Shown: positions 1 to 64,000 of the stretch, one piece after another | Numbering within the stretch: the stretch's first letter is position 1 | Layout of the letters: each line of letters begins with the position of its first letter | Source: Miltoncostaea oceani | Lineage (GTDB): Bacteria; Actinomycetota; Thermoleophilia; Miltoncostaeales; Miltoncostaeaceae | Reading direction: 5' to 3' | Assembly (NCBI RefSeq): GCF_018141545.1 | Contig: NZ_CP064356.1 | Coordinates: 868,001-932,000 of the forward strand | DNA: 64,000 nucleotides | Made by a program: the position numbers and the translations under genes | Notes under the pieces: generated by a model | Seen by the model: the letters and a program-made list of their open reading frames with translations, nothing else | What the model was told of the DNA's origin: nothing | The model's database searches: none

Positions 1-911
1 CCCGCGCCGCCGCCCGGCTCGACCACGTGGAGGCGCGCCTCGCCGCCGCCCGGCCGCTGCCGCCGCCCCCCGCCCCCGCCGCGGCACCGGTCATCGCGTC
101 GGGCTTCACCCGGGCGTCCTACGAGGACGCGGTGCGCCGGGTGATCGACTACATCCTCGCCGGCGACGTCTTCCAGGTGAACCTGTCGCAGCGCTTCACG
201 ACGGCCCTGCCGGCGGGGCTCTCCCCCTACGACCTCTTCCGGCGGCTCCAGCGCGCCAACCCCGCCCCCTTCGGCGCCTACCTCGCGCTGGGGGACACCG
301 TCGTCGCCTCGTCGTCGCCCGAGCGCTTCCTGCGGCTCGGGGACGGGCGGGTCGAGACGCGCCCGATCAAGGGGACCCGGCCGCGCGGCACGACGCCCGA
401 CGGGGACGCGGCGCTGGCCGCCGAGCTGGAGGCCAGCGAGAAGGACCGCGCCGAGAACGTGATGATCGTGGACCTGATGCGCAACGACCTGTCACGGGTG
501 TGCCGCGACGGCACCGTCGACGTGCCCCAGCTCTGCGCGGTGGAGCGGTTCGCGACGGTGATGCACCTGGTCTCGTCGGTGACCGGGCGGATGCGGGACG
601 GCCTCGGCGCGGTCGACCTGCTCGAGGCGTGCTTCCCCGGCGGGTCGATCACCGGCGCCCCGAAGATCCGGGCGATGGAGATCATCGCCGAGCTGGAGCC
701 CGTGCGCCGCGGCCCCTACTGCGGGGCGATCGGCCACGCCGGCTGGGACGGGTCGCTCGACACCGGCATCGCCATCCGCACCCTCGTGGTGCGGGACGGC
801 ACCGTGACGTTCGGCGCCGGCGGCGGCGTCGTCGCCGACTCCGACCCCGCCGCGGAGTACGAGGAGACGCTCGCCAAGGCGCGCGCGATGGTGGCGGCCC
901 TCTCCCCGTGA
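1..911 (+). CDS. pabB: Aminodeoxychorismate synthase component I (5' end missing)
   Basis: The frame is open through the left edge, so the N-terminal part of this chorismate-binding enzyme lies outside the window. It converts chorismate plus ammonia to 4-amino-4-deoxychorismate on the way to folate. The visible part is the catalytic chorismate-binding domain. PIKGTRPRG carries the lysine typical of PabB where anthranilate synthase TrpE has alanine. It is followed by ENVMIVDLMRNDLSRV and FPGGSITGAPKIRAMEII, which hold metal- and substrate-binding residues. The C-terminus is intact. The stop overlaps the start of the amidotransferase subunit by 4 bases (GTGA), so the two subunits are translationally coupled. 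TrpE is the alternative, but the lysine argues against it. Confidence 0.88.
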   Translation, partial: RAAARLDHVEARLAAARPLPPPPAPAAAPVIASGFTRASYEDAVRRVIDYILAGDVFQVNLSQRFTTALPAGLSPYDLFRRLQRANPAPFGAYLALGDTVVASSSPERFLRLGDGRVETRPIKGTRPRGTTPDGDAALAAELEASEKDRAENVMIVDLMRNDLSRVCRDGTVDVPQLCAVERFATVMHLVSSVTGRMRDGLGAVDLLEACFPGGSITGAPKIRAMEIIAELEPVRRGPYCGAIGHAGWDGSLDTGIAIRTLVVRDGTVTFGAGGGVVADSDPAAEYEETLAKARAMVAALSP

Positions 912-1501
912 TCGTCCTGATCGACAACCACGACTCCTTCGTCCACAACCTCGCCCGGTACGTGCGGGAGCTGGGGTGGGAGACGGCGGTCGTCCGCTGC
1001 GACGCCGTCACGGTGGAGGAGGTCGCCGGCATGGACCCCTCCCACATCGTCGTCTCCCCGGGGCCCTGCACCCCCGACGAGGCGGGCGTCTCGGTGGAGG
1101 TGGTGCGGCGCCTCGGGCCCCGCGTGCCCCTGCTCGGCGTGTGCCTCGGCCACCAGTGCATCGGCCGGGCCTTCGGCGGGCGGGTGGTCCGCGCCCGGCG
1201 GCCGATGCACGGCAAGGCGTCGCTCATCGCGCACGACGGCGAGGGGATCTTCGCGGGGCTGCCCGACCCGCTCCGCGCCACCCGCTACCACTCGCTGGTG
1301 GTGGAGTCCGAGACCCTCCCCGCCGAGCTCGTCGTCACGGCCCGCAGCGCCGAGGGCGAGATCATGGCGCTCCGCCACCGCGACCACCCCGTCGCGGGCG
1401 TCCAGTTCCACCCCGAGTCGGTCCTCACCGACCGCGGCCACGACCTGCTGCGGTCGTTCCTCGGCCCGGCGCCCCGGGCTCAGTCGTCGTCGAGCACGTA
1501 G
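908..1501 (+). CDS. pabA: Aminodeoxychorismate/anthranilate synthase glutamine amidotransferase subunit
   Basis: This is a 197-residue class I glutamine amidotransferase that hydrolyses glutamine and passes ammonia to the PabB partner just upstream. The N-terminus IVLIDNHDSFVHNLARY is the standard family opening. The oxyanion strand SPGPCTPDEAG, the nucleophile elbow LLGVCLGHQCIG (catalytic Cys) and the His/Glu pair in VQFHPES complete the triad. The GTG start at 908 overlaps the pabB stop. The 3' end overlaps the convergent pterin dehydratase gene by 22 bases. Such subunits may also serve anthranilate synthase, and the sequence cannot exclude dual use. Confidence 0.88.
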   Translation: MIVLIDNHDSFVHNLARYVRELGWETAVVRCDAVTVEEVAGMDPSHIVVSPGPCTPDEAGVSVEVVRRLGPRVPLLGVCLGHQCIGRAFGGRVVRARRPMHGKASLIAHDGEGIFAGLPDPLRATRYHSLVVESETLPAELVVTARSAEGEIMALRHRDHPVAGVQFHPESVLTDRGHDLLRSFLGPAPRAQSSSST

Positions 1502-1845
1502 GCGAAGCGCGGGTCGTCGGGGGTCCCGGTGAACGGCCCGTCGCCGGCGCCGGGACGCCACGCGACCACGCCCTCGATGCGCGCGGCCATCGCCAGGTCG
1601 CGTTCGGTCACGCCGCCCGCGTCGTGCGAGGTCAGGCGCACCTCGACCCCGGGGTACGTGACGAGCAGGTCGGGGTGGTGCCAGGCCGCCTCCGCCAGGT
1701 GGCCGACGGCCATCGCCACCATCAGCGACCCCTTCCAGCCACCGGTGCGGTAGGTGCGGACGATGGTGTCGCCGTCGCGCGACCACGCGGCCAGCGCCCC
1801 GGCCAGGCGCGCGTCGACCGTCGCGTCGTTCAGTGCCTCGGCCAT
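1480..1845 (-). CDS. 4a-hydroxytetrahydrobiopterin dehydratase (PCD/DCoH family)
   Basis: A 121-residue protein of normal length for pterin-4a-carbinolamine dehydratases, which dehydrate the 4a-hydroxy pterin left by aromatic amino acid hydroxylases or, in many bacteria, serve molybdopterin or folate metabolism. The signature is AAWHHPDLLVTYPGVEVRL followed by TSHDAGGVTERDLAMA, with the conserved histidine pair, the proline and the L-T-x-x-D stretch. No hydroxylase gene is nearby. Its position opposite the pab genes fits pterin metabolism. The ATG start is at 1845, and the 3' end overlaps pabA by 22 bases in a convergent arrangement. Confidence 0.85.
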   Translation of the reverse strand: MAEALNDATVDARLAGALAAWSRDGDTIVRTYRTGGWKGSLMVAMAVGHLAEAAWHHPDLLVTYPGVEVRLTSHDAGGVTERDLAMAARIEGVVAWRPGAGDGPFTGTPDDPRFAYVLDDD

Positions 1846-1916
1846 CGGGCCCTCCCTCGCTGTCGTCGTGCGGGGCGCGATCGTACCCCGGTCGTGCCGG
1901 GGCTCCTATCCTCCGC

Positions 1917-2375
1917 GTGCGCGCCGCCCGCCGGGCGGCGGCCGACGACCGGGAGGCCGGGGTGGGCGGGGACGAGGCGACGCTCGACTGGGTGCACGCG
2001 GCGGCCGGGCTGCTGGCCGGCGGCGCCGGCATGGACGAGGTGGCGCGCTGGGCCGGCGCGCCCGACGCCGCCGGCGACGAGGTGACCGTGACGGGGCCGG
2101 AGGCCGTGCCCGGCGCCCTCGACGTGCTGGTGTCGGGCGAGGGCGGGCGCCCGGAGGCCGTCAGCGCCGCCTACGGCGAGGGCGAGGGCCCGCTGCTCGA
2201 CGACGCGATCCTCGCCCTCGGCGCCTGGCACGAGTTCACGCGGGAGGCGCCCGGCCCCTACCAGGGGGCGTTCACCGGGTCCGCGCCGCGCGGCTGGGAG
2301 GTCGTCGGCACGCTGCCCGACCCGCCCGGCGCCGCGGGGCGCCGCCTCGTCGAGGTCGCCCTGGTGCGCGACTGA
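1917..2375 (+). CDS. Hypothetical protein, 152 residues
   Basis: I do not recognise this acidic protein. The GTG at 1917 is chosen because TATCCT at 1907-1912 sits just upstream, like the leaderless starts elsewhere in the window. An earlier in-frame ATG at 1833 would run through the divergent promoter region. The protein has an Arg/Ala-rich start, a helical stretch around LDWVHAAAGLLAGGAGMDEV, and a C-terminal half rich in Gly, Asp and Glu ending in LVEVALVRD. No signal peptide, membrane segment or metal-binding motif is visible. Third codon positions are nearly all G or C, which supports coding. It lies between a divergent pterin dehydratase and a convergent MarR gene. Confidence 0.6.
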   Translation: MRAARRAAADDREAGVGGDEATLDWVHAAAGLLAGGAGMDEVARWAGAPDAAGDEVTVTGPEAVPGALDVLVSGEGGRPEAVSAAYGEGEGPLLDDAILALGAWHEFTREAPGPYQGAFTGSAPRGWEVVGTLPDPPGAAGRRLVEVALVRD

Positions 2376-2382
2376 GGAGCGG

Positions 2383-3225
2383 TCATCCGGCGGGTCGCGG
2401 GGGCAGCTCCAGCGTGGTCGCGCGCCGGTCCACGCCACGGACCACCTCGAGGTCGAGGCGGCCCCCCGCCCCCGCGGCGGCGACCGCGGCGTGCAGCCGC
2501 CCCAGGGCACGCAGGGGGACACCCGCGGCGGCCACGAGGACGTCGCCCTCGGCGAGGCCGGCCCGGTCGGCGGGACCGCCGTCCTCCACCGCCCGCACGA
2601 GCAGCCCCGGCTCGGGGGGCAGCCCGACGGCGCGACGCATCGCGAGGGTGACGTGGGCGGGGGCGAGGGCCATGCCGAGGCGCCCGGCACCCGCGTCCCG
2701 TCCCCCGTCGCCCTCGAACTCGATCAGCAGCCGGCGGAGCAGTCCCGCGAGGACGTCGCGTTCGCCGTCGTCGAGGGCGGCGAGCATCCGGCGCTCGTTG
2801 TCGAGGTGGGCGGGGATCACGCGCTCGACGAGGTCGGCACCACGGGGCGTGAGCACCACGCGAGTGTTGCGGCGGTCCTCCACATCGGGACGTCGCTCGA
2901 CGAGGCCGTCGCGCACCAGGCGGTCGATGCGGACGCTGACGGTGCCGGAGGTCAGTCCCAGCTCGTCCATCAGGCGCCGCTGCGGGACCCCCGCGTCGTC
3001 GTCGAGGCGGACGAGCGTCGCGAGCACCGCGAACGTGGGTCCGCCGATCCCGTGCTGGGCGAACAGCACCTCGAGCTCCGCGTCGATGTGCGACCGGACG
3101 CGGGCGAGGCGGGCGACGACGCCCACCGGGGACACGTCCAGGTCGGGCCGCGCCCGGGACCACTGGGCGATCAGGCGGTCGACCGAGTCGGCCATGGGAT
3201 CGGGGTCCGGGGTACGCGGCGTCAT
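2383..3225 (-). CDS. MarR-family regulator fused to a C-terminal PDZ domain
   Basis: This 280-residue protein is about twice the usual MarR length. Residues about 25-170 form a winged-helix MarR domain: LTSGTVSVRIDRLVRDGLVE is the recognition region and RRPDVEDRRNTRVVLTPRG the wing. Residues about 185-278 look like a PDZ fold, with LGMALAPAHV, then GLLVRAVEDGGPADRAGL, EGDVLVAAAGVPL and LEVVRGVDRRATTLEL. This is the carboxylate-loop and strand order of trypsin-like-protease PDZ domains. An internal ATG 11 codons in (MADSVDRLI) is an alternative start. It diverges from a DJ-1/PfpI gene, and an inverted repeat lies between them. The PDZ domain may sense a peptide C-terminus or mediate a protein contact; that is inference. 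Confidence 0.82.
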   Translation of the reverse strand: MTPRTPDPDPMADSVDRLIAQWSRARPDLDVSPVGVVARLARVRSHIDAELEVLFAQHGIGGPTFAVLATLVRLDDDAGVPQRRLMDELGLTSGTVSVRIDRLVRDGLVERRPDVEDRRNTRVVLTPRGADLVERVIPAHLDNERRMLAALDDGERDVLAGLLRRLLIEFEGDGGRDAGAGRLGMALAPAHVTLAMRRAVGLPPEPGLLVRAVEDGGPADRAGLAEGDVLVAAAGVPLRALGRLHAAVAAAGAGGRLDLEVVRGVDRRATTLELPPRPAG

Positions 3226-3251
3226 GCGGCCATCCTAACCCGCGGACCCCT

Positions 3252-3281
3252 TTGACATATACCTTGAGATCAAGCTAAGAA
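3252..3281 (+). promoter_or_regulatory. Promoter of the DJ-1/PfpI gene with MarR-type operator in the spacer
   Basis: TTGACA at 3252-3257 is a perfect -35 box, and TAAGAA at 3276-3281 is the best -10 match after an 18-base spacer. Within the spacer lies CTTGA-GA-TCAAG (3263-3274), a perfect 5+5 inverted repeat. Repressors of the MarR family commonly bind short dyads overlapping such promoters. Its position between the divergent MarR-PDZ gene and the DJ-1 gene makes it the likely operator. The AT-rich local composition contrasts with the surrounding DNA. Confidence 0.65.
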
Positions 3282-3318
3282 TGCGAGGGATAGAGGACGA
3301 CCACCGGGGAGGATCGAG

Positions 3319-4092
3319 ATGTCGAGCGTGATCACCGCAGGCGCCCAGGCACACCACGAGTCGGTGCCCGTCCGCCCGGGGCGGCGTCCGCGGGTGGTGA
3401 TGGTCGTCGCGAACCCCGGCGTCTCCACCACCACGGGCTGGCCCGTCGGGTTCTGGGCGGCCGAGCTGTTCCACCCCCTGCACGCCTTCACCGCCGCGCG
3501 GTACGAGGTCGTCATCGCGTCGCCGGACGGTGGCCGCGTCGAGGTCGACGCGTTGTCGGACCCCCGCGACCCGAGCCGATGGTCCGAGGACGACCTCCTC
3601 TCCATGGGCGCTCTCCACACGCCCGCGATCACGGCGCTCCTCGACGACACCCCGGCGATCGGCGACGTCGACCTCGGGGCCGCCGACGCCCTGGTCGTGT
3701 GCGGCGGGCAGGGACCGATGTTCCAGTTCCGCGGGCACGAGGGCCTGATGGCCGCCATCGCCGAGGTCTACGAGTCGGGCCGCATGACCGCCGCCCTCTG
3801 CCACGGCGTGGCCGCGCTGATCGACGTGCGGCTCGCCGACGGCTCGTACCTCGTCGCCGGGCGCACGGTCACGGGCTTCGCCAACGTCGAGGAGGACTTC
3901 GGGGACGCGGCCGTCGGCACGAGGATCATGCCGTACCGGGTCGAGGACGAGCTCCGCGCCCGCGGGGCGAACTACGTTCAGGCGGGGCTGTTCCGGGCCT
4001 TCGCGGTCCGCGACGGCAACCTGGTCACCGGTCAGCAGCAGTACTCCGGCACGAGGGTCGCCGAGCTGCTCGTCGCCGCGCTGGGGGTCTGA
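3319..4092 (+). CDS. DJ-1/PfpI family protein (class I glutamine amidotransferase-like)
   Basis: A 257-residue protein of the HchA/PfpI type. The fold opens with PRVVMVVANPGVSTTTGWPV and contains the nucleophile elbow AALCHGVAALID with the conserved Cys-His, preceded by ALVVCGGQGPMFQF. Related proteins act as chaperones, glyoxalase III-like hydratases or deglycation-associated stress proteins. About 30 N-terminal residues precede the first strand and look disordered. An AGGA-type ribosome site precedes the ATG at 3319. It is the first gene downstream of the putative MarR operator and overlaps the next gene by one base, so both are probably controlled by the divergent MarR-PDZ regulator. Confidence 0.82.
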   Translation: MSSVITAGAQAHHESVPVRPGRRPRVVMVVANPGVSTTTGWPVGFWAAELFHPLHAFTAARYEVVIASPDGGRVEVDALSDPRDPSRWSEDDLLSMGALHTPAITALLDDTPAIGDVDLGAADALVVCGGQGPMFQFRGHEGLMAAIAEVYESGRMTAALCHGVAALIDVRLADGSYLVAGRTVTGFANVEEDFGDAAVGTRIMPYRVEDELRARGANYVQAGLFRAFAVRDGNLVTGQQQYSGTRVAELLVAALGV

Positions 4093-4712
4093 TGGGCGCC
4101 GCGACGCGGGTCGCGACGGTGGGCGCCGGCGCGGTGGGCCGCGCGCTCGCCGGGAGACTCGCCGGCGCCGGCCTCGACGTGACCCTCGCGGTGCGCGACC
4201 CCGCGCGGACGCCCGACGGCTGGACGGGGAGGACGTCCGAGGTCGCCGCAGCGCTCGACGCGGCGGACGTGGTCGTCGTCGCGGTACCGGGCACCGCCGT
4301 GCCCGCGTTCGCCGCCGAACACGGCGTGCGTCTCTCCGGCCGGGTGGTGCTCGACGCCAGCAACGACATGTCCGGTGGCGCGACCGGCCCGCTCCACCAC
4401 CGGTCCGCGTGGGACGAGCACGCGCCGGGTGCCCACGTCTTCCGCGCGTTCAACACGCTGGGATGGGACACGATGGCGCGACCGGTGGTCGCCGGCGAAC
4501 GCGCGGACCTCCCCTACAGCGGCCCGGACGGCCCGCCCGACGCGACGGCCCGCACGGTCATCGCGGCGACGGGCCTGCGCCCGGTGCGGGTCGGGGGGCC
4601 GGAGGCCGACGGACTGCTCGACGGCGCGACCCGCCTCTGGTTCGCGCTGGCGATGCGGGACGGCCGCCGCCGGCGGCTGGCGTTCCGCGTGATCGAGGAG
4701 CCACCCGGCTGA
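4092..4712 (+). CDS. NAD(P)-binding reductase, F420H2:NADP oxidoreductase-like
   Basis: A 206-residue Rossmann-fold protein. RVATVGAGAVGRALAGRL is the dinucleotide-binding GxGxxG motif. ADVVVVAVPGTAVPAF and RVVLDASNDMSG follow the order seen in the NADP-oxidoreductase coenzyme F420-dependent family, and HVFRAFNTLGWD matches that family's F-N-T region. The ATG at 4092 overlaps the preceding stop (TGATG), so it is co-translated with the DJ-1 protein. The substrate cannot be read from sequence. The pair looks like a small MarR-regulated stress or redox operon. Confidence 0.78.
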   Translation: MGAATRVATVGAGAVGRALAGRLAGAGLDVTLAVRDPARTPDGWTGRTSEVAAALDAADVVVVAVPGTAVPAFAAEHGVRLSGRVVLDASNDMSGGATGPLHHRSAWDEHAPGAHVFRAFNTLGWDTMARPVVAGERADLPYSGPDGPPDATARTVIAATGLRPVRVGGPEADGLLDGATRLWFALAMRDGRRRRLAFRVIEEPPG

Positions 4713-4722
4713 CCGGCCGTGC

Positions 4723-4752
4723 GGCGCGCCGCCCCCGCGGGGGCGGCGCGCC
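4723..4752. terminator. Bidirectional hairpin between convergent genes
   Basis: Two perfect 14-base arms (4723-4736 and 4739-4752) are separated by a 2-base GC loop. The hairpin sits 11 bases after the reductase stop and 8 bases before the convergent nitroreductase stop. There is no clear U-tract, as is common in very GC-rich genomes, so it may act as a rho-independent-like terminator for both directions or as an mRNA 3' end protector. Confidence 0.7.
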
Positions 4753-4759
4753 CGGTGGT

Positions 4760-5410
4760 TCAGGCCCGCGTGTTGCCGTACGTGTCGTCGTGGACCAGCG
4801 CGCGCCACGGGCGGAAGTTGCGCTTCAGCGCCGGGGCGAGGCCCGTCGGGAACGACTCGGGGTAGCCGATCGGGCTCACGATGGCCGGATCGACCTCCGG
4901 GGGGACGCCGATGATCTCGCGCAGGCGGTCCTTCTCCCACCGCTGGAAGGCGGTGATCGGGACGCTGCCGAGGCCGGCCTCGCGGGCGACGAGCATCAGG
5001 TTCTCGAAGGCGAACGCCAGCGAGATGAGGTCGTCCTCGTAGCCGCCGGGGAAGCCCTCGGGGTACCCGCGCGGCACGAGCAGCCCGACGACGAAGGCCG
5101 GGACCTGGCGGTACGTCGACATGACGCCCTCGGCGTACTCGGACGCCCAGGCGGCGTGCTCCTCGTCGGTCGCGTCCTTCTGCGGGCGCATCAGGGCGAA
5201 GTACTGGGCGCCACCGGCGATGATCAGGTCCGCGACGGCGCGGCGCTTCTCGGCGTCGCGCACCACGAGCAGGCTCCACGCCTGCTGGCCGCCGCCGCTC
5301 GGCGCGCGGAGCGCGAGCCGCAGCAGGCGGTCGAGCGTCTCGTCGTCGACCGGGCGGTCGGTGTACGTGCGCACCGCGCGGCGCTTGCGGATGGCGTCTG
5401 CGAGCTCCAT
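4760..5410 (-). CDS. Nitroreductase family FMN-dependent oxidoreductase
   Basis: A 216-residue flavoprotein of normal length. The FMN phosphate region RKRRAVRTYTDRPV is near the N-terminus, followed by LRLALRAPSGGGQQAWSLLV, the conserved A-P-S-x-x-N/Q-x-Q-x-W segment. REAGLGSVPITAF is the second flavin-contact region. The start is the ATG at 5410 because GGAGGG lies 6 bases upstream; a longer in-frame extension to 5467 would cross a hairpin. It follows the acetoacetate-decarboxylase-like gene on the same strand, with a hairpin between them. The natural substrate (quinone, nitro compound or enone) is unknown. Confidence 0.85.
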   Translation of the reverse strand: MELADAIRKRRAVRTYTDRPVDDETLDRLLRLALRAPSGGGQQAWSLLVVRDAEKRRAVADLIIAGGAQYFALMRPQKDATDEEHAAWASEYAEGVMSTYRQVPAFVVGLLVPRGYPEGFPGGYEDDLISLAFAFENLMLVAREAGLGSVPITAFQRWEKDRLREIIGVPPEVDPAIVSPIGYPESFPTGLAPALKRNFRPWRALVHDDTYGNTRA

Positions 5411-5448
5411 CGACTCCCTCCGGGGATTCGGGTCGTTTCGGCGGGAGT

Positions 5449-5483
5449 CTGCCGGACGCCCGCGCACCGCGGGCGTCCGGCAG
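5449..5483 (-). terminator. Intercistronic hairpin
   Basis: The 16-base arms 5449-5464 and 5468-5483 are perfectly complementary with a CAC loop. It starts 7 bases after the stop of the upstream acetoacetate-decarboxylase-like gene and lies about 38 bases before the nitroreductase start, so it could lower read-through and give the two genes different expression levels. Confidence 0.6.
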
Positions 5484-5489
5484 GTCGCG

Positions 5490-6161
5490 CTACAGGTCGA
5501 GCGTCGTCTCGCCGCCGGGGTAGCAGAAGCTCGCGTGCGGCGAGTAGAAGCCCCAGAGGATCTGGAGCGGGTCCGCGGGACGCAGCGCGTACACGGAGTG
5601 GTCGGGCGCGAGGAACTCGAGCGACAGCACCTCCCACGGGTCGACGAGCCGCGCGACGTACGGGTAGCGCCCCGACACGTACGAGCCGTCGATGTCCGTG
5701 ATGTAGACGAGCTGGCCGGTCGCGGTCACGTCGCCCGGCTCGCCGACCCGCACGCGGGTGCGGATGACGGGCGTGCCGTCGTCGGAGGTGGTGGCCGTGA
5801 GGACGCCGTCGTCGATCTCGATCACCGTCTCGCCCTGCACGGCGGGGACGCCGCGGGCCTGCACGTACTCGCGCATGGGCGGGTTGTCGTTGAAGTAGTG
5901 CGTCCACCAGCGGCCGGGGGTGTTCTCGTCGGCGTCGTGGCCGACGAGGTCCGACCCGATGTAGGTGAGGGAGTAGGCGCCGAAGCCCGAGGTCTGCTCG
6001 GGGCGGTCGACGACGTACTGGTTCATGAACACGTTGCCGTTCGCCTGGAGGGCGCCGGGTACCATGGCGGCCACGGCGTCGGGATCGGCGGGGACCCAGC
6101 CGAAGTAGAGCATGCGGCTGCCCACGACCATCTGGGGCGGGAGCAGGGATGACGGGGACAC
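5490..6161 (-). CDS. Acetoacetate decarboxylase superfamily protein
   Basis: A 223-residue protein resembling the acetoacetate decarboxylase fold. RMLYFGWVPADPDAVAAMVP matches the opening in which ligand-binding loops follow the first strands, and YSLTYIGSDLVGHD and RWWTHYFNDNPPMREYV follow. Classical decarboxylases use a lysine Schiff base; I cannot identify a clear E-K-K active-site motif, so it may instead be an enol-lactone-type or binding member of the superfamily. It diverges from a LacI regulator 71 bases away, with a LacI-like operator in the gap, and precedes a nitroreductase. I infer a small inducible catabolic or detoxification unit. Confidence 0.6.
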   Translation of the reverse strand: MSPSSLLPPQMVVGSRMLYFGWVPADPDAVAAMVPGALQANGNVFMNQYVVDRPEQTSGFGAYSLTYIGSDLVGHDADENTPGRWWTHYFNDNPPMREYVQARGVPAVQGETVIEIDDGVLTATTSDDGTPVIRTRVRVGEPGDVTATGQLVYITDIDGSYVSGRYPYVARLVDPWEVLSLEFLAPDHSVYALRPADPLQILWGFYSPHASFCYPGGETTLDL

Positions 6162-6216
6162 GGGACCTCCGGGAGGACGCGGTTGCGGGTCGCCGGCGAA
6201 GCGGCGCGCCGCTACC

Positions 6217-6228
6217 CTAACCGCTTAG
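6217..6228. promoter_or_regulatory. Candidate LacI-family operator
   Basis: CTAACCGCTTAG is a 12-base imperfect palindrome (one mismatched pair) with the central CpG typical of LacI/GalR operators. It ends 4 bases before the lacI-like start codon and lies in the divergent region shared with the acetoacetate-decarboxylase-like gene, so it could serve autoregulation and control of the divergent operon. Confidence 0.45.
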
Positions 6229-6232
6229 ATCG

Positions 6233-7258
6233 ATGACCGGCAAGCCGACACCGGGGTCCCCGCCCCCCCGCCGCGCCACCCTGCGCGACGTGGCCCGCGC
6301 CGCCGGCGTCTCGGTGTGGACCGCCTCGAACGCCTACAGCCACCCCGACCGCGTCGCGAGCGCGACCCGGGAGCGCGTGCTCGCGACGGCGGCGTCCGTG
6401 GGCTACGCGGGCCCCGACCCGATCGCCCGGTCCCTCGCGACGGGCCGCACCCGCATCGTGGCGCTGCTCGCCGACGGGACGGCGGAGTCGCTGCTCTCCG
6501 ACCCCGCCGCCGCGCTCGTCGCCCGGGGCCTCGTGCGGGCCTGCGACCGCGCCGGGGTCTCGCTGCTGCTGAGCGGCGCGACCGGGCCCGCGGCGGTCGA
6601 CGGGGCCGTGCTGTTCCGCACGCTCCCGGCGGCTCCCGCGCCCCACCCGGTCGTCGTCGTCGACGTCCCGCCCACCGACGGCGTGGTCGTGCTGCGGGCC
6701 GACGTCGCCGGGGCGGCAGCCGCGGCGGCCCGGCACCTGCGCGACCTCGGCCACGACGACCTGGTGGTGCTCGCGTGGCCGGGCTGCGGGGAGCGCCTCG
6801 ACGGCGTGCGCGCCGGCTGGGGCGACGCCGGGCCGCTCACGATCTACATGGCCGGTGCGCCGGAGGGCCGGCACGCCCACGAGGCGGGCCCGGCCGCGGG
6901 GCGCCGGGCGGTCGGCCCGACCCGCGCCGACGCCGAGATCGCCGCGCGCGTCGCGCTCGGCCGCACGCCGCGCCCCCGCGCCGTCCTCGGGCTCAACGAC
7001 CTGCTGGCGCGCGTCGCCCTCGACACCGCCCGGTGGACGGGCCGCGACGTCCCCGGCGACCTGTCGATCGCCGGCGTCGACGACCTGCCGGGCAGCGACG
7101 CCCTCGGCCTCACCGCCGTCTTCGTGCCCTACGGCCCGCTCGGCGAGCTCGCCGGCGCGGCGCTCTCGGCCCTGGTCGACGGCGCCACCCCGGAGTCGTC
7201 GCCGCCCCTGCCCACCTCCCTCGTCATCCGCGGGACCACGGGGCCGCCGCGACCCTGA
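6233..7258 (+). CDS. LacI/GalR-family transcriptional regulator
   Basis: A 341-residue regulator. The N-terminal helix-turn-helix is RATLRDVARAAGVSVWTASN, followed by the hinge YSHPDRVASATRERVLATA. The remainder is a periplasmic-binding-protein-like sensor domain: TRIVALLADGTAES opens it, DVPGDLSIAGVDDLPGSDAL is the conserved C-terminal D-V-P-x-D-x-S-I-x-G-x-D motif, and the protein ends in LPTSLVIRGTTG. The ligand cannot be deduced. It diverges from the acetoacetate-decarboxylase-like and nitroreductase genes and converges on a histidine kinase gene. Confidence 0.9.
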   Translation: MTGKPTPGSPPPRRATLRDVARAAGVSVWTASNAYSHPDRVASATRERVLATAASVGYAGPDPIARSLATGRTRIVALLADGTAESLLSDPAAALVARGLVRACDRAGVSLLLSGATGPAAVDGAVLFRTLPAAPAPHPVVVVDVPPTDGVVVLRADVAGAAAAAARHLRDLGHDDLVVLAWPGCGERLDGVRAGWGDAGPLTIYMAGAPEGRHAHEAGPAAGRRAVGPTRADAEIAARVALGRTPRPRAVLGLNDLLARVALDTARWTGRDVPGDLSIAGVDDLPGSDALGLTAVFVPYGPLGELAGAALSALVDGATPESSPPLPTSLVIRGTTGPPRP

Positions 7259-7267
7259 CGGCCGTCG

Positions 7268-8725
7268 TCAGGGGGACGGGGGAGGGGGTGGCGCCGGGAC
7301 CGGGTCCCCGTCCTCCGCGGCGTCCGCGAGCGGCAGCACCAGCCGGAAGGCGGCGCCCTCTCCCGGCGCGGAGGTGACCTCGGCACGTCCCCCGTGGGCC
7401 TCGGCGATCGCCGCGACGATCGAGAGGCCGAGCCCGCTGCCCCCGCTCGTGCGCGCCCGCGACGGGTCGGCGCGGAAGAACCGCTCGAACACCCGGGCGG
7501 CGTGCTCGGGCGCGAGCCCGGGCCCGGTGTCGGCGACCTCCACCACGGCCTCGCCGTCGCGGGCGGTCGTCGTGACCGTGACGGCGGCGCCGGGGGGCGT
7601 GTGGGCCCGGGCGTTGCTCAGCAGGTTGCCCACCACCTGGCGCAGCCGCAGGTCGTCGCCCCGCACCATCACCGGCCCGTCGTCCCGCACCGTGATCGGC
7701 CTCCCCGGCTCCACGACGCGGGCGTCGGCGGCGAGCTCGCCCGCGATCTCCGCGAGGTCGAGCGGGCGGAGGTCGAGGGGGCGGCCCTGGTCGAGGCGCG
7801 CCAGCAGCAGCAGGTCGTCGACGAGGACGCCCATCCGCGCGGCCTCGGCCTCGATGCGGCGCATGATCGTCTGGAGGTCCTCGGGGTCGTCGGCGCCGCC
7901 GCGGCGGAACAGCTCCGCGTAGCCGCGGACGGAGGTCAGCGGGGTCTGCAGCTCGTGCGACGCGTCGGCGACGAAGCGGCGCAGCCGCTCCTCGCTGGCG
8001 CGCCGCTCGTCGAACGACTCCTCGATGCGGCCGAGCATCGCGTTGAGCGTCCGCCCGAGGCGCCCGACCTCGGTGCGCGGGTCGTCGTCGTCGACGCGCC
8101 GCGACAGGTCGCCCGCGGCGATGGCGTCGGCGGTCGTCCCCATCCGCTCCAGCGGGCGCAGGCCGAGGCGCACCAGCCAGAGCGCGAGCAGCGTCAGGCC
8201 GGCGAGCGTCACGACGCCGACGGCGATCTCGATGAGGAGGAGCCGGCGGAGGGTGTCGTTCACGTCGGACAGCGGGATGCCGACGAGCAGCGCCCCGCCG
8301 GTCGGCAGGAGGGCGTCCCGCCGCGGGAAGCCCCCGCCGTCGCCCTCGCCCCGCGAGAGCACCCGGTACTCGCCGCCCCCGGCGACCTCCACGGTCGAGT
8401 AGCCGGAGGGCACCGCGGCGGGCAGCGTCCGCGCCGACTGGCCCGACTCGCGGACGTCGCGGCGGACGAGGACGGTGCCGTCGGCGGCGCGGATCTCGAC
8501 GATCGCGCCCGGCGGCAGGCCCGGGTCGACCCGCGATCCCGGCCCGGGGCCGGCCGGTCCCGGGCCGAAGCCCACGGCCGCGGGGAACGGCGCCTCGCGC
8601 AGGTCGCGGTCGACGCGGTCGATCAGGAACGAGCGCAGCGCCACGTGCGTCGCCCACCCGGCCGCGACGAGGGCCACGACCATCAGGGCGAGCACGACCG
8701 CCAGCAGGCGCGCCCGCAGCGACAC
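7268..8725 (-). CDS. Sensor histidine kinase with HAMP domain
   Basis: A 485-residue membrane kinase. TM1 lies at residues about 8-30, a Pro/Gly-rich extracytoplasmic sensor of about 135 residues follows, and TM2 is near 165-190. HAMP follows (RLGLRPLERMGTTADAIAAG), then the H-box DASHELQTPLTSVRGYAELF, N-box NLLSNARAHTPPG, and G-boxes DTGPGLAPEHA and GGSGLGLSIVAAIAEAHGG. The H-box has Gln where most kinases have Arg. The GTG start is 7 bases after the response regulator stop, giving a two-gene operon regulator-kinase. A proline-rich C-terminal tail is present. The signal is unknown. Confidence 0.92.
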   Translation of the reverse strand: MSLRARLLAVVLALMVVALVAAGWATHVALRSFLIDRVDRDLREAPFPAAVGFGPGPAGPGPGSRVDPGLPPGAIVEIRAADGTVLVRRDVRESGQSARTLPAAVPSGYSTVEVAGGGEYRVLSRGEGDGGGFPRRDALLPTGGALLVGIPLSDVNDTLRRLLLIEIAVGVVTLAGLTLLALWLVRLGLRPLERMGTTADAIAAGDLSRRVDDDDPRTEVGRLGRTLNAMLGRIEESFDERRASEERLRRFVADASHELQTPLTSVRGYAELFRRGGADDPEDLQTIMRRIEAEAARMGVLVDDLLLLARLDQGRPLDLRPLDLAEIAGELAADARVVEPGRPITVRDDGPVMVRGDDLRLRQVVGNLLSNARAHTPPGAAVTVTTTARDGEAVVEVADTGPGLAPEHAARVFERFFRADPSRARTSGGSGLGLSIVAAIAEAHGGRAEVTSAPGEGAAFRLVLPLADAAEDGDPVPAPPPPPSP

Positions 8726-8732
8726 GGGTCCG

Positions 8733-9455
8733 CTAGTCCCGCTTGACGCGCAACGCGTACCCGAACCCGCGGACCGTGTGGATGAGGGGCTCCCCGTCGC
8801 GGTCGATCTTCTTGCGGAGGTAGCTGATGTACGTCTCGACGACGTTCGAGTCGCCGCCGAAGTCGTAGTTCCAGACGTGGTCGAGGATCTGCGCCTTGCT
8901 CAGCACCCGGCCCGCGTTGACCATCAGGTAGCGGAGGAGGCTGAACTCGGTGGGGGTCAGCTCGACGAGGCGGCCGCCGCGGCGCACCTCGCGCGTCTCC
9001 TCGTCGAGCTCCAGGTCCTCGAACGCCAGGCGGCGGGCGGCGTCGTGCTCCCCGCGGGTGCGCCGCAGCACGGCCCGCACCCGCGCGATCAGCTCCTCGA
9101 GGCTGAACGGCTTCACGACGTAGTCGTCGGCGCCGATCGTCAGGCCGCGGACGCGGTCGTCGGTCTCGCGCCGGGCGGTGAGGAAGACGACGGGCAGCCG
9201 GCCGGCGGTCGCGCCGGACAGTCGGCGGTGCACCTCGAAGCCGTCGATGTCGGGGAGCATCACGTCGAGCAGCACGAGGTCGGGGCGGAACTCGGCGGCC
9301 TGCGTCAGCGCCTCGCGCCCGCTCGCGGCGGACGCCGTGGCGAACCCTTCGTACCGCAGGGCGGTGCAGAGGAGCTGGACGATGCTCTCCTCGTCGTCCA
9401 CCACCAGCACCCGCGCCTCGGCGCCCGCGGCCTCGCGTCCCCCGGTCCCGATCAC
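8733..9455 (-). CDS. OmpR/PhoB-family response regulator
   Basis: A 240-residue two-domain regulator. The receiver has the acidic pair in LVVDDEESI, phospho-acceptor Asp in LVLLDVMLPDIDGFEV and Lys in GADDYVVKPFSLEEL. The DNA-binding winged helix contains LTPTEFSLLRYLMVNAGRVL, then VVETYISYLRKKID and TVRGFGYALR. The GTG at 9455 is preferred over an ATG 14 codons upstream because GGAGG stands just upstream of it. It is the partner of the downstream sensor kinase. A small hairpin (9506-9521) and CTTCACAG/CTGTGAG repeats upstream may be part of the control region. Confidence 0.92.
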   Translation of the reverse strand: MIGTGGREAAGAEARVLVVDDEESIVQLLCTALRYEGFATASAASGREALTQAAEFRPDLVLLDVMLPDIDGFEVHRRLSGATAGRLPVVFLTARRETDDRVRGLTIGADDYVVKPFSLEELIARVRAVLRRTRGEHDAARRLAFEDLELDEETREVRRGGRLVELTPTEFSLLRYLMVNAGRVLSKAQILDHVWNYDFGGDSNVVETYISYLRKKIDRDGEPLIHTVRGFGYALRVKRD

Positions 9456-9551
9456 GCCGCCTCCTCGTCGCTCCGTGGGCTCACAGTAGACACCCATCCT
9501 GAGAGCCGGCTGTGAAGCCGGTGAGGGCCGCCTGTCGGCGGCGCCCCCGGG

Positions 9552-11222
9552 TCAGAAGGCGCTGAGGAGGGCCGGCGCGACCTGCTTCTTGCGGCTCATC
9601 ACGCCCGGCAGGTCGAGGACGTTGTCGGTGGCGGGGACGCCGAAGGCGCGCTCCACGGGGCTGCTGTCGCCCGTCACGAGCAGCTCGGTGCCCTTCTCGA
9701 CGATGTCGGTGACCATCAGCGCGTAGAGCGCGTAGTCCTGGCGGTCGCGGACCTCCTCCATCGCCCCGAGCAGCTCGGCGCGCCGGCTGAGCAGGCCCCG
9801 GCCGACCGTCTCGATCTGGGCGACGCAGAGCCGCCGGCCGTGGCTGACCTCGTACTCCTTCGCGTCGCGCCGGATGATCTCGGACGCCGCGACGTCGCCG
9901 ACGTCGGAGGATGCCTCGAACATCTCGGTCCCGTACTCGCGGGCGTCGAAGCCGAGCAGCTCCTCGAGGTACGAGACCACCTGGTGGTCGCGGTCCGTGG
10001 TCGTCGGGGAGCTGAGGATGACGGTGTCGGAGAGGATCGCGGAGAGCAGCATCATCGCCGTGGGGCGCTGGGGCTCGCGCCCGTGGGAGCGGAAGCGCTC
10101 CACCACGAGGGTGGCGGTGCTCCCCACCGGGTCGAACGTCGCGGCCACCGGGAAGCGGGTCTCGATCGACCCGATGTGGTGGTGGTCGAGGATCTCCACG
10201 ATGTGGGCCTCGCCGACGCCGGCGACGCTCTGCGCCTCCTCGGCGTGGTCGACGAGGATCACCTCGCGGGGACGCGGGTTGACGAGCTCGCCGCGGGTGA
10301 TGAGGCCGACGGGGTTCTGCTTCTCGTCGACGGCGATCGCGGCGCTGTAGTGGACCTCCGAGATGCGGTCGGCGATGTCGGACAGGAGGTCGTCGGGCTC
10401 GACGGTGAGGGGGCCGCGGCTCATCACCTCGCGGACCGGCACCGACAGCGACACGAGGCGGCCGGTGACGTACGAGTCGAGGGGCGACATGACGATGCCC
10501 GTCCCGGCGGCCTCGGCGAGGGCGATGACCTCGGGGTCGGGCTGCGAGTCGTAGGGGGAGACCAGCAGGGCCACGCCGATCTCGACGGCCCGCCGCTGGG
10601 CGTCGGTGCGGTTGCCGATCACGACGATGTCGTTCGGGCCCATCGTCTGGCCCATCTGGTCGGCGTCGACGGTGACGGCCCAGAGGCGGCCGTTGAGGCG
10701 CCGCTGCGGGGCGACCAGGAGCGAGCCGCCGAGGACGTCGACGATCAGGTCGACCGAGGCGGGGCGGTCGGCGAAGCTCGACGGCTCGCCCGACTCCTTG
10801 ACGTAGCGGCGGGCGAGGTCGCGGGCGGTGAGCAGCCCGGCGATGGCGCCGTCGTCGTCGACGATCGGGATGAGGTCGAGGTCGCTCTGCGCCATGGCGC
10901 GGCCGACGTCGCGCAGGGAGTCGTTGTGGTTCGCGACGGGGAACTCGTCGCGCATCACGTCGCGTGCCCGGAGCATCACGTGGTCGAGGAACTCGGGCGG
11001 GGTGGCCCCGCTGCGCTCGAGCGCCCAGCGCGCCTGGGCGTTGATCTCACCGAGCCGCACCGCGACGTACCGCGCCCCCCCGTCGAGCCGGCCCTTCAGC
11101 TCGGCGTAGCCCATCGCCGAGGCGATGGAGTCCATGTCGGGGTTGCGGTGGCCGGTCACGTAGATCGTCTGCAACGGGGAGCCGTCCTGGTCGTGGTCGC
11201 GCGGTGTCGGGCGGATGATCAC
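9552..11222 (-). CDS. ppaC: Manganese-dependent inorganic pyrophosphatase with CBS-DRTGG-CBS insert
   Basis: A 556-residue family II pyrophosphatase of the regulated long type. TGHRNPDMDSIASAMGY is the DHH-domain metal site. Residues about 85-310 form an insert: CBS (ARDVMRDEFPVANHNDSLRD), a DRTGG-like domain, then a second CBS (VREVMSRGPLTVEPDDLLSD). The DHH core resumes with ILVDHAEEAQSVAG and DHHHIGSIETRFPV, and DHHA2 ends the protein. CBS-PPases are inhibited by AMP/ADP and activated by ATP or diadenosine polyphosphates, and hydrolyse PPi to drive biosynthesis. The GTG at 11222 is used; a TTG 16 codons on (LQTIYVTGH) is an alternative. CACACGTGTG lies 33-42 bases upstream. Confidence 0.9.
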   Translation of the reverse strand: MIIRPTPRDHDQDGSPLQTIYVTGHRNPDMDSIASAMGYAELKGRLDGGARYVAVRLGEINAQARWALERSGATPPEFLDHVMLRARDVMRDEFPVANHNDSLRDVGRAMAQSDLDLIPIVDDDGAIAGLLTARDLARRYVKESGEPSSFADRPASVDLIVDVLGGSLLVAPQRRLNGRLWAVTVDADQMGQTMGPNDIVVIGNRTDAQRRAVEIGVALLVSPYDSQPDPEVIALAEAAGTGIVMSPLDSYVTGRLVSLSVPVREVMSRGPLTVEPDDLLSDIADRISEVHYSAAIAVDEKQNPVGLITRGELVNPRPREVILVDHAEEAQSVAGVGEAHIVEILDHHHIGSIETRFPVAATFDPVGSTATLVVERFRSHGREPQRPTAMMLLSAILSDTVILSSPTTTDRDHQVVSYLEELLGFDAREYGTEMFEASSDVGDVAASEIIRRDAKEYEVSHGRRLCVAQIETVGRGLLSRRAELLGAMEEVRDRQDYALYALMVTDIVEKGTELLVTGDSSPVERAFGVPATDNVLDLPGVMSRKKQVAPALLSAF

Positions 11223-11254
11223 ACGGCGCCGCCCGCGGCGGGAGGTCCGCGCCG

Positions 11255-11264
11255 CACACGTGTG
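11255..11264. promoter_or_regulatory. Perfect 10-base palindrome upstream of the pyrophosphatase gene
   Basis: CACACGTGTG is a perfect palindrome in the 91-base gap between the HD-GYP stop and the pyrophosphatase start, 33-42 bases before the latter. It could be an operator. No cognate factor is evident, and a 10-base palindrome may occur by chance. Confidence 0.25.
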
Positions 11265-11313
11265 GTTCGCGCACGGGCCGCCGGTTCCCCCGGCGCCGCC
11301 CGCCCCCGGCCCG

Positions 11314-12669
11314 TCAGACCTGGCCGTCGAGCTCCGCGGAGGCGACCTGGAGGGCCGCGACGCACTCCGGGTCGAACGCCGTCCCGGCGTCCTTCCAGAG
11401 GATGCCGAGGGCCGTCTCGCGCGGCATCGGGCCGCGGTAGGGGCGGTCGGCGGTGAGGGCCTCGTAGACGTCGGCGACGGCGAGGATGCGGGCCTCGGTC
11501 CCCAGCCGGTCCCCGCCGATGCCGCGGTGGTAGCCGCGCCCGTCGATGCGCTCGTGGTGGGACGCGGCGGCCTCGGCGATGTCGGCGAACGCGTCCATCC
11601 GCGACAGGATCTGGTGGGTGTAGAGGGGGTGGTTGCGGACCTCCCGGAACTCCTCGTCGGTCAGCTTCCCCTGCTTGTCGAGGATCAGGTTCGACACGCC
11701 GAGCTTGCCGATGTCGTGCAGCAGGCCGGCCCGGCGCAGGCTCCGCAGCCGCAGCGCGTCGAAGCCCATCTCCGCGCCGATGGCGACGGCGTACGTCGCG
11801 ACGCCGGTGGAGTGGCGCGCGGTGTAGGGCGACTTCGTGTCGATGACGCTCGCGAACGCCTCCGCGACCCGGTCGAGGCCCTCCTCGTCGGCCATGGCGA
11901 TCCCGTCGCGGGGCTCCAGGTCGCGCAGCGCCTCGGCCACCGAGTCGCCCGCGAGCCGGGTCCAGAGGGGGTCGTCCGGGCCGATCGCGAGGAACAGGTC
12001 GCTGATCTCCGGGTCGAACCAGCGGCCGCGGCGCTCCCGCACGACGTCGAGCGCGGCCCGGGGGCCGTCGGCCGACATGAAGATCTCCGCGGTCTGCGAC
12101 AGGCAGGCGATGCGGGAGATGAGGGGGATCGCATCGCCCACGAGGCCGTCGGGGCGGCCGCTGCCGTCCCAGTGCTCGTCGAGGGCGCGGACGGCCTCCG
12201 ACGCCGCCGGCGGGAACCCGAGCATCGCGACGATCCGGGCGCCCCGGTCGCAGCGGGCGTTGTTGAGGTCGTCGGCCTCGCGGGCGATGCCGCGGAGCGC
12301 CCGCAGGAGGCTCCCGGCCCGTGAGAAGGCCGACTGGCCGGGGGCGACGTTGCGCGCCGCGTACCGCACGAAGTCGGCGGTGCTCGTCCAGTCGACGAAG
12401 GCGAAGTCGCGCTTCAGGGCGCGGTCGTCGGTGGCGAACAGCTCGCACATGCGGGCGGCGCTGCTGGAGCAGCCCGCGTCCTTCAGGAGGATGGCGTAGA
12501 AGAGGTCCCGCAGCACCTCGCCCGGCAGGCCGAGGCGCGCGCCGAGCTCCATGCCGATCATGCAGCTCCGCTGGGAGTGGCCGACGGGCTGGCCCTCCGT
12601 CAGGTCCAGCGCGTGGGAGAGCGCCCCGATCACCTCCGACAGGCGGAACGAGGTGGCGGTGTCGAGCAT
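11314..12669 (-). CDS. Tandem HD/HD-GYP domain phosphodiesterase-like protein
   Basis: A 451-residue protein without membrane segments. The C-terminal half is a recognisable HD-GYP domain: TARHSTGVATYAVAIG, LLHDIGKLGVSNLIL, VRNHPLYTHQIL, and SHHERIDGRGYHRG, where the last residue of GYP is His instead of Pro. The N-terminal half repeats the same layout in degenerate form: VGHSQRSCMIGMELG, ILLKDAGCSSS (HD changed to KD) and LDEHWDGSGRPDGL. Active HD-GYP domains hydrolyse cyclic di-GMP; the first copy probably does not and may be regulatory. The ATG at 12669 follows AGGAGGG. Three more c-di-GMP proteins are in this window. Confidence 0.85.
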   Translation of the reverse strand: MLDTATSFRLSEVIGALSHALDLTEGQPVGHSQRSCMIGMELGARLGLPGEVLRDLFYAILLKDAGCSSSAARMCELFATDDRALKRDFAFVDWTSTADFVRYAARNVAPGQSAFSRAGSLLRALRGIAREADDLNNARCDRGARIVAMLGFPPAASEAVRALDEHWDGSGRPDGLVGDAIPLISRIACLSQTAEIFMSADGPRAALDVVRERRGRWFDPEISDLFLAIGPDDPLWTRLAGDSVAEALRDLEPRDGIAMADEEGLDRVAEAFASVIDTKSPYTARHSTGVATYAVAIGAEMGFDALRLRSLRRAGLLHDIGKLGVSNLILDKQGKLTDEEFREVRNHPLYTHQILSRMDAFADIAEAAASHHERIDGRGYHRGIGGDRLGTEARILAVADVYEALTADRPYRGPMPRETALGILWKDAGTAFDPECVAALQVASAELDGQV

Positions 12670-12788
12670 GCGGCGGTTCCCTCCTGCGGTCGTCCGTGGC
12701 CGCGCCGGGATCCCGGCGCACACGTGGACCATCGGCACCCTGCGGCGGTCCTCGACCCCCTCGGCGGCCACCGGGTAGATCCTCCCCC

Positions 12789-12806
12789 GTGACGTAATCG
12801 TGACGG
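12789..12806. repeat. Direct repeat CGTGACG spaced 11 bases, upstream of the HD-GYP gene
   Basis: CGTGACG occurs at 12789-12795 and 12800-12806, one helical turn apart, within the 140-base gap (12670-12809) before the HD-GYP gene. This is the geometry of tandem sites for response regulators or activators. Nothing else was recognised in this gap apart from the AGGAGGG ribosome site. Confidence 0.3.
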
Positions 12807-12809
12807 GCG

Positions 12810-13457
12810 TCAGCCGGCGGCGGACTCCAGCGCCGGGGCGAGCTCCTCGACGAGCAGACGCACGTGGCCCTGGACGGTGGCCACCTGACCGATCTCGTCC
12901 TGCGTCGCGAGGTCCGACGCAAGGTCCCCCCCGGTGCGGCGGGCCGCGGCCTTCGCCTCCCGGTCGAGGGCGAGGATCAGCCGCGACAGCTCGCGGTGGC
13001 GGGCGCCGACGCCGTCGAGGACCTGCTGCGCGAGACCGTCGGCGGCGGGCCCGAGCCGCAGCTCCAGGCCGTGCAGGAAGACGCGGATCCACCCCCCGAT
13101 GCGCAGGCGCCGGTGCAGCCCGGCGTCGAGGGAGGGGTCGTGCCCGGGGGAGGTGCCGAACTGCAGGTGCTCCTCCAGGGCGATCGCGCCGTGGCCGGTG
13201 TCGAGGTGGTCCTCGTAGAGGTCGCGGCCCTCGGCGAACCACTCCGGCAGGTCCTCGGCGAACGACGCGAGCGCCGGCCGCAGCGACGGCGGACCGGTCG
13301 CGGCGAGCGCCGTCGCGGCGAAGCGCAGGTGGGCCCGCACCGAGGGGTCGCCGCCGGGGGAGTGGTCGGGGTCGTCGCCCTGCCCGTCGGCGAGGAGCCC
13401 GCGCAGCACGTCGCCGTGGGTGCGCATCCAGCCGAGGGCCTCCTGGGCGGCGGTCAC
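12810..13457 (-). CDS. Hypothetical protein, 215 residues
   Basis: Not recognised. The GTG start overlaps the stop of the HNH endonuclease gene by 4 bases (GTGA), so it is co-translated with it. The protein is mostly alpha-helical and acidic in its first half (LADGQGDDPDHSPGGDPSVR, then FAATALAATGPPSLR), with a central H-G-x-x-A-L-E-E-H region and a basic patch RLRIGGWIRVFLHGLELRLG. No membrane segment, signal peptide or cysteine motif is present. The tight coupling suggests a functional link with the HNH protein, but the sequence does not reveal its nature. Confidence 0.6.
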   Translation of the reverse strand: MTAAQEALGWMRTHGDVLRGLLADGQGDDPDHSPGGDPSVRAHLRFAATALAATGPPSLRPALASFAEDLPEWFAEGRDLYEDHLDTGHGAIALEEHLQFGTSPGHDPSLDAGLHRRLRIGGWIRVFLHGLELRLGPAADGLAQQVLDGVGARHRELSRLILALDREAKAAARRTGGDLASDLATQDEIGQVATVQGHVRLLVEELAPALESAAG

Positions 13458-13966
13458 AGGTCGGCCCCCTTCTCCCGGTTGCAGGGTGCGCAGAGCAGCT
13501 GCAGGTTCGCCTCCGTGGAGGAGCCGCCGAGCGCGACGGGGATGACGTGGTCGAACTGCAGCAGCTCGTCGCTGCCGCAGCGGACGCAGCGGCCACCGTC
13601 GCGGCGGAACACCTCGCGCCGCACGTCCTCGGGGAGGGACTCCCGGCGCGGCGCGTCACCGGCGGCGTCGGCGTGCATCATGTCCACGGCCCGGTCGATG
13701 CGGCGCCGCCGCCGGCGCTCGCGTTCGTGCAGCAGGGCCCTCACCTCGTCGGGTCCCAGGCCGTCGTCCTCCCAGAAGAAGCGGCCCCGGAACATCCACC
13801 ACGTGCGGGGGGCGTCCTCCGCGACGGCGACGGGGACGTCCTCCTGGTCGCGCACGATCGCGCGGTGCGCCCGCGTCGAGATGAACGCGAACTCACGGCG
13901 TCCGCTGACGAAGCGGCGTCGCAGGAAGGCGTCCTCGAAGCGGGCGTGTGGATCCTCGCGCAGCAC
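13454..13966 (-). CDS. HNH endonuclease domain protein
   Basis: A 170-residue protein. The last 55 residues are an HNH nuclease: LPEDVRREVFRRDGGRCVRC, then DELLQFDHVIPVALGGSS and NLQLLCAPCNREKGADL, with two CxxC pairs for structural zinc and the catalytic H in FDHVIP. The first 110 residues are Arg/Trp-rich (RTWWMFRGRFFWEDDG) with a basic helix, and match no fold I know. It overlaps the next gene by 4 bases. Such stand-alone HNH proteins occur in defence, mobile elements and housekeeping repair; nothing here marks the locus as mobile. Confidence 0.82.
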   Translation of the reverse strand: MLREDPHARFEDAFLRRRFVSGRREFAFISTRAHRAIVRDQEDVPVAVAEDAPRTWWMFRGRFFWEDDGLGPDEVRALLHERERRRRRRIDRAVDMMHADAAGDAPRRESLPEDVRREVFRRDGGRCVRCGSDELLQFDHVIPVALGGSSTEANLQLLCAPCNREKGADL

Positions 13967-14013
13967 GGTGGCGGGTCACGCTACCCCCGGGCGCGGACGA
14001 CCGCCGCCGCCCC

Positions 14014-14154
14014 TCACGGCTCGCGGCGGCGGCGCCTCTCGAGCAGCTCGGGGCGCATCGCCGAGACGGCGAACCAGAGTCCCCCGACGATCCCGCCGGC
14101 CAGGACGACCCCGAGGCCGAGCATCAGTCCCACGATGGTGTAGCCGAGCGCCAT
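14014..14154 (-). CDS. Small membrane protein (46 residues), AtpZ/AtpI-like
   Basis: ATG at 14154. The sequence is one glycine-rich hydrophobic helix hairpin, GYTIVGLMLGLGVVLAGG followed by IVGGLWFAVS, and then a basic tail ending in LERRRRREP. The spacing of Gly residues resembles AtpZ/AtpI-type membrane proteins, but no ATP synthase genes are nearby, so this resemblance is weak. It is transcribed toward the HNH gene, about 48 bases away, and diverges from the J-domain gene. Confidence 0.55.
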   Translation of the reverse strand: MALGYTIVGLMLGLGVVLAGGIVGGLWFAVSAMRPELLERRRRREP

Positions 14155-14271
14155 CACGCGACGGACCCTAGCGCCCCGCCCGCCGGGGTGCCGTGACCTG
14201 GCCGCGCGTCGAGGGGCGAACCGCCCGGCCGGGTGGCCGCGGCCCGCGGCGCGGGGCCTACGGTCCGTCCC

Positions 14272-14580
14272 ATGAACGTGACGACCGCAGCGAACGTCCT
14301 CGGACTCCCCACCGCCCGCGTCGAGCGCGACGCGCTGGTCGGGGCCTGGCGGCGCTTCGCCCGCGAGCACCACCCCGACCGCTGTCCCGGTGACGCAGGG
14401 GCGGCATGGCGGTTCGCCACCGGTCGGGAGGCCTTCGAGACGCTCATCGAGGGTGTCGTCGCCACGCAGGCCACGCCCGTCGCCCGCTACGGGAGCACGG
14501 GCGTGGTCCGCGCGCAGGACGCCGGGCGCGCGCTGCCGTACGAGATGCGCCCCCTGCACACCCGGGAGTGGCGGGCCTGA
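14272..14580 (+). CDS. Short J-domain-like protein
   Basis: A 102-residue protein whose residues about 5-45 match a J-domain: TTAANVLGLPTARVERDALV, then WRRFAREHHPDRCPGDAGAA with the HPD tripeptide that stimulates DnaK ATPase. The Gly/Phe and zinc-finger parts of DnaJ are absent. The remaining 50 residues are unrecognised. The ATG at 14272 is 7 bases after TACGGT (14259-14264), the leaderless arrangement seen repeatedly here. It ends 23 bases before the poly-C tract. Confidence 0.72.
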   Translation: MNVTTAANVLGLPTARVERDALVGAWRRFAREHHPDRCPGDAGAAWRFATGREAFETLIEGVVATQATPVARYGSTGVVRAQDAGRALPYEMRPLHTREWRA

Positions 14581-14601
14581 GACCCCGGGACGCCCGCGGG
14601 T

Positions 14602-14657
<56 letters not shown>

Positions 14658-14671
14658 CGCGGCGTTCCACG

Positions 14672-14683
14672 TAGCCTTCGCGC
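14672..14683 (+). promoter_or_regulatory. Leaderless-type promoter of the class I amidotransferase gene
   Basis: TAGCCT (14672-14677) is a TANNNT -10 box followed by 6 bases and then ATC at 14684, the same spacing as at the leaderless ATG/GTG genes at 24493, 38473, 38799, 52087 (minus) and 52152. It begins 15 bases after the poly-C tract, so any length change in the tract would alter the DNA upstream of the promoter. Confidence 0.5.
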
Positions 14684-15448
14684 ATCGCCACCACCGCCGA
14701 CATCCCCGTCATCGGCGTCTGCGCCGCGATGGAGCGGGCGCGCTGGTCGGTCTGGGACCTGCCCGCCGCCCTGGTGCCCGTCAACTACCTCGAGCAGGTG
14801 CAGCGGGCCGGCGCGATCGCGCTGCTGATCCCGCCCGACGAGGCCGTCGCCGCCGACCCGGGCCGGGTCCTCGACCGCCTCGACGGGCTGATGCTCGTCG
14901 GCGGGGTGGACATCGCCGCGGAGGAGTACGGCGCGGAGCCCCACCCGCTGAACGACGCACCGATCCCCCTGCGCGACGCCGTCGAGACCGCGCTGGTGCG
15001 CGAGGCGATGGCGCGCGGGATGCCGGTGCTCGGCATCTGCCGCGGCGCCCAGGTCATCAACGTCGCCGCCGGCGGGACGCTGCGCCAGCACATCCCGGAG
15101 GAGCTCGGCACCGAGGAGCACCGCCGGGAGATCGGCCGCTTCGACGGCAACGAGCACGACGTGGAGCTGGTCGAGGGCTCGCGCGTCCACGGGGCCGTCG
15201 GCACGCGGGTGCACCGGGTGGCGTCCCACCACCACCAGGCGATCGGCGACGTCGGCCGCGGCCTGCGGGTCAGCGGTCGCGCCGTCGGCGACGGCGTGCC
15301 GGAGGCCGTCGAGGGCGACGGGCCGGCGTGGGTGCTGGGCGTGCAGTGGCACCCCGAGGCGGACCCCCGCAGCCCGGTGATCGGTGCGCTGGTGACGGCG
15401 GCCCGCGAGGGCCGGCGACGGGGCGCGGATCGAGAAGAAGGGGGCTGA
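14684..15448 (+). CDS. Gamma-glutamyl-gamma-aminobutyrate hydrolase family (PuuD-like) amidotransferase
   Basis: A class I glutamine amidotransferase-like hydrolase. The core shows LMLVGGVDIAAEEYG, the nucleophile elbow VLGICRGAQVINVAAGG and the His/Glu pair VQWHPEADPRSP. Family members open with P-V-I-G and then R-W-x-x-W-D. Here IPVIGVCAAMERARWSVWD matches, but it begins upstream of the first ATG (14729). An in-frame TAG at 14672 leaves no ATG, GTG or TTG before it. The best start is ATC at 14684, 6 bases after TAGCCT, giving 254 residues. If the ATG at 14729 were used, the first core strand would be lost. Members hydrolyse gamma-glutamyl amides; the substrate here is unknown. Confidence 0.8.
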   Translation: MATTADIPVIGVCAAMERARWSVWDLPAALVPVNYLEQVQRAGAIALLIPPDEAVAADPGRVLDRLDGLMLVGGVDIAAEEYGAEPHPLNDAPIPLRDAVETALVREAMARGMPVLGICRGAQVINVAAGGTLRQHIPEELGTEEHRREIGRFDGNEHDVELVEGSRVHGAVGTRVHRVASHHHQAIGDVGRGLRVSGRAVGDGVPEAVEGDGPAWVLGVQWHPEADPRSPVIGALVTAAREGRRRGADREEGG

Positions 15449-15460
15449 CTTCTCGATCCG
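15426..15460 (+). terminator. Hairpin overlapping the amidotransferase stop codon
   Basis: The 12-base arms 15426-15437 and 15449-15460 are perfectly complementary, with an 11-base loop that contains the TGA stop. A stem spanning the stop codon is a plausible terminator or 3' stability element. Confidence 0.55.
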
Positions 15461-15585
15461 AGCCGCTCGCCGTGACGAACGGAGCTGACCCGGTAGGCAG
15501 TGCACTCCACCCCGCTCGCACCCGCAGTCTCGACTCCCGGCCCGCCCCGTTCCTTGGCCGCCCGTCCAGTGTCTGCGTGGTCCGG
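15461..15585. other. Non-coding gap between convergent genes
   Basis: About 125 bases between the amidotransferase and the convergent PH-domain gene. Its composition is less biased than the coding DNA around it. No tRNA, reading frame with matching codon bias, or clear promoter was found on either strand. Confidence 0.5.
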
Positions 15586-17043
15586 TTACTCCCTGGGGCG
15601 GGGGTCACCGGTCACGAGGGGCGCCATCAGGTCCGGCGCCAGGTCCCGCAGCAGGCCGGTCGCGCCGCCGGCGTCGGCGTCGAGGGCGCGCCGTGACCCG
15701 GCGCCCTGGCCGAGGTCGACGGTGAGCGTGCAGAGCCCGGCGCGGCGTTGCCCGGGGGAGCGCCGCACCCGGTAGGCGACGACCTCGTCGGGGGCGATGA
15801 CGGTGTGGCGGCGCGACAGGCTCCCCTCCCGCAGGCCGAGCCTGCCGCCGGCGAGGCGGCTCCCGAGCGCGCGGTGGCGGTCGACGGCGACCGCCGCCAT
15901 GACGAGGGTCGCGCCGGCCGCGACGAGGGCCGGCACGGGCCCGGCGGCGAGGCCGGCGACGACGGCGACCACGGCGGGCGGGCCGCAGGCGCGCAGCAGC
16001 CGGCGGGGGAGGCCGCGCGCGGGGTGGGGGTCGAGGCCGTCGTGCACGGCGGGGTCGATGCGGCGGGCGAGTGCCCAGACGCGGTCCTCGCGGTCGGCCG
16101 GCATGAGGGTGCTCCGGCCGCGCCCCTCCCGCTCGGTCGTCGCGACGCCGCCGACGAGGCCGCGGAGCTCCGCGAGCCGCTGGGCCCGCCACGGCGGGGA
16201 GGTGCGCACCTCCAGCACCCGCGGGCGGACGAGGGAGACGGTGCGGCGGGCGAGGAGGCCCCGGCGCGCGACGAGCCGGTCGCCTGCCTCGCGGAGGGTG
16301 AACCCGCCGTCCACCAGCAGGCTCCCGGCGGCGGCGACGAGGACGGCGAGGGCGATGGCCGCGGCGACGACGAGCGCGGCGCCCGTGGCGCCGGTCGGGG
16401 TCATCGCGACGGCGTCCTCGACGCCGTCGCGGACGGCGGGCAGGTCGTCCCCGACGGCGTTCAGCAGCCCGGCGACGGCGGCGACGGGCACCAGCAGGTA
16501 GCGGCCGCTGGTCGCGCCGGCGCGGGCGAGGGTCGCGGCGCGGGCGCGCGCCAGCGGCGGCGGCCCGTCCCCGGCGGCCGCGGGCGCGGCGGGGTCGGCG
16601 GGGTCGGCGGGCGCGACCCGCAGCACCGCGTCGCGCAGTGCGTCGGCGTCGGCGCGGCGGATCGCGGCGAGGGTGAGCCCGGAGTCGCCGGCCCCGCCGC
16701 TCGCGTCCTCGACCCGCGCCTGCACGAGCCCCGCGAGGCGGTGCAGGGGCGGCACCGTGACGTCGACGCCGCGGACCCGGTCGAGCGGGATGGTGCGGGT
16801 GGAGCGGGTCAGCACGCCCGACCGGACCTCGAGCGCCCCGTCGGCGACGCGGTAGGTGAAGCGCATCCACGCGAGCACCGCGCCGGGGAGCACCACCAGC
16901 AGCAGCGCCGCCGCGATCAGGCCGAGCGTGACCGGCGACCGCGACGTGAGGAGGCTGACGATGCCGACGAGTCCGAGCACCCGGACGCCGCGCCAGGCGT
17001 GGACGAGGATCGCCAGCGGGTGCAGGCGGCCCTCGACGGTCAC
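15586..17043 (-). CDS. Bacterial PH-domain (YdbT-like) membrane protein
   Basis: A 485-residue membrane protein with repeated bacterial pleckstrin-homology (bPH2, DUF304) units. Paired membrane helices (residues about 10-50, 180-250 and 355-395) alternate with cytoplasmic segments such as RFTYRVADGALEVRSGVLTR, IPLDRVRGVDVTVPPLHRLA and RRTVSLVRPRVLEVRT, with the PH-like signature of basic and hydrophobic strands. The GTG at 17043 overlaps the upstream gene's stop by 4 bases (GTGA). E. coli YdbT and its partner YdbS are encoded in the same order; their role is unclear but probably concerns the envelope. Confidence 0.82.
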   Translation of the reverse strand: MTVEGRLHPLAILVHAWRGVRVLGLVGIVSLLTSRSPVTLGLIAAALLLVVLPGAVLAWMRFTYRVADGALEVRSGVLTRSTRTIPLDRVRGVDVTVPPLHRLAGLVQARVEDASGGAGDSGLTLAAIRRADADALRDAVLRVAPADPADPAAPAAAGDGPPPLARARAATLARAGATSGRYLLVPVAAVAGLLNAVGDDLPAVRDGVEDAVAMTPTGATGAALVVAAAIALAVLVAAAGSLLVDGGFTLREAGDRLVARRGLLARRTVSLVRPRVLEVRTSPPWRAQRLAELRGLVGGVATTEREGRGRSTLMPADREDRVWALARRIDPAVHDGLDPHPARGLPRRLLRACGPPAVVAVVAGLAAGPVPALVAAGATLVMAAVAVDRHRALGSRLAGGRLGLREGSLSRRHTVIAPDEVVAYRVRRSPGQRRAGLCTLTVDLGQGAGSRRALDADAGGATGLLRDLAPDLMAPLVTGDPRPRE

Positions 17044-17552
17044 GTGGCGGTGCCCGTCCCGGCCATCGCCGCGAGCTCGGAGCGCAGGGCCGCCACGCGC
17101 CCGGCGTCGAGCCCGGGGATCCGCGCGACGGCGCTGCCGGCGGTCCGCACCTCGACGGTGGCGAGCCCGAGGGAGCGCTGCAGCGGGTCGGTGGTGGTTC
17201 GGACCGACTGGATGCGGCTGTGGGGGACGACGGTGAGCGTCTCCGTGATCCACCCGGTGCGGACGAACAGGCCGAGCGGCGTCACCTCGAAGCGGATGAC
17301 GCGGTACGCGATGGGGGGCGCGACCACCGCGACCACGACGCCGCCGACGGCGACGACGGCGACCACCGCGGCGAGGAGCCCGGCGGGGGGGTCGGCGACG
17401 GCGGCGGCGATCACGACGCCCACGACGGCGATCGCGACGGCCACGACGGTGCTGATGGCGATCCACGCCCGCCACAGGCGCCGCACCCGCGGGTCGAGCG
17501 CCTCCGCGGGCGGCCGCAGGCGGAGGTCGCCCCCGGTCGTCTCATCGGTCAT
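17040..17552 (-). CDS. Bacterial PH-domain (YdbS-like) membrane protein
   Basis: A 170-residue protein with an N-terminal cytoplasmic stretch, two membrane helices (residues about 28-52 and 58-80), and one bPH2 domain: YRVIRFEVTPLGLFVRTGWI, LTVVPHSRIQSVRTTTDPLQ and RSLGLATVEVRTAGSAVARI. This last pattern, Q-S-V-x-x-x-x-x-P-L-Q-R-x-x-G-L-A, is the DUF304 hallmark. It is the first gene of a two-gene operon with the longer PH-domain protein and diverges from the AIM24-type gene. Confidence 0.85.
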   Translation of the reverse strand: MTDETTGGDLRLRPPAEALDPRVRRLWRAWIAISTVVAVAIAVVGVVIAAAVADPPAGLLAAVVAVVAVGGVVVAVVAPPIAYRVIRFEVTPLGLFVRTGWITETLTVVPHSRIQSVRTTTDPLQRSLGLATVEVRTAGSAVARIPGLDAGRVAALRSELAAMAGTGTAT

Positions 17553-17638
17553 CGGCGCCCGACGTTAGCGGAGCGGCGCCACCCGGTCCCGTGGACCCGT
17601 GCTTCACTGCCCCGGGTCATCCGACACGGGAGGGTGTG

Positions 17639-18322
17639 ATGGACATCGCGATCCGCCATGCGCCGAGCTTCGCCGTCGCGCGCTGCACGCTGGGGGGCGG
17701 TGAGGTCGTCCGCGCCGAGTCCGGCGCGATGATGTCGACCTCGGAGGGCGTCGACATCCAGGCGGCGATGCAGGGCGGGCTCATGAAGTCGCTGAAGCGC
17801 GGGGTGCTCGGCGGCGAGTCCTTCTTCATCACGACGTACACGGCGCCGCCCGCCGGGGGCTGGGTGGACGTCGCCGCGAACCTCCCGGGCGACCTGGCCG
17901 AGGTGGAGGTCGGCGCGACGCCGTTCTTCATCCAGCGCGGCTCCTACCTCGCCTCGGAGTCCGGCGTCGAGATCGACACGAAGTGGGGTGGGTTCAAGAA
18001 CCTGTTCGGCGGCGAGGGCGGGTTCCTGGTGCGCGCGTCCGGGCGGGGGACGGTGCTGCTCTCGTGCTACGGCGCGCTCGACCGCATCCGCCTCGCCGAG
18101 GGGGAGACCGTGGTCGTGGACTCCGGTCACATGGTCGCCTTCGAGGAGGGGGTGACGTTCGATCTGCGCCGCGCCGCCGGCGGCCGCACGGTGCAGACGC
18201 TGAAGAGCGGCGAGGGCTTCGTCTTCGACTTCCGGGGACCGGGCGAGGTGATGGTCCAGAGCCGGAACCCCAGCGCCCTGATCGCCTGGCTCACGACGGT
18301 GCTGCCCTTCTCGCGCTCCTGA
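17639..18322 (+). CDS. TIGR00266/AIM24 family protein
   Basis: A 227-residue protein of this widespread beta-rich family, whose biochemical role is unknown. GGGEVVRAESGAMMSTSEGV and SLKRGVLGGESFFITTYTAP are the family's first half. FFIQRGSYLASESGVEIDTK, GEGGFLVRASGRGTVLLSCY and VVDSGHMVAFEEGV complete the trimer-forming barrel. The ATG at 17639 is chosen because GGGAGGG precedes it; an earlier in-frame ATG lacks a ribosome site. It ends 8 bases before the convergent repeat-protein gene. Confidence 0.88.
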   Translation: MDIAIRHAPSFAVARCTLGGGEVVRAESGAMMSTSEGVDIQAAMQGGLMKSLKRGVLGGESFFITTYTAPPAGGWVDVAANLPGDLAEVEVGATPFFIQRGSYLASESGVEIDTKWGGFKNLFGGEGGFLVRASGRGTVLLSCYGALDRIRLAEGETVVVDSGHMVAFEEGVTFDLRRAAGGRTVQTLKSGEGFVFDFRGPGEVMVQSRNPSALIAWLTTVLPFSRS

Positions 18323-18330
18323 GGGGCGGG

Positions 18331-19191
18331 TCAGTCCCCGCCGGTCGCGCACGGCGCGGCGGGCGGGGCCGTGCCCGTGGTCGCCGCGACGGCGCAGGGA
18401 CCGGGGGGCGTCCCGGTCGTCGGCGTCCCGCCCTTCGGCGGCTTCCCGCCGTCGGGCGTCCCGCCGTCGGGCTTCCCGCCGTCGGGCGTCCCCTCGTCCG
18501 GCTTCCCGCCGTCGGGGGGCCCCTCGTCGGGCTTCCCGTCGTCCGGGGTCCCGCCGTCGGGCTTCCCCGGGCCCCCGGCGTCCGGGTCCTCGTCGGCCGG
18601 CGTGCCGGGCGGTCCGACGACGGGGGGCACGGGGACGGGCGGTGCCGGCGCGGCCGGTGGCGGGGGAGGGCCGTCGGGCGGCGGTGAGGCGACCGGGGGC
18701 GCGGGCACCGGGGGGACGATGCCGACGGGGGCCGGGCCGGGCGTCCCGGCGACCGGGACCGGACCGGGAAGCGGTCCGACGGGGACGGCGACGGGCACGA
18801 TGCGCGGCCCCCCGCGGACGACGCCCACCGGAAGCGGCCGCACGCCGCCGGGGACCGCGATGCGCGGCGCCACCCCGGCGGGGCGCGTGTCCGCGGGCGG
18901 TGCGGGCGTCGTGTCCTGCGCGACGGCGGGGCGCGCCGGGCCGACGCGCGGGCCGGGGGCGGACGGCGACGGCGCGCCCGGCGCCGGGTCCGCGTCCGGG
19001 GACGGTGCGGGGGGACGGGCCGGGGACGGGATCGTGATGACGGCGTGGTCGGCGACCACCCGGATCGGGTCGCGCGCATCCCCGCCGCCGTCGCCGTCCA
19101 GCACGACCGCGAGGGCCAGCAGGCCCGCGATCGAGGCACCCGCGATCGCGCAGGCGGCCAGCAGCGGCCCGCGCCCGGGTGCTGGGCTCAC
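18331..19191 (-). CDS. Membrane-anchored proline-rich protein with GKPDEGTPDG repeats
   Basis: A 286-residue protein. Residues 9-31 are a membrane helix or uncleaved signal (LLAACAIAGASIAGLLALAV). The rest is low-complexity and Pro/Ala/Gly/Val-rich, probably extended outside the membrane. Near the C-terminus four to five 10-residue repeats follow the form GKPD[EG]G[TP]PD[GD] (DNA about 18433-18567), and two Cys residues lie close to the end. The GTG start overlaps the upstream GGDEF/HD-GYP stop by 4 bases, so it is co-translated with that enzyme. No fold is recognised. It may span the cell wall or act as a spacer. Confidence 0.65.
   Translation of the reverse strand: MSPAPGRGPLLAACAIAGASIAGLLALAVVLDGDGGGDARDPIRVVADHAVITIPSPARPPAPSPDADPAPGAPSPSAPGPRVGPARPAVAQDTTPAPPADTRPAGVAPRIAVPGGVRPLPVGVVRGGPRIVPVAVPVGPLPGPVPVAGTPGPAPVGIVPPVPAPPVASPPPDGPPPPPAAPAPPVPVPPVVGPPGTPADEDPDAGGPGKPDGGTPDDGKPDEGPPDGGKPDEGTPDGGKPDGGTPDGGKPPKGGTPTTGTPPGPCAVAATTGTAPPAAPCATGGD
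18433..18567 (-). repeat. Tandem 30-base repeats encoding GKPD[EG]G[TP]PD[GD]
   Basis: Four to five imperfect 30-base units in phase with the reading frame. The half-units (GTCGGGCGTCCC / GTCGGGCTTCCC on the + strand) are themselves related, so copy number could vary by slippage. Unit differences fall mostly at codons for Gly/Glu and Thr/Pro. Confidence 0.8.
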
Positions 19192-21530
19192 CCGCCGCCC
19201 CGGAGGCGCGCGAGGGCCTCGACCGCGACCGGCCAGAACTGCGTCCCGGCATGCGCCCGGCATTCGGCGATCGCGTCGGCGGGGGTGCGCGGCATCGGCG
19301 GGTACGTTCGGTCGGAGGTCATGACGTCCCAGGCGTCGGCGAGGGCCAGGATGCGGGCTCCCTCGGGGCATTCCTCCGCCAGCAGGCCGTCAGGATACCC
19401 GTTGCCGTCCCACCGTTCGTGGTGGCCGCGGACCCACGACACCTGCTCCGCCGAGAGGGCCTCCGCCAGGATCCGCGTGCCGATGTCGACGTGCTCGCGC
19501 ATCTGCGCCTCCTCCGCGTCGGTGAGCGGGCGGGGGGCGGTCAGCAGGTCCTCGGGGACGCCGATCTTGCCGACGTCGTGCAACAGCGCCGCCTCCCGTA
19601 GCGCGGCGACGCGGGCCGACGGCCACGCGAGCTTCACGGCGATCTCGGCGGCCAGGTCGGCGACGCGCTCCGAGTGGCGCCGCGTCGACGGGTCCTTGGC
19701 GTCCACGACGCGGGCCAGCAGGCGCATGCTCACGAGTGCCTGGCGGCGCTCCGCGGCGGCGTCCGTGACGTCGTCGTCGGTGCGCGCCGGCGCCGGCCGG
19801 GAGCGCACCATGTCCGGGGTGTAGCGCAGCACCATGTCGCGCCCGCTGTGCTTCGCCCAGTAGAGGGCGCCGTCGGCGAGGCGGTAGAGGGTGTCGGCGT
19901 CCCCGGCGTGCGGGAGGTCGCAGACGCCCGCCGACATCGTCATGTGCCCCACCTCGGGGAACGTCGCGGCGCCGACCGCCCGGCGCACCCGCTCCGCCGC
20001 GCGGAACGCCTCCTCCCCGTCGGCCTCGGGCAGGATCATCGCGAACTCCTCGCCGCCGACCCGGGCGACGAGCTCCCCGGTGCGCGTCTCCTCCTCGAAG
20101 ACGCGCGCGGCGTGGCGCAGCACCCGGTCGCCGACCTGGTGGCCGTAGCGGTCGTTCACCTGCTTGAAGTGGTCGAGGTCCATCAGCACGAGGGAGAGTC
20201 CCCGCCCGTGGCGGCGGGCACGCTCCAGCTCGATCCGCAGGCGGTCGTGGAAGGTGCGGTGGTTCGCGAGGCCGGTGAGCGCGTCGATCGCGGCGAGCTC
20301 CTCGGCGGCGGCGAGGCTCTCGCGGGTGCGGCGCGCCTCCTCGGCCCGCGCCGTGACGTCGCGGAACACGACGACCGCCCCCCTCGCGACGTCCCCCTCG
20401 CTGAGGGGGGTGGCGGCGTACTCGCCGACGAAGCTGGTGCCGTCCCGGCGGCGGACGGGTCCCTCGCCGGTCAGGGGCCGGCCGCCCCGCACCGCGGCGC
20501 CGAGCGCGGGGAGCACCAGCTCGTCGAAGCGTCCCCCGGTGAGGTCGTCGATGTCCCACCCGAGGGCGTCGGCCGCCGCCGGGTTGACGAAGGTGACGCG
20601 CACGTCGTCGTCGAGCCCGACGATGCCGTCGCCGGCGGAGCCGAGGATGAGGTCGTGCCGCACCCGCAGGCCCTCCAGCTCGCGGCGGGCGGTGCGCTCC
20701 CGGTTGGCGGAGGCGCGGAACAGCAGGGCGACGAGGGCGGTGAGGCCGAGCCCCGCCACGCCGACGCCGACGGGCAGCAGCCGCGACGGTCCCCCGAGGC
20801 CGGGGAGGGAGACGGTCCACAGGCGCCCGGCGACCGCGATCGTGCCCTCGGGGTCCCCGGCGCCGCCGGCCCCCGTCACCGTCGCCCCGCCGTCGCGCAC
20901 GACGAGCCCGACGCCCTCGGGCAGCCCCTCGCGCGCGATCCCGCCGAGGCGCGTCAGGCGGAGCATCCCGCTCACCCACCCGCGCAGGGCCGCGCGGCGC
21001 TGCTCGACGGTGCGCAGCGGGGCGCCCGGCGAGTAGACGGGCGCGACGAGCAGCGCCGTCGGTCCGTCGGGGCCGCCGAGGGGCGGCGTCATCCGCGGCC
21101 GGCCCATGTCGCGCGCGGCCGCCCGGACGTCTGCGGTGGCCGCGTCGGCCAGCAGGGCGTGGGCCGCGCCGGGCGTGGGCTCCTCACCCGCCACGAGGCC
21201 CCCGCCGGCGTCGGCGGGCGACGGCTCCGGGGTCCAGGCGAGGTACATCAGGGAGGTCTGCCGCTGCAGCGGGGCGGCGGTGAAGCGCGTGAAGTCCTCG
21301 GCCGTCACGCGGTCCGAGGACTCGTGGAACGCGCGCAGGTCGTCGAGGCTCGCCGTCGACACGGCGACCTCGGCCGCGAGCGCCCGGATGGCGGGGCCCG
21401 CGACCAGCGCACGCCGGTCACGGGCGGCGTCCCCCTCGCGGTTCACGGCGGCGACGACGGCCAGCCCCGTCGCGATCAGCATCGCGGCGAGCGCCGCGAT
21501 GACGAGCCAGCTCTGGGGTCGTCGGGTCAC
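19188..21530 (-). CDS. Membrane c-di-GMP enzyme: CHASE-like sensor, PAS, GGDEF and HD-GYP
   Basis: A 780-residue protein. TM1 at residues 8-29, an extracytoplasmic sensor at about 30-250 (CHASE-like, judged by layout), TM2 at 251-271, and a PAS domain at about 285-400 (GSAGDGIVGLDDDVRVTFVN). A GGDEF domain at about 405-570 has RVGGEEFAMIL (492-496). It lacks a strict RxxD inhibitory site (RTGE instead). An HD-GYP domain at about 600-775 has RRHSERVADLA, LLHDVGKIGVPE and GHHERWDGNGYPDG. GGDEF makes and HD-GYP degrades cyclic di-GMP, so it is bifunctional on sequence. Its stop overlaps the start of the repeat-protein gene. Confidence 0.9.
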   Translation of the reverse strand: MTRRPQSWLVIAALAAMLIATGLAVVAAVNREGDAARDRRALVAGPAIRALAAEVAVSTASLDDLRAFHESSDRVTAEDFTRFTAAPLQRQTSLMYLAWTPEPSPADAGGGLVAGEEPTPGAAHALLADAATADVRAAARDMGRPRMTPPLGGPDGPTALLVAPVYSPGAPLRTVEQRRAALRGWVSGMLRLTRLGGIAREGLPEGVGLVVRDGGATVTGAGGAGDPEGTIAVAGRLWTVSLPGLGGPSRLLPVGVGVAGLGLTALVALLFRASANRERTARRELEGLRVRHDLILGSAGDGIVGLDDDVRVTFVNPAAADALGWDIDDLTGGRFDELVLPALGAAVRGGRPLTGEGPVRRRDGTSFVGEYAATPLSEGDVARGAVVVFRDVTARAEEARRTRESLAAAEELAAIDALTGLANHRTFHDRLRIELERARRHGRGLSLVLMDLDHFKQVNDRYGHQVGDRVLRHAARVFEEETRTGELVARVGGEEFAMILPEADGEEAFRAAERVRRAVGAATFPEVGHMTMSAGVCDLPHAGDADTLYRLADGALYWAKHSGRDMVLRYTPDMVRSRPAPARTDDDVTDAAAERRQALVSMRLLARVVDAKDPSTRRHSERVADLAAEIAVKLAWPSARVAALREAALLHDVGKIGVPEDLLTAPRPLTDAEEAQMREHVDIGTRILAEALSAEQVSWVRGHHERWDGNGYPDGLLAEECPEGARILALADAWDVMTSDRTYPPMPRTPADAIAECRAHAGTQFWPVAVEALARLRGGG

Positions 21531-21610
21531 AGGCCTCCGTGTGCGGGACGGGACGCCCCGCGGGCACCGAGTCTGCCAAACTCGCCGACCGCCTATCCTC
21601 GTGGGCGGTC

Positions 21611-22281
21611 GTGCTCATCCTCTTCGACATCGACGGCACCCTCCTGATGGGGACGCCGCGCGCCCACACCGAGGCCCTCGCCGTCGCGATCGGCGACGTC
21701 TACGGCGTCCCCGTGACGTCGGCGACGTCGTCGCGGTGGGCCCCGCGGGCCGCACCGACCAGGAGATCGCGCGGCTCGTGCTGCGCGGGGCCGGGGTGCC
21801 GGACGACCGGGTGACGGCGGGCCTGGGGGAGTGGATGGCGCGGGCCGCCGAGGTGTACCCCGGCATCGACGCCGCCCATCCCGGTCCCCGGGTCGCGTCC
21901 GGCGCGGCCGAGGCCCTCGCGCGGGTCGCGGCGGCGCCCGTGTCGGTCGCCCTGCTGACCGGGAACCTCGAGCCGATCGCCCACGCCAAGATGGGTCGCG
22001 CCGGCCTCGGGGAGCACTTCGCGCGGGGGCGGGGGGCGTTCGGCTCGGACCACGAGCGCCGCGACGCGCTCGTCCCGATCGCCGTCGCCCGCGAGCCGGC
22101 GCCGCTCCCCGCCGTGGTGGTGGGGGACACGCCCCGCGACATCGCGTGCGCCCGTGCCGCCGGGGCCCGCTGCGTCGCCGTCACCACCGGCTCCTACGGT
22201 CCGTCGGACCTCGCCGGCGCGGACGTCGTCGTGCCGGGGCTGCTCGCCGCCGTCGACGTGCTGGAGACCTGGGCCGGCTGA
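21611..22281 (+). pseudogene. HAD-superfamily phosphatase with a one-base frameshift
   Basis: The N-terminal part reads LILFDIDGTLLMGTPRAHTE (HAD motif I, DxDGT) up to VYGVP. The rest of the enzyme is in the -1 frame, with AVGPAGRTDQEIARLVLRG, the motif II region VSVALLTGNLEPIAHAKMG and motif III/IV VVVGDTPRDIACARAAGARC. The break falls near the CCCC at 21709-21712. One extra C there would give a continuous reading ...YGVPRDVGDVVAVGP. Everything else is intact, so this may be a sequencing error in a C-run, a young pseudogene or, less likely, programmed frameshifting. The GTG start is at 21611. Confidence 0.82.
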
Positions 22282-22299
22282 CGGCCGCCGGCGGGGCGG

Positions 22300-22653
22300 T
22301 CACAGCCCGAGCGCCGCCAGCACCCGGTCGTGGTCCTCGATCTCGCAGGTCGTGCGGCGCCGCAGGACCGCCGAGACGCGGTCACCCTCGATCGTGCCGG
22401 ACACCTCGATGCGGCCGCCGTCGTCCTCGACGGGGGTGCAGGTCGCGGAGAGGTCGATCCGGGCGACCGCGTCGAGCACCGCGATGCAGGCGTCGAGGTC
22501 GGCGACCCCGCAGTCGAGGTCGGTCCGGAACCCGTGGTAGCCGGCCCCGTCGACGCGCACCGACAGGCGGTCTGGCGGCACCCCGGTCGGCGGTCCGCCG
22601 CCCCCGCCGCCGCAGCCCGCGGCGAGCAGGACCACCACGACCCCGGCGCTCAA
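22300..22653 (-). CDS. Small lipoprotein, 117 residues
   Basis: The signal peptide SAGVVVVLLAAGC ends in a lipobox (L-A-A-G-C), followed by a Gly-rich spacer, so it is predicted to be lipid-anchored outside the membrane. The mature part has three further Cys (DLDCGVADLDACIAVLD, then CTP and TTCEIEDHD) that could form disulfides. The TTG start at 22653 is the only usual start in frame. Its 5' end is 14 bases from the divergent zinc-ribbon gene. Function unknown. Confidence 0.65.
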   Translation of the reverse strand: MSAGVVVVLLAAGCGGGGGGPPTGVPPDRLSVRVDGAGYHGFRTDLDCGVADLDACIAVLDAVARIDLSATCTPVEDDGGRIEVSGTIEGDRVSAVLRRRTTCEIEDHDRVLAALGL

Positions 22654-22667
22654 GAGGCTCGCGCGCC

Positions 22668-23060
22668 GTGACGACCACCACCCCCGTGACCCCCTCGCGC
22701 GGTGCGACAGCCCTCGACCTCCTCGCCACCCTGGCCCCGCCGCCCGCGGTCCGGGACGACACCGACATCATGACCCCCGCGCCGCGTCGTGCGCAGTGGT
22801 GCGACCGGTGCGGCACGCCCCGCAACCTCGGCAGCCGCGAGTGCCCGGGGTGCCGCCTGCTGGCCGCCGCACGCGGCCGCCTCCGCGCCCACCTCGCGCG
22901 CCACGGCATGCCCGCCGGCGGAGCCGTCGAGCTCGCCCGCCTCGCCGACGTGCCCCTCCGGGTCGTCGGGGAGTTCATGTCCGCGCCGGCGCCCACCGGC
23001 GCGCGCCGGCCGGGCGGCCGCCGCGCACCCGATCACGGGATCTCGCGGACCGCCAGGTAG
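22668..23060 (+). CDS. Small zinc-ribbon protein
   Basis: A 130-residue protein with one CxxC...CxxC ribbon, WCDRCGTPRNLGSRECPGCR, that should bind one zinc. This is followed by an Arg/Ala-rich helical region. The GTG at 22668 is used because codon bias begins there. An in-frame ATG at 22770 would give 96 residues starting just before the ribbon. The 3' end overlaps the convergent pyruvate kinase gene by 28 bases. Single ribbons of this type occur in small DNA- or RNA-binding proteins; no specific role can be given. Confidence 0.55.
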   Translation: MTTTTPVTPSRGATALDLLATLAPPPAVRDDTDIMTPAPRRAQWCDRCGTPRNLGSRECPGCRLLAAARGRLRAHLARHGMPAGGAVELARLADVPLRVVGEFMSAPAPTGARRPGGRRAPDHGISRTAR

Positions 23061-24463
23061 CTCGTCTCGCTCGGCCCGGCCTCGGCCGGGCCGTACGCCA
23101 GCACCACGACGTCGCCCGACGACAGGCCGCCGACCTCGCGGGCGCGGTCGAGCATCGAGGCGCGGTGCATGTCGAGGGTGGAGGCCCGCGGCGGCAGCCA
23201 CGCCGGCACGATGCCCCACTCCAGCGCGAGCTGGCGGCGCACCACCTCGTCCTCCGAGAGGGCGATCACGCGGAGCCGCGGGCGGTACTTCGCGGCGGCG
23301 CGGGCCGCGCCGCCGCTGACGGTCGAGACGATCAGCGCGACGGCCTGCACCTGCTGCGCCAGGTGCACCGCGGCCTGCATCACGGCCTCGGGGCGGCTCG
23401 CGACCGGGGCGCGGACGTCGAGCGAGAACGGCGCCCCCCGCTCGGCCTCGAACGCGATCTCGGCCATCGCCCGGACGGCCTCGACGGGGTAGCTCCCCAC
23501 GGTCGTCTCGCCGGAGAGCATCACGGCCGACGTCCCGTCGAGGATGGCGTTGGCGATGTCGGCCGCCTCGGCGCGCGTCGGCTCGGGCTGGGTGATCATC
23601 GACTCGAGCATCTGCGTCGCGGTGATCACGAGCTTGCCGGCCGTCTCGGCGGCCCGGATCACCTCCTTCTGCATGAGCGGCACCCGGGCGACGCCGGCCT
23701 CGACCCCGAGGTCGCCGCGGGCGACCATCACGCCGTCGGACACGTCGACGATCTCGGGGAGCGCCTCGAACGCCTCGACCTTCTCGATCTTCGCGATCAC
23801 CCGGGCGCGCCCGCCGAGCGACTCGAGCGCGCCGCGGAGGCGCCGCACGTCCTGGCCGGAGCGCACGAACGACAGGGCGACGAGGTCGGCGCCGATCTCG
23901 ACGGCGACGGTCAGGTCGGCGAGGTCCTTCTCCCCGAAGCTCGACGCCGGCGTCCGGACGTAGGTGACGAAGATGCCCTTGCGGGGGCCGATGGTGCCGG
24001 GCCGCTCGCAGCGGGCGAGGACGGTGCCGTCGTCGAGGGTCTCCAGCACGGACAGCCGCGGCGTCCCGTCGCCGATGACGATCTCGGAGCGGCCGTCGGT
24101 GACGGCGTCCGCGAACTCGGGCCACGCGACGGGGACGGCGCCGCTCGGCACCGGCTCGCTGCACGAGAAGACGACGTGCTCGCCGGCGGTGACCTGGCGG
24201 GGACGGACCGCGCTGCCGAGGCGCATCTTCGGGCCGGCGAGGTCGACGAGCAGCGCGAGGGGACGCCCGGCCCGCTCGGCGGCGGCCCGAAGCTCGTCGG
24301 CACGCCGCCGCCACTCGTCGGGGCCCTCGTGGGCGCAGTTGATGCGCCCGCCGTCCATGCCAGCCGCCACGAGCTCGTCGAGGCGCCCCGGCGGGTCGGT
24401 CGACGGACCGAGGGTGGCGAGGATCTTGGTGCGGCGGGTCTCCACGACGCGACACCGTGCCAC
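23033..24463 (-). CDS. pyk: Pyruvate kinase, potassium-independent type
   Basis: A 476-residue enzyme making pyruvate and ATP from phosphoenolpyruvate and ADP. It shows TRRTKILATLGPSTD, the Mg2+/PEP site in RVIAKIEKVEAF and VMVARGDLGVE, and ATQMLESMI. Two potassium-site features differ from classical enzymes. RINCAH has Ala where the K+-binding Ser of RxNFSH lies, and VDLAGPKMR has Leu and Lys where D-T-K-G-P-E-I-R has Thr and Glu. Lys at the Glu117 position marks the K+-independent clade. The GTG at 24463 or the GTG six codons later may be the start. It diverges from a phosphotransferase gene. Confidence 0.9.
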   Translation of the reverse strand: MARCRVVETRRTKILATLGPSTDPPGRLDELVAAGMDGGRINCAHEGPDEWRRRADELRAAAERAGRPLALLVDLAGPKMRLGSAVRPRQVTAGEHVVFSCSEPVPSGAVPVAWPEFADAVTDGRSEIVIGDGTPRLSVLETLDDGTVLARCERPGTIGPRKGIFVTYVRTPASSFGEKDLADLTVAVEIGADLVALSFVRSGQDVRRLRGALESLGGRARVIAKIEKVEAFEALPEIVDVSDGVMVARGDLGVEAGVARVPLMQKEVIRAAETAGKLVITATQMLESMITQPEPTRAEAADIANAILDGTSAVMLSGETTVGSYPVEAVRAMAEIAFEAERGAPFSLDVRAPVASRPEAVMQAAVHLAQQVQAVALIVSTVSGGAARAAAKYRPRLRVIALSEDEVVRRQLALEWGIVPAWLPPRASTLDMHRASMLDRAREVGGLSSGDVVVLAYGPAEAGPSETSYLAVREIP

Positions 24464-24480
24464 CCCGCCGTCCCCCCGTC

Positions 24481-24492
24481 TACCCTCGCGAC
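24481..24492 (+). promoter_or_regulatory. Leaderless-type promoter of the phosphotransferase gene
   Basis: TACCCT (24481-24486) then 6 bases (24487-24492) then the GTG start at 24493. The absence of a ribosome site and the fixed spacing suggest that transcription begins at or next to the start codon. Confidence 0.5.
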
Positions 24493-25245
24493 GTGACCCG
24501 CCGCTTCGTGTTGCACGATCGCCCCGGGCCGGAGCCCCGCATCGTGAAGACCGGCGACCCCGCCGCGCTCGCCCGCGAGGCCGAGGCCCTGCGCCGCCTC
24601 GCGGGCGTCGCGTGGGCGCCCCCGCTCGTCGAGGCGGGCCCCGGTCGCATCGTCTCCGGACGCCTGCCGGGTGAGCCCCGCGACCTGTCCCGGGGGGTCG
24701 ACGACGCCGGGGCGCGGAGGCTCGGCGGCGTGCTCGCCGACCTGCACGGACGCGACCGCGCCGACCGCGGGGGGCTGTGGTGGTGGGACGCGCCGGCGCG
24801 CTCCCCCGCCGCGCACCGGGCCCGCCGCGCCGCGGACGCCGCGGCGTCCCTCGCGGGCACCCCCCACGCGGGACTCGTGGAGCGGGCGCTCCGGCGGCCG
24901 CTGCCCGCCGTCACCGACCGTGAGCCGTTCCGCATGGTCCACGGGGACCTCGTCGCGGCGAACATCGTCTGGGGCCCCGCGGGGCCGGCGCTGGTGGACT
25001 GGGAGTTCTGGAGGATGGGCGACCCCGCCGAGGACGTCGCCTACCTGATCGCCGTGAACGGCCTGCCCCCGCCGGCGGCCGCGGCGGTGCTCGACGGCTA
25101 CGGCGACCCGGGGATGCCGCCGCGGGTCGCGGCGTGGACGGCGCTCGTCGCGCTCGACGCGGCCGGCTGGTACCTCGCCCGGGGCTTGGACGCCGACGCC
25201 GCCCCGCTGCTCGACCGCGCCCGCCGCGACCTGGACGCCCCCTGA
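24493..25245 (+). CDS. Aminoglycoside phosphotransferase-like kinase
   Basis: A 250-residue protein of the APH/choline kinase fold. The C-lobe motifs are clear: FRMVHGDLVAANIVWGPAG holds the catalytic Asp and the metal-binding Asn (Brenner motif), and LVDWEFWRMGDPAEDVAYL holds the second metal Asp. The N-lobe is short. Members phosphorylate small hydroxylated substrates such as sugars, choline, homoserine or aminoglycosides; the substrate cannot be inferred. It has a leaderless-type promoter and is divergent from pyruvate kinase and convergent with the acyl-CoA dehydrogenase. Confidence 0.82.
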   Translation: MTRRFVLHDRPGPEPRIVKTGDPAALAREAEALRRLAGVAWAPPLVEAGPGRIVSGRLPGEPRDLSRGVDDAGARRLGGVLADLHGRDRADRGGLWWWDAPARSPAAHRARRAADAAASLAGTPHAGLVERALRRPLPAVTDREPFRMVHGDLVAANIVWGPAGPALVDWEFWRMGDPAEDVAYLIAVNGLPPPAAAAVLDGYGDPGMPPRVAAWTALVALDAAGWYLARGLDADAAPLLDRARRDLDAP

Positions 25246-25251
25246 GGCCGG

Positions 25252-26412
25252 TCAGCCCCGGGCGGCGTCGCCCAGCAGGTCGCGGGCGATGACGAGGCGC
25301 TGGATCTCGCTGGTCCCCTCGTAGATCTGGGTGATCTTGGCGTCGCGGTAGTAGCGCTCGGCGGGGAACTCCGCCGAGTACCCGTAGCCGCCGAGGGTCT
25401 GGACGCAGACGTTCGCGGCGTCGACGGCGACCTGGCTGGCGACGAGCTTCGCCCGTGCGCCCGCGGCGGTGTGCGGCGCGCCGGCGTCCCGCAGGCGCGC
25501 GGCGTGGAGGGTGAGCAGCCACGCGGCGTCGAGGCGGGCGGCGATCTCGGCGAGGGGGAACTGCACCCCCTGCAGACGCGCGATCGGACCCCCGAAGGCG
25601 GTCCGCTCCTGCGCGTAGGCGACGGCCGTCTCGAGCGCGCCGCGGGCGATTCCGCACGCCTGCGCGGCGATGATCACCCGCCCCGAGTCGAGCGTGGAGA
25701 AGGCGATCTTCATGCCCTCGCCCTCGGCGGCGAGCATGGCGCTGCCGGGGACGCGGTAGTCCTGGAACGCCAGCTCGACGGTGCTGGAGGTGTGGAGCCC
25801 CATCTTCGGGATCTCGCGGCCGACGGTGAACCCCTCGCCGCGGGGGGCGAGGAACGCCGACACGCCGCGGGCGCCGGGTCCGCCGGTGCGGGCGAACAGG
25901 ATGAACAGGTCGGCGAAGCCGCCGTTGGTGATCCACTGCTTGGCGCCGCTGACGACCCAGTCGTCGCCGTCGGCGGTCGCGGAGGTGCGCAGCGACGCGG
26001 CGTCCGATCCGGCGTCGGGCTCGGTCAGCGCGTAGGCGACGAAGCGCTCGCCGGTCGCCAGGGCGGGGAGGTGCGCGCGCTTCTGCTCCTCGGTGCCGTG
26101 CCGGACGATCGGCGACGCCCCGAGGGAGTTCTGCGCCGCGACGCCGACGGAGGTGCCGGCGTCGACCGCGGCGATCTCCTCGATGATCAGCGCGAGGCTG
26201 GTGTAGTCGAGGCCCGCCCCGCCGTACTCCTCGGGGATGATCGCGCCGAGCATCCCCAGCTCCCCCATGGCGCGGAGGACCTCCACCGGGACGTGGTGGT
26301 CGCGGTTCCACGCGTCGCAGTGCGGGGCGATCTCCCCGCGGGCGAAGTCGCGCACCAGCGACTGGATCTCGCGCTGCGTCGGGTCGAGGTCGGGCTGGGC
26401 GCTCGGGCTCAC
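25252..26412 (-). CDS. Acyl-CoA dehydrogenase
   Basis: A 386-residue flavoenzyme of standard length introducing a trans-2 double bond into acyl-CoA. It shows YALTEPDAGSDAASLRTSA (FAD and substrate loop), WVVSGAKQWITNGGFADLFI, the RIIAAQACGIARGALE-type segment, ERTAFGGPIARLQGVQFPLA, and QTLGGYGYSAEFPAERYYRD. The catalytic base is probably the Glu in QIYEGTSEIQRLVIARDLLG. The GTG at 26412 follows GGAGG at 11 bases. A TTGACA-N18-AATAAT promoter on the same strand contains the inverted repeat assigned to the divergent MarR protein. Confidence 0.92.
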   Translation of the reverse strand: MSPSAQPDLDPTQREIQSLVRDFARGEIAPHCDAWNRDHHVPVEVLRAMGELGMLGAIIPEEYGGAGLDYTSLALIIEEIAAVDAGTSVGVAAQNSLGASPIVRHGTEEQKRAHLPALATGERFVAYALTEPDAGSDAASLRTSATADGDDWVVSGAKQWITNGGFADLFILFARTGGPGARGVSAFLAPRGEGFTVGREIPKMGLHTSSTVELAFQDYRVPGSAMLAAEGEGMKIAFSTLDSGRVIIAAQACGIARGALETAVAYAQERTAFGGPIARLQGVQFPLAEIAARLDAAWLLTLHAARLRDAGAPHTAAGARAKLVASQVAVDAANVCVQTLGGYGYSAEFPAERYYRDAKITQIYEGTSEIQRLVIARDLLGDAARG

Positions 26413-26446
26413 CGGGACGGCCTCCGGTCGATTCGGACGGATGTCT

Positions 26447-26476
26447 ATTATTCGGAAGTCCGAGGATATCTGTCAA
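26447..26476 (-). promoter_or_regulatory. Promoter of the acyl-CoA dehydrogenase gene with MarR-type operator
   Basis: On the minus strand, TTGACA (26476-26471) and AATAAT (26452-26447) are separated by 18 bases. TCGGA-AG-TCCGA, a perfect 5+5 inverted repeat at 26452-26463, fills the downstream part of the spacer and touches the -10. The neighbouring divergent MarR gene makes this its probable operator. The arrangement mirrors that at 3252-3281. Confidence 0.65.
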
Positions 26477-26490
26477 CGACGGGGCGTGGG

Positions 26491-26997
26491 ATGGCGGCGG
26501 AGGGGACGGAGCGGCGTGACGCGGTCGACGAGGCGGCGGCGCGCTGGGCGGAGAGCTACCCGGGCGCCGGCGGCTTCCGCGCGCTGGTGTCCCTGGTGCG
26601 CGGGTACGCGGCGACGGCCCGCGAGGTCGACCGGCTGCTGCGTCCCGTCGGCCTGAACATGTCGCGCTTCGAGCTGCTGCTGCTGCTGTCGTTCACGCGG
26701 TCGGGGGCGTTGCCGGTGATGCGCATCCGCGACCTCCTGATGGTCCACGGCTCGAGCGTCACGTACCTCGTCGACCGCCTCGCGGAGGCGGGCTGGGTCG
26801 CGCGGGAGGACGACCCCGCGGACCGGCGGGTGTCGCTCGTCGCGATCACCGACGCGGGCCGCGCCGTGGTGGACCGCGCGGCGGGGCTGCTCGCCGACGG
26901 CGGCTTCGGCCCCCTCGCCGGTCTCGGCGACGACGACCTCGACGCCCTCGGCACCCTGCTCGGGCGCCTGCGGGCCCCCGCTCAGCCGGGGGGCTGA
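26491..26997 (+). CDS. MarR-family transcriptional regulator
   Basis: A 168-residue winged-helix regulator. The dimerisation helix comes first, then LNMSRFELLLLLSFTRSGAL, recognition helix MVHGSSVTYLVDRLAEAGWV and wing REDDPADRRVSLVAITDAGR with the conserved D-x-R-x-x-x-V pattern. The ATG at 26491 lies 28 bases from the operator-like inverted repeat in the divergent acyl-CoA dehydrogenase promoter, so a fatty acyl-CoA or acid may be the inducer (inference). Its 3' end overlaps the convergent membrane-protein gene by 16 bases. Confidence 0.88.
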   Translation: MAAEGTERRDAVDEAAARWAESYPGAGGFRALVSLVRGYAATAREVDRLLRPVGLNMSRFELLLLLSFTRSGALPVMRIRDLLMVHGSSVTYLVDRLAEAGWVAREDDPADRRVSLVAITDAGRAVVDRAAGLLADGGFGPLAGLGDDDLDALGTLLGRLRAPAQPGG

Positions 26998-27626
26998 ACC
27001 GGGGCGGCCGTGGCGGGCGGGGCGGGGACGGGGGCCGGTGCGGTCGCCGCCGGGACCGGGGTGGCGGGCGCCGGCGCGGTCGTCGTCGCCGGCGGGTCGG
27101 CGGGCGCGGTCGTGACGGGTGCGGTCGTCTCCGGCCCGGGCGCGGTGACCGCGGGGTCGGCGGGCGCGGTGACGGTGGGGTCCCCGTCGGTGGTGGCCGG
27201 CGTCGTCGTGGTGCCCCCGCCGCCACCGCCGTCCCCGCCGCCGGTCCCCCCGCTGAAGAAGGTGCTGGGGCGTTCGCTGACGACGGATGAGCCGGCGAGC
27301 ATGTCGGGGACGGTGAAGACGGCGACGGCGGCGGCGAACGCGAGGGCGGCGGTCACGGCGACGGTGCGTGGACGCACGTCGGGGCGGCGGCGCACGACGG
27401 CACGCGCCCCGGTGGGCAGGCGGACCACCCTCTCCACCGGCTTCCTCCCCAGTTCGCGCACGATCGCGATCACCACGGGGGCGAGCGCGGCTCCGGCGAC
27501 GGTGCCGGCCAGGCCGAATCGCGAGACCATGACGGTCGCGACCACGGAGCCCAGGCTGGCGAGGCCGAGCGTGAGGGGGGAGAGGTCGGAGGTGGCCCGG
27601 GGACGGCTGTCTCCGGCACTCGACAT
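26982..27626 (-). CDS. Membrane protein with Thr/Ala/Pro-rich extracellular tail
   Basis: A 214-residue protein. Two membrane helices at residues about 15-50 (LTLGLASLGSVVATVMVSRF, then GTVAGAALAPVVIAIV) and a third near 82-103 (TVAVTAALAFAAAVAVFTV) are separated by a basic cytoplasmic loop. The last 90 residues are a low-complexity Thr/Ala/Pro/Val tail with a run of Gly, presumably outside the cell and possibly wall-spanning. The ATG at 27626 follows a GGGAG site; upstream in-frame ATGs lack one. Function unknown. Confidence 0.65.
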   Translation of the reverse strand: MSSAGDSRPRATSDLSPLTLGLASLGSVVATVMVSRFGLAGTVAGAALAPVVIAIVRELGRKPVERVVRLPTGARAVVRRRPDVRPRTVAVTAALAFAAAVAVFTVPDMLAGSSVVSERPSTFFSGGTGGGDGGGGGGTTTTPATTDGDPTVTAPADPAVTAPGPETTAPVTTAPADPPATTTAPAPATPVPAATAPAPVPAPPATAAPVQPPG

Positions 27627-27826
27627 CTCCCGGCACCGTTGCGCGCCGACGCCGCCCCGCGAAGCGCGGGGGTTCCGCGGGCACGTCGCGGGAGGGGTTG
27701 TGCATCGGGCGAACACGGGGGCCGCGTTCTCATACCTGTGGCTAAAGCCCGCCCGGAGGGGGTGCCCCTAGCCTCGGCACACCTGAGGCCCGTGCGGCCT
27801 TCGTCCCTTTCGCGCAAGGAGAGTAG
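27627..27826 (+). promoter_or_regulatory. Control region upstream of amtB
   Basis: The 200-base gap holds TAGCCT near 27769, a plausible -10 box giving a leader of about 50 bases, a small hairpin (GCCTC...GAGGC) in the leader and AAGGAGAG directly before the ATG. I see no clear GlnR or NtcA-type site by eye. Confidence 0.35.
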
Positions 27827-29272
27827 ATGCGTTTGAGGTCATTCCGGCTGGTGCCGGTACTCGCGGCACTGATGCTGCTGCTCATCCCGGCCCTGGCCGC
27901 GGCTCAGGACGTCAGCGACTCCGACATCGCGATCAACACGCTGCTGGTGTTCTTCGCCGCTGTTCTCGTCCTGTTCATGCAGGCGGGCTTCGCCATGCTC
28001 GAGGTCGGTCTCTCGCGCATGAAGAACGCGGGTGCGGTGATGGGGAAGATCCTCATCAACGTCGCCATCAGCTTCCTGATGTTCTGGGCGATCGGTTTCT
28101 CGTTCGCCTTCGGGACCGGCAACGACTTCATCGGGTCGAGCGGCTGGTTCATGAACAACAACGACCCCGCGACGGACTTCGCGTCGCTGGCGTACAGCGC
28201 GACGAACTTCGAGGTCACCTTCTTCTTCCAGGTGGTCTTCTGCGCCGTGTCGCTCGCGATCGTGTTCGGCGCGATGCTCGACCGCACGAAGTTCATCGGC
28301 TACATCCTGTTCGCGATCGTGTTCACCGGGTTCATCTACCCGACCGTCGCGCACTGGACGTGGGGCGGCGGCTGGCTGCTGCAGGACGGCTTCCAGGACT
28401 TCGCCGGCTCGTCGATCGTCCACCTCCAGGGCGCGCTCGCCGCGACCGCGGGGGCCCTGGTCCTCGGACCGCGCATCGGCAAGTTCCGCAACGGCAAGTC
28501 GGTGCCGATCCCCGGCCACTCGATGCCGCTCATGATCCTCGGCGTCATCATCCTGTGGGTCGGCTGGATGGGCTTCAACCCCGGTTCGTTCCTGAACGCC
28601 GTCGGCTACAACTTCGCCGACGTCGCGGTCAACACGAACCTCGCCGCGGCCGCCGGCATCATCGGCGCGACCGTCGCATCGGTCCTGATGTTCAAGACCC
28701 TGGACGTCTCGCAGATGGGCAACGGCGCCCTCGCCGGCCTGGTGGCCATCACGGCCCCCTGCGCCTTCGTGGACCCGTGGGCCGCGGTCGTGATCGGCCT
28801 CATCGCCGGTCTCATCGTCCCGCCGCTGGTGCTCGGCATCGAGAAGCTCAAGATCGACGACCCGGTCGGCGCCCTGCCGGTCCACGGTGTCGCCGGCATC
28901 TGGGGCACCCTGGCGTGTGGCCTCTTCGCGACGGCCGACCGCGCGACCGCTCTCGCGGTCGGTGAGGGCGGCCTCCTCACGGAGGGCAACGCCAGCCAGC
29001 TGTGGGTCCAGTTCTACGGCGTCGCCGCGACGGTCGGCTTCACCTTCACGCTGTCGCTGCTCGCGTTCCTGGCCATCAAGTACACGGTCGGCCTGCGCGT
29101 CAGCGAGGAGGACGAGCTCCGCGGTCTCGACATCTCGGAGCACGGGATGTTCGGCTACCCCGAGCGCTTCATCGACGTCGTCGGGGCAGAGTCCGAGGAC
29201 CTCCCGTCGCACGCCGCGCCGGCTCCCGCGGGGGCCGCGTCGACGGCTTCCAACCCCGCCACCGCCTCGTAA
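27827..29272 (+). CDS. amtB: Ammonium transporter (Amt family)
   Basis: A 481-residue membrane protein with a cleavable signal peptide (residues 1-25, ending ALAAA-Q) and about 11 membrane helices. The trimeric channel signatures are present: LFMQAGFAMLEVGLSRMKNA, DFAGSSIVHLQGALAA with the first pore histidine, GWMGFNPGS, and LPVHGVAGIWGTLACGLFA with the second. The cytoplasmic tail (RVSEEDELRGLDISEHGMF) is where PII proteins dock to block the pore. AAGGAGAG precedes the ATG. The PII gene follows 17 bases downstream, giving the common amtB-glnK operon. Confidence 0.95.
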   Translation: MRLRSFRLVPVLAALMLLLIPALAAAQDVSDSDIAINTLLVFFAAVLVLFMQAGFAMLEVGLSRMKNAGAVMGKILINVAISFLMFWAIGFSFAFGTGNDFIGSSGWFMNNNDPATDFASLAYSATNFEVTFFFQVVFCAVSLAIVFGAMLDRTKFIGYILFAIVFTGFIYPTVAHWTWGGGWLLQDGFQDFAGSSIVHLQGALAATAGALVLGPRIGKFRNGKSVPIPGHSMPLMILGVIILWVGWMGFNPGSFLNAVGYNFADVAVNTNLAAAAGIIGATVASVLMFKTLDVSQMGNGALAGLVAITAPCAFVDPWAAVVIGLIAGLIVPPLVLGIEKLKIDDPVGALPVHGVAGIWGTLACGLFATADRATALAVGEGGLLTEGNASQLWVQFYGVAATVGFTFTLSLLAFLAIKYTVGLRVSEEDELRGLDISEHGMFGYPERFIDVVGAESEDLPSHAAPAPAGAASTASNPATAS

Positions 29273-29289
29273 AGGGAAGGGCACAGAAC

Positions 29290-29655
29290 GTGAAGAAGAT
29301 CGAGGCGTTCATCCGCCACGAGGCACTCGAGGCCATCCACGACAAGCTGGCGACCATGGGGCTCCCCTCCATGAGCGTCACGGAGGTCAAGGGCTCGGGG
29401 CGCCAGAAGGGCTTCACCGAGAGCTACCGCGGAGCGAAGACCACCATCTTCCTCCGGCCGAAGCTCAAGCTGGAGATGGTGCTGGACGACACCGACGTCG
29501 ATCGCGCGATCGACGCCATCCTCGAGCTCGCCCACACGGGCGAGCCGGGGGACGGCAAGATCTTCGTCTTCGCCGTCGAGGAGTCCATCCGGGTCCGGAC
29601 CGGGGAGCGCGGCGACGTCGTGCTCGCCCCGCACCCCGAGGAGACCGCCGCCTAG
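29290..29655 (+). CDS. PII nitrogen regulatory protein lacking the T-loop Tyr51
   Basis: A 121-residue PII protein (GlnB/GlnK). It begins KKIEAFIRHEALEAIHDKLA and carries VTEVKGSGRQKG and GDGKIFVFAVEESIRVRTGE, with the ATP/2-oxoglutarate-binding residues. It aligns with E. coli GlnB without gaps through residue 60. Tyr46 is kept, but positions 50-51 are Lys-Thr (ESYRGAKTTIF) instead of Glu-Tyr. Tyr51 is the uridylylation or adenylylation site, so that switch is absent. The GTG start follows a weak AAGGGAAGGG site. As the second gene after amtB, it probably gates the transporter through ADP/ATP and 2-oxoglutarate alone. Confidence 0.92.
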   Translation: MKKIEAFIRHEALEAIHDKLATMGLPSMSVTEVKGSGRQKGFTESYRGAKTTIFLRPKLKLEMVLDDTDVDRAIDAILELAHTGEPGDGKIFVFAVEESIRVRTGERGDVVLAPHPEETAA

Positions 29656-29682
29656 GCCGCCTCCCCGCACCGTCCGTTCCAC

Positions 29683-29740
29683 GCCGATGCCGGCGGTCCC
29701 GAGAGGGGGCCGCCGGCATCGGCCGTCGACGGCCCCCTCT
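29683..29740 (+). terminator. Overlapping hairpins after the amtB-PII operon
   Basis: 14-base arms 29683-29696 and 29710-29723 form a perfect hairpin with a 13-base loop. A second, mutually exclusive hairpin pairs 29702-29712 with 29730-29740 (11 bases). The first is a natural terminator. Two competing stems resemble an attenuator layout but may simply act bidirectionally. Confidence 0.6.
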
Positions 29741-29773
29741 GAGGCCCTTGAGGCCCCGTGCGGCGGGGAAGGT

Positions 29774-30234
29774 CCAATTGGACCTCGGGTCGCCGGCCAA
29801 TCGGCCAACGACTCCGCCGGCCCGGCCACGGCCACGATCATCCGTCCCTGGTGCTCCGGCCGATTGGACCTCGGGACGCCGGCCAATCGGCCAAGACGAC
29901 GACGCCTCGTTCCAGGGATCAGCTCAGCTGCCGGTCCCTGATGTCCTCGACCAATCGGACCTCGGGCCGTCGGCCGATTGGTCAACGAGCGAACCCGGTT
30001 GTGGGCCGGCCACCTTCGCCCCGTCCCCGGGGTCCGGCCAAGTGGACCTCGGGGCGCCGGTCAATCGACCGACGGCGACCTCGTCGGCCCGGGAACCAAC
30101 CGGCCACGCGGGCGCCTCTCCCGCCGCCGGCCAATTGGACCTCGGGGCCTCGTCCAAATGGCCGTCCCGGCGACCGGACCCGGACCCACCCGCTCTCGGC
30201 CGAATGGACCTCGGTGCGGCGGCCGAATGGACCC
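29774..30234. repeat. Array of six interspersed 35-base dyad repeats
   Basis: Units at 29774-29808, 29860-29894, 29951-29985, 30038-30072, 30131-30165 and 30200-30234 share the core CCRATYGGACCTCGGG, then CGCCGG, then a second CCRATYGG-like octamer 23 bases after the first. Gaps of 51, 56, 52, 58 and 34 bases are unrelated to one another. In units 2 and 3 the octamers are perfectly complementary over 10 bases (29858-29867 with 29883-29892; 29949-29958 with 29974-29983) although the actual bases differ, i.e. compensatory changes. Other units are imperfect. There are no cas genes and the repeats vary too much for CRISPR. Confidence 0.88.
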
Positions 30235-30453
30235 CGAGGGCGCGGCCGATCGGGCCTCACGGGGACCTGGCCGGCGACGGAATCGCCCCGCCGCGACTCG
30301 TGACGGCGATCGGCTCGGGGACGGTGCGGAGTCGACACGCATACGGCGGGAACCGTGCGGGGTGTCGTCGTATCGTCGGGAGTCCCGCTCTCAGGCGCCC
30401 CGACGCGCCCGCCCACCGCCCTCCCGCGGCCCCGCCCCGCCCCGTTCCGCCCC
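30235..30453. other. Non-coding region after the repeat array
   Basis: A possible degenerate seventh unit (CCGATCGGGCCTCACGGGGA) begins near 30246. The rest, up to the histidine kinase stop at 30454, shows no open frame with the genome's codon bias and no clear promoter. Confidence 0.5.
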
Positions 30454-31902
30454 TCAGACCCCGGAGCGGTCGGGGACCCTCATGCCGGGGACGTCGAGGA
30501 TGAAGCGGCTGCCGCCGCCGTCGCGGCCCTCCACCCGGACGTCACCGCCGAGGGCCCGGGCGAGCTGGCGGCTGATCGCGAGGCCGAGGCCGCTGCCGCG
30601 GCGGCCGTCGGGGCTCTCGTTCGAGTGGAACGCCTCGAAGATCCGCTCCCGCTCCCCCGCCGGGATCCCGGGACCGGTGTCGCTCACCGTCGCCGTGAAG
30701 CCACCGCCGGGGCGGGGCCTCCCGTCGAGGCGGACCACCCCACCGGGCGGCGTCCAGTGGATCGCGTTGTCGAGCAGGTTCCCCACGATCCGCTGCACAC
30801 GCGACTCGTCCGTCACGACGACGGGGAGGTCCTCGATCCCCCGCTCGAACCCCAGGCCCCGCGCCCCCGCCTCCGCCTGCATCGCGTCGAACGCCCGGTC
30901 GAGGACCTCGCCCGGCCGGACCTCGGAGAGGTCGAGGGCGAAGCGCTGGGCGTCGAGGCGCGACAGGTCGAGGAGGTCGGCGACGAGCTGCTCCAGCCGC
31001 GCCGACTCCCCCTCGATCGCCGCGAGGGACCGCGGCACGTCCGCCGGCGGCACGACGCCGTCGGTGAGGGCGGCGGCGTGACCGCGGATCGCCGTCAACG
31101 GCGTCCGCAGGTCGTGCGTCACCCGCATCAGGAAGTCCCGGGTCTCGCCCTCCCGCTCCGCGAGGCGCCGCACCATCAGGTTGAAGTCCGACGCCAGCTC
31201 GTCGAGCTCCCGCGTCCCCGTCGGCCCCAGCTCCGTCCGCAGGTCACCACCCGCCACGCGGTGGGTCGCCGCCTGCATCGCCGTCAGGGGACGCGTCACC
31301 CGGCTCGTCAGCAGGAGCGACAGCAGCAGGGCCAGCGCCAGCCCGATCCCGGCGGCCCCCGCCACCCGCGACGCCACGTCCGGCCACGCCGACGCCTGCT
31401 CACCCGGGGGACGCGACAGCAGCACCGCCCCCACGATCTCCGGACCGAGGAACACCGGCGCCGCCGACGCCTCCGTCTCCGGACCCCCGTCGAGGCGGAA
31501 GTCGATGCGCTGCACCCCGTCGCTGTCGAGGCGGGCGAAGTCGAGCTCCTCCGCCGCGACGGACGGGATCTCGTCGGTGGGCTTCTCCGCGCCCGGGGTG
31601 AGCTGCAGCCCCGAGTAGTAGAGCTTCGTGTTCGGCCCGACGAGCGCCTCCAGGTTGCTCGGCCGGTAGAACGTGAACGGCCGCCCGCTCGCCGCCTGGC
31701 GCTCCGCCTGGGCGCTCACGATGTCCGCGAGCGCCGTGGCCTGCCGGTCGAGCTCCGCACGGGCGACGACGCGCGACTGGGCCCGGATCAGGCCGCCGCC
31801 GACGGCGGCGAACACCACCGCCGCGGTCACCAGGCCAGCCGCGGCGGCCAGCACGAGACGCCCGCGGAGGGTGCGCCACGGCCGCGGCAGGCGCGGGCTC
31901 AC
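30454..31902 (-). CDS. Sensor histidine kinase with HAMP domain
   Basis: A 482-residue membrane kinase. TM1 lies at about 15-38, an extracytoplasmic sensor of about 130 residues follows (with TFYRPSNLEALVGPNTKLYY), and TM2 is near 175-200. HAMP comes next (TSRVTRPLTAMQAATHRVAG), then H-box MRVTHDLRTPLTAIRGHAAA, N-box NLLDNAIHWTPPGG, and G-boxes SDTGPGIPAGERERIFEAF and RRGSGLGLAISRQLARALGG. The start overlaps the response regulator stop by 4 bases. It is not closely similar to the kinase at 7268-8725, so the window has two independent systems. Confidence 0.92.
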   Translation of the reverse strand: MSPRLPRPWRTLRGRLVLAAAAGLVTAAVVFAAVGGGLIRAQSRVVARAELDRQATALADIVSAQAERQAASGRPFTFYRPSNLEALVGPNTKLYYSGLQLTPGAEKPTDEIPSVAAEELDFARLDSDGVQRIDFRLDGGPETEASAAPVFLGPEIVGAVLLSRPPGEQASAWPDVASRVAGAAGIGLALALLLSLLLTSRVTRPLTAMQAATHRVAGGDLRTELGPTGTRELDELASDFNLMVRRLAEREGETRDFLMRVTHDLRTPLTAIRGHAAALTDGVVPPADVPRSLAAIEGESARLEQLVADLLDLSRLDAQRFALDLSEVRPGEVLDRAFDAMQAEAGARGLGFERGIEDLPVVVTDESRVQRIVGNLLDNAIHWTPPGGVVRLDGRPRPGGGFTATVSDTGPGIPAGERERIFEAFHSNESPDGRRGSGLGLAISRQLARALGGDVRVEGRDGGGSRFILDVPGMRVPDRSGV

Positions 31903-32603
31903 CGTTTGGCGGGCACCTTGTAGCCGGTGCCCCAGACCGTCTGGATCGGGCAGGCGTCACCCAGCTTGCGCCGCAGCTGGCGGACGTGGACGTCGATGGT
32001 GCGGCTGTCCCCCAGGAACGTGAAGCCCCACACCCGTTCCAGGAGCTGCTCCCGCGTCAGCACCAGCCCCCGGTTCTCGATGAGGGTGACGAGCAGGTCG
32101 AACTCCTTCGGCGTGAGCTGCACCCCCTCGCCGTCGACGAACACCTCGCGCCCGCCGACCTCGATCCGCAGCGGCCCCGCCTCGATCGTCGACGCCTCCG
32201 GGCGTCCCGCCCGGGCCGGTCGCGCCTCCGCGCGGCGGAGGACGGCGCGCACCCGCGCCACCAGCTCACGCGGGTTGAACGGCTTGGTGATGTAGTCGTC
32301 GGCGCCCAGCTCCAGCCCGACGACCTTGTCGACGGCGTCGTCCCGGGCGGTGAGCATGATGATCGGGGTGTGCCCGCTCTGGCGCAGGCGCTTCGTGACC
32401 TCGTAGCCGTCCATGCCGGGGAGCATCAGGTCGAGGATCACGAGGTGCGGCGGCTCCGCCTCGGCGAGCCGGAGGCCGTCGTCGCCGCGTGTCGCGACGG
32501 TCACCACGAACCCCGCGGCCTCGAGGTACATGCGCGCGAACGACGCGATGTTCGGCTCGTCCTCGACGATCAGGACCCGCTGGCGGTCGTCGGGCGGTGC
32601 CAT
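31899..32603 (-). CDS. OmpR/PhoB-family response regulator
   Basis: A 234-residue regulator. The receiver has VLIVEDEPNIASFARMYLEA, the phospho-acceptor in LVILDLMLPGMDGYEVTKRL and GADDYITKPFNPRELV. The winged helix has LTPKEFDLLVTLIENRGLVL, SRTIDVHVRQLRRKLGD and TVWGTGYKVPAKR. The ATG at 32603 follows TACCAT by nine bases. Its stop overlaps the kinase start (ATGA), so regulator and kinase are co-translated. The exported proteins upstream are on the same strand, but separated by 100 bases. Confidence 0.92.
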   Translation of the reverse strand: MAPPDDRQRVLIVEDEPNIASFARMYLEAAGFVVTVATRGDDGLRLAEAEPPHLVILDLMLPGMDGYEVTKRLRQSGHTPIIMLTARDDAVDKVVGLELGADDYITKPFNPRELVARVRAVLRRAEARPARAGRPEASTIEAGPLRIEVGGREVFVDGEGVQLTPKEFDLLVTLIENRGLVLTREQLLERVWGFTFLGDSRTIDVHVRQLRRKLGDACPIQTVWGTGYKVPAKR

Positions 32604-32704
32604 CGGCGGCCGATGGTAGTCGGCGCGGGGGGCACGGTCCACCGCCGCCCCGCCACGCCCCGCCCCCGGGACCGGGTGCGCCGGTGCCGGGGGCGGGGAC
32701 AGGC

Positions 32705-33784
32705 TCACGCCGGGGACCCCGCCTGCAGCAGCACACGCACGCCGCCGTGGCCGCCGGCCCGGACGTCCGTCGCGGCGCCCGCGTCGAACGTGCCGCCGCC
32801 CCGCACGAAGGACCGCGCGAGCGACCCCGGCACCGGCGTGAACGTCCCCTCCACGTCGAAGGCGCGGACCTTCATCCGGAAGCCGGTGCCCGCGATCGTC
32901 ACCGACGCCCCGCGCAGGCCCGAGTAGACGACCGACCCGTCCTTCAGGGTCGTCGTCGCCGTGCCGGCGGGCACCGTCACGGCGAGGTCCTTCGCGGTCG
33001 AGCGGTCCCACACCCGCACGCGCCCGCTGATCGTCGTGAGCGCGACGGTGCCGGCGGCGGGACCGTTGAGGCGCCACGTCGCGCCCGGCGCGCGGCCGTC
33101 CCACTTCCACCACCGCTTCACCGTGACCGTCCTCCGGTGGGCGACGGTGCGCCCGTCCTCGACGCGCTTCGTCACGACCACGCGACGCACCGTCACGCGC
33201 TTTCCGCCGCCGCGGTGGGGGCGGGTCCACCACTCCCGGGCGCCGCGGCCCGCGAGGTCGACCGACATCGGGCCGGTCGTGAGCAGGATGCGCTGGCTCG
33301 CCCAGAACGGGACGGGGACCCCGCCCTGGAGGATCGTGGAGCCGCTGCCGGTCACCCGGGCGACGCCCGACGAGGCGTGGGTCGCCGTCGGGGCGGCGTC
33401 CGCGGTGAAGCGGCCGGCCACCGTGACGGTGTACGCGGAGCCGGCGAGCACCAGCATCCCCTCGCCGGTGAACCGCTGCACGCCCTTCCTCCCCGGAGCC
33501 GACGCGGCCCCGAAGCCGCCGGGCGTCACCACCAGGTCGCCGCCCGTGGAGTCGTCGCGCACGCGGACGACGCCGCGGCCCGACACGACCAGGCCGCCGG
33601 AGCCCTCGAAGCGGAACGTGCCGCGGCCCTCGGCGTGCAGGGCCGAGGTCGTCGTGACGCCGGACGGGGCCGCCTCCTCGGCGGTGGGGTCCGTCTCGGG
33701 GACCCGCTCGATGGTGTCCGCCACCGCGGCGGACGGCACCGCGATCAGCGCGGCGATACCGCCCGCGAGGAGCAACGTGCGCAC
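32705..33784 (-). CDS. Exported protein with two copies of a beta-rich repeat domain
   Basis: A 359-residue protein with a signal peptide (LLLAGGIAALIAVPSAAVA). Two regions of about 100 residues follow one layout: a G-x-G-containing strand pair, a V-x-V-x-D turn, an [FY]-x-G...V..G[ST]-x-[FY] block, then a G-x-A-R...G-G-G-T[FI] end. Examples are FTGEGMLVLAGSAYTVTVAG and YSGLRGASVTIAGTGFRMKV. The same pattern occurs once in the next gene upstream. A basic Trp-containing hinge (VTVKRWWKWDGRAPGATW) separates the copies. GTG at 33784 with AAGGAGA upstream. Likely surface or periplasmic; function unknown. Confidence 0.65.
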   Translation of the reverse strand: MRTLLLAGGIAALIAVPSAAVADTIERVPETDPTAEEAAPSGVTTTSALHAEGRGTFRFEGSGGLVVSGRGVVRVRDDSTGGDLVVTPGGFGAASAPGRKGVQRFTGEGMLVLAGSAYTVTVAGRFTADAAPTATHASSGVARVTGSGSTILQGGVPVPFWASQRILLTTGPMSVDLAGRGAREWWTRPHRGGGKRVTVRRVVVTKRVEDGRTVAHRRTVTVKRWWKWDGRAPGATWRLNGPAAGTVALTTISGRVRVWDRSTAKDLAVTVPAGTATTTLKDGSVVYSGLRGASVTIAGTGFRMKVRAFDVEGTFTPVPGSLARSFVRGGGTFDAGAATDVRAGGHGGVRVLLQAGSPA

Positions 33785-34278
33785 GTTCCCTGTCTCCTTC
33801 GTTCCGCGGAGGAGGAAGGTGAGACGTAGATCACGCCCCGTCCCCAGCTGCGCTCCGGTCCGGAGTTCAGCCGGTAGGTGCCGGAGCCCAGGAGCCGCGC
33901 CTGGCCGTTCCCCGCGATGGAGAAGGTCAGGTCGACGCCGAGCACCTGCACCGAGACGTTGGAGCCGGTCACGAAGAGGATCCCGCTGGCGCGCCGCGCG
34001 ACGGCACGGCCGCGGCGGTTGAACTCCAGCGGCACGCCGGCGAGGTACGCCGTCGCGTCGCCGCGCCGGTCGATGACCACCACCTGGCCACGCTGGGGGA
34101 TCGTCCCGTTGACCACCATCCGGCCGACGACGGTCATCGCCCCGCTGCCGGTCGCCTGGAGCTGGGCGGAGGGCACGCGGGCGTCCGCGCGCTGCTGCGC
34201 GGGGGACGGCGCGGCCTGGGCCAGGACCGGGACGACGAGCACGAGGGCGACGGCACATGCCAGCGCGCGACGGATCAC
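33745..34278 (-). CDS. Exported protein with one copy of the same repeat domain
   Basis: A 177-residue protein. The GTG at 34278 follows GGAGG and gives a signal peptide (RRALACAVALVLVVPVLAQA). The mature part has one copy of the domain shared with the downstream gene: LQATGSGAMTVVGRMVVNG, VVVIDRRGDATAYLAG, ILFVTGSNVSVQVLGVDLTF and ARLLGSGTYRLN. The 3' end overlaps the downstream gene by 40 bases, so the last 13 residues are read in another frame of that gene's signal peptide region. The two genes form an operon with a duplicated module. Function unknown. Confidence 0.62.
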   Translation of the reverse strand: MIRRALACAVALVLVVPVLAQAAPSPAQQRADARVPSAQLQATGSGAMTVVGRMVVNGTIPQRGQVVVIDRRGDATAYLAGVPLEFNRRGRAVARRASGILFVTGSNVSVQVLGVDLTFSIAGNGQARLLGSGTYRLNSGPERSWGRGVIYVSPSSSAERRRQGTCARCSSRAVSPR

Positions 34279-34411
34279 TCCACCTCCGACGATTCGGTTC
34301 GCCGCCGGTCCGGGACCGGCGGCGTTGTCGGAGCGAATATCCATCGCCCGGATGAGGGAAGCGGGCGCTGGGGGTTAGAGGTTTGCGTCACCGTGTTCGG
34401 GAACTGTGAGC

Positions 34412-34440
34412 GGCGGCCCGGCGCGACGCGCCGGGCCGCC
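34412..34440 (-). terminator. Hairpin after the zinc-ribbon gene
   Basis: Perfect 13-base arms 34412-34424 and 34428-34440 with a GAC loop, starting 5 bases after the stop of the minus-strand zinc-ribbon gene. It also separates that gene from the exported-protein operon. Confidence 0.7.
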
Positions 34441-34445
34441 CGCCC

Positions 34446-34847
34446 TCAGGGCTGCAGCTTCACGTTCTCCTGGACGACCACGGGGGCGGGGGAGTCGAGC
34501 TTCACGCCCTCCTGGGTCGTGGTGCTCGGCGTCGGCGCCGCCTGCGGCGCGGCGCCCGGCTCCTCGCCCTCCGGGACCGGCCGGGGGCCGTCCTCCATGT
34601 ACGCCCACACGATCTCGCCGCAGTCGGGGCACGTCGGCAGCACCCCGCGGTTGCGGATCTGGAACTGGCACGCGACGCACGAGAACAGGCCGGGGACCTT
34701 CTGGCCGGCGTGGAAGCAGGGCTTGTTGAGGCGGCGCTCGGCCTCCTCGGCGCCCTCGCGCACGCTGAGGGTCCGGCCCTGCGTGCGGCCGCCCGGCCCG
34801 CCGCCGGGACCGCCCGACTGACGTCGCTGTGGTGGCAGGCTGCTCAT
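34446..34847 (-). CDS. Zinc-ribbon protein with disordered tails
   Basis: A 133-residue protein. The central zinc ribbon is FSCVACQFQIRNRGVLPTCP with a further C (C-P-D-C-G), two CxxC knuckles, between a Gly/Arg-rich N-terminus (SGGPGGGPGGRTQGRTL) and an acidic Pro/Thr-rich C-terminus that ends in VVVQENVKLQP. LNKPCFHAGQKVPGLFSC adds one Cys and one His that might also bind metal. The ATG at 34847 has GGGAGAGGGA upstream. Divergent from NAD synthetase. The fold suggests nucleic acid or protein binding; no family name is known to me. Confidence 0.65.
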   Translation of the reverse strand: MSSLPPQRRQSGGPGGGPGGRTQGRTLSVREGAEEAERRLNKPCFHAGQKVPGLFSCVACQFQIRNRGVLPTCPDCGEIVWAYMEDGPRPVPEGEEPGAAPQAAPTPSTTTQEGVKLDSPAPVVVQENVKLQP

Positions 34848-34939
34848 CCGTCCCTCTCCCTGCGTCGGTCGCCGTGGCGGTGGGCGTTCGCGCGCCCGCC
34901 CGCGAGGCGTATCGTTGGACGTCGTCAATCCTACCGCGC

Positions 34940-36706
34940 GTGGCCCGCCGGGCCGAGGCGCGCGGGGTCATCAGGAACACGGGAGGCAGCACGATCCGCG
35001 TCCGCGTCGCGCTGGCCCAGATCAACACCGTCGTCGGCGACCTCGACGGCAACGCGACGCGGATCTCCCGGGCCCTCGACGACGCCGCCGCCGCCGGCGC
35101 CGACGTCACCCTCGTCCCCGAGCTCGCGATCACCGGCTACCCCCCGGAGGACCTCCTGCTGCGGCCCGCGTTCGCGGCCGCCGCGCGGGACACGCTCGAC
35201 CGGCTCGCCGACGGGGTGCGCACCGGCATCGCGATCGTCGGGTTCCCGGAGTGGAACGGGGACTGCCACAACGCCGCCGCGGTCGTCGCCGACGGGCGGG
35301 TGCAGGCCGTCTACCGCAAGCGCTTCCTCCCGAACTACGGCGTCTTCGACGAGGCGCGCTACTTCCGCGCGGGCGACGAGGACATGGTCGTCGAGGTCAA
35401 CGGGCTCCGCATCGGCCTCGCCGTCTGCGAGGACATCTGGTACCCGAACCCGGTCGCCGCCGACCTGGCCGCCGCGCGGGTCGACCTGATCTGCTGCATC
35501 TCGGCGTCGCCGTTCCACCGGGGGAAGGCCGACCGCCGCGAGGCGATGCTCGCGACCCGGGCCGACGACTGCGCGGCGGCGCTCGCCTTCTGCAACCAGG
35601 TCGGCGGCCAGGACGAGCTGGTCTTCGACGGCCGCTCCGCGGTGTTCGACGCGTCGGGGGAGGTCGTCGCCCGCGCCCCCCAGTTCGAGGAGCACCTGCT
35701 GATCGCCGACGTCGACCCCGTGATGTCCGCACGGCGCCGGCTGCGCGAGCCGCTCGCCCGGCGCCTGCCGGGGGCCCCCGGCCTGCGCGACGTGCGCGTC
35801 GTGGCGCGCGCCCCCCGCGGCGGCGACCCCCTCGCCCCGACCGGGGTCGCCCCGGCGCTGCGCGACGAGGCGGAGGTGTGGGCGGCGCTGCGCCTCGGCA
35901 TCCACGACTACGTCGCCAAGAACGGCTTCCCCGGCGTGATCCTCGGGTTGTCGGGGGGGATCGACTCCGCGCTCACCGCGGCCCTCGCGGCCGACGCCCT
36001 CGGCCCGGACCGCGTGACGGGCGTCGCATTGCCGTCGGCCCACTCCTCGCCGGAGAGCCTCCGCGGCGCCGAGGCCCTCGCCGAGGCGCTCGGCATCCGC
36101 CTGCTCACCGTGCCGATCGCCGGCGTCGTCGACGCCTTCGAGGACGCGCTCGCCGAGGCGTTCTCGGGCCTCGGGAGCGACATCACGGAGGAGAACCTGC
36201 AGGCCCGGGCCCGCGGCACCCTGCTGATGGGGCTCTCCAACAAGCTGGGCCCGCTGGTGCTCGCCACCGGCAACAAGAGCGAGATGTCGGTCGGCTACAG
36301 CACCCTCTACGGCGACATGGTCGGCGGCTTCGCCCCGCTGCGGGACCTGTCGAAGACCTGGGTCTACCGCCTGAGCCGCTGGCGCAACGACGCGGAGGGC
36401 CGCGAGGTGATCCCGGAGGAGACGATCGCCCGCCCGCCGACGGCCGAGCTGCGACCCGGGCAGCTCGACACGGACAGCCTGCCTCCCTATGACGTGCTTG
36501 ACGCCATCCTCGAGGGATACGTCGAACGCGGGCTCGAGCCGGACGAGATCGTCGGCCTCGGGCACCCGCGGCAGGTCGTGTCGGATGTCGTCCGGATGGT
36601 GGACCGTGCCGAGTACAAGCGCCGCCAGGGTCCCGTCGGGATCAAGATCACCCCGCGTGCCTTCGGCCGCGACCGGCGGATGCCCATCACGAGCCGCCAT
36701 GTCTGA
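34940..36706 (+). CDS. nadE: Glutamine-dependent NAD+ synthetase
   Basis: Two fused domains. A nitrilase-type glutaminase (residues about 20-290) has the triad Glu in LVPELAITGYPPEDLL, Lys in YRKRFLPNYGVF and Cys in LAVCEDIWYP. A synthetase domain (about 310-580) has the ATP PP-loop VILGLSGGIDSALTAALAAD and LATGNKSEMSVGYSTLYGDM. It amidates deamido-NAD+. GTG at 34940 is the nearest ordinary start, but it adds 18 unconserved residues. ATC at 34994 stands 7 bases after GGGAGG and would begin exactly at the conserved RVRVALAQINTVVGD (570 residues). The stop overlaps the protease gene by 8 bases. Confidence 0.92.
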   Translation: MARRAEARGVIRNTGGSTIRVRVALAQINTVVGDLDGNATRISRALDDAAAAGADVTLVPELAITGYPPEDLLLRPAFAAAARDTLDRLADGVRTGIAIVGFPEWNGDCHNAAAVVADGRVQAVYRKRFLPNYGVFDEARYFRAGDEDMVVEVNGLRIGLAVCEDIWYPNPVAADLAAARVDLICCISASPFHRGKADRREAMLATRADDCAAALAFCNQVGGQDELVFDGRSAVFDASGEVVARAPQFEEHLLIADVDPVMSARRRLREPLARRLPGAPGLRDVRVVARAPRGGDPLAPTGVAPALRDEAEVWAALRLGIHDYVAKNGFPGVILGLSGGIDSALTAALAADALGPDRVTGVALPSAHSSPESLRGAEALAEALGIRLLTVPIAGVVDAFEDALAEAFSGLGSDITEENLQARARGTLLMGLSNKLGPLVLATGNKSEMSVGYSTLYGDMVGGFAPLRDLSKTWVYRLSRWRNDAEGREVIPEETIARPPTAELRPGQLDTDSLPPYDVLDAILEGYVERGLEPDEIVGLGHPRQVVSDVVRMVDRAEYKRRQGPVGIKITPRAFGRDRRMPITSRHV

Positions 36707-38459
36707 GCGCCGGCGGCTGCGGCGCGGGGCCCTCGCGGGCCTGGCGCTGCTGCTGGCGACGGCGGGCGTGGCGAGCGGGGCGGGCGTCACCGCCGCCGCC
36801 CGCAAGCCCGCCGAGCCGGCGACCGCGGGGGGCGTGGCCGTCGCCCACGGCGACTTCGCCGCCACGGCGTCCGGTGAGCGGAGCCTGCTGGTGACCTTCG
36901 CCGACCGCCCCGCGGGCCCCGAGGCGCGCCGCCGGCTCTCCGGGCTCGGCGCGGTCGCGCCGCTCGTCCCCGAGGCCGGGGTGTGGGACCTCGCGCCCTC
37001 CCGCCCCGCCTCCGCCCGCGCCGCCGTCCTCGGCCGCGCCCGCGTGTCGGGCGCGGAGTGGTCGCTCGCCCGCCGCGCCGCCGACCGCCCGCCGCCGCCC
37101 GCGGCGCCCGGCCCGGCGCCGGTCCTCACCGACCCCCTCTTCACCCCCGCCTCGCAGTGGGGGCTGCTCGAGCGCGGCAGCTGGAGCCCCGCGCTGACGA
37201 CCACCGGCCCCCGCGCGCCGATCGCGATCCTCGACTCGGGCGTCGACCCGACCCACGAGGAGTGGGGCGGCCCCCAGGGCCCGCTCGTCGCGCCGCGCAG
37301 CGTCCTCCGCGGCGACGACGACGCGTCGGACCACGGCGAGTCGGGGCACGGCACCCACGTCGCGGGCATCGCCGCCGCTCCCGCGAACGGCGTCGGGATC
37401 GTCGGCGTGGCGCCCGGCAGCTTCGGCACCGCGCCGGTCATCCCCGTCCAGATCGCCAACCGGGCGGGGTACAGCACCGACACCACGATGATCCGGGGCG
37501 TCCGCCACGCCGTGCTCAACGGCGCGAAGGTCATCAACATCTCGGCGGGCGGCCGCGGCTACTCCCGCGCCTTCCAGGACACCATCCTGTGGGCCACCCA
37601 GCGCGGCGCGCTGATCGTGGCGTCGGTCGGCAACCAGGGCCAGGACATCAACACGCTGAACTACCCGGCGGCGTACCGCCGGGTGCTCGGCGTCGGCGCC
37701 CAGTGCGACGGCGCGGTCAGCTTCGACTGCCCCCGCCCCTACGGCGTCGCGACCTTCTCGACGTACAACCGCTCGGTCGACGTGATCGCCCCCGGCGTGC
37801 GGGTGCTGTCGAGCGTCCCGCGCCGGGTGACCGAGCGGGTCGTCACCCCCGGGTACGCGCTGAAGGACGGCACGTCGATGGCGGCCCCCTACGTCGCGGG
37901 CGTCGCCTCCCTCGTGCAGGGCGCGAATGGCAACGCCCTCAGCCCGTTCCAGGTGCTCACCCAGATCACCAACACCGCGACCGACATCGGCCGCCGCGGT
38001 CGCGACGACACGAGCGGCCACGGCGTCGTCAACCCGGGCGCCGCGGTCACCCTGAACGCGCCTGAGGACGACCCCGGCGAGGTCAACGACGACGTCAAGT
38101 GGCTGGCGGGCGTCACGCGCCTCGGCGAGACCGGCCGCCCCGTCGAGATCGACGCCGCGGTCGACTCCGTCGAGGACCCCGACGACGTCTACGCCGTCCG
38201 CCTCGCCCGGGGCGAGCGCCTCCGCGTCACGCTGACCCGCCGGCGCGGCCAGTTCGACCTCTACGTCTGGAACACCGGCACGCGCACCGTCGCGACGGGC
38301 GACGTCAACCTCGCCCGCCACCTGGTGCGCTACAAGCGCGGCTCGAGCCGGCCGGGCGTCGCGGTCTACCGCGCCGAGCGCGCCGGCATCCACTACGTGA
38401 ACGTCTTCGCGCGGCGGGGGGCGGGGCCCTACACCCTACGCCTCGTGCGGGGCGGGTAG
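36699..38459 (+). CDS. Secreted subtilisin-like (S8) serine protease
   Basis: A 586-residue protein. Signal peptide at residues 1-28 (RRGALAGLALLLATAGVASG), then a propeptide-like region to about 140 with SLLVTFADRPAGPEARRRL. The catalytic domain contains Asp in IAILDSGVDPTHEEW, His in ESGHGTHVAGIAA and Ser in DGTSMAAPYVAGVASLV. The C-terminal 120 residues resemble a bacterial pre-peptidase C-terminal domain (DPDDVYAVRLARGERLRVTL, GQFDLYVWN, HYVNVFARRGAGPYTLRLV). Overlap with nadE suggests co-translation, though the functions are unrelated. Substrates unknown. Confidence 0.9.
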   Translation: MSERRRLRRGALAGLALLLATAGVASGAGVTAAARKPAEPATAGGVAVAHGDFAATASGERSLLVTFADRPAGPEARRRLSGLGAVAPLVPEAGVWDLAPSRPASARAAVLGRARVSGAEWSLARRAADRPPPPAAPGPAPVLTDPLFTPASQWGLLERGSWSPALTTTGPRAPIAILDSGVDPTHEEWGGPQGPLVAPRSVLRGDDDASDHGESGHGTHVAGIAAAPANGVGIVGVAPGSFGTAPVIPVQIANRAGYSTDTTMIRGVRHAVLNGAKVINISAGGRGYSRAFQDTILWATQRGALIVASVGNQGQDINTLNYPAAYRRVLGVGAQCDGAVSFDCPRPYGVATFSTYNRSVDVIAPGVRVLSSVPRRVTERVVTPGYALKDGTSMAAPYVAGVASLVQGANGNALSPFQVLTQITNTATDIGRRGRDDTSGHGVVNPGAAVTLNAPEDDPGEVNDDVKWLAGVTRLGETGRPVEIDAAVDSVEDPDDVYAVRLARGERLRVTLTRRRGQFDLYVWNTGTRTVATGDVNLARHLVRYKRGSSRPGVAVYRAERAGIHYVNVFARRGAGPYTLRLVRGG

Positions 38460-38460
38460 G

Positions 38461-38472
38461 TACGCTCCGCGC
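38461..38472 (+). promoter_or_regulatory. Leaderless-type promoter of the YciI-like gene
   Basis: TACGCT (38461-38466), 6 bases, then ATG at 38473; no ribosome site is possible in this spacing. Confidence 0.5.
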
Positions 38473-38760
38473 ATGGCGACCGGACCCCACATGACCCTCG
38501 TCTACGACTACGTCCCCGACATCCTGGAACGGCGGGCGCCGCACCGGGAGGCCCACCTCGCGTGGATCGCGGAGTGGATCGGGACCGGCGCGATGCTGAT
38601 GGCCGGCGCGACCGGCGACCCGCCGACCGGCGCACTGTTCGTGTTCGCCGACGTCGGTGAGGCCGAGGTCGCGCGGTTCGCCGACGGCGACCCCTACCGG
38701 GCCGCGGGTCTCGTCACCGCGCACCGGATCGCGCCGTGGACGGTCGTGGCCTCGGCCTGA
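38473..38760 (+). CDS. YciI-like protein
   Basis: A 95-residue ferredoxin-like-fold protein. LVYDYVPDILERRAPHREAH, LAWIAEWIGTGAMLMAGATG and ALFVFADVGEAEVARFADGD follow the YciI order. A conserved histidine occurs in APHREAHL, and DPYRAAGLVTAHRIAPWTVV is the usual C-terminal strand. E. coli YciI and relatives are thought to be small enzymes, but few have known substrates. It has its own leaderless-type promoter between the protease and AcuC genes. Confidence 0.82.
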   Translation: MATGPHMTLVYDYVPDILERRAPHREAHLAWIAEWIGTGAMLMAGATGDPPTGALFVFADVGEAEVARFADGDPYRAAGLVTAHRIAPWTVVASA

Positions 38761-38786
38761 GCCGGTCCGCGCCGGCGCCGATGGGC

Positions 38787-38798
38787 TAGGTTCCGGCC
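38787..38798 (+). promoter_or_regulatory. Leaderless-type promoter of the AcuC-like gene
   Basis: TAGGTT (38787-38792), 6 bases, then ATG at 38799. Confidence 0.5.
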
Positions 38799-39956
38799 AT
38801 GACGCGCACCGCGTTCGTGCACACCGAGGGCGGGCCCTCGTACAACCTGGGGGACGACCACCCGATGACGCCCCTGCGGCGGCAGCTCGCCGTGGAGCTG
38901 ATCCGCGCGTACGGGCTCGACCGCCGGCCCGGCGTCATCCCGGTCGCGCCGACCCCCGCGAGCGACGCCGTGATCGAGCGCGTCCACGCGCCCGCCTTCG
39001 TCGCCGCCGTCCGCCGCTACAGCGCCAGCCCGGCCCTCGCGTCGGCGTGGGAGGCGAGCCAGTGGGGCCTCGCGGCGGGGGGTGACACGCCCGCGTTCGC
39101 CGGGATGCACGAGGCCGCCGCGGCGGTCTGCGGGGCGTCGGTGACGGGCGCCCTCGAGGTGTGGGAGGGCCGCGCCGACCAGGCGTTCGTCGCGGGCGGG
39201 GGCCTCCACCACGCGTTCGCCAACAAGGCCGCCGGCTTCTGCATCTACAACGACACGGCCGTCGCCATCCAGGCCCTGCTCGACGCGGGCGCCGAGCGCG
39301 TCGCCTACATCGACATCGACGTGCACCACGGCGACGGCACCCAGTGGATCTTCTTCGAGGAGCCGCGGGTCATGACGTGCTCGGTCCACGAGACCGGGCG
39401 CTACCTCTTCCCGGGCACCGGGTCGATCGCCGAGCGCGGCGTCGGGGCCGCGGAGGGCACCGCCATCAACGTCCCGCTGCCGCCCTACGCCGGGGACCGC
39501 CCCTACCTGCGGGCGATCGAGGAGGTCATCGCCCCGGCGGTGATGGCCTTCGACCCCGACGTGATCGTGACGCAGGACGGCGCCGACCCCCACCACGCCG
39601 ACCCCCTCGCGCACCTCCAGGTGACGATGCCGGCGTTCCCGCGGGCGTACCGCGCCCTCCACGAGCTCGCCGTGGCGGCGGCCGACGGGCGCTGGGTCGC
39701 GCTCGGCGGCGGCGGGTACACCTTCCAGGTCGTCCCGCGCGCCTGGACGATGCTGTTCGCCGAGATGATCGGCGCGGAGCTCGACGACGAGATCCCCGAG
39801 GAGTGGTGGCGGCGCAACGAGGAGTCCCTCGGGGTGCCCCTGCCGCGGCGCATGTCCGACGACCCGGAGCCCGAGGTGCCGGAGGACGAGCGGATGCGCG
39901 CCGACATCGAGGGCGACCGCGTCGTCGACGAGGCGCGCTCCCTCTTCGTGCGCTGA
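38799..39956 (+). CDS. acuC: AcuC-like histone deacetylase family protein
   Basis: A 385-residue zinc deacetylase. The active site comprises GGGLHHAFANKAAGFCIYND with the tandem His pair, VAYIDIDVHHGDGTQWIF with zinc-binding Asp and His, TCSVHETGRYLFPGTGS, INVPLPPYAGD, VTQDGADPHHADPLAHL with the second zinc-binding Asp, and ALGGGGYTF. In Bacillus AcuC deacetylates acetyl-CoA synthetase; no acs gene is in this window. The C-terminal 60 residues are Asp/Glu/Arg-rich. Its stop overlaps the ABC ATPase reading frame. Confidence 0.9.
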   Translation: MTRTAFVHTEGGPSYNLGDDHPMTPLRRQLAVELIRAYGLDRRPGVIPVAPTPASDAVIERVHAPAFVAAVRRYSASPALASAWEASQWGLAAGGDTPAFAGMHEAAAAVCGASVTGALEVWEGRADQAFVAGGGLHHAFANKAAGFCIYNDTAVAIQALLDAGAERVAYIDIDVHHGDGTQWIFFEEPRVMTCSVHETGRYLFPGTGSIAERGVGAAEGTAINVPLPPYAGDRPYLRAIEEVIAPAVMAFDPDVIVTQDGADPHHADPLAHLQVTMPAFPRAYRALHELAVAAADGRWVALGGGGYTFQVVPRAWTMLFAEMIGAELDDEIPEEWWRRNEESLGVPLPRRMSDDPEPEVPEDERMRADIEGDRVVDEARSLFVR

Positions 39957-40777
39957 GCGCCGTCCCCGCGATCGCGGCCCGCGGCCTCGGGGTGTGGCGC
40001 ACCCGGCCGGGCGGTGGCCGCGCGACCCTGCTCGCCGGCATCGACTGGACGGTGCTGCCGGGGGAGCGGTGGGCCGTCATCGGCCCGAACGGCGCCGGGA
40101 AGACGACCCTGATGACGATCGCCGGGGCCCGGGGCTTCCCGAGCGAGGGCACCGCCTACGTGCTCGGGTCCCGCCTCGGGGCGGTCGACACCCGCGCGCT
40201 GCGCCGCTCCATCGGGCAGGTCGACGGGACGATGGCCACGGCGTTCCGCCCCCGTGCGACGGCCCTCGACGTGGTCCTCACCGGCGCCACGGCCGTGATC
40301 GCACCGCTCGGGACGCCCGGCGACGGCGACGCGCGGGTGGCCGCGCGGGCGCGGGCCCTGCTCGACGAGGCGGGTTGCGCCCGCCACGCCGACGGCCGGT
40401 TCGCCCGCCTGTCGCGCGGCGAGCAGCAGCGCGTCCTGCTCGCCCGGGCGCTGATGGCCGCGCCGCGGCTGCTGCTGCTCGACGAGCCGACCACGGGGCT
40501 GGACCTGCCGGGCCGCGAGGCGTTCCTCGCCCGCCTCGACGCGCTCGCCGCCGACCCGGCCCTCGCGACGGTGCAGGTCAGCCACCACCTCGAGGAGCTC
40601 GCCGCGTCCGTCACCCACGCCCTGCTGCTGCGCGACGGGCGGGTCGTCGCCGCGGGGCCGGCGGAGGAGGTGCTCGTCGACGCCCACCTGTCGCGGTGCT
40701 TCGACGCCCCCGTCCGGGTGGTGCGCCGCGCCGGGCGGTCGTTCGCGGTCATCGAGCCGGGAGCGCCCCCGCGCTGA
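39953..40777 (+). CDS. ABC transporter ATP-binding protein, non-canonical start
   Basis: An ABC ATPase of about 274 residues: Walker A VIGPNGAGKTTLMTI, signature RLSRGEQQRVLLARALM, Walker B LLLLDEPTTGLDLPG and H-loop VSHHLEELAASVTHAL. The N-terminal strand PAIAARGLGVWRT must be translated, but it lies upstream of the first GTG (39992), and no ATG, GTG or TTG precedes it in frame for a long stretch. CTG at 39953 overlaps the acuC stop (CTGA), and ATC at 39971 is another option. It resembles stand-alone ATPases similar to molybdate or iron importer subunits; no permease is adjacent. Confidence 0.82.
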   Translation: MSAVPAIAARGLGVWRTRPGGGRATLLAGIDWTVLPGERWAVIGPNGAGKTTLMTIAGARGFPSEGTAYVLGSRLGAVDTRALRRSIGQVDGTMATAFRPRATALDVVLTGATAVIAPLGTPGDGDARVAARARALLDEAGCARHADGRFARLSRGEQQRVLLARALMAAPRLLLLDEPTTGLDLPGREAFLARLDALAADPALATVQVSHHLEELAASVTHALLLRDGRVVAAGPAEEVLVDAHLSRCFDAPVRVVRRAGRSFAVIEPGAPPR

Positions 40778-40793
40778 CCCGCCCGGGCGGCGG

Positions 40794-42212
40794 TCAGGCC
40801 GTCTCGGACACCACGCGGTTGCGTCCCGCGCCCTTCGCGGCGTAGAGACGGGCGTCGGCGGTGCGCACCAGGGCGGGGACGTCGCCGCCCCCGTGGGCGG
40901 CGGCCACCCCGAGGCTGACGGTGATCGGCTCGGCGGCGTCGGCGGACGCCTCGATGCCGGCCCGCACGCGCTCGGCCACGATCGCGGCCGCCTGCTCGTC
41001 GGCGCCGGGGAGCAGCAGGGCGAACTCCTCGCCGCCGACGCGGCACGCCCGGTCGCCGGCCCGCGCGCCCCGCTCGATGGCGCGCGCCACCGCCACGAGC
41101 GCCGCGTCGCCCGCCTGGTGGCCGTGGCGGTCGTTGAAGCGCTTGAAGTGGTCGACGTCGATCATGACGAGGCCGAGGGGGTCGCCGGACCGCTCGATGC
41201 GGCTCATCTCGGCGACGATCGCCTCGTCGAAGGCCCGCCGGTTGCCGAGGCCGGTGAGGGGGTCGGCGAGGGCCTGGCGCTCGAACCGCTCGCGCTCCTC
41301 GATCCGCACCAGCGCCGACCCCGCGTCGTCGGCGACCTCCCGCAACGCGGCCATCTGGCGGCCCCGCACCGTGACCCGGTCGAGGCGCCCCGCGGGTCGC
41401 GACGCCGTGACGCGTCCGACCGGCCGGGGTGGGTCCCCGCCGGCGAGGGGCGTCTCGAGGAACACCGCGTCGCGCTCCCGCCACGAGCGCATCGTCACGG
41501 CCCGGCGGTCGAGCACGACGTCCACGTCCCAGCCGGGGAGCACGGTCGCGAGCGCGCGACGCACGGCGGCGACGACCTCGTCCACCTCCGAGGCGCCGGT
41601 CAGCGCGGCGCTCGCCGTCCACTTGCCCTCGATGAGGGTGAGCTGGCGGTTGAGGTCGCGCTCGTTCACCCGCGCGAAGTACCCGGCCACGATGACCAGG
41701 GCGACGGCGATCACCAGCGGCGCGGCGGCCTCCTCGAGCGGGGGCGCGCCGTCCTCGCCGAGCAGCCGCAGCGCCGCGAGCACGATCCCGCCGAGGATCA
41801 GCGCTTTCACCCCGGCGAGCGTGTCGTACCCGAGCGTCACGGCCACCGCGAGCAGGGGGAGCAGCCACAACCCGATGCCGTTGCCCGCCCCCGCGAGGTG
41901 GGCGAGCACCAGGATGAGGGCGGCGTCGATCACGATCGCCGCGTCGACGGCGAGCAGCAGGCGACGGCTCCAGCGCCGCGACATCGCCCACAGGGCGACG
42001 TGGAGGACGAGGGCGACGGCGCACGCCGCCGCCGCCAGGAGGTGCTCCTCGGCGGTCGCGGCCTCCGGCACGAACAGTCCGACGACGGCGATCACGCCGA
42101 GCGCGACGGCGCGGCCGACGAGCATGGCCTCGTTGCGCTCCTGCAGGAACCACACCGGGCGGCGGGCGTGGCCGACGCGGGGTGGGGGAGGGGTGTCGAT
42201 GGTGCTCGGCAT
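40794..42212 (-). CDS. Membrane diguanylate cyclase (GGDEF)
   Basis: A 472-residue protein. Six to seven membrane helices lie in residues about 30-200. A linker or GAF-like region follows, with LTLIEGKWTASAALTGASEV and VRGRQMAALREVADDAGSAL. The GGDEF domain spans about 320-470, with ADPLTGLGNRRAFDEAIVAE, MIDVDHFKRFNDRHGHQAGD, and the active site RVGGEEFALLLPG. RAGD five residues before GGEEF is an RxxD inhibitory site, so product feedback is expected. The ATG at 42212 is chosen, since a longer frame to 42326 crosses the divergent promoter region. Confidence 0.9.
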   Translation of the reverse strand: MPSTIDTPPPPRVGHARRPVWFLQERNEAMLVGRAVALGVIAVVGLFVPEAATAEEHLLAAAACAVALVLHVALWAMSRRWSRRLLLAVDAAIVIDAALILVLAHLAGAGNGIGLWLLPLLAVAVTLGYDTLAGVKALILGGIVLAALRLLGEDGAPPLEEAAAPLVIAVALVIVAGYFARVNERDLNRQLTLIEGKWTASAALTGASEVDEVVAAVRRALATVLPGWDVDVVLDRRAVTMRSWRERDAVFLETPLAGGDPPRPVGRVTASRPAGRLDRVTVRGRQMAALREVADDAGSALVRIEERERFERQALADPLTGLGNRRAFDEAIVAEMSRIERSGDPLGLVMIDVDHFKRFNDRHGHQAGDAALVAVARAIERGARAGDRACRVGGEEFALLLPGADEQAAAIVAERVRAGIEASADAAEPITVSLGVAAAHGGGDVPALVRTADARLYAAKGAGRNRVVSETA

Positions 42213-42277
42213 CGGCCTGTCGTCGGGGATCCCGGTCCCCCACGTTAGCCGTTCGGTGACGGATCCCGGCGCGGGGC

Positions 42278-42305
42278 TAAAGGTTTCGGGCGGACCTGCC
42301 GAATG
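42278..42305 (+). promoter_or_regulatory. Sigma-28 (FliA/WhiG)-like promoter
   Basis: TAAA (42278-42281), 16 bases, then GCCGAATG (42298-42305). The consensus for FliA/WhiG is TAAA-N15/16-GCCGATAA, so 4 of 4 and 5-6 of 8 positions match. The start codon of the surface-protein gene is at 42316, so a very short leader would result. Confidence 0.45.
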
Positions 42306-42315
42306 GGTGGGCGCG

Positions 42316-43464
42316 ATGACTCCCACACCGCGTCACCCGCTCCGGCCCCGCCGCCCCGTCCGCCTCGCCGCCCTCCTCGCGGTCGCGGCGCTCGCGTCGG
42401 CGCCCGCCGCCGCCTCGGCCGCCCACCCCGGGTCGCCCGACCCGGTCACCGGCCTCGTCCCCGACGTCGCACCCGCGGTCGTCAGCTGCGAGTGGGAGGG
42501 CTCCTGCGAGCCGGGCGGCGGCCCGGTCCCCGCCCCCGAGCCGGTCGTCGGCGAGGTCGTCCCGGTCCCCGGGGGCGCGGGCGAGGACGCCCCGCCGCCC
42601 GCCCCCGCCCCCTCCGACGACGCGCCGCCCGCTGACGCGCCGTCCGGCGACGCGGTCGCCCCCGCCCCTCCGCCCGCCATGCGGAGCCTCGCGCTGCGCG
42701 TCCCCACCATCGGCATCGGCGGCATCTCCGTCGGGGGCACGGTCGACCTGTCCTCGGGCGCCGCGATCGACCTCGACGCCGAGGTCGCCGGCCAGCCCGT
42801 CGAGGTGTCCGCGGGAGTCGCCCTCGGGACGACGTCCGGCACGGGCGGCGGCGGGGTCCTGCCGGTGACCGTCACCGCCGGCGTGAGCACCACCCCGTCG
42901 CGTGGTGCGGACCCCGCTCCCGCTCCGGGCACCCCCGCGCCCCCCGTCGCGGCGACCCCCGCCACCCCGGCCACCCCGGCCACCCCGGGCACCCCGGCCA
43001 CGCCGGCGACGCCGGCCGTCCCCGCACGCCCGGCCCCGTCGCCCGCGGCGCCCGCCGCGCAGCCCTCCCGGCCCGCCCGCGGAACGACCCCCCGTCGTGC
43101 GACGGCCCGGCGCGCCGCCGCCGCCCCGGCCCGCGCCCCCCGCGCCGCGGCGACCGTGGCCCCGGCGGGCCCCGCCCCGGCCACCCCGGCCGCGACGTCG
43201 GCGACGCCCGCCCCCACCACGGCCCCCGTCGACGGGACCCGGTCCGGTCGCGCGTCCACCCCCGCGCCGGAGAGGGACGCCCCGACGATCGTGGCGCGTG
43301 CGTTCGCCCCGGCGATCGCCGCCGGCCGCAACCCGTGGCTGATCGGCGGCCTCCTCGCCGCGATCGCCCTGTACCTCCTCGGCCAGCGCGCCCTGGACCG
43401 CGGCGCCAAGCTGTCCTATGCCGGGCGCCCCGGCGAGCCCGACGACGAGCTGATCGAGCTGTAG
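42316..43464 (+). CDS. Pro/Ala/Thr-rich surface protein with C-terminal membrane anchor
   Basis: A 382-residue protein. Signal peptide (LAALLAVAALASAPAAASA) at about 13-32, and two Cys in VVSCEWEGSCEPGG near residue 60. A middle beta-rich stretch (VPTIGIGGISVGGTVDLSSG) lies at about 135-200, with long Pro-Ala-Thr runs on either side including A-T-P triplet repeats, then RRAT/RRAAA basic clusters. A single membrane helix near the C-terminus (LIGGLLAAIALYLLGQRALD) and an acidic end follow. The layout suggests a wall-spanning or heavily modified surface protein. The promoter upstream is sigma-28-like. Confidence 0.62.
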   Translation: MTPTPRHPLRPRRPVRLAALLAVAALASAPAAASAAHPGSPDPVTGLVPDVAPAVVSCEWEGSCEPGGGPVPAPEPVVGEVVPVPGGAGEDAPPPAPAPSDDAPPADAPSGDAVAPAPPPAMRSLALRVPTIGIGGISVGGTVDLSSGAAIDLDAEVAGQPVEVSAGVALGTTSGTGGGGVLPVTVTAGVSTTPSRGADPAPAPGTPAPPVAATPATPATPATPGTPATPATPAVPARPAPSPAAPAAQPSRPARGTTPRRATARRAAAAPARAPRAAATVAPAGPAPATPAATSATPAPTTAPVDGTRSGRASTPAPERDAPTIVARAFAPAIAAGRNPWLIGGLLAAIALYLLGQRALDRGAKLSYAGRPGEPDDELIEL

Positions 43465-43533
43465 GGGCGGACGCCCCGCCACGGGTCGCCCCTGGGCTCA
43501 AGACGCCCGCGGGGGCGCCGACGTGACGGGGAG

Positions 43534-45300
43534 ATGAGATCCGAGGCCGCAGAGCCACGCCGGGACCCCCGGGGCACCGCTCCGGTGTCCGGAGGACGCC
43601 TGCGCGCGGCGCTCGACGCCCTCCCGGACGCCGTCTGGCTCCTCGACGCCGTCCGCGACGAGGCCGGCGTCATCCGGGACTTCCGCGTGGCCGACCTGAA
43701 CCTGCGCGCCGCCCGGGTCGCCGGCACCACCGTCGAGGCCGCCCGCGGGAGCCTGCTCGGCGACCTTGTCGCCACCGCCCGCCGGTCCGGGCACATCGAG
43801 CGGTGGGCGGAGGTCGTGGAGACCGGCGTGCCGGGGGAGCTCGAGTTCCGCTACGACCCGCCGGACGGGCCCCCGGTGTGGCGGTGGGCCAGCGCGACGC
43901 CACTCGGGGACGGCGTCGCCCTCGCCCTGCGCGACGTGACGGAGCGGGTCCTGGCCGAACGGCGCCGCGCGGCGCCGGAGGCCGACTTCCGGCTGCTCGC
44001 CGAGAACGCGACCGACATGATCTGTCGCATCTCGCCCCACGGCCAGATGCTCTACGTCTCGCCCGCGGCCCGGGAGATCCTGGGCTTCGCGCCCGACGAG
44101 ATGGTGGGCCGCCCCGACTGGGAGTTCGCCCACCCCGACGACGCGCCGACGGTGATGGCGGTCCGCGAGCGTCTCGACCGCGGCCCCGACGTGCGGACGG
44201 TGACGTACCGCGGCCGCCGCAAGGGCGGCGGCTGGGTGCGGCTCGAGTCGACCGCCCGGGCCGTGCGCGACGGCGACGGGGTCATCGCCGAGATCCACGT
44301 CGCGACACGCGACGTCAGCGAGCGCGCGCTGGCCGACGCGGAGCACGCGGCGCTGCACCGCGTCTCCGAGGCGGTCGCGGCGGGCGTCGACGACGCCGCC
44401 CTCTACGGGCTGGTGGCGGTCGAGATGGCGCGCCTCCTCGAGGCCGACGGCGGCCGCGTCGTGCGTTTCCTCGACGACGGGCGCGCGGAGCTGCTCGGCG
44501 TCTGGCGCCGCCCCGGGCTGCCCCAGATCGTCGCGGGGGAGCGGATCCACATGGACCCGGCGTGGGCGGTGTCACGGACCCGCGCCACGGGCCACACCGC
44601 GGTCGCCGAGACGCCCGCCGCCACGGCGAGCGCCGACCTGCGCTACGGCATCGCCGCGCCGGTGCGCGTCAACGGCGTGGTGTGGGGCGCGGTGGCCGCG
44701 GGGTACGGCGGCCCGGACGACGTGCCGCCCGGCGCCGGGCACCGCGTGGAGCGCTTCGCGAAGCTCGTGAGCCTGGCGGTGGCGAACGCGGAGGCCCGCA
44801 CGCGCCTGACCCTGCAGGCCACCACGGACGCCCTCACCGGCCTGGTGAACCACTCGACCTTCCACGCGTCGCTCGGCCGTGCGTTCTCGCGCACCGACCG
44901 CTACGGCCGCCCGCTCAGCCTCGCGATGATCGACCTCGACCGCTTCAAGGTCCTCAACGACGTGTTCGGCCACCGCGCCGGCGACGCGGCCCTCGCGATC
45001 GTCGGCGACCTGCTGCGGCAGCACGCCCGGCGCGCCGACGTCGTCGGGCGCGTCGGCGGCGAGGAGCTGGCCTGGCTCATGCCGGAGACCGACGCCGAGG
45101 GGGCCCGTGAGGCGGCGGAGCGGCTGCGCCGCGCCGTGGCCGCGGCACCCGTCGGCGGCCCGCTGGGGCTGACCGCGTCGATCGGCGTCGTGGCGCGCGC
45201 CCCGCACGACACGGACGCCGAGGCGCTGTTCCGTCGCGCCGACGCCGCCCTGTTCGAGGCGAAGCGCCGGGGGCGCGACCGGGTGGTCGGCGGCTCCTAG
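43534..45300 (+). CDS. Cytosolic PAS-PAS-GAF-GGDEF diguanylate cyclase
   Basis: A 588-residue protein without membrane segments. PAS domains lie at about 20-140 (LDALPDAVWLLDAVRDEAGV) and 145-265 (ENATDMICRISPHGQMLYVS). GAF is at about 270-420 (RLLEADGGRVVRFLDDGRAE) and GGDEF at about 425-585 (TDALTGLVNHSTFHASLGRA, MIDLDRFKVLNDVFGHRAGD). The active site reads VGGEEL, with Leu instead of Phe as the last residue, and RRAD before it is an intact RxxD inhibitory site. Probably active, sensing a cytosolic signal through PAS/GAF. A redox, light or gas ligand cannot be identified. Confidence 0.9.
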   Translation: MRSEAAEPRRDPRGTAPVSGGRLRAALDALPDAVWLLDAVRDEAGVIRDFRVADLNLRAARVAGTTVEAARGSLLGDLVATARRSGHIERWAEVVETGVPGELEFRYDPPDGPPVWRWASATPLGDGVALALRDVTERVLAERRRAAPEADFRLLAENATDMICRISPHGQMLYVSPAAREILGFAPDEMVGRPDWEFAHPDDAPTVMAVRERLDRGPDVRTVTYRGRRKGGGWVRLESTARAVRDGDGVIAEIHVATRDVSERALADAEHAALHRVSEAVAAGVDDAALYGLVAVEMARLLEADGGRVVRFLDDGRAELLGVWRRPGLPQIVAGERIHMDPAWAVSRTRATGHTAVAETPAATASADLRYGIAAPVRVNGVVWGAVAAGYGGPDDVPPGAGHRVERFAKLVSLAVANAEARTRLTLQATTDALTGLVNHSTFHASLGRAFSRTDRYGRPLSLAMIDLDRFKVLNDVFGHRAGDAALAIVGDLLRQHARRADVVGRVGGEELAWLMPETDAEGAREAAERLRRAVAAAPVGGPLGLTASIGVVARAPHDTDAEALFRRADAALFEAKRRGRDRVVGGS

Positions 45301-45304
45301 GCGG

Positions 45305-46036
45305 TCAGGGGCGCCGGTCGAGGTCGGCCGCGGCCTCCTCGGTGAGCAGCCACGTGAGGCTGCCGGCGGTGGGGCGCAGGCGCCCGGCGGGGATGTCCCG
45401 GTCGCCCGCGATCGCGCGGGCCACCATCGCGGCCTTCTCGGCGCTGCCGACGACGACCAGGATCCGCCGCGCGGCGTTGATGACCGGCAGCGTCAGCGAG
45501 ACACGCCACGGCTGGGGCATCTCGGGGCGGTGCACCGGCACGAAGAGCCGTTCCGTCTCGTCGAGCTCGGGGCCGCCGGGGAAGAGGGACGCGGTGTGGC
45601 CGTCGGCGCCCATGCCGAGCAGCACCAGGTCGAGCACGGGCCACGGCGACCCGGCGACCGTCGCCCGCAGGTCCTCCTCGGCCCGCGCGGCGCCCTCGGG
45701 GGGCGGCAGCTCGCCGAGCACGCGGTGCACCTGGTCGGGGCGCAGGGGGATCCGGTCGAGCAGGGCCTCCCGCGCCATGCCGTAGTTCGACCCCTCGGCG
45801 TCGGGCGGCACGCAGCGCTCGTCACCGAAGTAGAAGGCGGCGCGGCCCCACGGGGGGCAGCGGCCGGCGAGCTGCTGGTACGCGGCCCGCGGGGTGCTGC
45901 CACCGGCGAGCGCGATGCTCGCCCGCGTCCCGGCGGGCGTGTCGAGGGCGACCCGCTCGATGCGGGCGGCGGCCTCGTCGGCGAGGGCGGCGAGGTCGCG
46001 GACGATGCGGATCTCGGGGCCGGGGGTCGTCTTCAC
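45305..46036 (-). CDS. pgl: 6-phosphogluconolactonase
   Basis: A 243-residue enzyme hydrolysing 6-phosphogluconolactone in the oxidative pentose phosphate pathway. It shows ASIALAGGSTPRAAYQQLAG, AAFYFGDERCVPPDAEGSNY (the D-E-R-x-V-P motif), LVLLGMGADGHTASLFPG and RVSLTLPVINAARRILVVV. The GTG at 46036 overlaps the opcA stop by 4 bases. It is the last gene of the guaB-tkt-zwf-opcA-pgl block and converges on the diguanylate cyclase gene 4 bases away. Confidence 0.93.
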   Translation of the reverse strand: MKTTPGPEIRIVRDLAALADEAAARIERVALDTPAGTRASIALAGGSTPRAAYQQLAGRCPPWGRAAFYFGDERCVPPDAEGSNYGMAREALLDRIPLRPDQVHRVLGELPPPEGAARAEEDLRATVAGSPWPVLDLVLLGMGADGHTASLFPGGPELDETERLFVPVHRPEMPQPWRVSLTLPVINAARRILVVVGSAEKAAMVARAIAGDRDIPAGRLRPTAGSLTWLLTEEAAADLDRRP

Positions 46037-47058
46037 GCCGCCACCTGCGCCGCGCCGGCGAGGGCGCGCTCGAACGGGCGGTCGCGCCGCTGCATCTCGA
46101 GCTCCCCCGCCAGCAGCCGCGCCCGGTCGCTCTCGGGGAGGGGCAGGACGCGCCGGCGGGTGGCCCCGTCCGGCTCGGTGACGCACACCACGGCCGCCGC
46201 CCGGCCGGGGAGGCGCTCGATCGTGAGGCGGCGCCCGGTGCCCCCGCCGTCGAGCTCGACGGCGACGGGGCCGTCCTCGCCGTCCTCGGCGGGTCGCGAC
46301 GCGAGGCGCACCGTCAGGTCGTCGCCGATGACGTCGCGCAGCCAGCCCGCGAGCAGCAGGGTCCCGGCGTCGGGCTCCGCGCCGCCGTGGGCGACGAGCA
46401 CGGCCGGGGATCCGTCGCGCAGGCTCGCCATCGCCTGCTCGTCGACCATCTGGGCGATGAGCTGCCGCCACGCGGTGATGCGCGCCCACGCCAGGTCGGT
46501 GACGGAGGGGGACGCGCCGGACGCCCAGGAGGCGAGGGCGCGGACGCCCTCGGCGCCGGGCGCGCGGCCCGACTCGGTGATCACGCGGTCCACGACGCCG
46601 GCGAGGCGGTCGAGCACGCCGTCCCCGGAGGCGTCCGGGGGCCCCGGCCACCACAGGACCGTCGGCAGGTCGGCGCGCAGCAGGGGGACGGTGGCGCTCG
46701 CCGCGCCGCCCGCGGCGTCGCCATGCAGCGTGAGCACGACCATCTCGACGGCGACGCCGGTGTGGTCGACGCCGAGGCGGCAGCTGGTGCTGACGGTGGC
46801 GTCGATGCCGCTGCCGCCGGGGGCCGTCGCCAGGAGCACCGCCCGGGAGGGCTGGTGGTCGGCGAGCCGCTCGATCACGCGCGACATCTCGTCGAGCTCC
46901 GACGGGTCCGTCGCGTAGGCCACCAGGTTCAGGACACCGGCCATCGTGAAGGGCATGCCCCCGTCCGGGGGGCGCCGCTGCACGGCGAGCCGGTCGATCA
47001 CCTGGGAGATGCTCACCCCCGTCCCGTCCCAGTCCTCGCGTACGCCCGGTGAGCTCAC
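46033..47058 (-). CDS. opcA: Glucose-6-phosphate dehydrogenase assembly protein OpcA
   Basis: A 341-residue protein of the OpcA family, found in cyanobacteria and actinobacteria next to zwf and needed for activity or assembly of that enzyme. It has MPFTMAGVLNLVAYATDPSE, HQPSRAVLLATAPGG, LRADLPTVLWWPGPPDASGD and SWASGASPSVTDLAWARITA. The GTG at 47058 overlaps the zwf stop by 4 bases (GTGA); another in-frame GTG lies 4 codons upstream. Coupling with zwf on one side and pgl on the other is the standard order. Confidence 0.93.
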   Translation of the reverse strand: MSSPGVREDWDGTGVSISQVIDRLAVQRRPPDGGMPFTMAGVLNLVAYATDPSELDEMSRVIERLADHQPSRAVLLATAPGGSGIDATVSTSCRLGVDHTGVAVEMVVLTLHGDAAGGAASATVPLLRADLPTVLWWPGPPDASGDGVLDRLAGVVDRVITESGRAPGAEGVRALASWASGASPSVTDLAWARITAWRQLIAQMVDEQAMASLRDGSPAVLVAHGGAEPDAGTLLLAGWLRDVIGDDLTVRLASRPAEDGEDGPVAVELDGGGTGRRLTIERLPGRAAAVVCVTEPDGATRRRVLPLPESDRARLLAGELEMQRRDRPFERALAGAAQVAA

Positions 47059-48602
47059 AGTCGCCGCCACACCTTTCCGTCCCGCGCCATCAGGGCGTCC
47101 GCCGCCTCGGGGCCCCACGACCCCGCATCGTAGTTCGGGAACGGGCCCGGCGTCGCCGACCAGTGGTGGATCAGCCCGTCCATGATCTCCCAGGCCCGCT
47201 CGACCTCGTCCCACCGGGCGAAGAGGGTGGAGTCGCCGAGCAGCGCGTCGAGCAGCAGCCGCTCGTAGGCCTCGGGGGAGGTCCGCAGGAAGGCGTTGCC
47301 GTAGGCGAAGTCCATGCTCACGGGCCGCAGGTCGATCTGCGGGCCGGGGACCTTCGCGAGGAAGCGCAGCGACGCGCCCTCGTCGGGCTGGATGCGCAGG
47401 GTGAGCAGGTTCGGGGCGACGCTCTCGACCGCCGTCGTCGCGAACGGCAGGTGCGGGGCGGCCTTGAAGTGGATCGAGACCTCCGTCGCCCGCCGCGGCA
47501 GGCGCTTGCCGGTGCGCAGGTAGAACGGGGTGCCCGACCAGCGCCAGTTCTCGACCATCAGGCGCATCGCGACGAACGTGTCGGTGTTCGACGCGGGGTC
47601 CACCCCGGGCTCCTGGCGGTACCCCGGCACCCGCTCGCCGCCGATCCACCCCGGCCCGTACTGGCCGCGCACCGCGTCGCGGGCGGCGCTCGCCGCGTCG
47701 AAGCAGGGGATCGCGCGGAGCACCTTGACCTTCTCGTCGCGCACGTCGCGGCTCTCGAACCGGGCGGGCGGCTCCATCGCGACGATCGAGAGAACCTGGA
47801 GCATGTGGTTCTGGACGATGTCGCGGAGGGCGCCGCTCTGGTCGTAGTAGCCGCCGCGGGTGCCGACGCCGAGGTCCTCGGAGACGGTGATCTCGACGTG
47901 GTCGATGTAGCGCCGGTTCCAGATCGGCTCGAAGATCGCGTTGCCAAAACGGAGCACGAGCAGGTTCTGGACCGTCTCCTTCCCCAGGTAGTGGTCGATC
48001 CGGTAGACCTGCCGTTCGCGGAACACGACGTTGAGGCGGGCGTTCAGCTCCCGCGCGGAGGCGAGGTCCTCGCCGAAGGGCTTCTCGACCACGAGCCGGG
48101 CGAAGCGCTCGGTGCCGTCGCCCTCGTCCGCAAGGCCGGCGCGCCCGAGGTTCTCGGCGATGACGGGGAAGAACTCCGGCGCGGTGGCGAGGTAGAAGAG
48201 GCGGTTGCCGCGGGTGCCGTGGCGGGCGTCCTTCTCCGCGATCATCTCCCGGAGCCGCGCGAAGCCCTCGGGCTGGTCGAACGGGGCCGACAGGTAGCGC
48301 AGGCGGCGGGCGAAGCCCTCCCAGACGCCGTCGTCGACGGGGATCGCTCCGTGGGCCTCGACCCCGGCCCGCATCCGGGCGCGGAACTCCTCGTCGGGGA
48401 GGTCGGATCGGGCGACGCCGATGACCGCGGTCTCGGGTGGCAGCAGCTGCTGGGCGGCGAGGGAGTAGAGGCCCGGCATCAGCTTGCGCTGGGTGAGATC
48501 GCCCGTGGCGCCGAAGATCACGATGACCGCGGGCGGCGGCGTGCGCATGAGGCGGGGGTCGTCTCGGACCGCGGGCGCCGGGTCGCGCGCGGACGTCAGC
48601 AC
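47055..48602 (-). CDS. zwf: Glucose-6-phosphate 1-dehydrogenase
   Basis: A 515-residue enzyme oxidising glucose-6-phosphate with NADP+. The nucleotide site is VIVIFGATGDLTQRKLMPGL, the substrate and active site VYRIDHYLGKETVQNLLVLR, and VVEKPFGEDLASARELN carries the conserved K-P motif. QNHMLQVLSIVAMEPP and WSGTPFYLRTGKRLPRRATE complete the fold. GTG at 48602; an in-frame ATG 18 codons on (RTPPPAVIVIFG) may be the true start since it sits closer to the nucleotide fold. Second gene after tkt, coupled to opcA. Confidence 0.95.
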   Translation of the reverse strand: MLTSARDPAPAVRDDPRLMRTPPPAVIVIFGATGDLTQRKLMPGLYSLAAQQLLPPETAVIGVARSDLPDEEFRARMRAGVEAHGAIPVDDGVWEGFARRLRYLSAPFDQPEGFARLREMIAEKDARHGTRGNRLFYLATAPEFFPVIAENLGRAGLADEGDGTERFARLVVEKPFGEDLASARELNARLNVVFRERQVYRIDHYLGKETVQNLLVLRFGNAIFEPIWNRRYIDHVEITVSEDLGVGTRGGYYDQSGALRDIVQNHMLQVLSIVAMEPPARFESRDVRDEKVKVLRAIPCFDAASAARDAVRGQYGPGWIGGERVPGYRQEPGVDPASNTDTFVAMRLMVENWRWSGTPFYLRTGKRLPRRATEVSIHFKAAPHLPFATTAVESVAPNLLTLRIQPDEGASLRFLAKVPGPQIDLRPVSMDFAYGNAFLRTSPEAYERLLLDALLGDSTLFARWDEVERAWEIMDGLIHHWSATPGPFPNYDAGSWGPEAADALMARDGKVWRRL

Positions 48603-48636
48603 GGTCTCAGTCTCACCGTCATGTCGAGGGTGATGG

Positions 48637-50628
48637 TCAGTCGCGCGCCGCCGCCACCTGGGCGCGGGCGGCGTCGGCGACCGCCTCGGCGGTGATGCCG
48701 AGCTCGCGGAGCGCGACGTCCCCCGGCGCCGACAGCCCGAACCGGTCGATCGCGACGATCGCGCCGGTCAGGCCGGTCCACTCCGCCCACCCGAACGGGC
48801 TCGCGGCCTCGACGGCGACCCGCGCGGTGAGCCCGGGCGGCAGCACCTCGGCGCGGTAGGCTGCGTCCTGCTCGCGGAACAGCTCGAAGGAGGGCATCGA
48901 GACGACCCGGGCGGCGACGCCCTCCGCCGCGAGGGCGGTGCGGGCCTCGAGGGCGGTGTGCACCTCGGAGCCGGTCGCGATGATCGCCACGTCGTCGCCG
49001 GGCGCCACGACGTAGGCGCCGCGCTCGACGGGGGGCGTCCCCGGCATCGTCGGCAGGCCCTGGCGGCTCAGCACGAGCGCCGTCGGGGCGTCGGTCCGCC
49101 CGATCGCGACCCGCCAGGAGGCCGCGGCCTCGCTCGCGTCGGCGGGGCGCAGCACGACGAGGTCGGGCACGGCCCGCAGCGCGGCGAGGTGCTCGACGGG
49201 CTGGTGCGTCGGGCCGTCCTCCCCCAGCGCCACGGAGTCGTGGGTGAATACGAAGATCGACGGCAGCCGCATGAGGGCCGCGAGCCGGATCGTGTTCTTC
49301 ATGTAGTCCGAGAAGGTGAAGAACGTCGAGCAGACCGGCCGCAGGCCGGCGTGGGCGGCGATGCCGTTGGTGATCGCCCCCATCGCGTGCTCGCGGACGC
49401 CGTAGTAGAGGTTGCGGCCGGCGAAGTCGCCGGGGCCGACGACGCCCATGTCCTTCAGCGTCGTGCTCGTCGAGGACGAGAGGTCGGCGGCGCCCTGCAC
49501 CAGCTCGGGGACCGCGGCGGCGAAGGCGTTCATGGCCGTGCCGGCGGAGGCGCGCGTCGCGATCGACGTCCCCTCGGGGAACGTCGGGGCGGCGTCCTCC
49601 CACCCGTCGGGGAGGCGGCCCTCGCCCACCCGCGCGAACTCCGCGGCCTCGGCGGGGAACTCCTCGGCGTAGGCCGCGAGGCGCGTCTCCCAGTCCTGCT
49701 GCGCGGCGGCGCCGCGGGCGCGGAGCTCACCGGCCCACGCGGCGACCTCGTCGGGGACGAGGAAGTGCGAGTCCTCGGGCCAGCCGTAGGCCTTCTTCGT
49801 GAGGGCGACCTCCTCGGGGCCGAGCGGCGAGCCGTGGGCGGAGGAGGTGTCCTGCTTGTTCGGGGAGCCGTAGCCGATGTGGGTGCGGCAGGCGATCAGC
49901 GTCGGCCGCCCGTCGGGCACCGACGCCTCGGCCAGCGCCGCGTCGATCGCCGCGACGTCGTTGCCGTCGTCGACGCGCAGCACCCGCCACCCGTAGGCGG
50001 CGAAGCGCGCCGGCACGTCCTCGTTGAACGCGAGGCTGGTGGGGCCGTCGAGGCTGATCCGGTTGTCGTCCCAGATCCCGATCAGCTTCTCGAGCCCGAG
50101 GAAGCCCGCGATCGAGGCGGCCTCGTGCGAGATGCCCTCCATGAGGTCGCCGTCGGAGCAGATGAACCAGGTCCGGTGGTCGACGATCTCGTGGCCGGGG
50201 CGGTTGTAGCGGGCGGCGAGCATCGCCTCGGCCAGCGCGAAGCCGACGGCGTTGCCGAAGCCCTGCCCGAGCGGCCCGGTGGTGATCTCCACGCCGGGCG
50301 TGTCGCCCTTCTCCGGGTGCCCGGGGGTCTCGGAGCCGAGCTGGCGGAACCGCTCGAGCTGGGAGATCGGGAGGTCGTAGCCGCTGAGGTTGAGGAGCGC
50401 GTAGAGCAGCATCGACGCGTGGCCGGCCGACAGCACGAAGCGGTCGCGCTCCGGCCACTCGGGGTCGGCGGGGTTGTGGCGCAGGTGCCGGGAGAACAAC
50501 GTCCACCCGACCGGGGCGAGCCCCATCGGCGCGCCGGGGTGGCCGCTGTTCGCCTGCTGCACCCCGTCGATCGCCAGGGTGCGCACGGTCGTGATGGCCA
50601 GCTCCGGCGCTGCGAGCGTCGTTGACAC
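48637..50628 (-). CDS. tkt: Transketolase
   Basis: A 663-residue thiamine-diphosphate enzyme of standard length. [20 protein letters not shown] and [20 protein letters not shown] open the PP domain. [20 protein letters not shown], with an ensuing DDN, is the ThDP/Ca motif, and [20 protein letters not shown] precedes it. In the Pyr domain, [20 protein letters not shown] has the catalytic Glu. The ATG at 50628 follows AAGGAGCAG. It is 19 bases after guaB and upstream of zwf, making the non-oxidative and oxidative pentose phosphate genes one unit. Confidence 0.95.
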
Positions 50629-50647
50629 GGTACTGCTCCTTCCGGGG

Positions 50648-52087
50648 TCAGTAACTGACGTCGTGCGGGTGGCTCTCGCGCAGTCCCCCGGGGGTGATCC
50701 TCACGAACCGGGCGTTGCGGTGGAACTCGGTGATGGTACGGGCGTCGGAGTAGCTCATGCCCGAGCGGAGGCCCCCGACGAGGCCGTGCAGCACCACGGC
50801 GACGGCGTCGCGCAGGGGCACGACCGCCTCGACGCCCTCGGCCACGACCGGCGTGAACTCGGTGTCGTCCTCGGCCTCGAGGGCGCGGCGGGCGTCCGCG
50901 GCGGCGCTGGACGCCATGCCCCGGAAGACCTTGACGCGTCCGCCGTTGCGGGAGACGACGACCCCGGGGCTCTCGGGGGTCCCGGCGAGGAGGTTGCCGA
51001 CCATGACGGTCTCGGCGCCGGCGGCGATGGCCTTGGCGACGTCGCCGCCGAAGCGGATGCCGCCGTCGGCGATCACCGGCACCCCGAACGGGGCGCACGC
51101 CTCGGCGCAGTCCATGACGGCGCTGAGCTGCGGCACGCCGACGCCCGCGACGACGCGGGTGGTGCACACCGAGCCGGGCCCCACGCCGACCTTGACGCCG
51201 TCGGCGCCGGCCTCCGCGAGGTCGCGGGCGCCCTCGGGCGTGGCGACGTTGCCGGCGATGATGTCCGTGGAGCCGCCGAGCGCGTCGCGGATGGTGGCGA
51301 TCGCGCGGACGGCGTGCTCGGCGTGCCCGTGGGCGATGTCGAGCACGACCACGTCGGCGCCGGCGTCCTGCAGCGCCTGGGCGCGCTCGACGTAGTCGCC
51401 GCGCACGCCGATCGCCGCGCCCACCGCGAGGCGCCCGCGGGAGTCCTTGGTGGCCTCCGGCCGCTCGGCGCGCTGAAGGAGGTCGCGGAGGGTGATGAGC
51501 CCGACGAGGCGGTCGTCGTCGTCGACGAGGGGCAGCTTCTCGACCCGTCCGTCGCGGAGGAGGCGCGCGGCCTCCTCGGCGGAGGTGTCGGGCCCGCCGA
51601 CCACGAGCTCCGCGCGCGGGGTCATCAGCTCGCGCACCGGCTGGGCCCGGTCGGTGCGCAGCATGACGTCGCGCCGGGTGAGCAGCCCCTCGAGGCGGTC
51701 GCCGGGGCCGACGACGACGAGGCTGGTGACGCCGAGGCGCTGCGAGGCGTCGGCGGCGTCGGCGAGCGTCGCGTCGGGCGCGATGGTGTGCGGGTCGGGG
51801 ATGACGAGGGCCTCGGCGCGCTTGACCCGCGCGACCTCGGCGACCTGCTGCTCGACGGTGAGGAACCGGTGGACGATGCCGAGCCCGCCGACGCGCGCCA
51901 TCGCGATCGCCATCTCGGACTCGGTGACGGTGTCCATGTTGGCCGAGACGATCGGCGCGGCGAGGCGCAGGTTGCGCGTCAGCCGGCTCGCCACGTCGAC
52001 GTCGGACCGCGACGCGAGGCCGCTGCGCCGCGGCACGAGCAGGACGTCGTCGTAGGAGAGCGCGAGGGGGATGGAGGCGTGATTCAC
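50648..52087 (-). CDS. guaB: IMP dehydrogenase
   Basis: A 479-residue enzyme with the barrel interrupted by a CBS pair (residues about 95-215). [20 protein letters not shown] begins the protein, [20 protein letters not shown] follows, and the active-site loop [20 protein letters not shown] holds the catalytic Cys. [20 protein letters not shown] and [18 protein letters not shown] complete it. The GTG at 52087 stands 6 bases after TATCCT (minus strand), so the mRNA is probably leaderless. A longer frame to 52189 would run into the divergent lipoprotein promoter. First gene of the guaB-tkt-zwf-opcA-pgl block. Confidence 0.93.
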
Positions 52088-52099
52088 CGGCGGAGGATA
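52088..52099 (-). promoter_or_regulatory. Leaderless-type promoter of guaB
   Basis: On the minus strand TATCCT (52099-52094) is followed by 6 bases and the GTG start at 52087. Confidence 0.5.
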
Positions 52100-52139
52100 G
52101 CCCACCCCCCACGTGCGCCGACCGTCCGCGGCGGTGAGG

Positions 52140-52151
52140 TAGCATCGCCCG
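52140..52151 (+). promoter_or_regulatory. Leaderless-type promoter of the lipoprotein pair
   Basis: TAGCAT (52140-52145), 6 bases, then ATG at 52152. It faces away from the guaB promoter 40 bases upstream. Confidence 0.5.
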
Positions 52152-52655
52152 ATGGCGCCCCGCCCGCCCCTCGCGCTCGCCGTGGGCACCGCGCTCGTGC
52201 TCGCCCTGTCCGGCTGCGGTCAGGCGCCGGCCCCCGAGGCCGACGTGACGCCGACGGAGTACATCGCCGCGGTCCAGGGCCTCCTCGACCCGCCGGCGCA
52301 GATCGCCTCGTCGATCTCGGAGCGCGCGCGCGGCACCGACGCCCCCGCCCCCACCCGCGAGCGGCTCCGGGAGATGGTGGCGACGGCCCGGTCGCGCCTC
52401 GCCTCCTTCCGCGCCCTGCGCCTGCCGGATCCCGCGCTGCGCCGCCAGCGCGACCGCCTCGCCGGGGCGTACGCGCGCCTGATCCCCCGCATGGCCTCCG
52501 TCGCCGAGGCCCTCGCCCCCACCCGAGGGTCGGGCCTGGCGATCGCCGACGGCCTCGCCTCCGTCGGCGCCCGCGCCGACCTGCGTGCCGCCGCCGGACC
52601 GTTCCTGGACGCGTTGAGACAGCTCCCATCCGCCGCCTCGTCGCCCTCGCGCTGA
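52152..52655 (+). CDS. Lipoprotein, 167 residues
   Basis: A signal peptide ending in the lipobox LALSGC directs lipid anchoring at Cys20 or so. The mature part is helical, with an Arg-rich stretch RERLREMVATARSRLASFRA and LRRQRDRLAGAYARLIPRMA, resembling small helical-bundle lipoproteins. It precedes and overlaps a second lipoprotein gene with a similar layout, so the two may have arisen by duplication or act together. Function unknown. Confidence 0.7.
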   Translation: MAPRPPLALAVGTALVLALSGCGQAPAPEADVTPTEYIAAVQGLLDPPAQIASSISERARGTDAPAPTRERLREMVATARSRLASFRALRLPDPALRRQRDRLAGAYARLIPRMASVAEALAPTRGSGLAIADGLASVGARADLRAAAGPFLDALRQLPSAASSPSR

Positions 52656-53110
52656 GCGCCCTCGCCGTCGTGGCCGCCGCCGGGTGCGGTGGCGGCGGCG
52701 CGTCGCTCGCCCCCTCCACGGCCCCCCTGACGGACGGGACCGAGGTGTCGCCCCAGCGGTACCTCGCCGACACGGCCGCCGCCGCGGCCGCCGTGAACGC
52801 CTTCTCCGACGCCCTCTCGGACGTGGGCGCGACGGCCCGCCCGGCGACGCTGCGCCGCGTCGCGCGGGAGCTGCAGGAGCCCTTCGACACGACCGTCGCC
52901 ATCTCCGAGCGGCTCGCGGCGGCCCGCCTCCAGGACCGGCGCCTCGAGGCGCAGCGCGGCCGCGCCGCCCCCCTGCTGGCGGACGTGGTGGACGCGATGA
53001 CCCTCGTCGTCAACGCGGCGGAGGCCGGCGACCCGGAGGCGGCCGAGGTGGCGTCGACGGAGTTCTCGACCGCGATCGGCGAATTGCGGAAGCTCCCCGC
53101 CGCCTCCTGA
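52628..53110 (+). CDS. Lipoprotein, 160 residues, probable ATC start
   Basis: A lipobox-bearing signal peptide, RRLVALALSALAVVAAAGC, is plain, with the two arginines as the n-region. Directly before the arginines stands ATC (52628). No ATG, GTG or TTG occurs in frame in the roughly 60 codons upstream, so ATC is the likely start, within the 3' end of the preceding lipoprotein gene (28-base overlap). The mature part is helical and acidic: ADTAAAAAAVNAFSDALSDV, PFDTTVAISERLAAARLQDR and DAMTLVVNAAEAGDPEAAEV. Function unknown. Confidence 0.75.
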   Translation: MRRLVALALSALAVVAAAGCGGGGASLAPSTAPLTDGTEVSPQRYLADTAAAAAAVNAFSDALSDVGATARPATLRRVARELQEPFDTTVAISERLAAARLQDRRLEAQRGRAAPLLADVVDAMTLVVNAAEAGDPEAAEVASTEFSTAIGELRKLPAAS

Positions 53111-53216
53111 CCCGGGGGCGGGTGTAGGGATCCGCGGGCGGTGCCGATGATCGGGGTGCGCCGCCCCCGTGGGGCGGCCGGTCCGATCGACGACGGTTGC
53201 GCCAAGGATGGTGTCG

Positions 53217-53876
53217 GTGACCCAGGCCCCGGTTCGGGTGCTCATCGCAAGCCGCAGCCCGGCATGGGCGGCCGGGATCGCCGGCTTCCTGGCGGTCCCC
53301 CCGATCGAGGTCGAGACCGCCTTCACCGTCGACGCCGCCCTCGCCGCCATGGCCGCGGCGCCGGTCGACGCGGTCGTGCTGGACCGCGTGCTGGCCGACG
53401 CCCCCGGCGCCGAGCTCGCCGACGAGATCCGCACGCGGCACCCCGCGGCGCGGATGCTGTTCGCGGTCGACGACGCGTCGCCGGAGGCGCAGCTCGAGGC
53501 GCTCGCCGCGGGCGCGGCCGGGTGCCTCCTGCCCACCTGGACCCGCGACGCCGTGCTCGACGCGCTGCATGACGCGTTGCGGGGCGTCGGGCGGTTCGAC
53601 GTCGATGCCCTCCGCCCCCTCGCCGACCTCGCGCGGCGCACGGCGCCCCGCCAGATGCTGCTGACCGAGCAGGAGCGCGTGGTGCTCCGCCTCATGCGGC
53701 AGCGGCTGACCTACAAGGAGATCGCCCAGCGCCTCGGCGTCTCGTGGCACACCGTCCGCACCCACGCCCAGTCGATCCTGCGCAAGTCGGGGGTCCACTC
53801 CCGCCGCGACCTCGACGCCTGGGACGCCCGGCTGGGCGACCCCGCGCCGGAGCCCGACCCCGTGGCGCGCCCGTGA
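53217..53876 (+). CDS. LuxR/NarL-type regulator with degenerate receiver
   Basis: A 219-residue protein. Residues about 5-115 form a receiver-like fold (VRVLIASRSPAWAAGIAGFL, DAVVLDRVLADAPGAELADE), which lacks the N-terminal acidic pair but keeps an Asp at the phospho-acceptor position. The C-terminal helix-turn-helix is MLLTEQERVVLRLMRQRLTY followed by KEIAQRLGVSWHTVRTHAQS. Without the acidic pocket, phosphorylation is doubtful and it may respond to protein contact. The GTG at 53217 follows AAGGA by 8 bases; an ATG three codons earlier is possible. No kinase gene is adjacent. The stop overlaps the small membrane protein gene. Confidence 0.82.
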   Translation: MTQAPVRVLIASRSPAWAAGIAGFLAVPPIEVETAFTVDAALAAMAAAPVDAVVLDRVLADAPGAELADEIRTRHPAARMLFAVDDASPEAQLEALAAGAAGCLLPTWTRDAVLDALHDALRGVGRFDVDALRPLADLARRTAPRQMLLTEQERVVLRLMRQRLTYKEIAQRLGVSWHTVRTHAQSILRKSGVHSRRDLDAWDARLGDPAPEPDPVARP

Positions 53877-54112
53877 TGCGACGTCGCATCGCCCCGCCGG
53901 CGGGGCTCGCGCTGCTCCTCGCCGGCGGGGCGCTGCTGGTGCGCGTCACGGTCATGACGCTGGCGGGCGACGCCGGGCGGTACGCCTGGCTCTTCACGGC
54001 CGCCGCGTGCGTCCTCGGCGGGGTCGCCCTCGTCCTGGTCGCGCTCCCCAAGATCGCCGCCCCCGCGGAGGGGGCGGCGGACCAGCCCACACCCGAGCTG
54101 CCGCGCGGGTGA
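53876..54112 (+). CDS. Small membrane protein, 78 residues
   Basis: Two membrane helices (LALLLAGGALLVRVTVMTLA and YAWLFTAAACVLGGVALVLV) are joined by a short polar loop, with an Arg-rich N-terminus and a Pro-rich tail. The ATG overlaps the regulator stop by one base (TGATG), so it is co-translated with it. Function unknown. Confidence 0.65.
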   Translation: MRRRIAPPAGLALLLAGGALLVRVTVMTLAGDAGRYAWLFTAAACVLGGVALVLVALPKIAAPAEGAADQPTPELPRG

Positions 54113-54117
54113 GGGAG

Positions 54118-54165
54118 CCCGGACCGGAGGGGGCCTTCGGGAGGCAGGCCCCCTCCGGCTCCGGG
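54118..54165. terminator. Bidirectional hairpin
   Basis: 18-base arms, 54118-54135 and 54147-54165, pair with a single bulged base and an 11-base loop. It lies between the convergent membrane-protein and nitronate monooxygenase-like genes. Confidence 0.75.
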
Positions 54166-54170
54166 CAGGA

Positions 54171-55265
54171 CTATCCGGCGTCGTCCGGCAGGCCCCGGAT
54201 CACGGCGATCGCCTCGGCGACCGTCTCGCGCAGGATCTCCCCCGCGGGACGGGGCGCCCCGGCGAGGCCGGCGGCCTGGCCCGCCCAGAGGGCGATCAGC
54301 TCCGGCTCGTCGGCGCGGGCCGCCGCGCTCCGCAGGTCGGCGCTCGCGGCGGCCTGCCGCGGGTAGCCGAGGGCGGGCGGGCCCTCCGCCTCGAGCGTGT
54401 CGACCAGGCGGTTGCGCAGGCCGCGCGCGGGCCGGCCCGAGATCGCCCGGGTGATGACGGTGTCGGTGTCCCGCGCGCTCGCGACCCGCCGCCGGTAGCC
54501 GTCGGGTGCGCCGCTCTCGAGCGCCACCAGGAAGCGGGTCCCCATCTGGACGCCCTGCGCCCCGAGGGCGAGGGCGGCGGCGAGGCCGCGGCCGTCCATG
54601 ATGGCCCCGGCCGCCACGACCGGGACCTCGACCGCCGCGACCACCTGCGGGACCAGCGCGAACGTGCCGACGAGCGGCACGCTGCCGTCGCGGGGCACCT
54701 CGAACGTCGACCGGTGCCCCCCGGCCTCGGAGCCCTGGGCGACGATGACGTCGGCGCCGGACGCGACGGACCGCTCGGCGTCGGCCACCGACGAGGCCAT
54801 GACGACGAGCGGGACGCCGGCGGCGGCGGCGAGGTCGGCCACCTCCGCGGGGTCGCCGAGGCCGACGCTCACGACGGCCGCGCCGGCGGCGAGGGCGGTG
54901 GCGACGAGCTCGCGGGGGGTCGCCGGGACGGGCGGGGTGGGTGCCTCGGGCGGCAGCCCCATGCCGGTCCGCAGCCCGGCGATCGCGGGCCGGGGGTCGC
55001 CGCCGTCGGGGTCGGGGGCGGTCGCCGGGGCGACCAGGACGTTCACCGCGATCGGCGCGTCGGTCAGCTCGCGCGCACGGCGCACGGCGGCGTCGACCGC
55101 GGCGATGGACATGCCGGTGATGCCGAAGGCGCCGAGGCCCCCGGCCTCCGAGACCGCGGCCACCAGCTCGGGCGTCGTCGGGCCGCCCGCCATCCCGGCG
55201 AGGAGCACGGGGTGGCGGATCCCGAGGGTCCGGCAGAGCGGCGAGTCAGACAGGCGTCGAGACAT
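54171..55265 (-). CDS. Nitronate monooxygenase-like FMN enzyme
   Basis: A 364-residue flavin TIM barrel. The opening LGIRHPVLLAGMAGGPTTPE, then ELVAAVSEAGGLGAFGITGM, the ADVIVAQGSEAGGHRSTFEV segment (active-site His in G-G-H), FALVPQVVAAVEVPVVAAGA and ALALGAQGVQMGTRFLVALE are the hallmarks of the nitronate monooxygenase/2-nitropropane dioxygenase family. FabK-type enoyl reductases share them. Substrate unknown. ATG at 55265. It diverges from the 32-residue ORF. Confidence 0.88.
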   Translation of the reverse strand: MSRRLSDSPLCRTLGIRHPVLLAGMAGGPTTPELVAAVSEAGGLGAFGITGMSIAAVDAAVRRARELTDAPIAVNVLVAPATAPDPDGGDPRPAIAGLRTGMGLPPEAPTPPVPATPRELVATALAAGAAVVSVGLGDPAEVADLAAAAGVPLVVMASSVADAERSVASGADVIVAQGSEAGGHRSTFEVPRDGSVPLVGTFALVPQVVAAVEVPVVAAGAIMDGRGLAAALALGAQGVQMGTRFLVALESGAPDGYRRRVASARDTDTVITRAISGRPARGLRNRLVDTLEAEGPPALGYPRQAAASADLRSAAARADEPELIALWAGQAAGLAGAPRPAGEILRETVAEAIAVIRGLPDDAG

Positions 55266-55293
55266 TGCCCACGTGAACGGCCTGCACCGCCGG

Positions 55294-55320
55294 TAAGGAA
55301 TCGCACCCGGACACCGATAG
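55294..55320 (+). promoter_or_regulatory. Sigma-28 (FliA/WhiG)-like promoter
   Basis: TAAG (55294-55297), exactly 15 bases, then ACCGATAG (55313-55320). Against TAAA-N15-GCCGATAA this matches 3 of 4 and 6 of 8. A start near 55327 would give a leader of about 52 bases with GGAGAGG before the small ORF. Confidence 0.45.
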
Positions 55321-55378
55321 AGGGGGCAAGCCGGGCCTCACACCGGATCGTCCCCTCTACACGGAGAGGTTACACCAC

Positions 55379-55477
55379 ATGCGCCGTCACCTTATCGCCG
55401 TCTACGTCGCCGGTGCCACCGTCGCCACGCTCGTCGCCGCCAACGCGGCCGTCGCCGCGACCTGGATCCGCCGCTAA
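55379..55477 (+). CDS. 32-residue membrane peptide
   Basis: ATG at 55379 to TAA at 55475-55477. One hydrophobic helix (LIAVYVAGATVATLVAANAA) lies between basic ends (MRRH... and ...WIRR). GGAGAGG stands 9 bases upstream. Third codon positions are mostly G or C. A sigma-28-like promoter precedes it. The use of TAA is unusual here, where most genes end in TGA. No family is known to me. Confidence 0.6.
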   Translation: MRRHLIAVYVAGATVATLVAANAAVAATWIRR

Positions 55478-55523
55478 GCGCACCACGCCTCCCACGAGGT
55501 CCGGGTGCTGACCGCCCCGGGCC

Positions 55524-56180
55524 TCAGAGGTCCCCGGGCTCGGCCAGAAGACGGTCGATCGCACCGGTGATCGCGGGGTCGTCCGGCTCGACGGACGACG
55601 CGAAGCGCGCCACGAGGCGCCCCCGCCGGTCGAGCAGGTACTTCGTGAAGTTCCAGTCGGGCTCCGCACCGGCCGGCCCGCCGCGCGCGGCGATGGCCGC
55701 GAACACCGGCTGCGCCCGCGGCGCCGTCACGCGACCGGGCGCCGCCATGGGGAATCCCACCCCGTAGTTCAGCTCGCAGAACGCCGCGATCTCGGCCGCG
55801 TCGTCCAGCTCCTGGCGGAAGTCGTCGCTCGGGAACCCGACCACGGTCAGCCCCTCGTCGCCGCGCTCCTCGTCGAGCGCCTCGAGCCCCTCGAACTGCG
55901 GCGTGAACCCGCACTTGCTCGCGGTGTTCACGACGAGCACGACGCGGCCGCGCAGGCGCGCGGCCGGGAGGGTGCCGCCGGTCAGGAGCTCGATCGGGCC
56001 GCGGACGACGGGCGCCCCGCGCGCGGAGCCCTCCGGCAGGGTGGTCGCCGTGGTCGTCGCGGGGATCCCGCCCGACGCGGCGGGGGGCGGGTCGTCGCCC
56101 GCGCAGCCCGCCGCGGCGAGGCCGAGGGCGGTGAGCGCGACGGCCGCGAGCAGCCGGGGGAGGGGGCGGGAACCGGTCAT
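55524..56180 (-). CDS. Lipoprotein glutathione peroxidase family protein
   Basis: A 218-residue protein. The lipoprotein signal ends in GLAAAGC, then a Thr/Pro-rich linker to about residue 55. The thioredoxin-fold domain follows: VVLVVNTASKCGFTPQFEGL has Cys in the place of selenocysteine, GLTVVGFPSDDFRQEL follows, and AEPDWNFTKYLLDRRGRLVA carries the conserved W-N-F motif. It should reduce peroxides using thioredoxin, on the outer face of the membrane. The ATG at 56180 overlaps the stop of the M14 peptidase gene (ATGA). Confidence 0.88.
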   Translation of the reverse strand: MTGSRPLPRLLAAVALTALGLAAAGCAGDDPPPAASGGIPATTTATTLPEGSARGAPVVRGPIELLTGGTLPAARLRGRVVLVVNTASKCGFTPQFEGLEALDEERGDEGLTVVGFPSDDFRQELDDAAEIAAFCELNYGVGFPMAAPGRVTAPRAQPVFAAIAARGGPAGAEPDWNFTKYLLDRRGRLVARFASSVEPDDPAITGAIDRLLAEPGDL

Positions 56181-57058
56181 CCACCCGAGGGTACGGGCGG
56201 GCGGGCGGTCCGGACCAGGGGATCCTCCCGCGCCAGGCGGGCGGTCGCGAGCAGCGCGCGCCGGTGCCGCGCGATCGCGGCGGGCGCCGGCGCGCCGCCC
56301 GGCAGCTCCACTACGAACGCGCTGCCGCCCGCCCGGTTCTGCCAGCGCGTGGCGACGCCCGGCAGGTACCCGAGCCGTCGCGCGGGGAGGCCGGCCACCC
56401 GCGCGTACGTCCGGGGGAGGGCCCCGTCGCGGGCGGTGCCGGTGTCCACGAGGGCGAGGGCCTGGTGGTACCAGACGGTCACGTCCGGCCGCAGCCGCCG
56501 GATCAGGCGGGCCGCGACGCGCGACTCCGGCTCGGACAGGGCACGCGGCCCCGCGTGGTACGTGTCGAACGGGCGGCCCCGCGCCCGCCACCCGTCGGGG
56601 AAGTTGCGGTTCAGGTCGACTCCGCGGGCGTTCTGCCGGGTGCCGGCGGCGGCGCCGTCGGGGTTGAGGTCGGGGACGACCCAGAGCGCCACGTCCCGCA
56701 GCGCCGGCGGGCGGCGCCGCAGCGCGGCCGCCAGCACCCGGCCGGCGCCCTCATCCCCGTGCACCGACCCGACCACCAGCACGCGGACCGGCGCGGAGCG
56801 GTCGCCGATCACCGACACGCGAACGGGACGTCCCTCCGCGGAGCGCCCCAGCACCGCGTCGTGGACCGGCGGGGCGGGCGCGGCGCCGCCCGGGGGCGTC
56901 GCGACGAGCAGCACGAGGGCGGCGGCCGTCCCGGTCAGGACGGCCGCGGCGCGCCTCCGGTCAGTCGGCGGCGGCGGCGAGGCTGAGAGCCTCCTCGCGC
57001 GCCCGCACGACCTCCCACGGGATGGTGATCGACCGGCCGTCCATCTCGACGGCGCCAC
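56177..57058 (-). CDS. Zinc carboxypeptidase (M14 family), secreted
   Basis: A metallopeptidase with zinc ligands H and E in VVGSVHGDEGAGRVLAAALR, the third ligand probably in VTVWYHQALALVDT, substrate residues in LNPDGAAAGTRQNARGVDLN and RNFPDGW, and the catalytic Glu in AFVVELPGGAPAP. The signal helix (TGTAAALVLLVATPPGGAAP) is preceded by RRR. The start is unclear: the ATG at 57058 gives 293 residues but overlaps the Crp gene by 98 bases. No better ATG/GTG/TTG exists before the signal helix. Relatives include murein peptide amidases, so peptidoglycan peptides are a possible substrate. Confidence 0.78.
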   Translation of the reverse strand: MAPSRWTAGRSPSRGRSCGRARRLSASPPPPTDRRRAAAVLTGTAAALVLLVATPPGGAAPAPPVHDAVLGRSAEGRPVRVSVIGDRSAPVRVLVVGSVHGDEGAGRVLAAALRRRPPALRDVALWVVPDLNPDGAAAGTRQNARGVDLNRNFPDGWRARGRPFDTYHAGPRALSEPESRVAARLIRRLRPDVTVWYHQALALVDTGTARDGALPRTYARVAGLPARRLGYLPGVATRWQNRAGGSAFVVELPGGAPAPAAIARHRRALLATARLAREDPLVRTARPPVPSGG

Positions 57059-57710
57059 TGGCGCGCAGCTTGCTGAAGGCCGTGGTGACGGCCTCGCGGG
57101 AGGCGCCGACCAGTGACGCCCACTGGGCGTGGGTCAGCTCGAGCCGCAGCTCGATGCCGTCGCGCGTCGCCACGCCGAAGCGCTCGGCGAGCTGGTAGAG
57201 GCGCGCCCGCAGGCGGTCCTCCACGCGCATCTCGCTGACCAGGGCGACGGTCTCGCGGAGCATCGCGACGCGGTCGGAGAGGAGCTCCGCCAGGTTCCGG
57301 CCGAGGCGCGGGTAGCGGGCGATGAGGCCCTCCACGGCGCGACCCGACAGGGGCGACACGGCCGAGTCCTCGAGCGCGGTGACGCTCGCCGCCGGCGCGT
57401 CGCCGAGCGTCGAGTAGATCGCGCCCGCGTCGAGCAGCGAGATCATGATCTCGTGACCCGGTGCGGTGCTCTCGAACATGGCGAGGCGGCCGTCGCGCAC
57501 CACGAAGAGGTGGTCGGAGCGCCCGAGGGGCTCCGGCATGGCCGCGCCACGCGGCCAGCGCACGAGGGGGAGACGGCTGTCGAGGAGGGTGAGGTCGCGT
57601 TCGGGGAGTCCGGCGAACAGGTCCATGCGGGTCAAACCGATGCGTCCGGGGCCCCTCACGCCCGAGCTCCTGAAGCCGTTTTCGCGAAGTTCTGAGAGGG
57701 CCGTCGCCAT
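56961..57710 (-). CDS. Crp/Fnr-family transcriptional regulator
   Basis: A 249-residue regulator. A cyclic-nucleotide-binding-like beta roll occupies about 28-145 (LFAGLPERDLTLLDSRLPLV, HLFVVRDGRLAMFESTAPGH). A dimerisation helix follows (LSDRVAMLRETVALVSEMRV), then a winged helix with LELTHAQWASLVGASREAVT and SKLRASGAVEMDGRSITI. The cAMP phosphate-binding R-S/T pair is not obvious, so the ligand is uncertain. There is no Fnr-type Cys cluster. ATG at 57710. It diverges from the DtxR-type gene and is followed by the M14 peptidase and peroxidase. Confidence 0.9.
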   Translation of the reverse strand: MATALSELRENGFRSSGVRGPGRIGLTRMDLFAGLPERDLTLLDSRLPLVRWPRGAAMPEPLGRSDHLFVVRDGRLAMFESTAPGHEIMISLLDAGAIYSTLGDAPAASVTALEDSAVSPLSGRAVEGLIARYPRLGRNLAELLSDRVAMLRETVALVSEMRVEDRLRARLYQLAERFGVATRDGIELRLELTHAQWASLVGASREAVTTAFSKLRASGAVEMDGRSITIPWEVVRAREEALSLAAAAD

Positions 57711-57857
57711 TGCGGGGACTGTGGCACTCGTTTGTTATGGAGCACTAAGAACGGATGCAAGATGTAGGTGTGATGCCCGTCTGGGGGATCTCCAACCCCC
57801 CGTGCCCGCACGTGTGGATACGATCCCGGGACCGTCCCGGCCAGGGAGCGCAACCCG

Positions 57858-58523
57858 GTGGACCGTCCCAGCCCCGCCGTTCAGGACTACCTGAAGGCGA
57901 TCTATCAGCTCGACGAACAGGCCGAGAGCGACGGTCCGGTGACCACCACCCAGGTCGCGGAGGCGCTCGCCGTGACGACGGCCTCCGCGAGCAACATGCT
58001 CAAGAAGCTGGACGGCCTCGGCTACGTGGTCCAGGTGAAGCGCCAGGGCGTGGAGCTCACCGAGACGGGCCGTCAGGCGGCGCTCGAGGTGATCCGGCAC
58101 CACCGGCTGCTCGAGACCTACCTCGCGACCCGCCTCGGGATGCCGTGGGACGAGGTGCACCGCGAGGCCGAGGTGCTGGAGCACCACGTGTCCGGCGCGC
58201 TCGCCGACCGCATCGCCGAGGTCCTCGGGCACCCGGAGCGCGACCCCCACGGTCACCCCATCCCGACGAGCGCGGGTCAGCTGACGACCACGCCGGCCCG
58301 CCGCCTCTCCGAGCTGCCGCAGGGCACGACGGCGGTCGTCGGCCGCGTCGACGACCGCGACGACGCCCTCCTGCGGTTCCTCGCCGAGCGGGACCTGGTG
58401 CCGGACGCGGCGGTGGAGGTGCTGGAGCACGCGCCGTTCGGGGGCCCGATCTCGGTGCGCGTCGGCGGGGACCGCGTGGTGGAGGTCCCCCCGGCCGCGG
58501 CCAACGCGGTGCACGTGGTCTAG
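57858..58523 (+). CDS. DtxR/MntR-family metal-dependent regulator
   Basis: A 221-residue regulator. The N-terminal helix-turn-helix spans VQDYLKAIYQLDEQAESDG and VAEALAVTTASASNMLKKLD. The dimerisation domain carries metal ligands in EVIRHHRLLETYLATRLGMP and EAEVLEHHVSGALADRIAEV. The C-terminal SH3-like FeoA domain begins near residue 145 (LSELPQGTTAVVGRVDDRDD). IdeR/DtxR members sense Fe2+ and MntR members Mn2+; the H-H-R and E-x-x-H residues do not settle which. GTG at 57858 after an ordinary leader region. Confidence 0.9.
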   Translation: MDRPSPAVQDYLKAIYQLDEQAESDGPVTTTQVAEALAVTTASASNMLKKLDGLGYVVQVKRQGVELTETGRQAALEVIRHHRLLETYLATRLGMPWDEVHREAEVLEHHVSGALADRIAEVLGHPERDPHGHPIPTSAGQLTTTPARRLSELPQGTTAVVGRVDDRDDALLRFLAERDLVPDAAVEVLEHAPFGGPISVRVGGDRVVEVPPAAANAVHVV

Positions 58524-58631
58524 GTCCACGGGACCGCGGGGGCCCTGTGCGGGCCCCGGTGGGCGTGGGACACTCCCGGGTGGTGACCGGTCGCCCCTCC
58601 CGCGGCCGACGCCGCGACACGAGGAGCACAG

Positions 58632-59099
58632 TTGCCCCGTATCACCCGGTTCATCATGACCGCCGCGGCGATCGCCGCGCTCGGCCTCGGCCTGTCCGCC
58701 TGCGGGGGGGACGACGACTCGTCCGACGCACCCGCGACCCCGGACACCACCACCGAGCAGACGACGACCGCGGCGGGGACGTCGGCGACCACCGCCCCGG
58801 CCCCCGCGGCCGGCAGCACCCTCGAGGTCGACGCCGACCCGAGCGGCGCGCTCGCCTTCACCCAGACCACCCTCAGCACGACCGCCGGCCCCGTCACGAT
58901 CACGCTGAGGAACGAGTCACCGGTGCCGCACAACATCGCCGTCCGCGGCGGCAGCGTCGACACCGAGCCGTCCGAGACGATCCAGGGCGGCGAGACCACC
59001 GAGCTCACCGTGGACCTGCCCCCGGGGGAGTACGAGTACTACTGCGAGGTGCCGGGCCACGAGCAGGCCGGCATGAAGGGCACGCTGACGGTCGAGTAA
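58632..59099 (+). CDS. Cupredoxin-like copper lipoprotein
   Basis: A 155-residue protein. TTG start with GAGGAG upstream. The signal peptide ends in the lipobox GLGLSAC, followed by a Thr/Ala/Pro linker. Residues about 65-155 are a plastocyanin/azurin-like beta sandwich with the type-1 copper ligands His (VPHNIAVRGG), Cys, His and Met in YYCEVPGHEQAGMKG. It could carry electrons on the outer membrane face. It lies downstream of the metal regulator, but about 110 bases separate them. Confidence 0.85.
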   Translation: MPRITRFIMTAAAIAALGLGLSACGGDDDSSDAPATPDTTTEQTTTAAGTSATTAPAPAAGSTLEVDADPSGALAFTQTTLSTTAGPVTITLRNESPVPHNIAVRGGSVDTEPSETIQGGETTELTVDLPPGEYEYYCEVPGHEQAGMKGTLTVE

Positions 59100-59110
59100 C
59101 TCAGCCTGGA

Positions 59111-59545
59111 TCAGCCGTCGACGAAGGGCTGGGCCTCGGCGACGAGATCGTCGAGGTCCATGCCCAGGCTCTGCATGAAGAACGGCGTGAGCAGGTTCAG
59201 CGTGTGACGGCACGCCGGGCAGATCGGGAGGGGCGGGGGCGCGGGGAGGCCCTCCGCCTCGCCGGTCAGCGTGAAGGCCTTGCCGCAGTACTTGGCGCAC
59301 ACGCCGCACGAGCCGTTCTTGCAGTCGAGGCGCACGAGGTCCATCCCCGCGCCGCCGATCTGCGCGAGCCACGAGACGTGGCGCTCCTCCCACTCCGCCG
59401 CCTCGGCGGCGAGGGCGGCCCGGCCCTCGTCGGTCCAGCCCTCCCGGAGGGCCGTCGCGAACGGCTCCGGGGGGTCGTCGACCCCCCGGAAGCGCTCGGT
59501 CCAGCGGTCGATCTCCGCCTGCCAGTCGCGGGGCGTGGCGGTCAG
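59111..59545 (-). CDS. Cysteine-rich protein coupled to the MqnD-like gene, probable CTG start
   Basis: A 144-residue protein. Two Cys clusters, LDCKNGSCGVCAKYCGKAFT and LPICPACRHTLNLL, together hold six Cys and a His and could bind zinc or an Fe-S cluster. The N-terminal half is helical and acidic (DWQAEIDRWTERFRGVDDPP). CTG at 59545 overlaps the stop of the MqnD-like gene (CTGA). No ATG, GTG or TTG exists upstream of the conserved-looking region until a Met inside AGMDLVRLD, about 70 residues in. Function unknown; the coupling to a menaquinone gene suggests a redox role (inference). Confidence 0.65.
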   Translation of the reverse strand: MTATPRDWQAEIDRWTERFRGVDDPPEPFATALREGWTDEGRAALAAEAAEWEERHVSWLAQIGGAGMDLVRLDCKNGSCGVCAKYCGKAFTLTGEAEGLPAPPPLPICPACRHTLNLLTPFFMQSLGMDLDDLVAEAQPFVDG

Positions 59546-60396
59546 TCCTCGACGAAGTCGACGACGGGGGCGCGGTCGATCAGCCCGGCCTCGTGGCCGC
59601 GGCGCAGCAGCTCGGCGACCGCCGCACGGCCGTCCTCGCCGTAGTCGAGGGTCCGCTCGTTGACGTACATGCCGACGAAGCGGTCGGCGAGGCCGGTGTC
59701 GAGCCCGCGCCCGAAGCCCTCGGCGTAGGCGAGCGCCGCCTGGCGGTGCTCGAGCCCGTACGCGATGGAGTCGCGCAGGATGCGCGACAGGCGGGGCATG
59801 GTGTCGCCCTCGTCCAGGTCGCGGCGGACGGCGTTCGCGCCGAGCGGCAGCGGCAGGCCACCGGTCAGCTCGTGCCACCACTCGCCGAGGTCGATGATCG
59901 AGCGCAGGCCCTGGGTCCGGTAGGTCAGCTGGCCCTCGTGGATGACGAGGCCCGCGTCCACCTCGCCCGCCTCGACGACGTCGAGGATCCGGTCGAACGG
60001 CACGATCACCGGGTCGGCGATGCGCCCGACGGCGAGCTGCAGCTCGAGGAAGGCGCTGGTCAGGACCCCGGGGATCGCGACGCGCAGGCGGGGCAGCTCG
60101 GCCGGCTCGATCCGGGCGTCCTCCCGCACGACCACCATCGGGCCGTACTGCTCGCCCATCGACGCGCCGTGGGGGAGGAGGCGGTACCGCTCCGACAGGT
60201 ACGCGTAGGCGTGGACCGACACCGCCGTGACCTCGAGGCGCCCCTCGCGGGCCCAGTCGTTCAGCGTCTCGATGTCGCGCAGCACGTGCTCGAACCGGAA
60301 GCCGTCCGTCGGGATCAGCTCGTCGGCGAGGGCGTGGAACATGAAGGCGTCATCGGGGTCCGGGCTGTGCCCCAGACGGATCAGGCGGTCGGGCAC
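59542..60396 (-). CDS. mqnD: MqnD-like menaquinone biosynthesis enzyme
   Basis: A 284-residue protein with the periplasmic-binding-protein fold but no signal peptide, as in MqnA/MqnD. LGHSPDPDDAFMFHALADEL opens it, then FEHVLRDIETLNDWAREGRL, VSVHAYAYLSERYRLLPHGA and GEQYGPMVVVREDARI. VDAGLVIHEGQLTYRTQGLR and HELTGGLPLPLGANAVRRDL follow. This S-P-D-x-D-D type is annotated as 1,4-dihydroxy-6-naphthoate synthase of the futalosine route in many bacteria. MqnA is an alternative. No other mqn gene is in the window. Confidence 0.75.
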   Translation of the reverse strand: MPDRLIRLGHSPDPDDAFMFHALADELIPTDGFRFEHVLRDIETLNDWAREGRLEVTAVSVHAYAYLSERYRLLPHGASMGEQYGPMVVVREDARIEPAELPRLRVAIPGVLTSAFLELQLAVGRIADPVIVPFDRILDVVEAGEVDAGLVIHEGQLTYRTQGLRSIIDLGEWWHELTGGLPLPLGANAVRRDLDEGDTMPRLSRILRDSIAYGLEHRQAALAYAEGFGRGLDTGLADRFVGMYVNERTLDYGEDGRAAVAELLRRGHEAGLIDRAPVVDFVED

Positions 60397-60506
60397 GCAG
60401 GCTCCTCCGGCGGATGGGCGAACCCATGCATCCTACGCCGCCGCCGGCCGTCCACCCGCGCCGCCGCCCCGTGACGCACGTCCCCGCGTCCGCCACGCCG
60501 GCGGGG

Positions 60507-60863
60507 TCAGAAGTAGGTGTCCTCCGACGCCCATGGGGGCGCGCACGCGCACAGCAGGCGCAGGGGCGCGTCGCCCGTCGCGGTGATGGTGTGCCAGGCC
60601 CCCGGGGGGATCAGGATCGCGTCGCCGACGCCGACGGGGCGCTCCTCGCCGTCGATCTCCATCAGCCCGGCCCCCGCGACGATGTAGTAGATCTCCTCGC
60701 TCACCCGGTGGTGGTGCCGCACCGTCGAGGCCCCGGCCTCGATGGTCGCCTCCGCCAGGCTCTGGTGGGCGACGGGGGCGTTCGAGAGGTCGAGCAGGGA
60801 GCGGATCGTGCTCCCGTCGTCCGTCACGAAGGGGCGGGCCTCGTCGCGTGCGCGGATCTCCAT
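60507..60863 (-). CDS. Cupin-domain protein
   Basis: A 118-residue single cupin. Motif 1 is VRHHHRVSEEIYYIVAGAGL with three His and a Glu, and motif 2 is IPPGAWHTITATG with a His, forming a 3-His-1-Glu metal site. It resembles small cupins of the mannose-6-phosphate isomerase-like or quercetinase-like type; the reaction is unknown. ATG at 60863. Followed by the MqnD-like gene on the same strand after 110 bases. Confidence 0.85.
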   Translation of the reverse strand: MEIRARDEARPFVTDDGSTIRSLLDLSNAPVAHQSLAEATIEAGASTVRHHHRVSEEIYYIVAGAGLMEIDGEERPVGVGDAILIPPGAWHTITATGDAPLRLLCACAPPWASEDTYF

Positions 60864-60873
60864 GGCGGGGAGG

Positions 60874-61080
60874 CTACCCGCCGTCGCGACCCGACGACAG
60901 GCGGTCGCGGCACGCCGCGCAGAGCGCCCCCCAGCGCACGTCGGGGGTGCGGCAGACCTCGCACTCGGGCGAGCGGGCCTCGGGCAGCACCAGCCGCTCG
61001 CCGCGCACGTGCGCCCGCGCGGCCGCCTCCAGGCGGCGCAGCCGGTCGTCGAGCGACATGCCGTGGCGGCGTCCCGTCAC
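60874..61080 (-). CDS. Small zinc-ribbon protein, 68 residues
   Basis: GTG at 61080 overlaps the thioesterase stop by 4 bases (GTGA); an ATG 7 codons on is an alternative. The C-terminal part has two CxxC pairs, CEVCRTPDVRWGALCAACRD, and the N-terminus is a basic helix (LDDRLRRLEAAARAHVRG). Resembles the zinc-ribbon proteins at 22668-23060 and 34446-34847 only in the motif. Function unknown. Confidence 0.6.
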   Translation of the reverse strand: MTGRRHGMSLDDRLRRLEAAARAHVRGERLVLPEARSPECEVCRTPDVRWGALCAACRDRLSSGRDGG

Positions 61081-61541
61081 CCCGTCGACATCGGCACGGG
61101 CGCGGCGGGGGATGACCCCCCGTCGTCGTCCCGGTGCCGGATCACGCACATCCCCTCGCCCTCGGCCGCCAGCACGGCGCCGGGGAGGTGGATGGTCACC
61201 ACCGCGCGGTACCCGCGGTCGCTCCGCTGCACCAGGCGACCGCGCAGCTCGAGCTCCTCCCCCAGGGGGATGGGCCGCCGGAGCCAGTAGCGCACCTTCG
61301 CGGTCATGCCCCACAGGCCGTGGGGGGCCCCGGCGTAGACGAGCATCTCGTCCACGAGCATGCCCACCAGGCCGCCGTGGACGCGGTCGGGGTAGCCGAC
61401 GTGGGTGGCGCGCGGCGTGTACCGGGCGAGCGCGTCGGTGCCGTCGCGGTGGATGCGCAGCCCCAGGCCGTCGGGGTTCTCCGGGCCGCACACGAAGCAG
61501 TGCGGGAACTCGGCCGGGTTGAGGAGCGGGAGGTCGTCCAC
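61077..61541 (-). CDS. PaaI-type hotdog thioesterase
   Basis: A 154-residue protein. FPHCFVCGPENPDGLGLRIH is the family opening, then YPDRVHGGLVGMLVDEMLVY with the conserved H-G-G and catalytic Asp/Glu. VRYWLRRPIPLGEELELRGR and AAVLAAEGEGMCVI-type strands complete the hotdog fold (exact residues there vary). It should hydrolyse acyl-CoA thioesters; the acyl group is unknown. The GTG at 61541 is preferred because the longer frame overlaps the secG promoter. Divergent from secG. Confidence 0.82.
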   Translation of the reverse strand: MDDLPLLNPAEFPHCFVCGPENPDGLGLRIHRDGTDALARYTPRATHVGYPDRVHGGLVGMLVDEMLVYAGAPHGLWGMTAKVRYWLRRPIPLGEELELRGRLVQRSDRGYRAVVTIHLPGAVLAAEGEGMCVIRHRDDDGGSSPAAPVPMSTG

Positions 61542-61556
61542 GGGGGGACGCCATGC

Positions 61557-61569
61557 TACCGTCCCGCCC
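61557..61569 (+). promoter_or_regulatory. Leaderless-type promoter of secG
   Basis: TACCGT (61557-61562), 7 bases, then GTG at 61570. It overlaps TAGCAT on the opposite strand (61558-61553), a -10 for the divergent thioesterase gene. Confidence 0.5.
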
Positions 61570-61800
61570 GTGACCGCCTTCCTGGTCGTACTCCACTCGC
61601 TCAACGCCGTCCTGCTGATCTTCCTCGTGCTGCTGCACAGCGGGAAGGACGCGGGCCTGTCCGGCGCCTTCGGCGTCGGCGGCTCCTCGAGCTCCTACGG
61701 GGGCTCCACGGCGATCGTCGAGAAGAACCTGGACCGCGTCACGGTGGCCTCGGCCATCCTCTTCTTCGTCACCACGTTCTTCCTGGCCAAGACCCTCTGA
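61570..61800 (+). CDS. secG: Preprotein translocase subunit SecG
   Basis: A 76-residue membrane protein with two helices (VVLHSLNAVLLIFLVLLHSG and ASAILFFVTTFFLAKTL) and the conserved loop GKDAGLSGAFGVGGSSSSYG, which forms SecG's cytosolic region in SecYEG. Length and layout are normal. It has its own leaderless-type promoter. Glycolytic genes usually found next to secG are not here. Confidence 0.93.
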   Translation: MTAFLVVLHSLNAVLLIFLVLLHSGKDAGLSGAFGVGGSSSSYGGSTAIVEKNLDRVTVASAILFFVTTFFLAKTL

Positions 61801-61873
61801 GGGACCGGCCGGACGGCGTAAGGCTGCGTTCGCTGCAATAACGTAAGTCGGTAGTGGCGTTCGCGAGCGCGGG
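61801..61873 (+). promoter_or_regulatory. Short gap before the peptide-binding protein gene
   Basis: No strong promoter is obvious. GGTAAGGCTGC... and CGTAAGTCGGTAGTGG contain TANNNT-like boxes, but none is at the leaderless spacing. Confidence 0.2.
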
Positions 61874-63556
61874 GTGCATGTGCGCGACAGGGAGAGGGTG
61901 AGAGGGGCGGCGGCGGCGGTCGTGGCCGCCATCGCGCTGGTCGCGGCGGGCTGCGGCGGCTCCGACGACGCCGAGGCCGCCCGCGGCGGCACCCTCGTCG
62001 TCGCCGAGGACCAGGCCCCCGCCAACCTGAACGTGCTGCTCGCCGACGGGGTCTCCGTCACGGGCCAGCGCATCGCGACCAACGTGCTGCAGAACCTGCT
62101 GACCGTCGACGAGACCGGCGCCTACGTGCCGCAGCTCGCCGAGAGCGTCCCGTCGGGGGACGACCTCGTCGAGGGCCCGCTGCGGGTCACCTTCCGCATC
62201 CGCTCCGAGGCGCGGTGGTCCGACGGGCGGCCCGTGACGGCCGCCGACGTGGCGTTCACCTGGCGGACGATGACCGACCCGGACAACGAGGTCGCGAGCC
62301 GCACCGGCTGGGACCGCATCACCGCGGTCACCCCGGGGCGGACGGCCACGGGCGCCGCGTGCGCGCCGGCGACGTGCGTGACGGTCGCCTTCGACGGCGA
62401 CTACGCCCCCTGGCGCGAGGTCTTCAGCGTCTCCGGCGCGAACTACGTCCTCCCCGAGCACGTCCTGCGGGGGAGGGACTTCGACACGGCCTGGAGCGAC
62501 GGGGGCATCGTCGGGTCGGGGCCGTTCACCCTCGAGAGCTACCGCCCGCGGGTGCGGGCCGTGCTCGCCGCCGACCCGGACTGGTGGGGCGCCGACGACA
62601 CCGGCGGCGGGCCGTTCCTCGACCGGATTGTCGTCGACTTCCTCGACTCGTCCGGCGCCGCGCTCACCGCGCTGCGCCAGGGGGAGGCCCAGCTCGCCAG
62701 CCCGCCGCCCGACCCCGCCCTGATCCGGCGCGCCCGCGGCGTCGACGGCGTCGAGGTCCAGGCGGTCCCCTCGTCCTTCTTCGAGTACATCATCCTCAAC
62801 ACCGCGCAGCCGCCGCTCGACGACCCCCTCGTGCGCCGCGCGCTCGCCCACGCGATCGACCGCCAGCAGATCGTGGACGTCCTCCTCGAGGACTCGGCGC
62901 CGGTGCTGCAGAGCATCCTCCGGCCGTTCCAGCTCGGCTTCACGCCGGCGTTCGCGCGCTACGACCACGACCCCGCCGCCGCGGCCGCCCTGCTCGAGCA
63001 GGCGGGCTGGGAGCGCGGGGACGACGGCATCTTCGCCAAGGACGGCCGCCCCCTCGAGATCCCCCTCGTCACCACCTCGGAGGGCGAGCTGCGGACGTCG
63101 ACCGCCCGGCTGATCGCCGAGCAGGCGGCCGCGGCCGGCATCCGCGTGCGGCCGCAGCCCCTGTCGTCGGACCGCGTGTTCGGCCAGGTCCTCGGCTCCG
63201 ACGACTTCTCCGCCGTCATGATCGCGAGCGGCGGCCCGGTCGACCCGAGCGTCACCGGCCAGCTCGCGTCGGATCAGATCCCCTCGGAGGAGAACGGCTT
63301 CGCCGGCCAGAACGTGTACCGGTGGAGCGATCCCGAGGCCGACCGGCTCATGCGCCTCTCGGACCGCCAGGTCGACGACGCCGCCCGCGCCGCGAGCCTG
63401 GAGCGCGTGCAGGAGATCGTCGCCGAGGGGGTCCCCCTGATCCCGCTCTACCAGCAGCCCAACACCGTCGCCTACGCGTCGGGGCTGAGGGGGGTGCGCC
63501 AGAACCCCAGCCAGGCGGAGGTCTTCTGGAACAGCGGGGAGTGGTCGCTGGGCTGA
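61874..63556 (+). CDS. Peptide/nickel-type ABC transporter substrate-binding lipoprotein
   Basis: A 560-residue SBP family 5 protein. Lipoprotein signal AAAAVVAAIALVAAGCGG, then GTLVVAEDQAPANLNVLLAD, the family's R-W-S-D-G-x-P-V segment (RWSDGRPVTAADVAFTWRTM), GSGPFTLESYRPRVRAVLAA and VRRALAHAIDRQQIVDVLLE. The last part contains SLERVQEIVAEGVPLIPLYQ. It delivers a peptide or similar solute to a Dpp/Opp-type importer. The GTG at 61874 or the GTG two codons on is the start. The permease gene follows 17 bases downstream. Confidence 0.92.
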   Translation: MHVRDRERVRGAAAAVVAAIALVAAGCGGSDDAEAARGGTLVVAEDQAPANLNVLLADGVSVTGQRIATNVLQNLLTVDETGAYVPQLAESVPSGDDLVEGPLRVTFRIRSEARWSDGRPVTAADVAFTWRTMTDPDNEVASRTGWDRITAVTPGRTATGAACAPATCVTVAFDGDYAPWREVFSVSGANYVLPEHVLRGRDFDTAWSDGGIVGSGPFTLESYRPRVRAVLAADPDWWGADDTGGGPFLDRIVVDFLDSSGAALTALRQGEAQLASPPPDPALIRRARGVDGVEVQAVPSSFFEYIILNTAQPPLDDPLVRRALAHAIDRQQIVDVLLEDSAPVLQSILRPFQLGFTPAFARYDHDPAAAAALLEQAGWERGDDGIFAKDGRPLEIPLVTTSEGELRTSTARLIAEQAAAAGIRVRPQPLSSDRVFGQVLGSDDFSAVMIASGGPVDPSVTGQLASDQIPSEENGFAGQNVYRWSDPEADRLMRLSDRQVDDAARAASLERVQEIVAEGVPLIPLYQQPNTVAYASGLRGVRQNPSQAEVFWNSGEWSLG

Positions 63557-63572
63557 GCGCGGGGCCGCGGCC

Positions 63573-64000
63573 GTGAGGACCGTGGCCGCGGTGGCCGGGC
63601 GCCGCCTGCTGACGGCGATCCCCCTGCTCGGGGTCGTCAGCGTCGTCACCTACCTGCTGCTGTCCCGGGCGGCCGACCCGGTCGCACGCCTCCGGAGCAT
63701 CCCGACCGTCCGGGAGGAGGACCTCCGCCGGCTGATCGAGCAGCAGGGGCTCGACGAGCCGTGGTACGTCGGGTACTGGCGCTGGCTGAGCGGGTTCGTG
63801 CAGGGCGACTGGGGCGTCAGCGCGACCAACTCCGGGGTCAACGCGATCGAGCCGGTCCGCGACGCGCTGCCGGCGACGCTCGAGCTGATGCTGCTCGCGC
63901 TCGTCGTCTCCGCCGTCCTCGGCGTCGCCCTCGGGGTGGTGTCGGCGACGCGCGCCGGCCGGCCCGCGGACCACGTGCTGAGCGGCCTCGCCTACGTCGG
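63573..64000 (+). CDS. Dpp/Opp-type ABC transporter permease (3' end missing)
   Basis: The frame runs off the right edge. GTG at 63573. RRLLTAIPLLGVVSVVTYLL is the first membrane helix, then a periplasmic stretch with PTVREEDLRRLIEQQGLDEP, and WYVGYWRWLSGFVQGDWGVS is the G-D-W/L-G-x-S motif typical of DppB/OppB. LPATLELMLLALVVSAVLGV begins the next helix. It pairs with the lipoprotein upstream; the second permease and ATPases presumably follow outside the window. Confidence 0.9.
   Translation, partial: MRTVAAVAGRRLLTAIPLLGVVSVVTYLLLSRAADPVARLRSIPTVREEDLRRLIEQQGLDEPWYVGYWRWLSGFVQGDWGVSATNSGVNAIEPVRDALPATLELMLLALVVSAVLGVALGVVSATRAGRPADHVLSGLAYV

Follow-up and report, generated by a model that had tools for sequence, protein, structure and literature searches.

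A putative leaderless AUC start codon in a PuuD-like hydrolase gene of Miltoncostaea oceani and its relatives

Introduction

Where does translation begin when a reading frame offers no canonical start codon ahead of the conserved part of its protein? This question is raised by a PuuD-like gene in contig C1 of the 4.54 Mb genome of Miltoncostaea oceani (G000), a member of the Miltoncostaeaceae (Thermoleophilia). It lies in the stretch of 64,000 nucleotides analysed here, which we call the window. The first-pass annotation had proposed that the gene starts with an ATC codon exactly 6 bases behind a TAGCCT box, that the family's first strand (IPVIGVC) is encoded upstream of the first ATG, that an in-frame TAG closes the frame further upstream and that the spacing is the one used by leaderless ATG and GTG genes of the window.

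Such a start would be unusual. In Mycobacterium smegmatis leaderless translation depended on an ATG or GTG at +1, as determined by reporters and selection; ATC served as an initiation-incompetent negative control, and CTG and TTG were ineffective, according to the parts of that study considered here (PMC4633059). GUG works in some actinobacteria, and the recognition of such codons is called not known in the section consulted of a review (PMC9031893). A further source, used here as an excerpt, counts AUC among the rarely used start codons of bacteria at large (PMC9094748). No report of leaderless ATC genes was recognised in the literature searched, outside which most subscription journals lie. 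Non-canonical start codons were reportedly described by Baudet et al. in 2010 for Deinococcus deserti, a bacterium rich in leaderless mRNAs.

Results

Start region of the PuuD-like gene

Coordinates of the features are collected in Table 1. Direct reading of the sequence bore out the proposed arrangement. The first three bases of the box (14672–14674) double as an in-frame stop codon that closes the upstream frame, the spacer TCGCGC (14678–14683) separates the box from the ATC by six bases, and no ATG, GTG or TTG is found in frame between TAG 14672 and position 14729. Counted from the ATC, IPVIGVC corresponds to residues 7–13 and thus precedes the first methionine codon. Two AT-N codons are present in G000 from the in-frame stop to strand 1, ATC 14684 and ATC 14702, and only the former is conserved, since the 14702 codon is AGC in the congeneric genomes G001 and G003. 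A divergent minus-strand gene starting from the CAT that covers the ATC was also considered and rejected; its frame stops after four codons in G001, as judged by eye.

Table 1. Features of the PuuD-like locus (window coordinates) and of two further genes with apparent leaderless non-canonical starts
Feature	Position	Strand	Basis or sequence context
Poly-C tract of 53 bases, with 15 bases between it and the -10 box	14604..14656		sequence
-10-like box TAGCCT (TANNNT)	14672..14677	+	direct sequence reading, kept in relatives
ATC, putative transcription start and start codon	14684..14686	+	sequence and orthologue comparison
PuuD-like / Peptidase_C26 glutamine amidotransferase-type hydrolase (predicted), 254 aa from ATC	14684..15448	+	Pfam PF07722
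Strand 1, residues 9-13, lost with a start at 14729	14708..14722	+	AlphaFold2 model, alignment
First in-frame ATG, residue 16 counted from ATC, judged internal	14729..14731	+	sequence, Pfam, alignment, model
Cys119, predicted nucleophile	15038..15040	+	invariant in 28 aligned sequences
His223-Pro224-Glu225	15350..15358	+	invariant in 28 aligned sequences
MarR regulator, apparent leaderless ATC	L134:12017-12511 (G003:C1:2532016)		TAGCAT-N6-ATC
guaA, apparent leaderless CTG	L285:5612-7189 (G000:C1:1065611)		TAACCT-N6-CTG

Leaderless spacing and the frequency of ATC

We scanned the window for ATG, GTG, TTG, CTG, ATC, ATT and ATA behind a box in open frames of 80 or more codons. Box-N6 was found before four ATG and two GTG codons, box-N7 before three ATG codons, and ATC occurred once, in the PuuD-like gene. 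The claim that N6 serves as a leaderless spacing therefore stands, with the small correction that N7 is also in use, within the window before ATG only. A larger count covered 1.84 Mb of G000 and G003 (about 20% of one genome and 27% of the other) and was limited to open frames of 70 or more codons that passed a codon-position filter and had an in-frame stop at most 30 codons upstream. Behind the box, ATG and GTG together numbered 3 at N5, 63 at N6, 29 at N7, 20 at N8 and 19 at N9. Broken down by codon, N6 comprised 32 ATG, 31 GTG, 4 ATC, 3 CTG and 1 ATA, with neither ATT nor TTG, and N7 comprised 11 ATG, 18 GTG and no ATC. The PuuD-like gene thus shows the -10-adjacent leaderless pattern, with a TANNNT box at a leaderless spacing of its genome. 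The copy in G003 falls outside this count, because its upstream stop lies about 52 codons away.

ATC showed no excess at N6 in the filtered 1.84 Mb, with 0, 4, 4 and 6 cases at N3, N6, N9 and N12, and neither did CTG, with 1, 3, 1 and 3 cases at the same spacings. Raw ATC counts in 520 kb of each of the two genomes gave no peak at N6 or N7 either. Codons other than ATG and GTG numbered 162, 103, 149 and 159 at N3, N6, N9 and N12 versus 36–65 at other spacings; they are raised there because a TAG or TAA box itself supplies the required stop. Since both filtered and raw counts lack an excess, ATC is at most a rare leaderless start in G000 and G003. We preferred the filtered count to counts of ortholog pairs (209, 269 and 246), which include wrong frames; the start-less pairs listed there are often wrong-frame or antisense, because such open frames are common at 75% G+C. 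Further candidates are ambiguous: ATC at N6 in G000 (1084206, GTG four codons on) and G003 (2673454, GTG at the next codon), CTG at N6 in G003 (2669000 and 2692320), and a MarR-like gene in G000 (607299, ATG ten codons on).

Conservation of the ATC in orthologues

Comparison with orthologues supported the ATC reading. Within the genus, G001 has the box, spacing and codon of G000 (TAGCCT-N6-ATC) and G003 has TACGCT-N6-ATC; G002, the remaining genome of the genus and 86% complete, gave no match to the PuuD-like gene. Two more genera of the family keep the arrangement, G005 with TAGTCT-N6-ATC and G007 with TAGTCT-N7-ATC. G016, of the same genus as G005, carries TATGCT-N7-ATG, and ATG or GTG at box spacing is found in several other relatives.

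In six of 96 distinct orthologues, codons -20 to -2 include no ATG, GTG or TTG. TANNNT-N6/7-ATC is present in five of them, and the sixth, L029 (44% identity), has no box. Among the other 91 orthologues ATC at box spacing was never found (0/91), ATG or GTG occurred in 45 and CTG in one, where an ATG follows. As the sequences are related, these counts do not represent independent events; a quick tree of 39 proteins, with SH-aLRT support only, requires no fewer than three switches between ATC and another start codon. The in-frame TAG inside the box bars an upstream in-frame start in three of the five ATC orthologues (G000, G001 and G005). The DNA of G001 would also allow a start at a GTG one codon ahead of the strand-1 Ile, a position that would leave the strand incomplete. 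To estimate how often the pattern arises by chance, we dinucleotide-shuffled the 70 bases preceding the strand-1 Ile in each of the five ATC orthologues: an in-frame box-N6/7-ATC was obtained in 4, 3, 2, 13 and 7 of 4000 shuffles per sequence.

Protein fold and coding signal

The protein read from the ATC matches PF07722 over its full length (205.1 bits, cut-off 20.5), with residues 8–225 aligned to positions 1–219 of the 219-position profile. With a start at ATG 14729 the match shrinks by 12 profile positions and about 10 bits. An AlphaFold2 model computed on a 28-sequence alignment has a mean pLDDT of 90.0 and places strand 1 at residues 9–13; residues 1–3 are the sole segment of three or more residues below pLDDT 50. 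Ile10 is the same in all 28 orthologues of the alignment, and Pro8 and Gly11 are nearly invariant. The Cys and His-x-Glu motif of the Peptidase_C26 / class I glutamine amidotransferase families is present in 28/28 sequences (C119, H223, E225). By family we take Cys119 to be the catalytic nucleophile, and His223 and Glu225 presumably fill the catalytic roles of the motif. The closest solved structures, PuuD / SpuA gamma-glutamyl hydrolases and Lin1909 (PDB 6vtv, 7d4r, 7d50, 7d53, 3fij), share the fold, with query-normalised Foldseek TM-scores of 0.70–0.83 and 27–34% identity among the 14 best chains. We did not assign a substrate, because the score for the PuuD equivalog NF008471 (NCBIfam) is 79.8 bits, far under the cut-off of 266.

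Codon changes were compared among G000, G001 and G003. In all, 269 third-position changes were counted versus 139 at first and 133 at second positions (762 codon comparisons). The codons from Pro8 to the ATG show 4, 0 and 4 changes at positions 1, 2 and 3 (24 comparisons), the tail codons from the ATC to Pro8 vary freely with 9, 8 and 4 (18 comparisons), and the bases upstream of the box have no codon rhythm, with 30/30/30 changes in 141. From the Pfam match, the alignment, the model and the codon changes, the coding frame very probably extends upstream of ATG 14729, as a near-invariant strand 1 precedes that methionine.

Neighbourhood of the gene

The run of 53 C directly upstream of the promoter covers the position where a -35 element would lie. 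Nowhere else in the 4.54 Mb genome, whichever strand is read, do 16 or more C follow one another. The run is absent from the 140 bases preceding the ATC in G001 and from the 200 preceding it in G003; it may vary in length, or it may have arisen in the assembly. The upstream neighbour (14272–14580) encodes a small J-domain-like protein, its DnaJ Pfam score of 26.3 bits being just under the cut-off of 27.8, and is apparently leaderless too (TACGGT-N7-ATG). Around the stop codon of the PuuD-like gene lies an inverted repeat of ten base pairs (15428–15458), whose arms differ in G001 and G003 and still look paired when the alignment is inspected by eye. Shortly 3' of the gene we noticed a conserved intergenic element with the core TGACCnGGTnGGCAGTGCACTCCACC (15480–15514). 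It occurs in 8 of 42 family genomes from three genera, gave no Rfam match at E up to 0.1 and is possibly a novel RNA or binding site.

Apparent non-canonical starts in MarR and guaA genes

Two further genes resemble the PuuD-like gene (Table 1). The MarR gene of G003 lacks ATG, GTG and TTG all the way from the upstream stop to the end of its first 20 codons. Its counterpart in G018, from another genus and 76% identical, carries TAGTCT-N6-ATC and no ATG, GTG or TTG within the 15 codons displayed. Of 20 MarR loci nine were inspected, with ATC at two, ATG or GTG 6–8 bases past the box at six and neither at one. The second gene, guaA, is expected to be needed for purine synthesis. In G000 its box contains the in-frame stop, and no ATG, GTG or TTG precedes the conserved GMP synthase N-terminus. 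Box-N6-CTG is also found at guaA of G001, G002 and, in another genus, G016; in G001 and G002 a GTG lies within the part shared with G000, four codons ahead of the reference point of the alignment. The gene of G003 shows TACACT-N8-TTG, and the remaining 25 of 30 loci have ATG or GTG with no box at N5–N8.

Support for both cases comes from the lack of an earlier start and from conservation, not from the spacing counts. The PuuD-like gene is probably not the sole case, with MarR (ATC, two genera) and guaA (CTG, four genomes) alike; being independent of it, the two genes point to a looser choice of the first codon on leaderless mRNAs in the family.

We also inspected the start of infC in four genomes. 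In G001 and G002 there is no ATG or GTG from the upstream stop to the conserved RINEAI, and a single TTG is present, about 17 codons ahead of this motif; the frame picked by script for G000 and G003 looks wrong.

Initiation machinery

Loss of IF3 was considered as a cause and rejected, IF3 being present in 38 of 42 family genomes including G000. A special AUC-reading initiator tRNA was likewise rejected, as the initiator-like tRNAs carry CAT when inspected by eye. An Rfam tRNA search of G000 gave 85 matches and, with C1:2894079 left out, is the source of the 87 distinct tRNA sequences, of which five have the anticodon CAT and three GAT. Since IF3 and a CAU initiator-like tRNA are both present, nothing points to IF3 loss or to an AUC-reading initiator.

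The 815 kb contig C2 of G000 (L224, L225, L226, L227) holds 39 of the 85 tRNA matches, mostly in arrays at about 351–363 kb and 489–502 kb, and a second initiator-like CAU tRNA at 760 kb.

Discussion

We consider a leaderless mRNA with a 5'-terminal AUC as start codon the likely explanation for the PuuD-like gene, judging from sequence and its conservation. Transcription would be driven by a promoter of the gene's own, whose TANNNT -10 box is separated from the ATC by six bases. RNA polymerase would begin at the A of ATC 14684, so that the mRNA would have no leader, and the ribosome would initiate on the 5'-terminal AUC. Most likely the ordinary initiator tRNA (fMet, anticodon CAU) would be used, binding directly and pairing at the first two positions of the codon. 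The product would be a 254-residue PuuD-like hydrolase, its activity predicted from the family, in which a short, poorly ordered N-terminal tail leads into strand 1. As to why ATC is kept, we can offer guesses: the codon might hold synthesis at a low and steady level, or the fidelity of initiation might serve to regulate the gene.

G000, G001 and G003 all keep the ATG at 14729, where Leu codons are seen, on an informal view, in many other orthologues, and transcription from 14684 could be followed by translation from this ATG, giving a 45-base leader and a protein without strand 1. We regard this as improbable: by eye, the bases ahead of 14729 show nothing resembling a Shine-Dalgarno sequence, the nearly invariant strand 1 belongs to the confidently modelled core, and its codons upstream of the ATG look constrained. 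Entry of translation from an upstream ATG or GTG, in frame or through slippage, could draw on the poly-C tract, which may be slippage-prone, and on the frame of G003, which is open for about 52 codons upstream. A frameshift through the tract was rejected, however, because TAG 14672 lies between the tract and strand 1 and a ribosome slipping into the frame of the gene would still hit this stop. In-frame TAG codons of like kind in G001 and G005, and the tract not being seen upstream in G001 and G003, speak against upstream entry in general, and we think it very improbable.

That an elongator tRNA-Ile reads the first codon, so that the protein begins with isoleucine, ranks slightly lower. AUC is an Ile codon, and according to the consulted section of the review (PMC9031893) leaderless mRNAs bind straight to 70S ribosomes. 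However, guaA has CTG at the corresponding place and would need a different tRNA, and by eye the three Ile (GAT) tRNAs all look unlike the CAU initiator. Least probable of all is decay of the gene after loss of its start codon, with the ATC left over by chance. Loss of the canonical start often accompanies decay, but third-position changes exceed those at the first and second positions among the three genomes of the genus, Cys119, His223 and Glu225 are invariant, and the ATC state recurs in other genera.

A leaderless AUC start of the PuuD-like gene can be set beside two known systems. Mycobacterial leaderless genes are alike in having a -10 box directly before the ORF, a transcript that begins with the start codon and no Shine-Dalgarno sequence, as far as described in the parts considered of PMC4633059. 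The ATG/GTG rule given there differs from what we find at the PuuD-like gene, with ATC at 14684 and likewise in relatives. The -10 motif of Deinococcus-Thermus is also alike, a TANNNT about 6–7 bp before the start that drives leaderless mRNA; this is a different phylum, and the term ATC is absent from that text (PMC12340547).

Because mycobacteria needed ATG or GTG and ATC served as the negative control there (PMC4633059, in the parts considered), the family may follow a looser rule. We put the chances at about even that the Miltoncostaeaceae have a relaxed leaderless rule, with AUC and CUG used as 5'-terminal starts of several genes that are not related to one another, guaA among them. Gene prediction that allows only ATG, GTG and TTG would take the internal ATG as the start of the PuuD-like gene, at the cost of part of the fold, and would be unable to place the start of guaA in G000. 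If true, the relaxed rule would be the opposite of the ATG/GTG-only rule of mycobacteria. The family would then provide natural, conserved leaderless AUC and CUG starts, and the recognition of the first codon of a leaderless mRNA by the ribosome would become directly testable by reporter start swaps.
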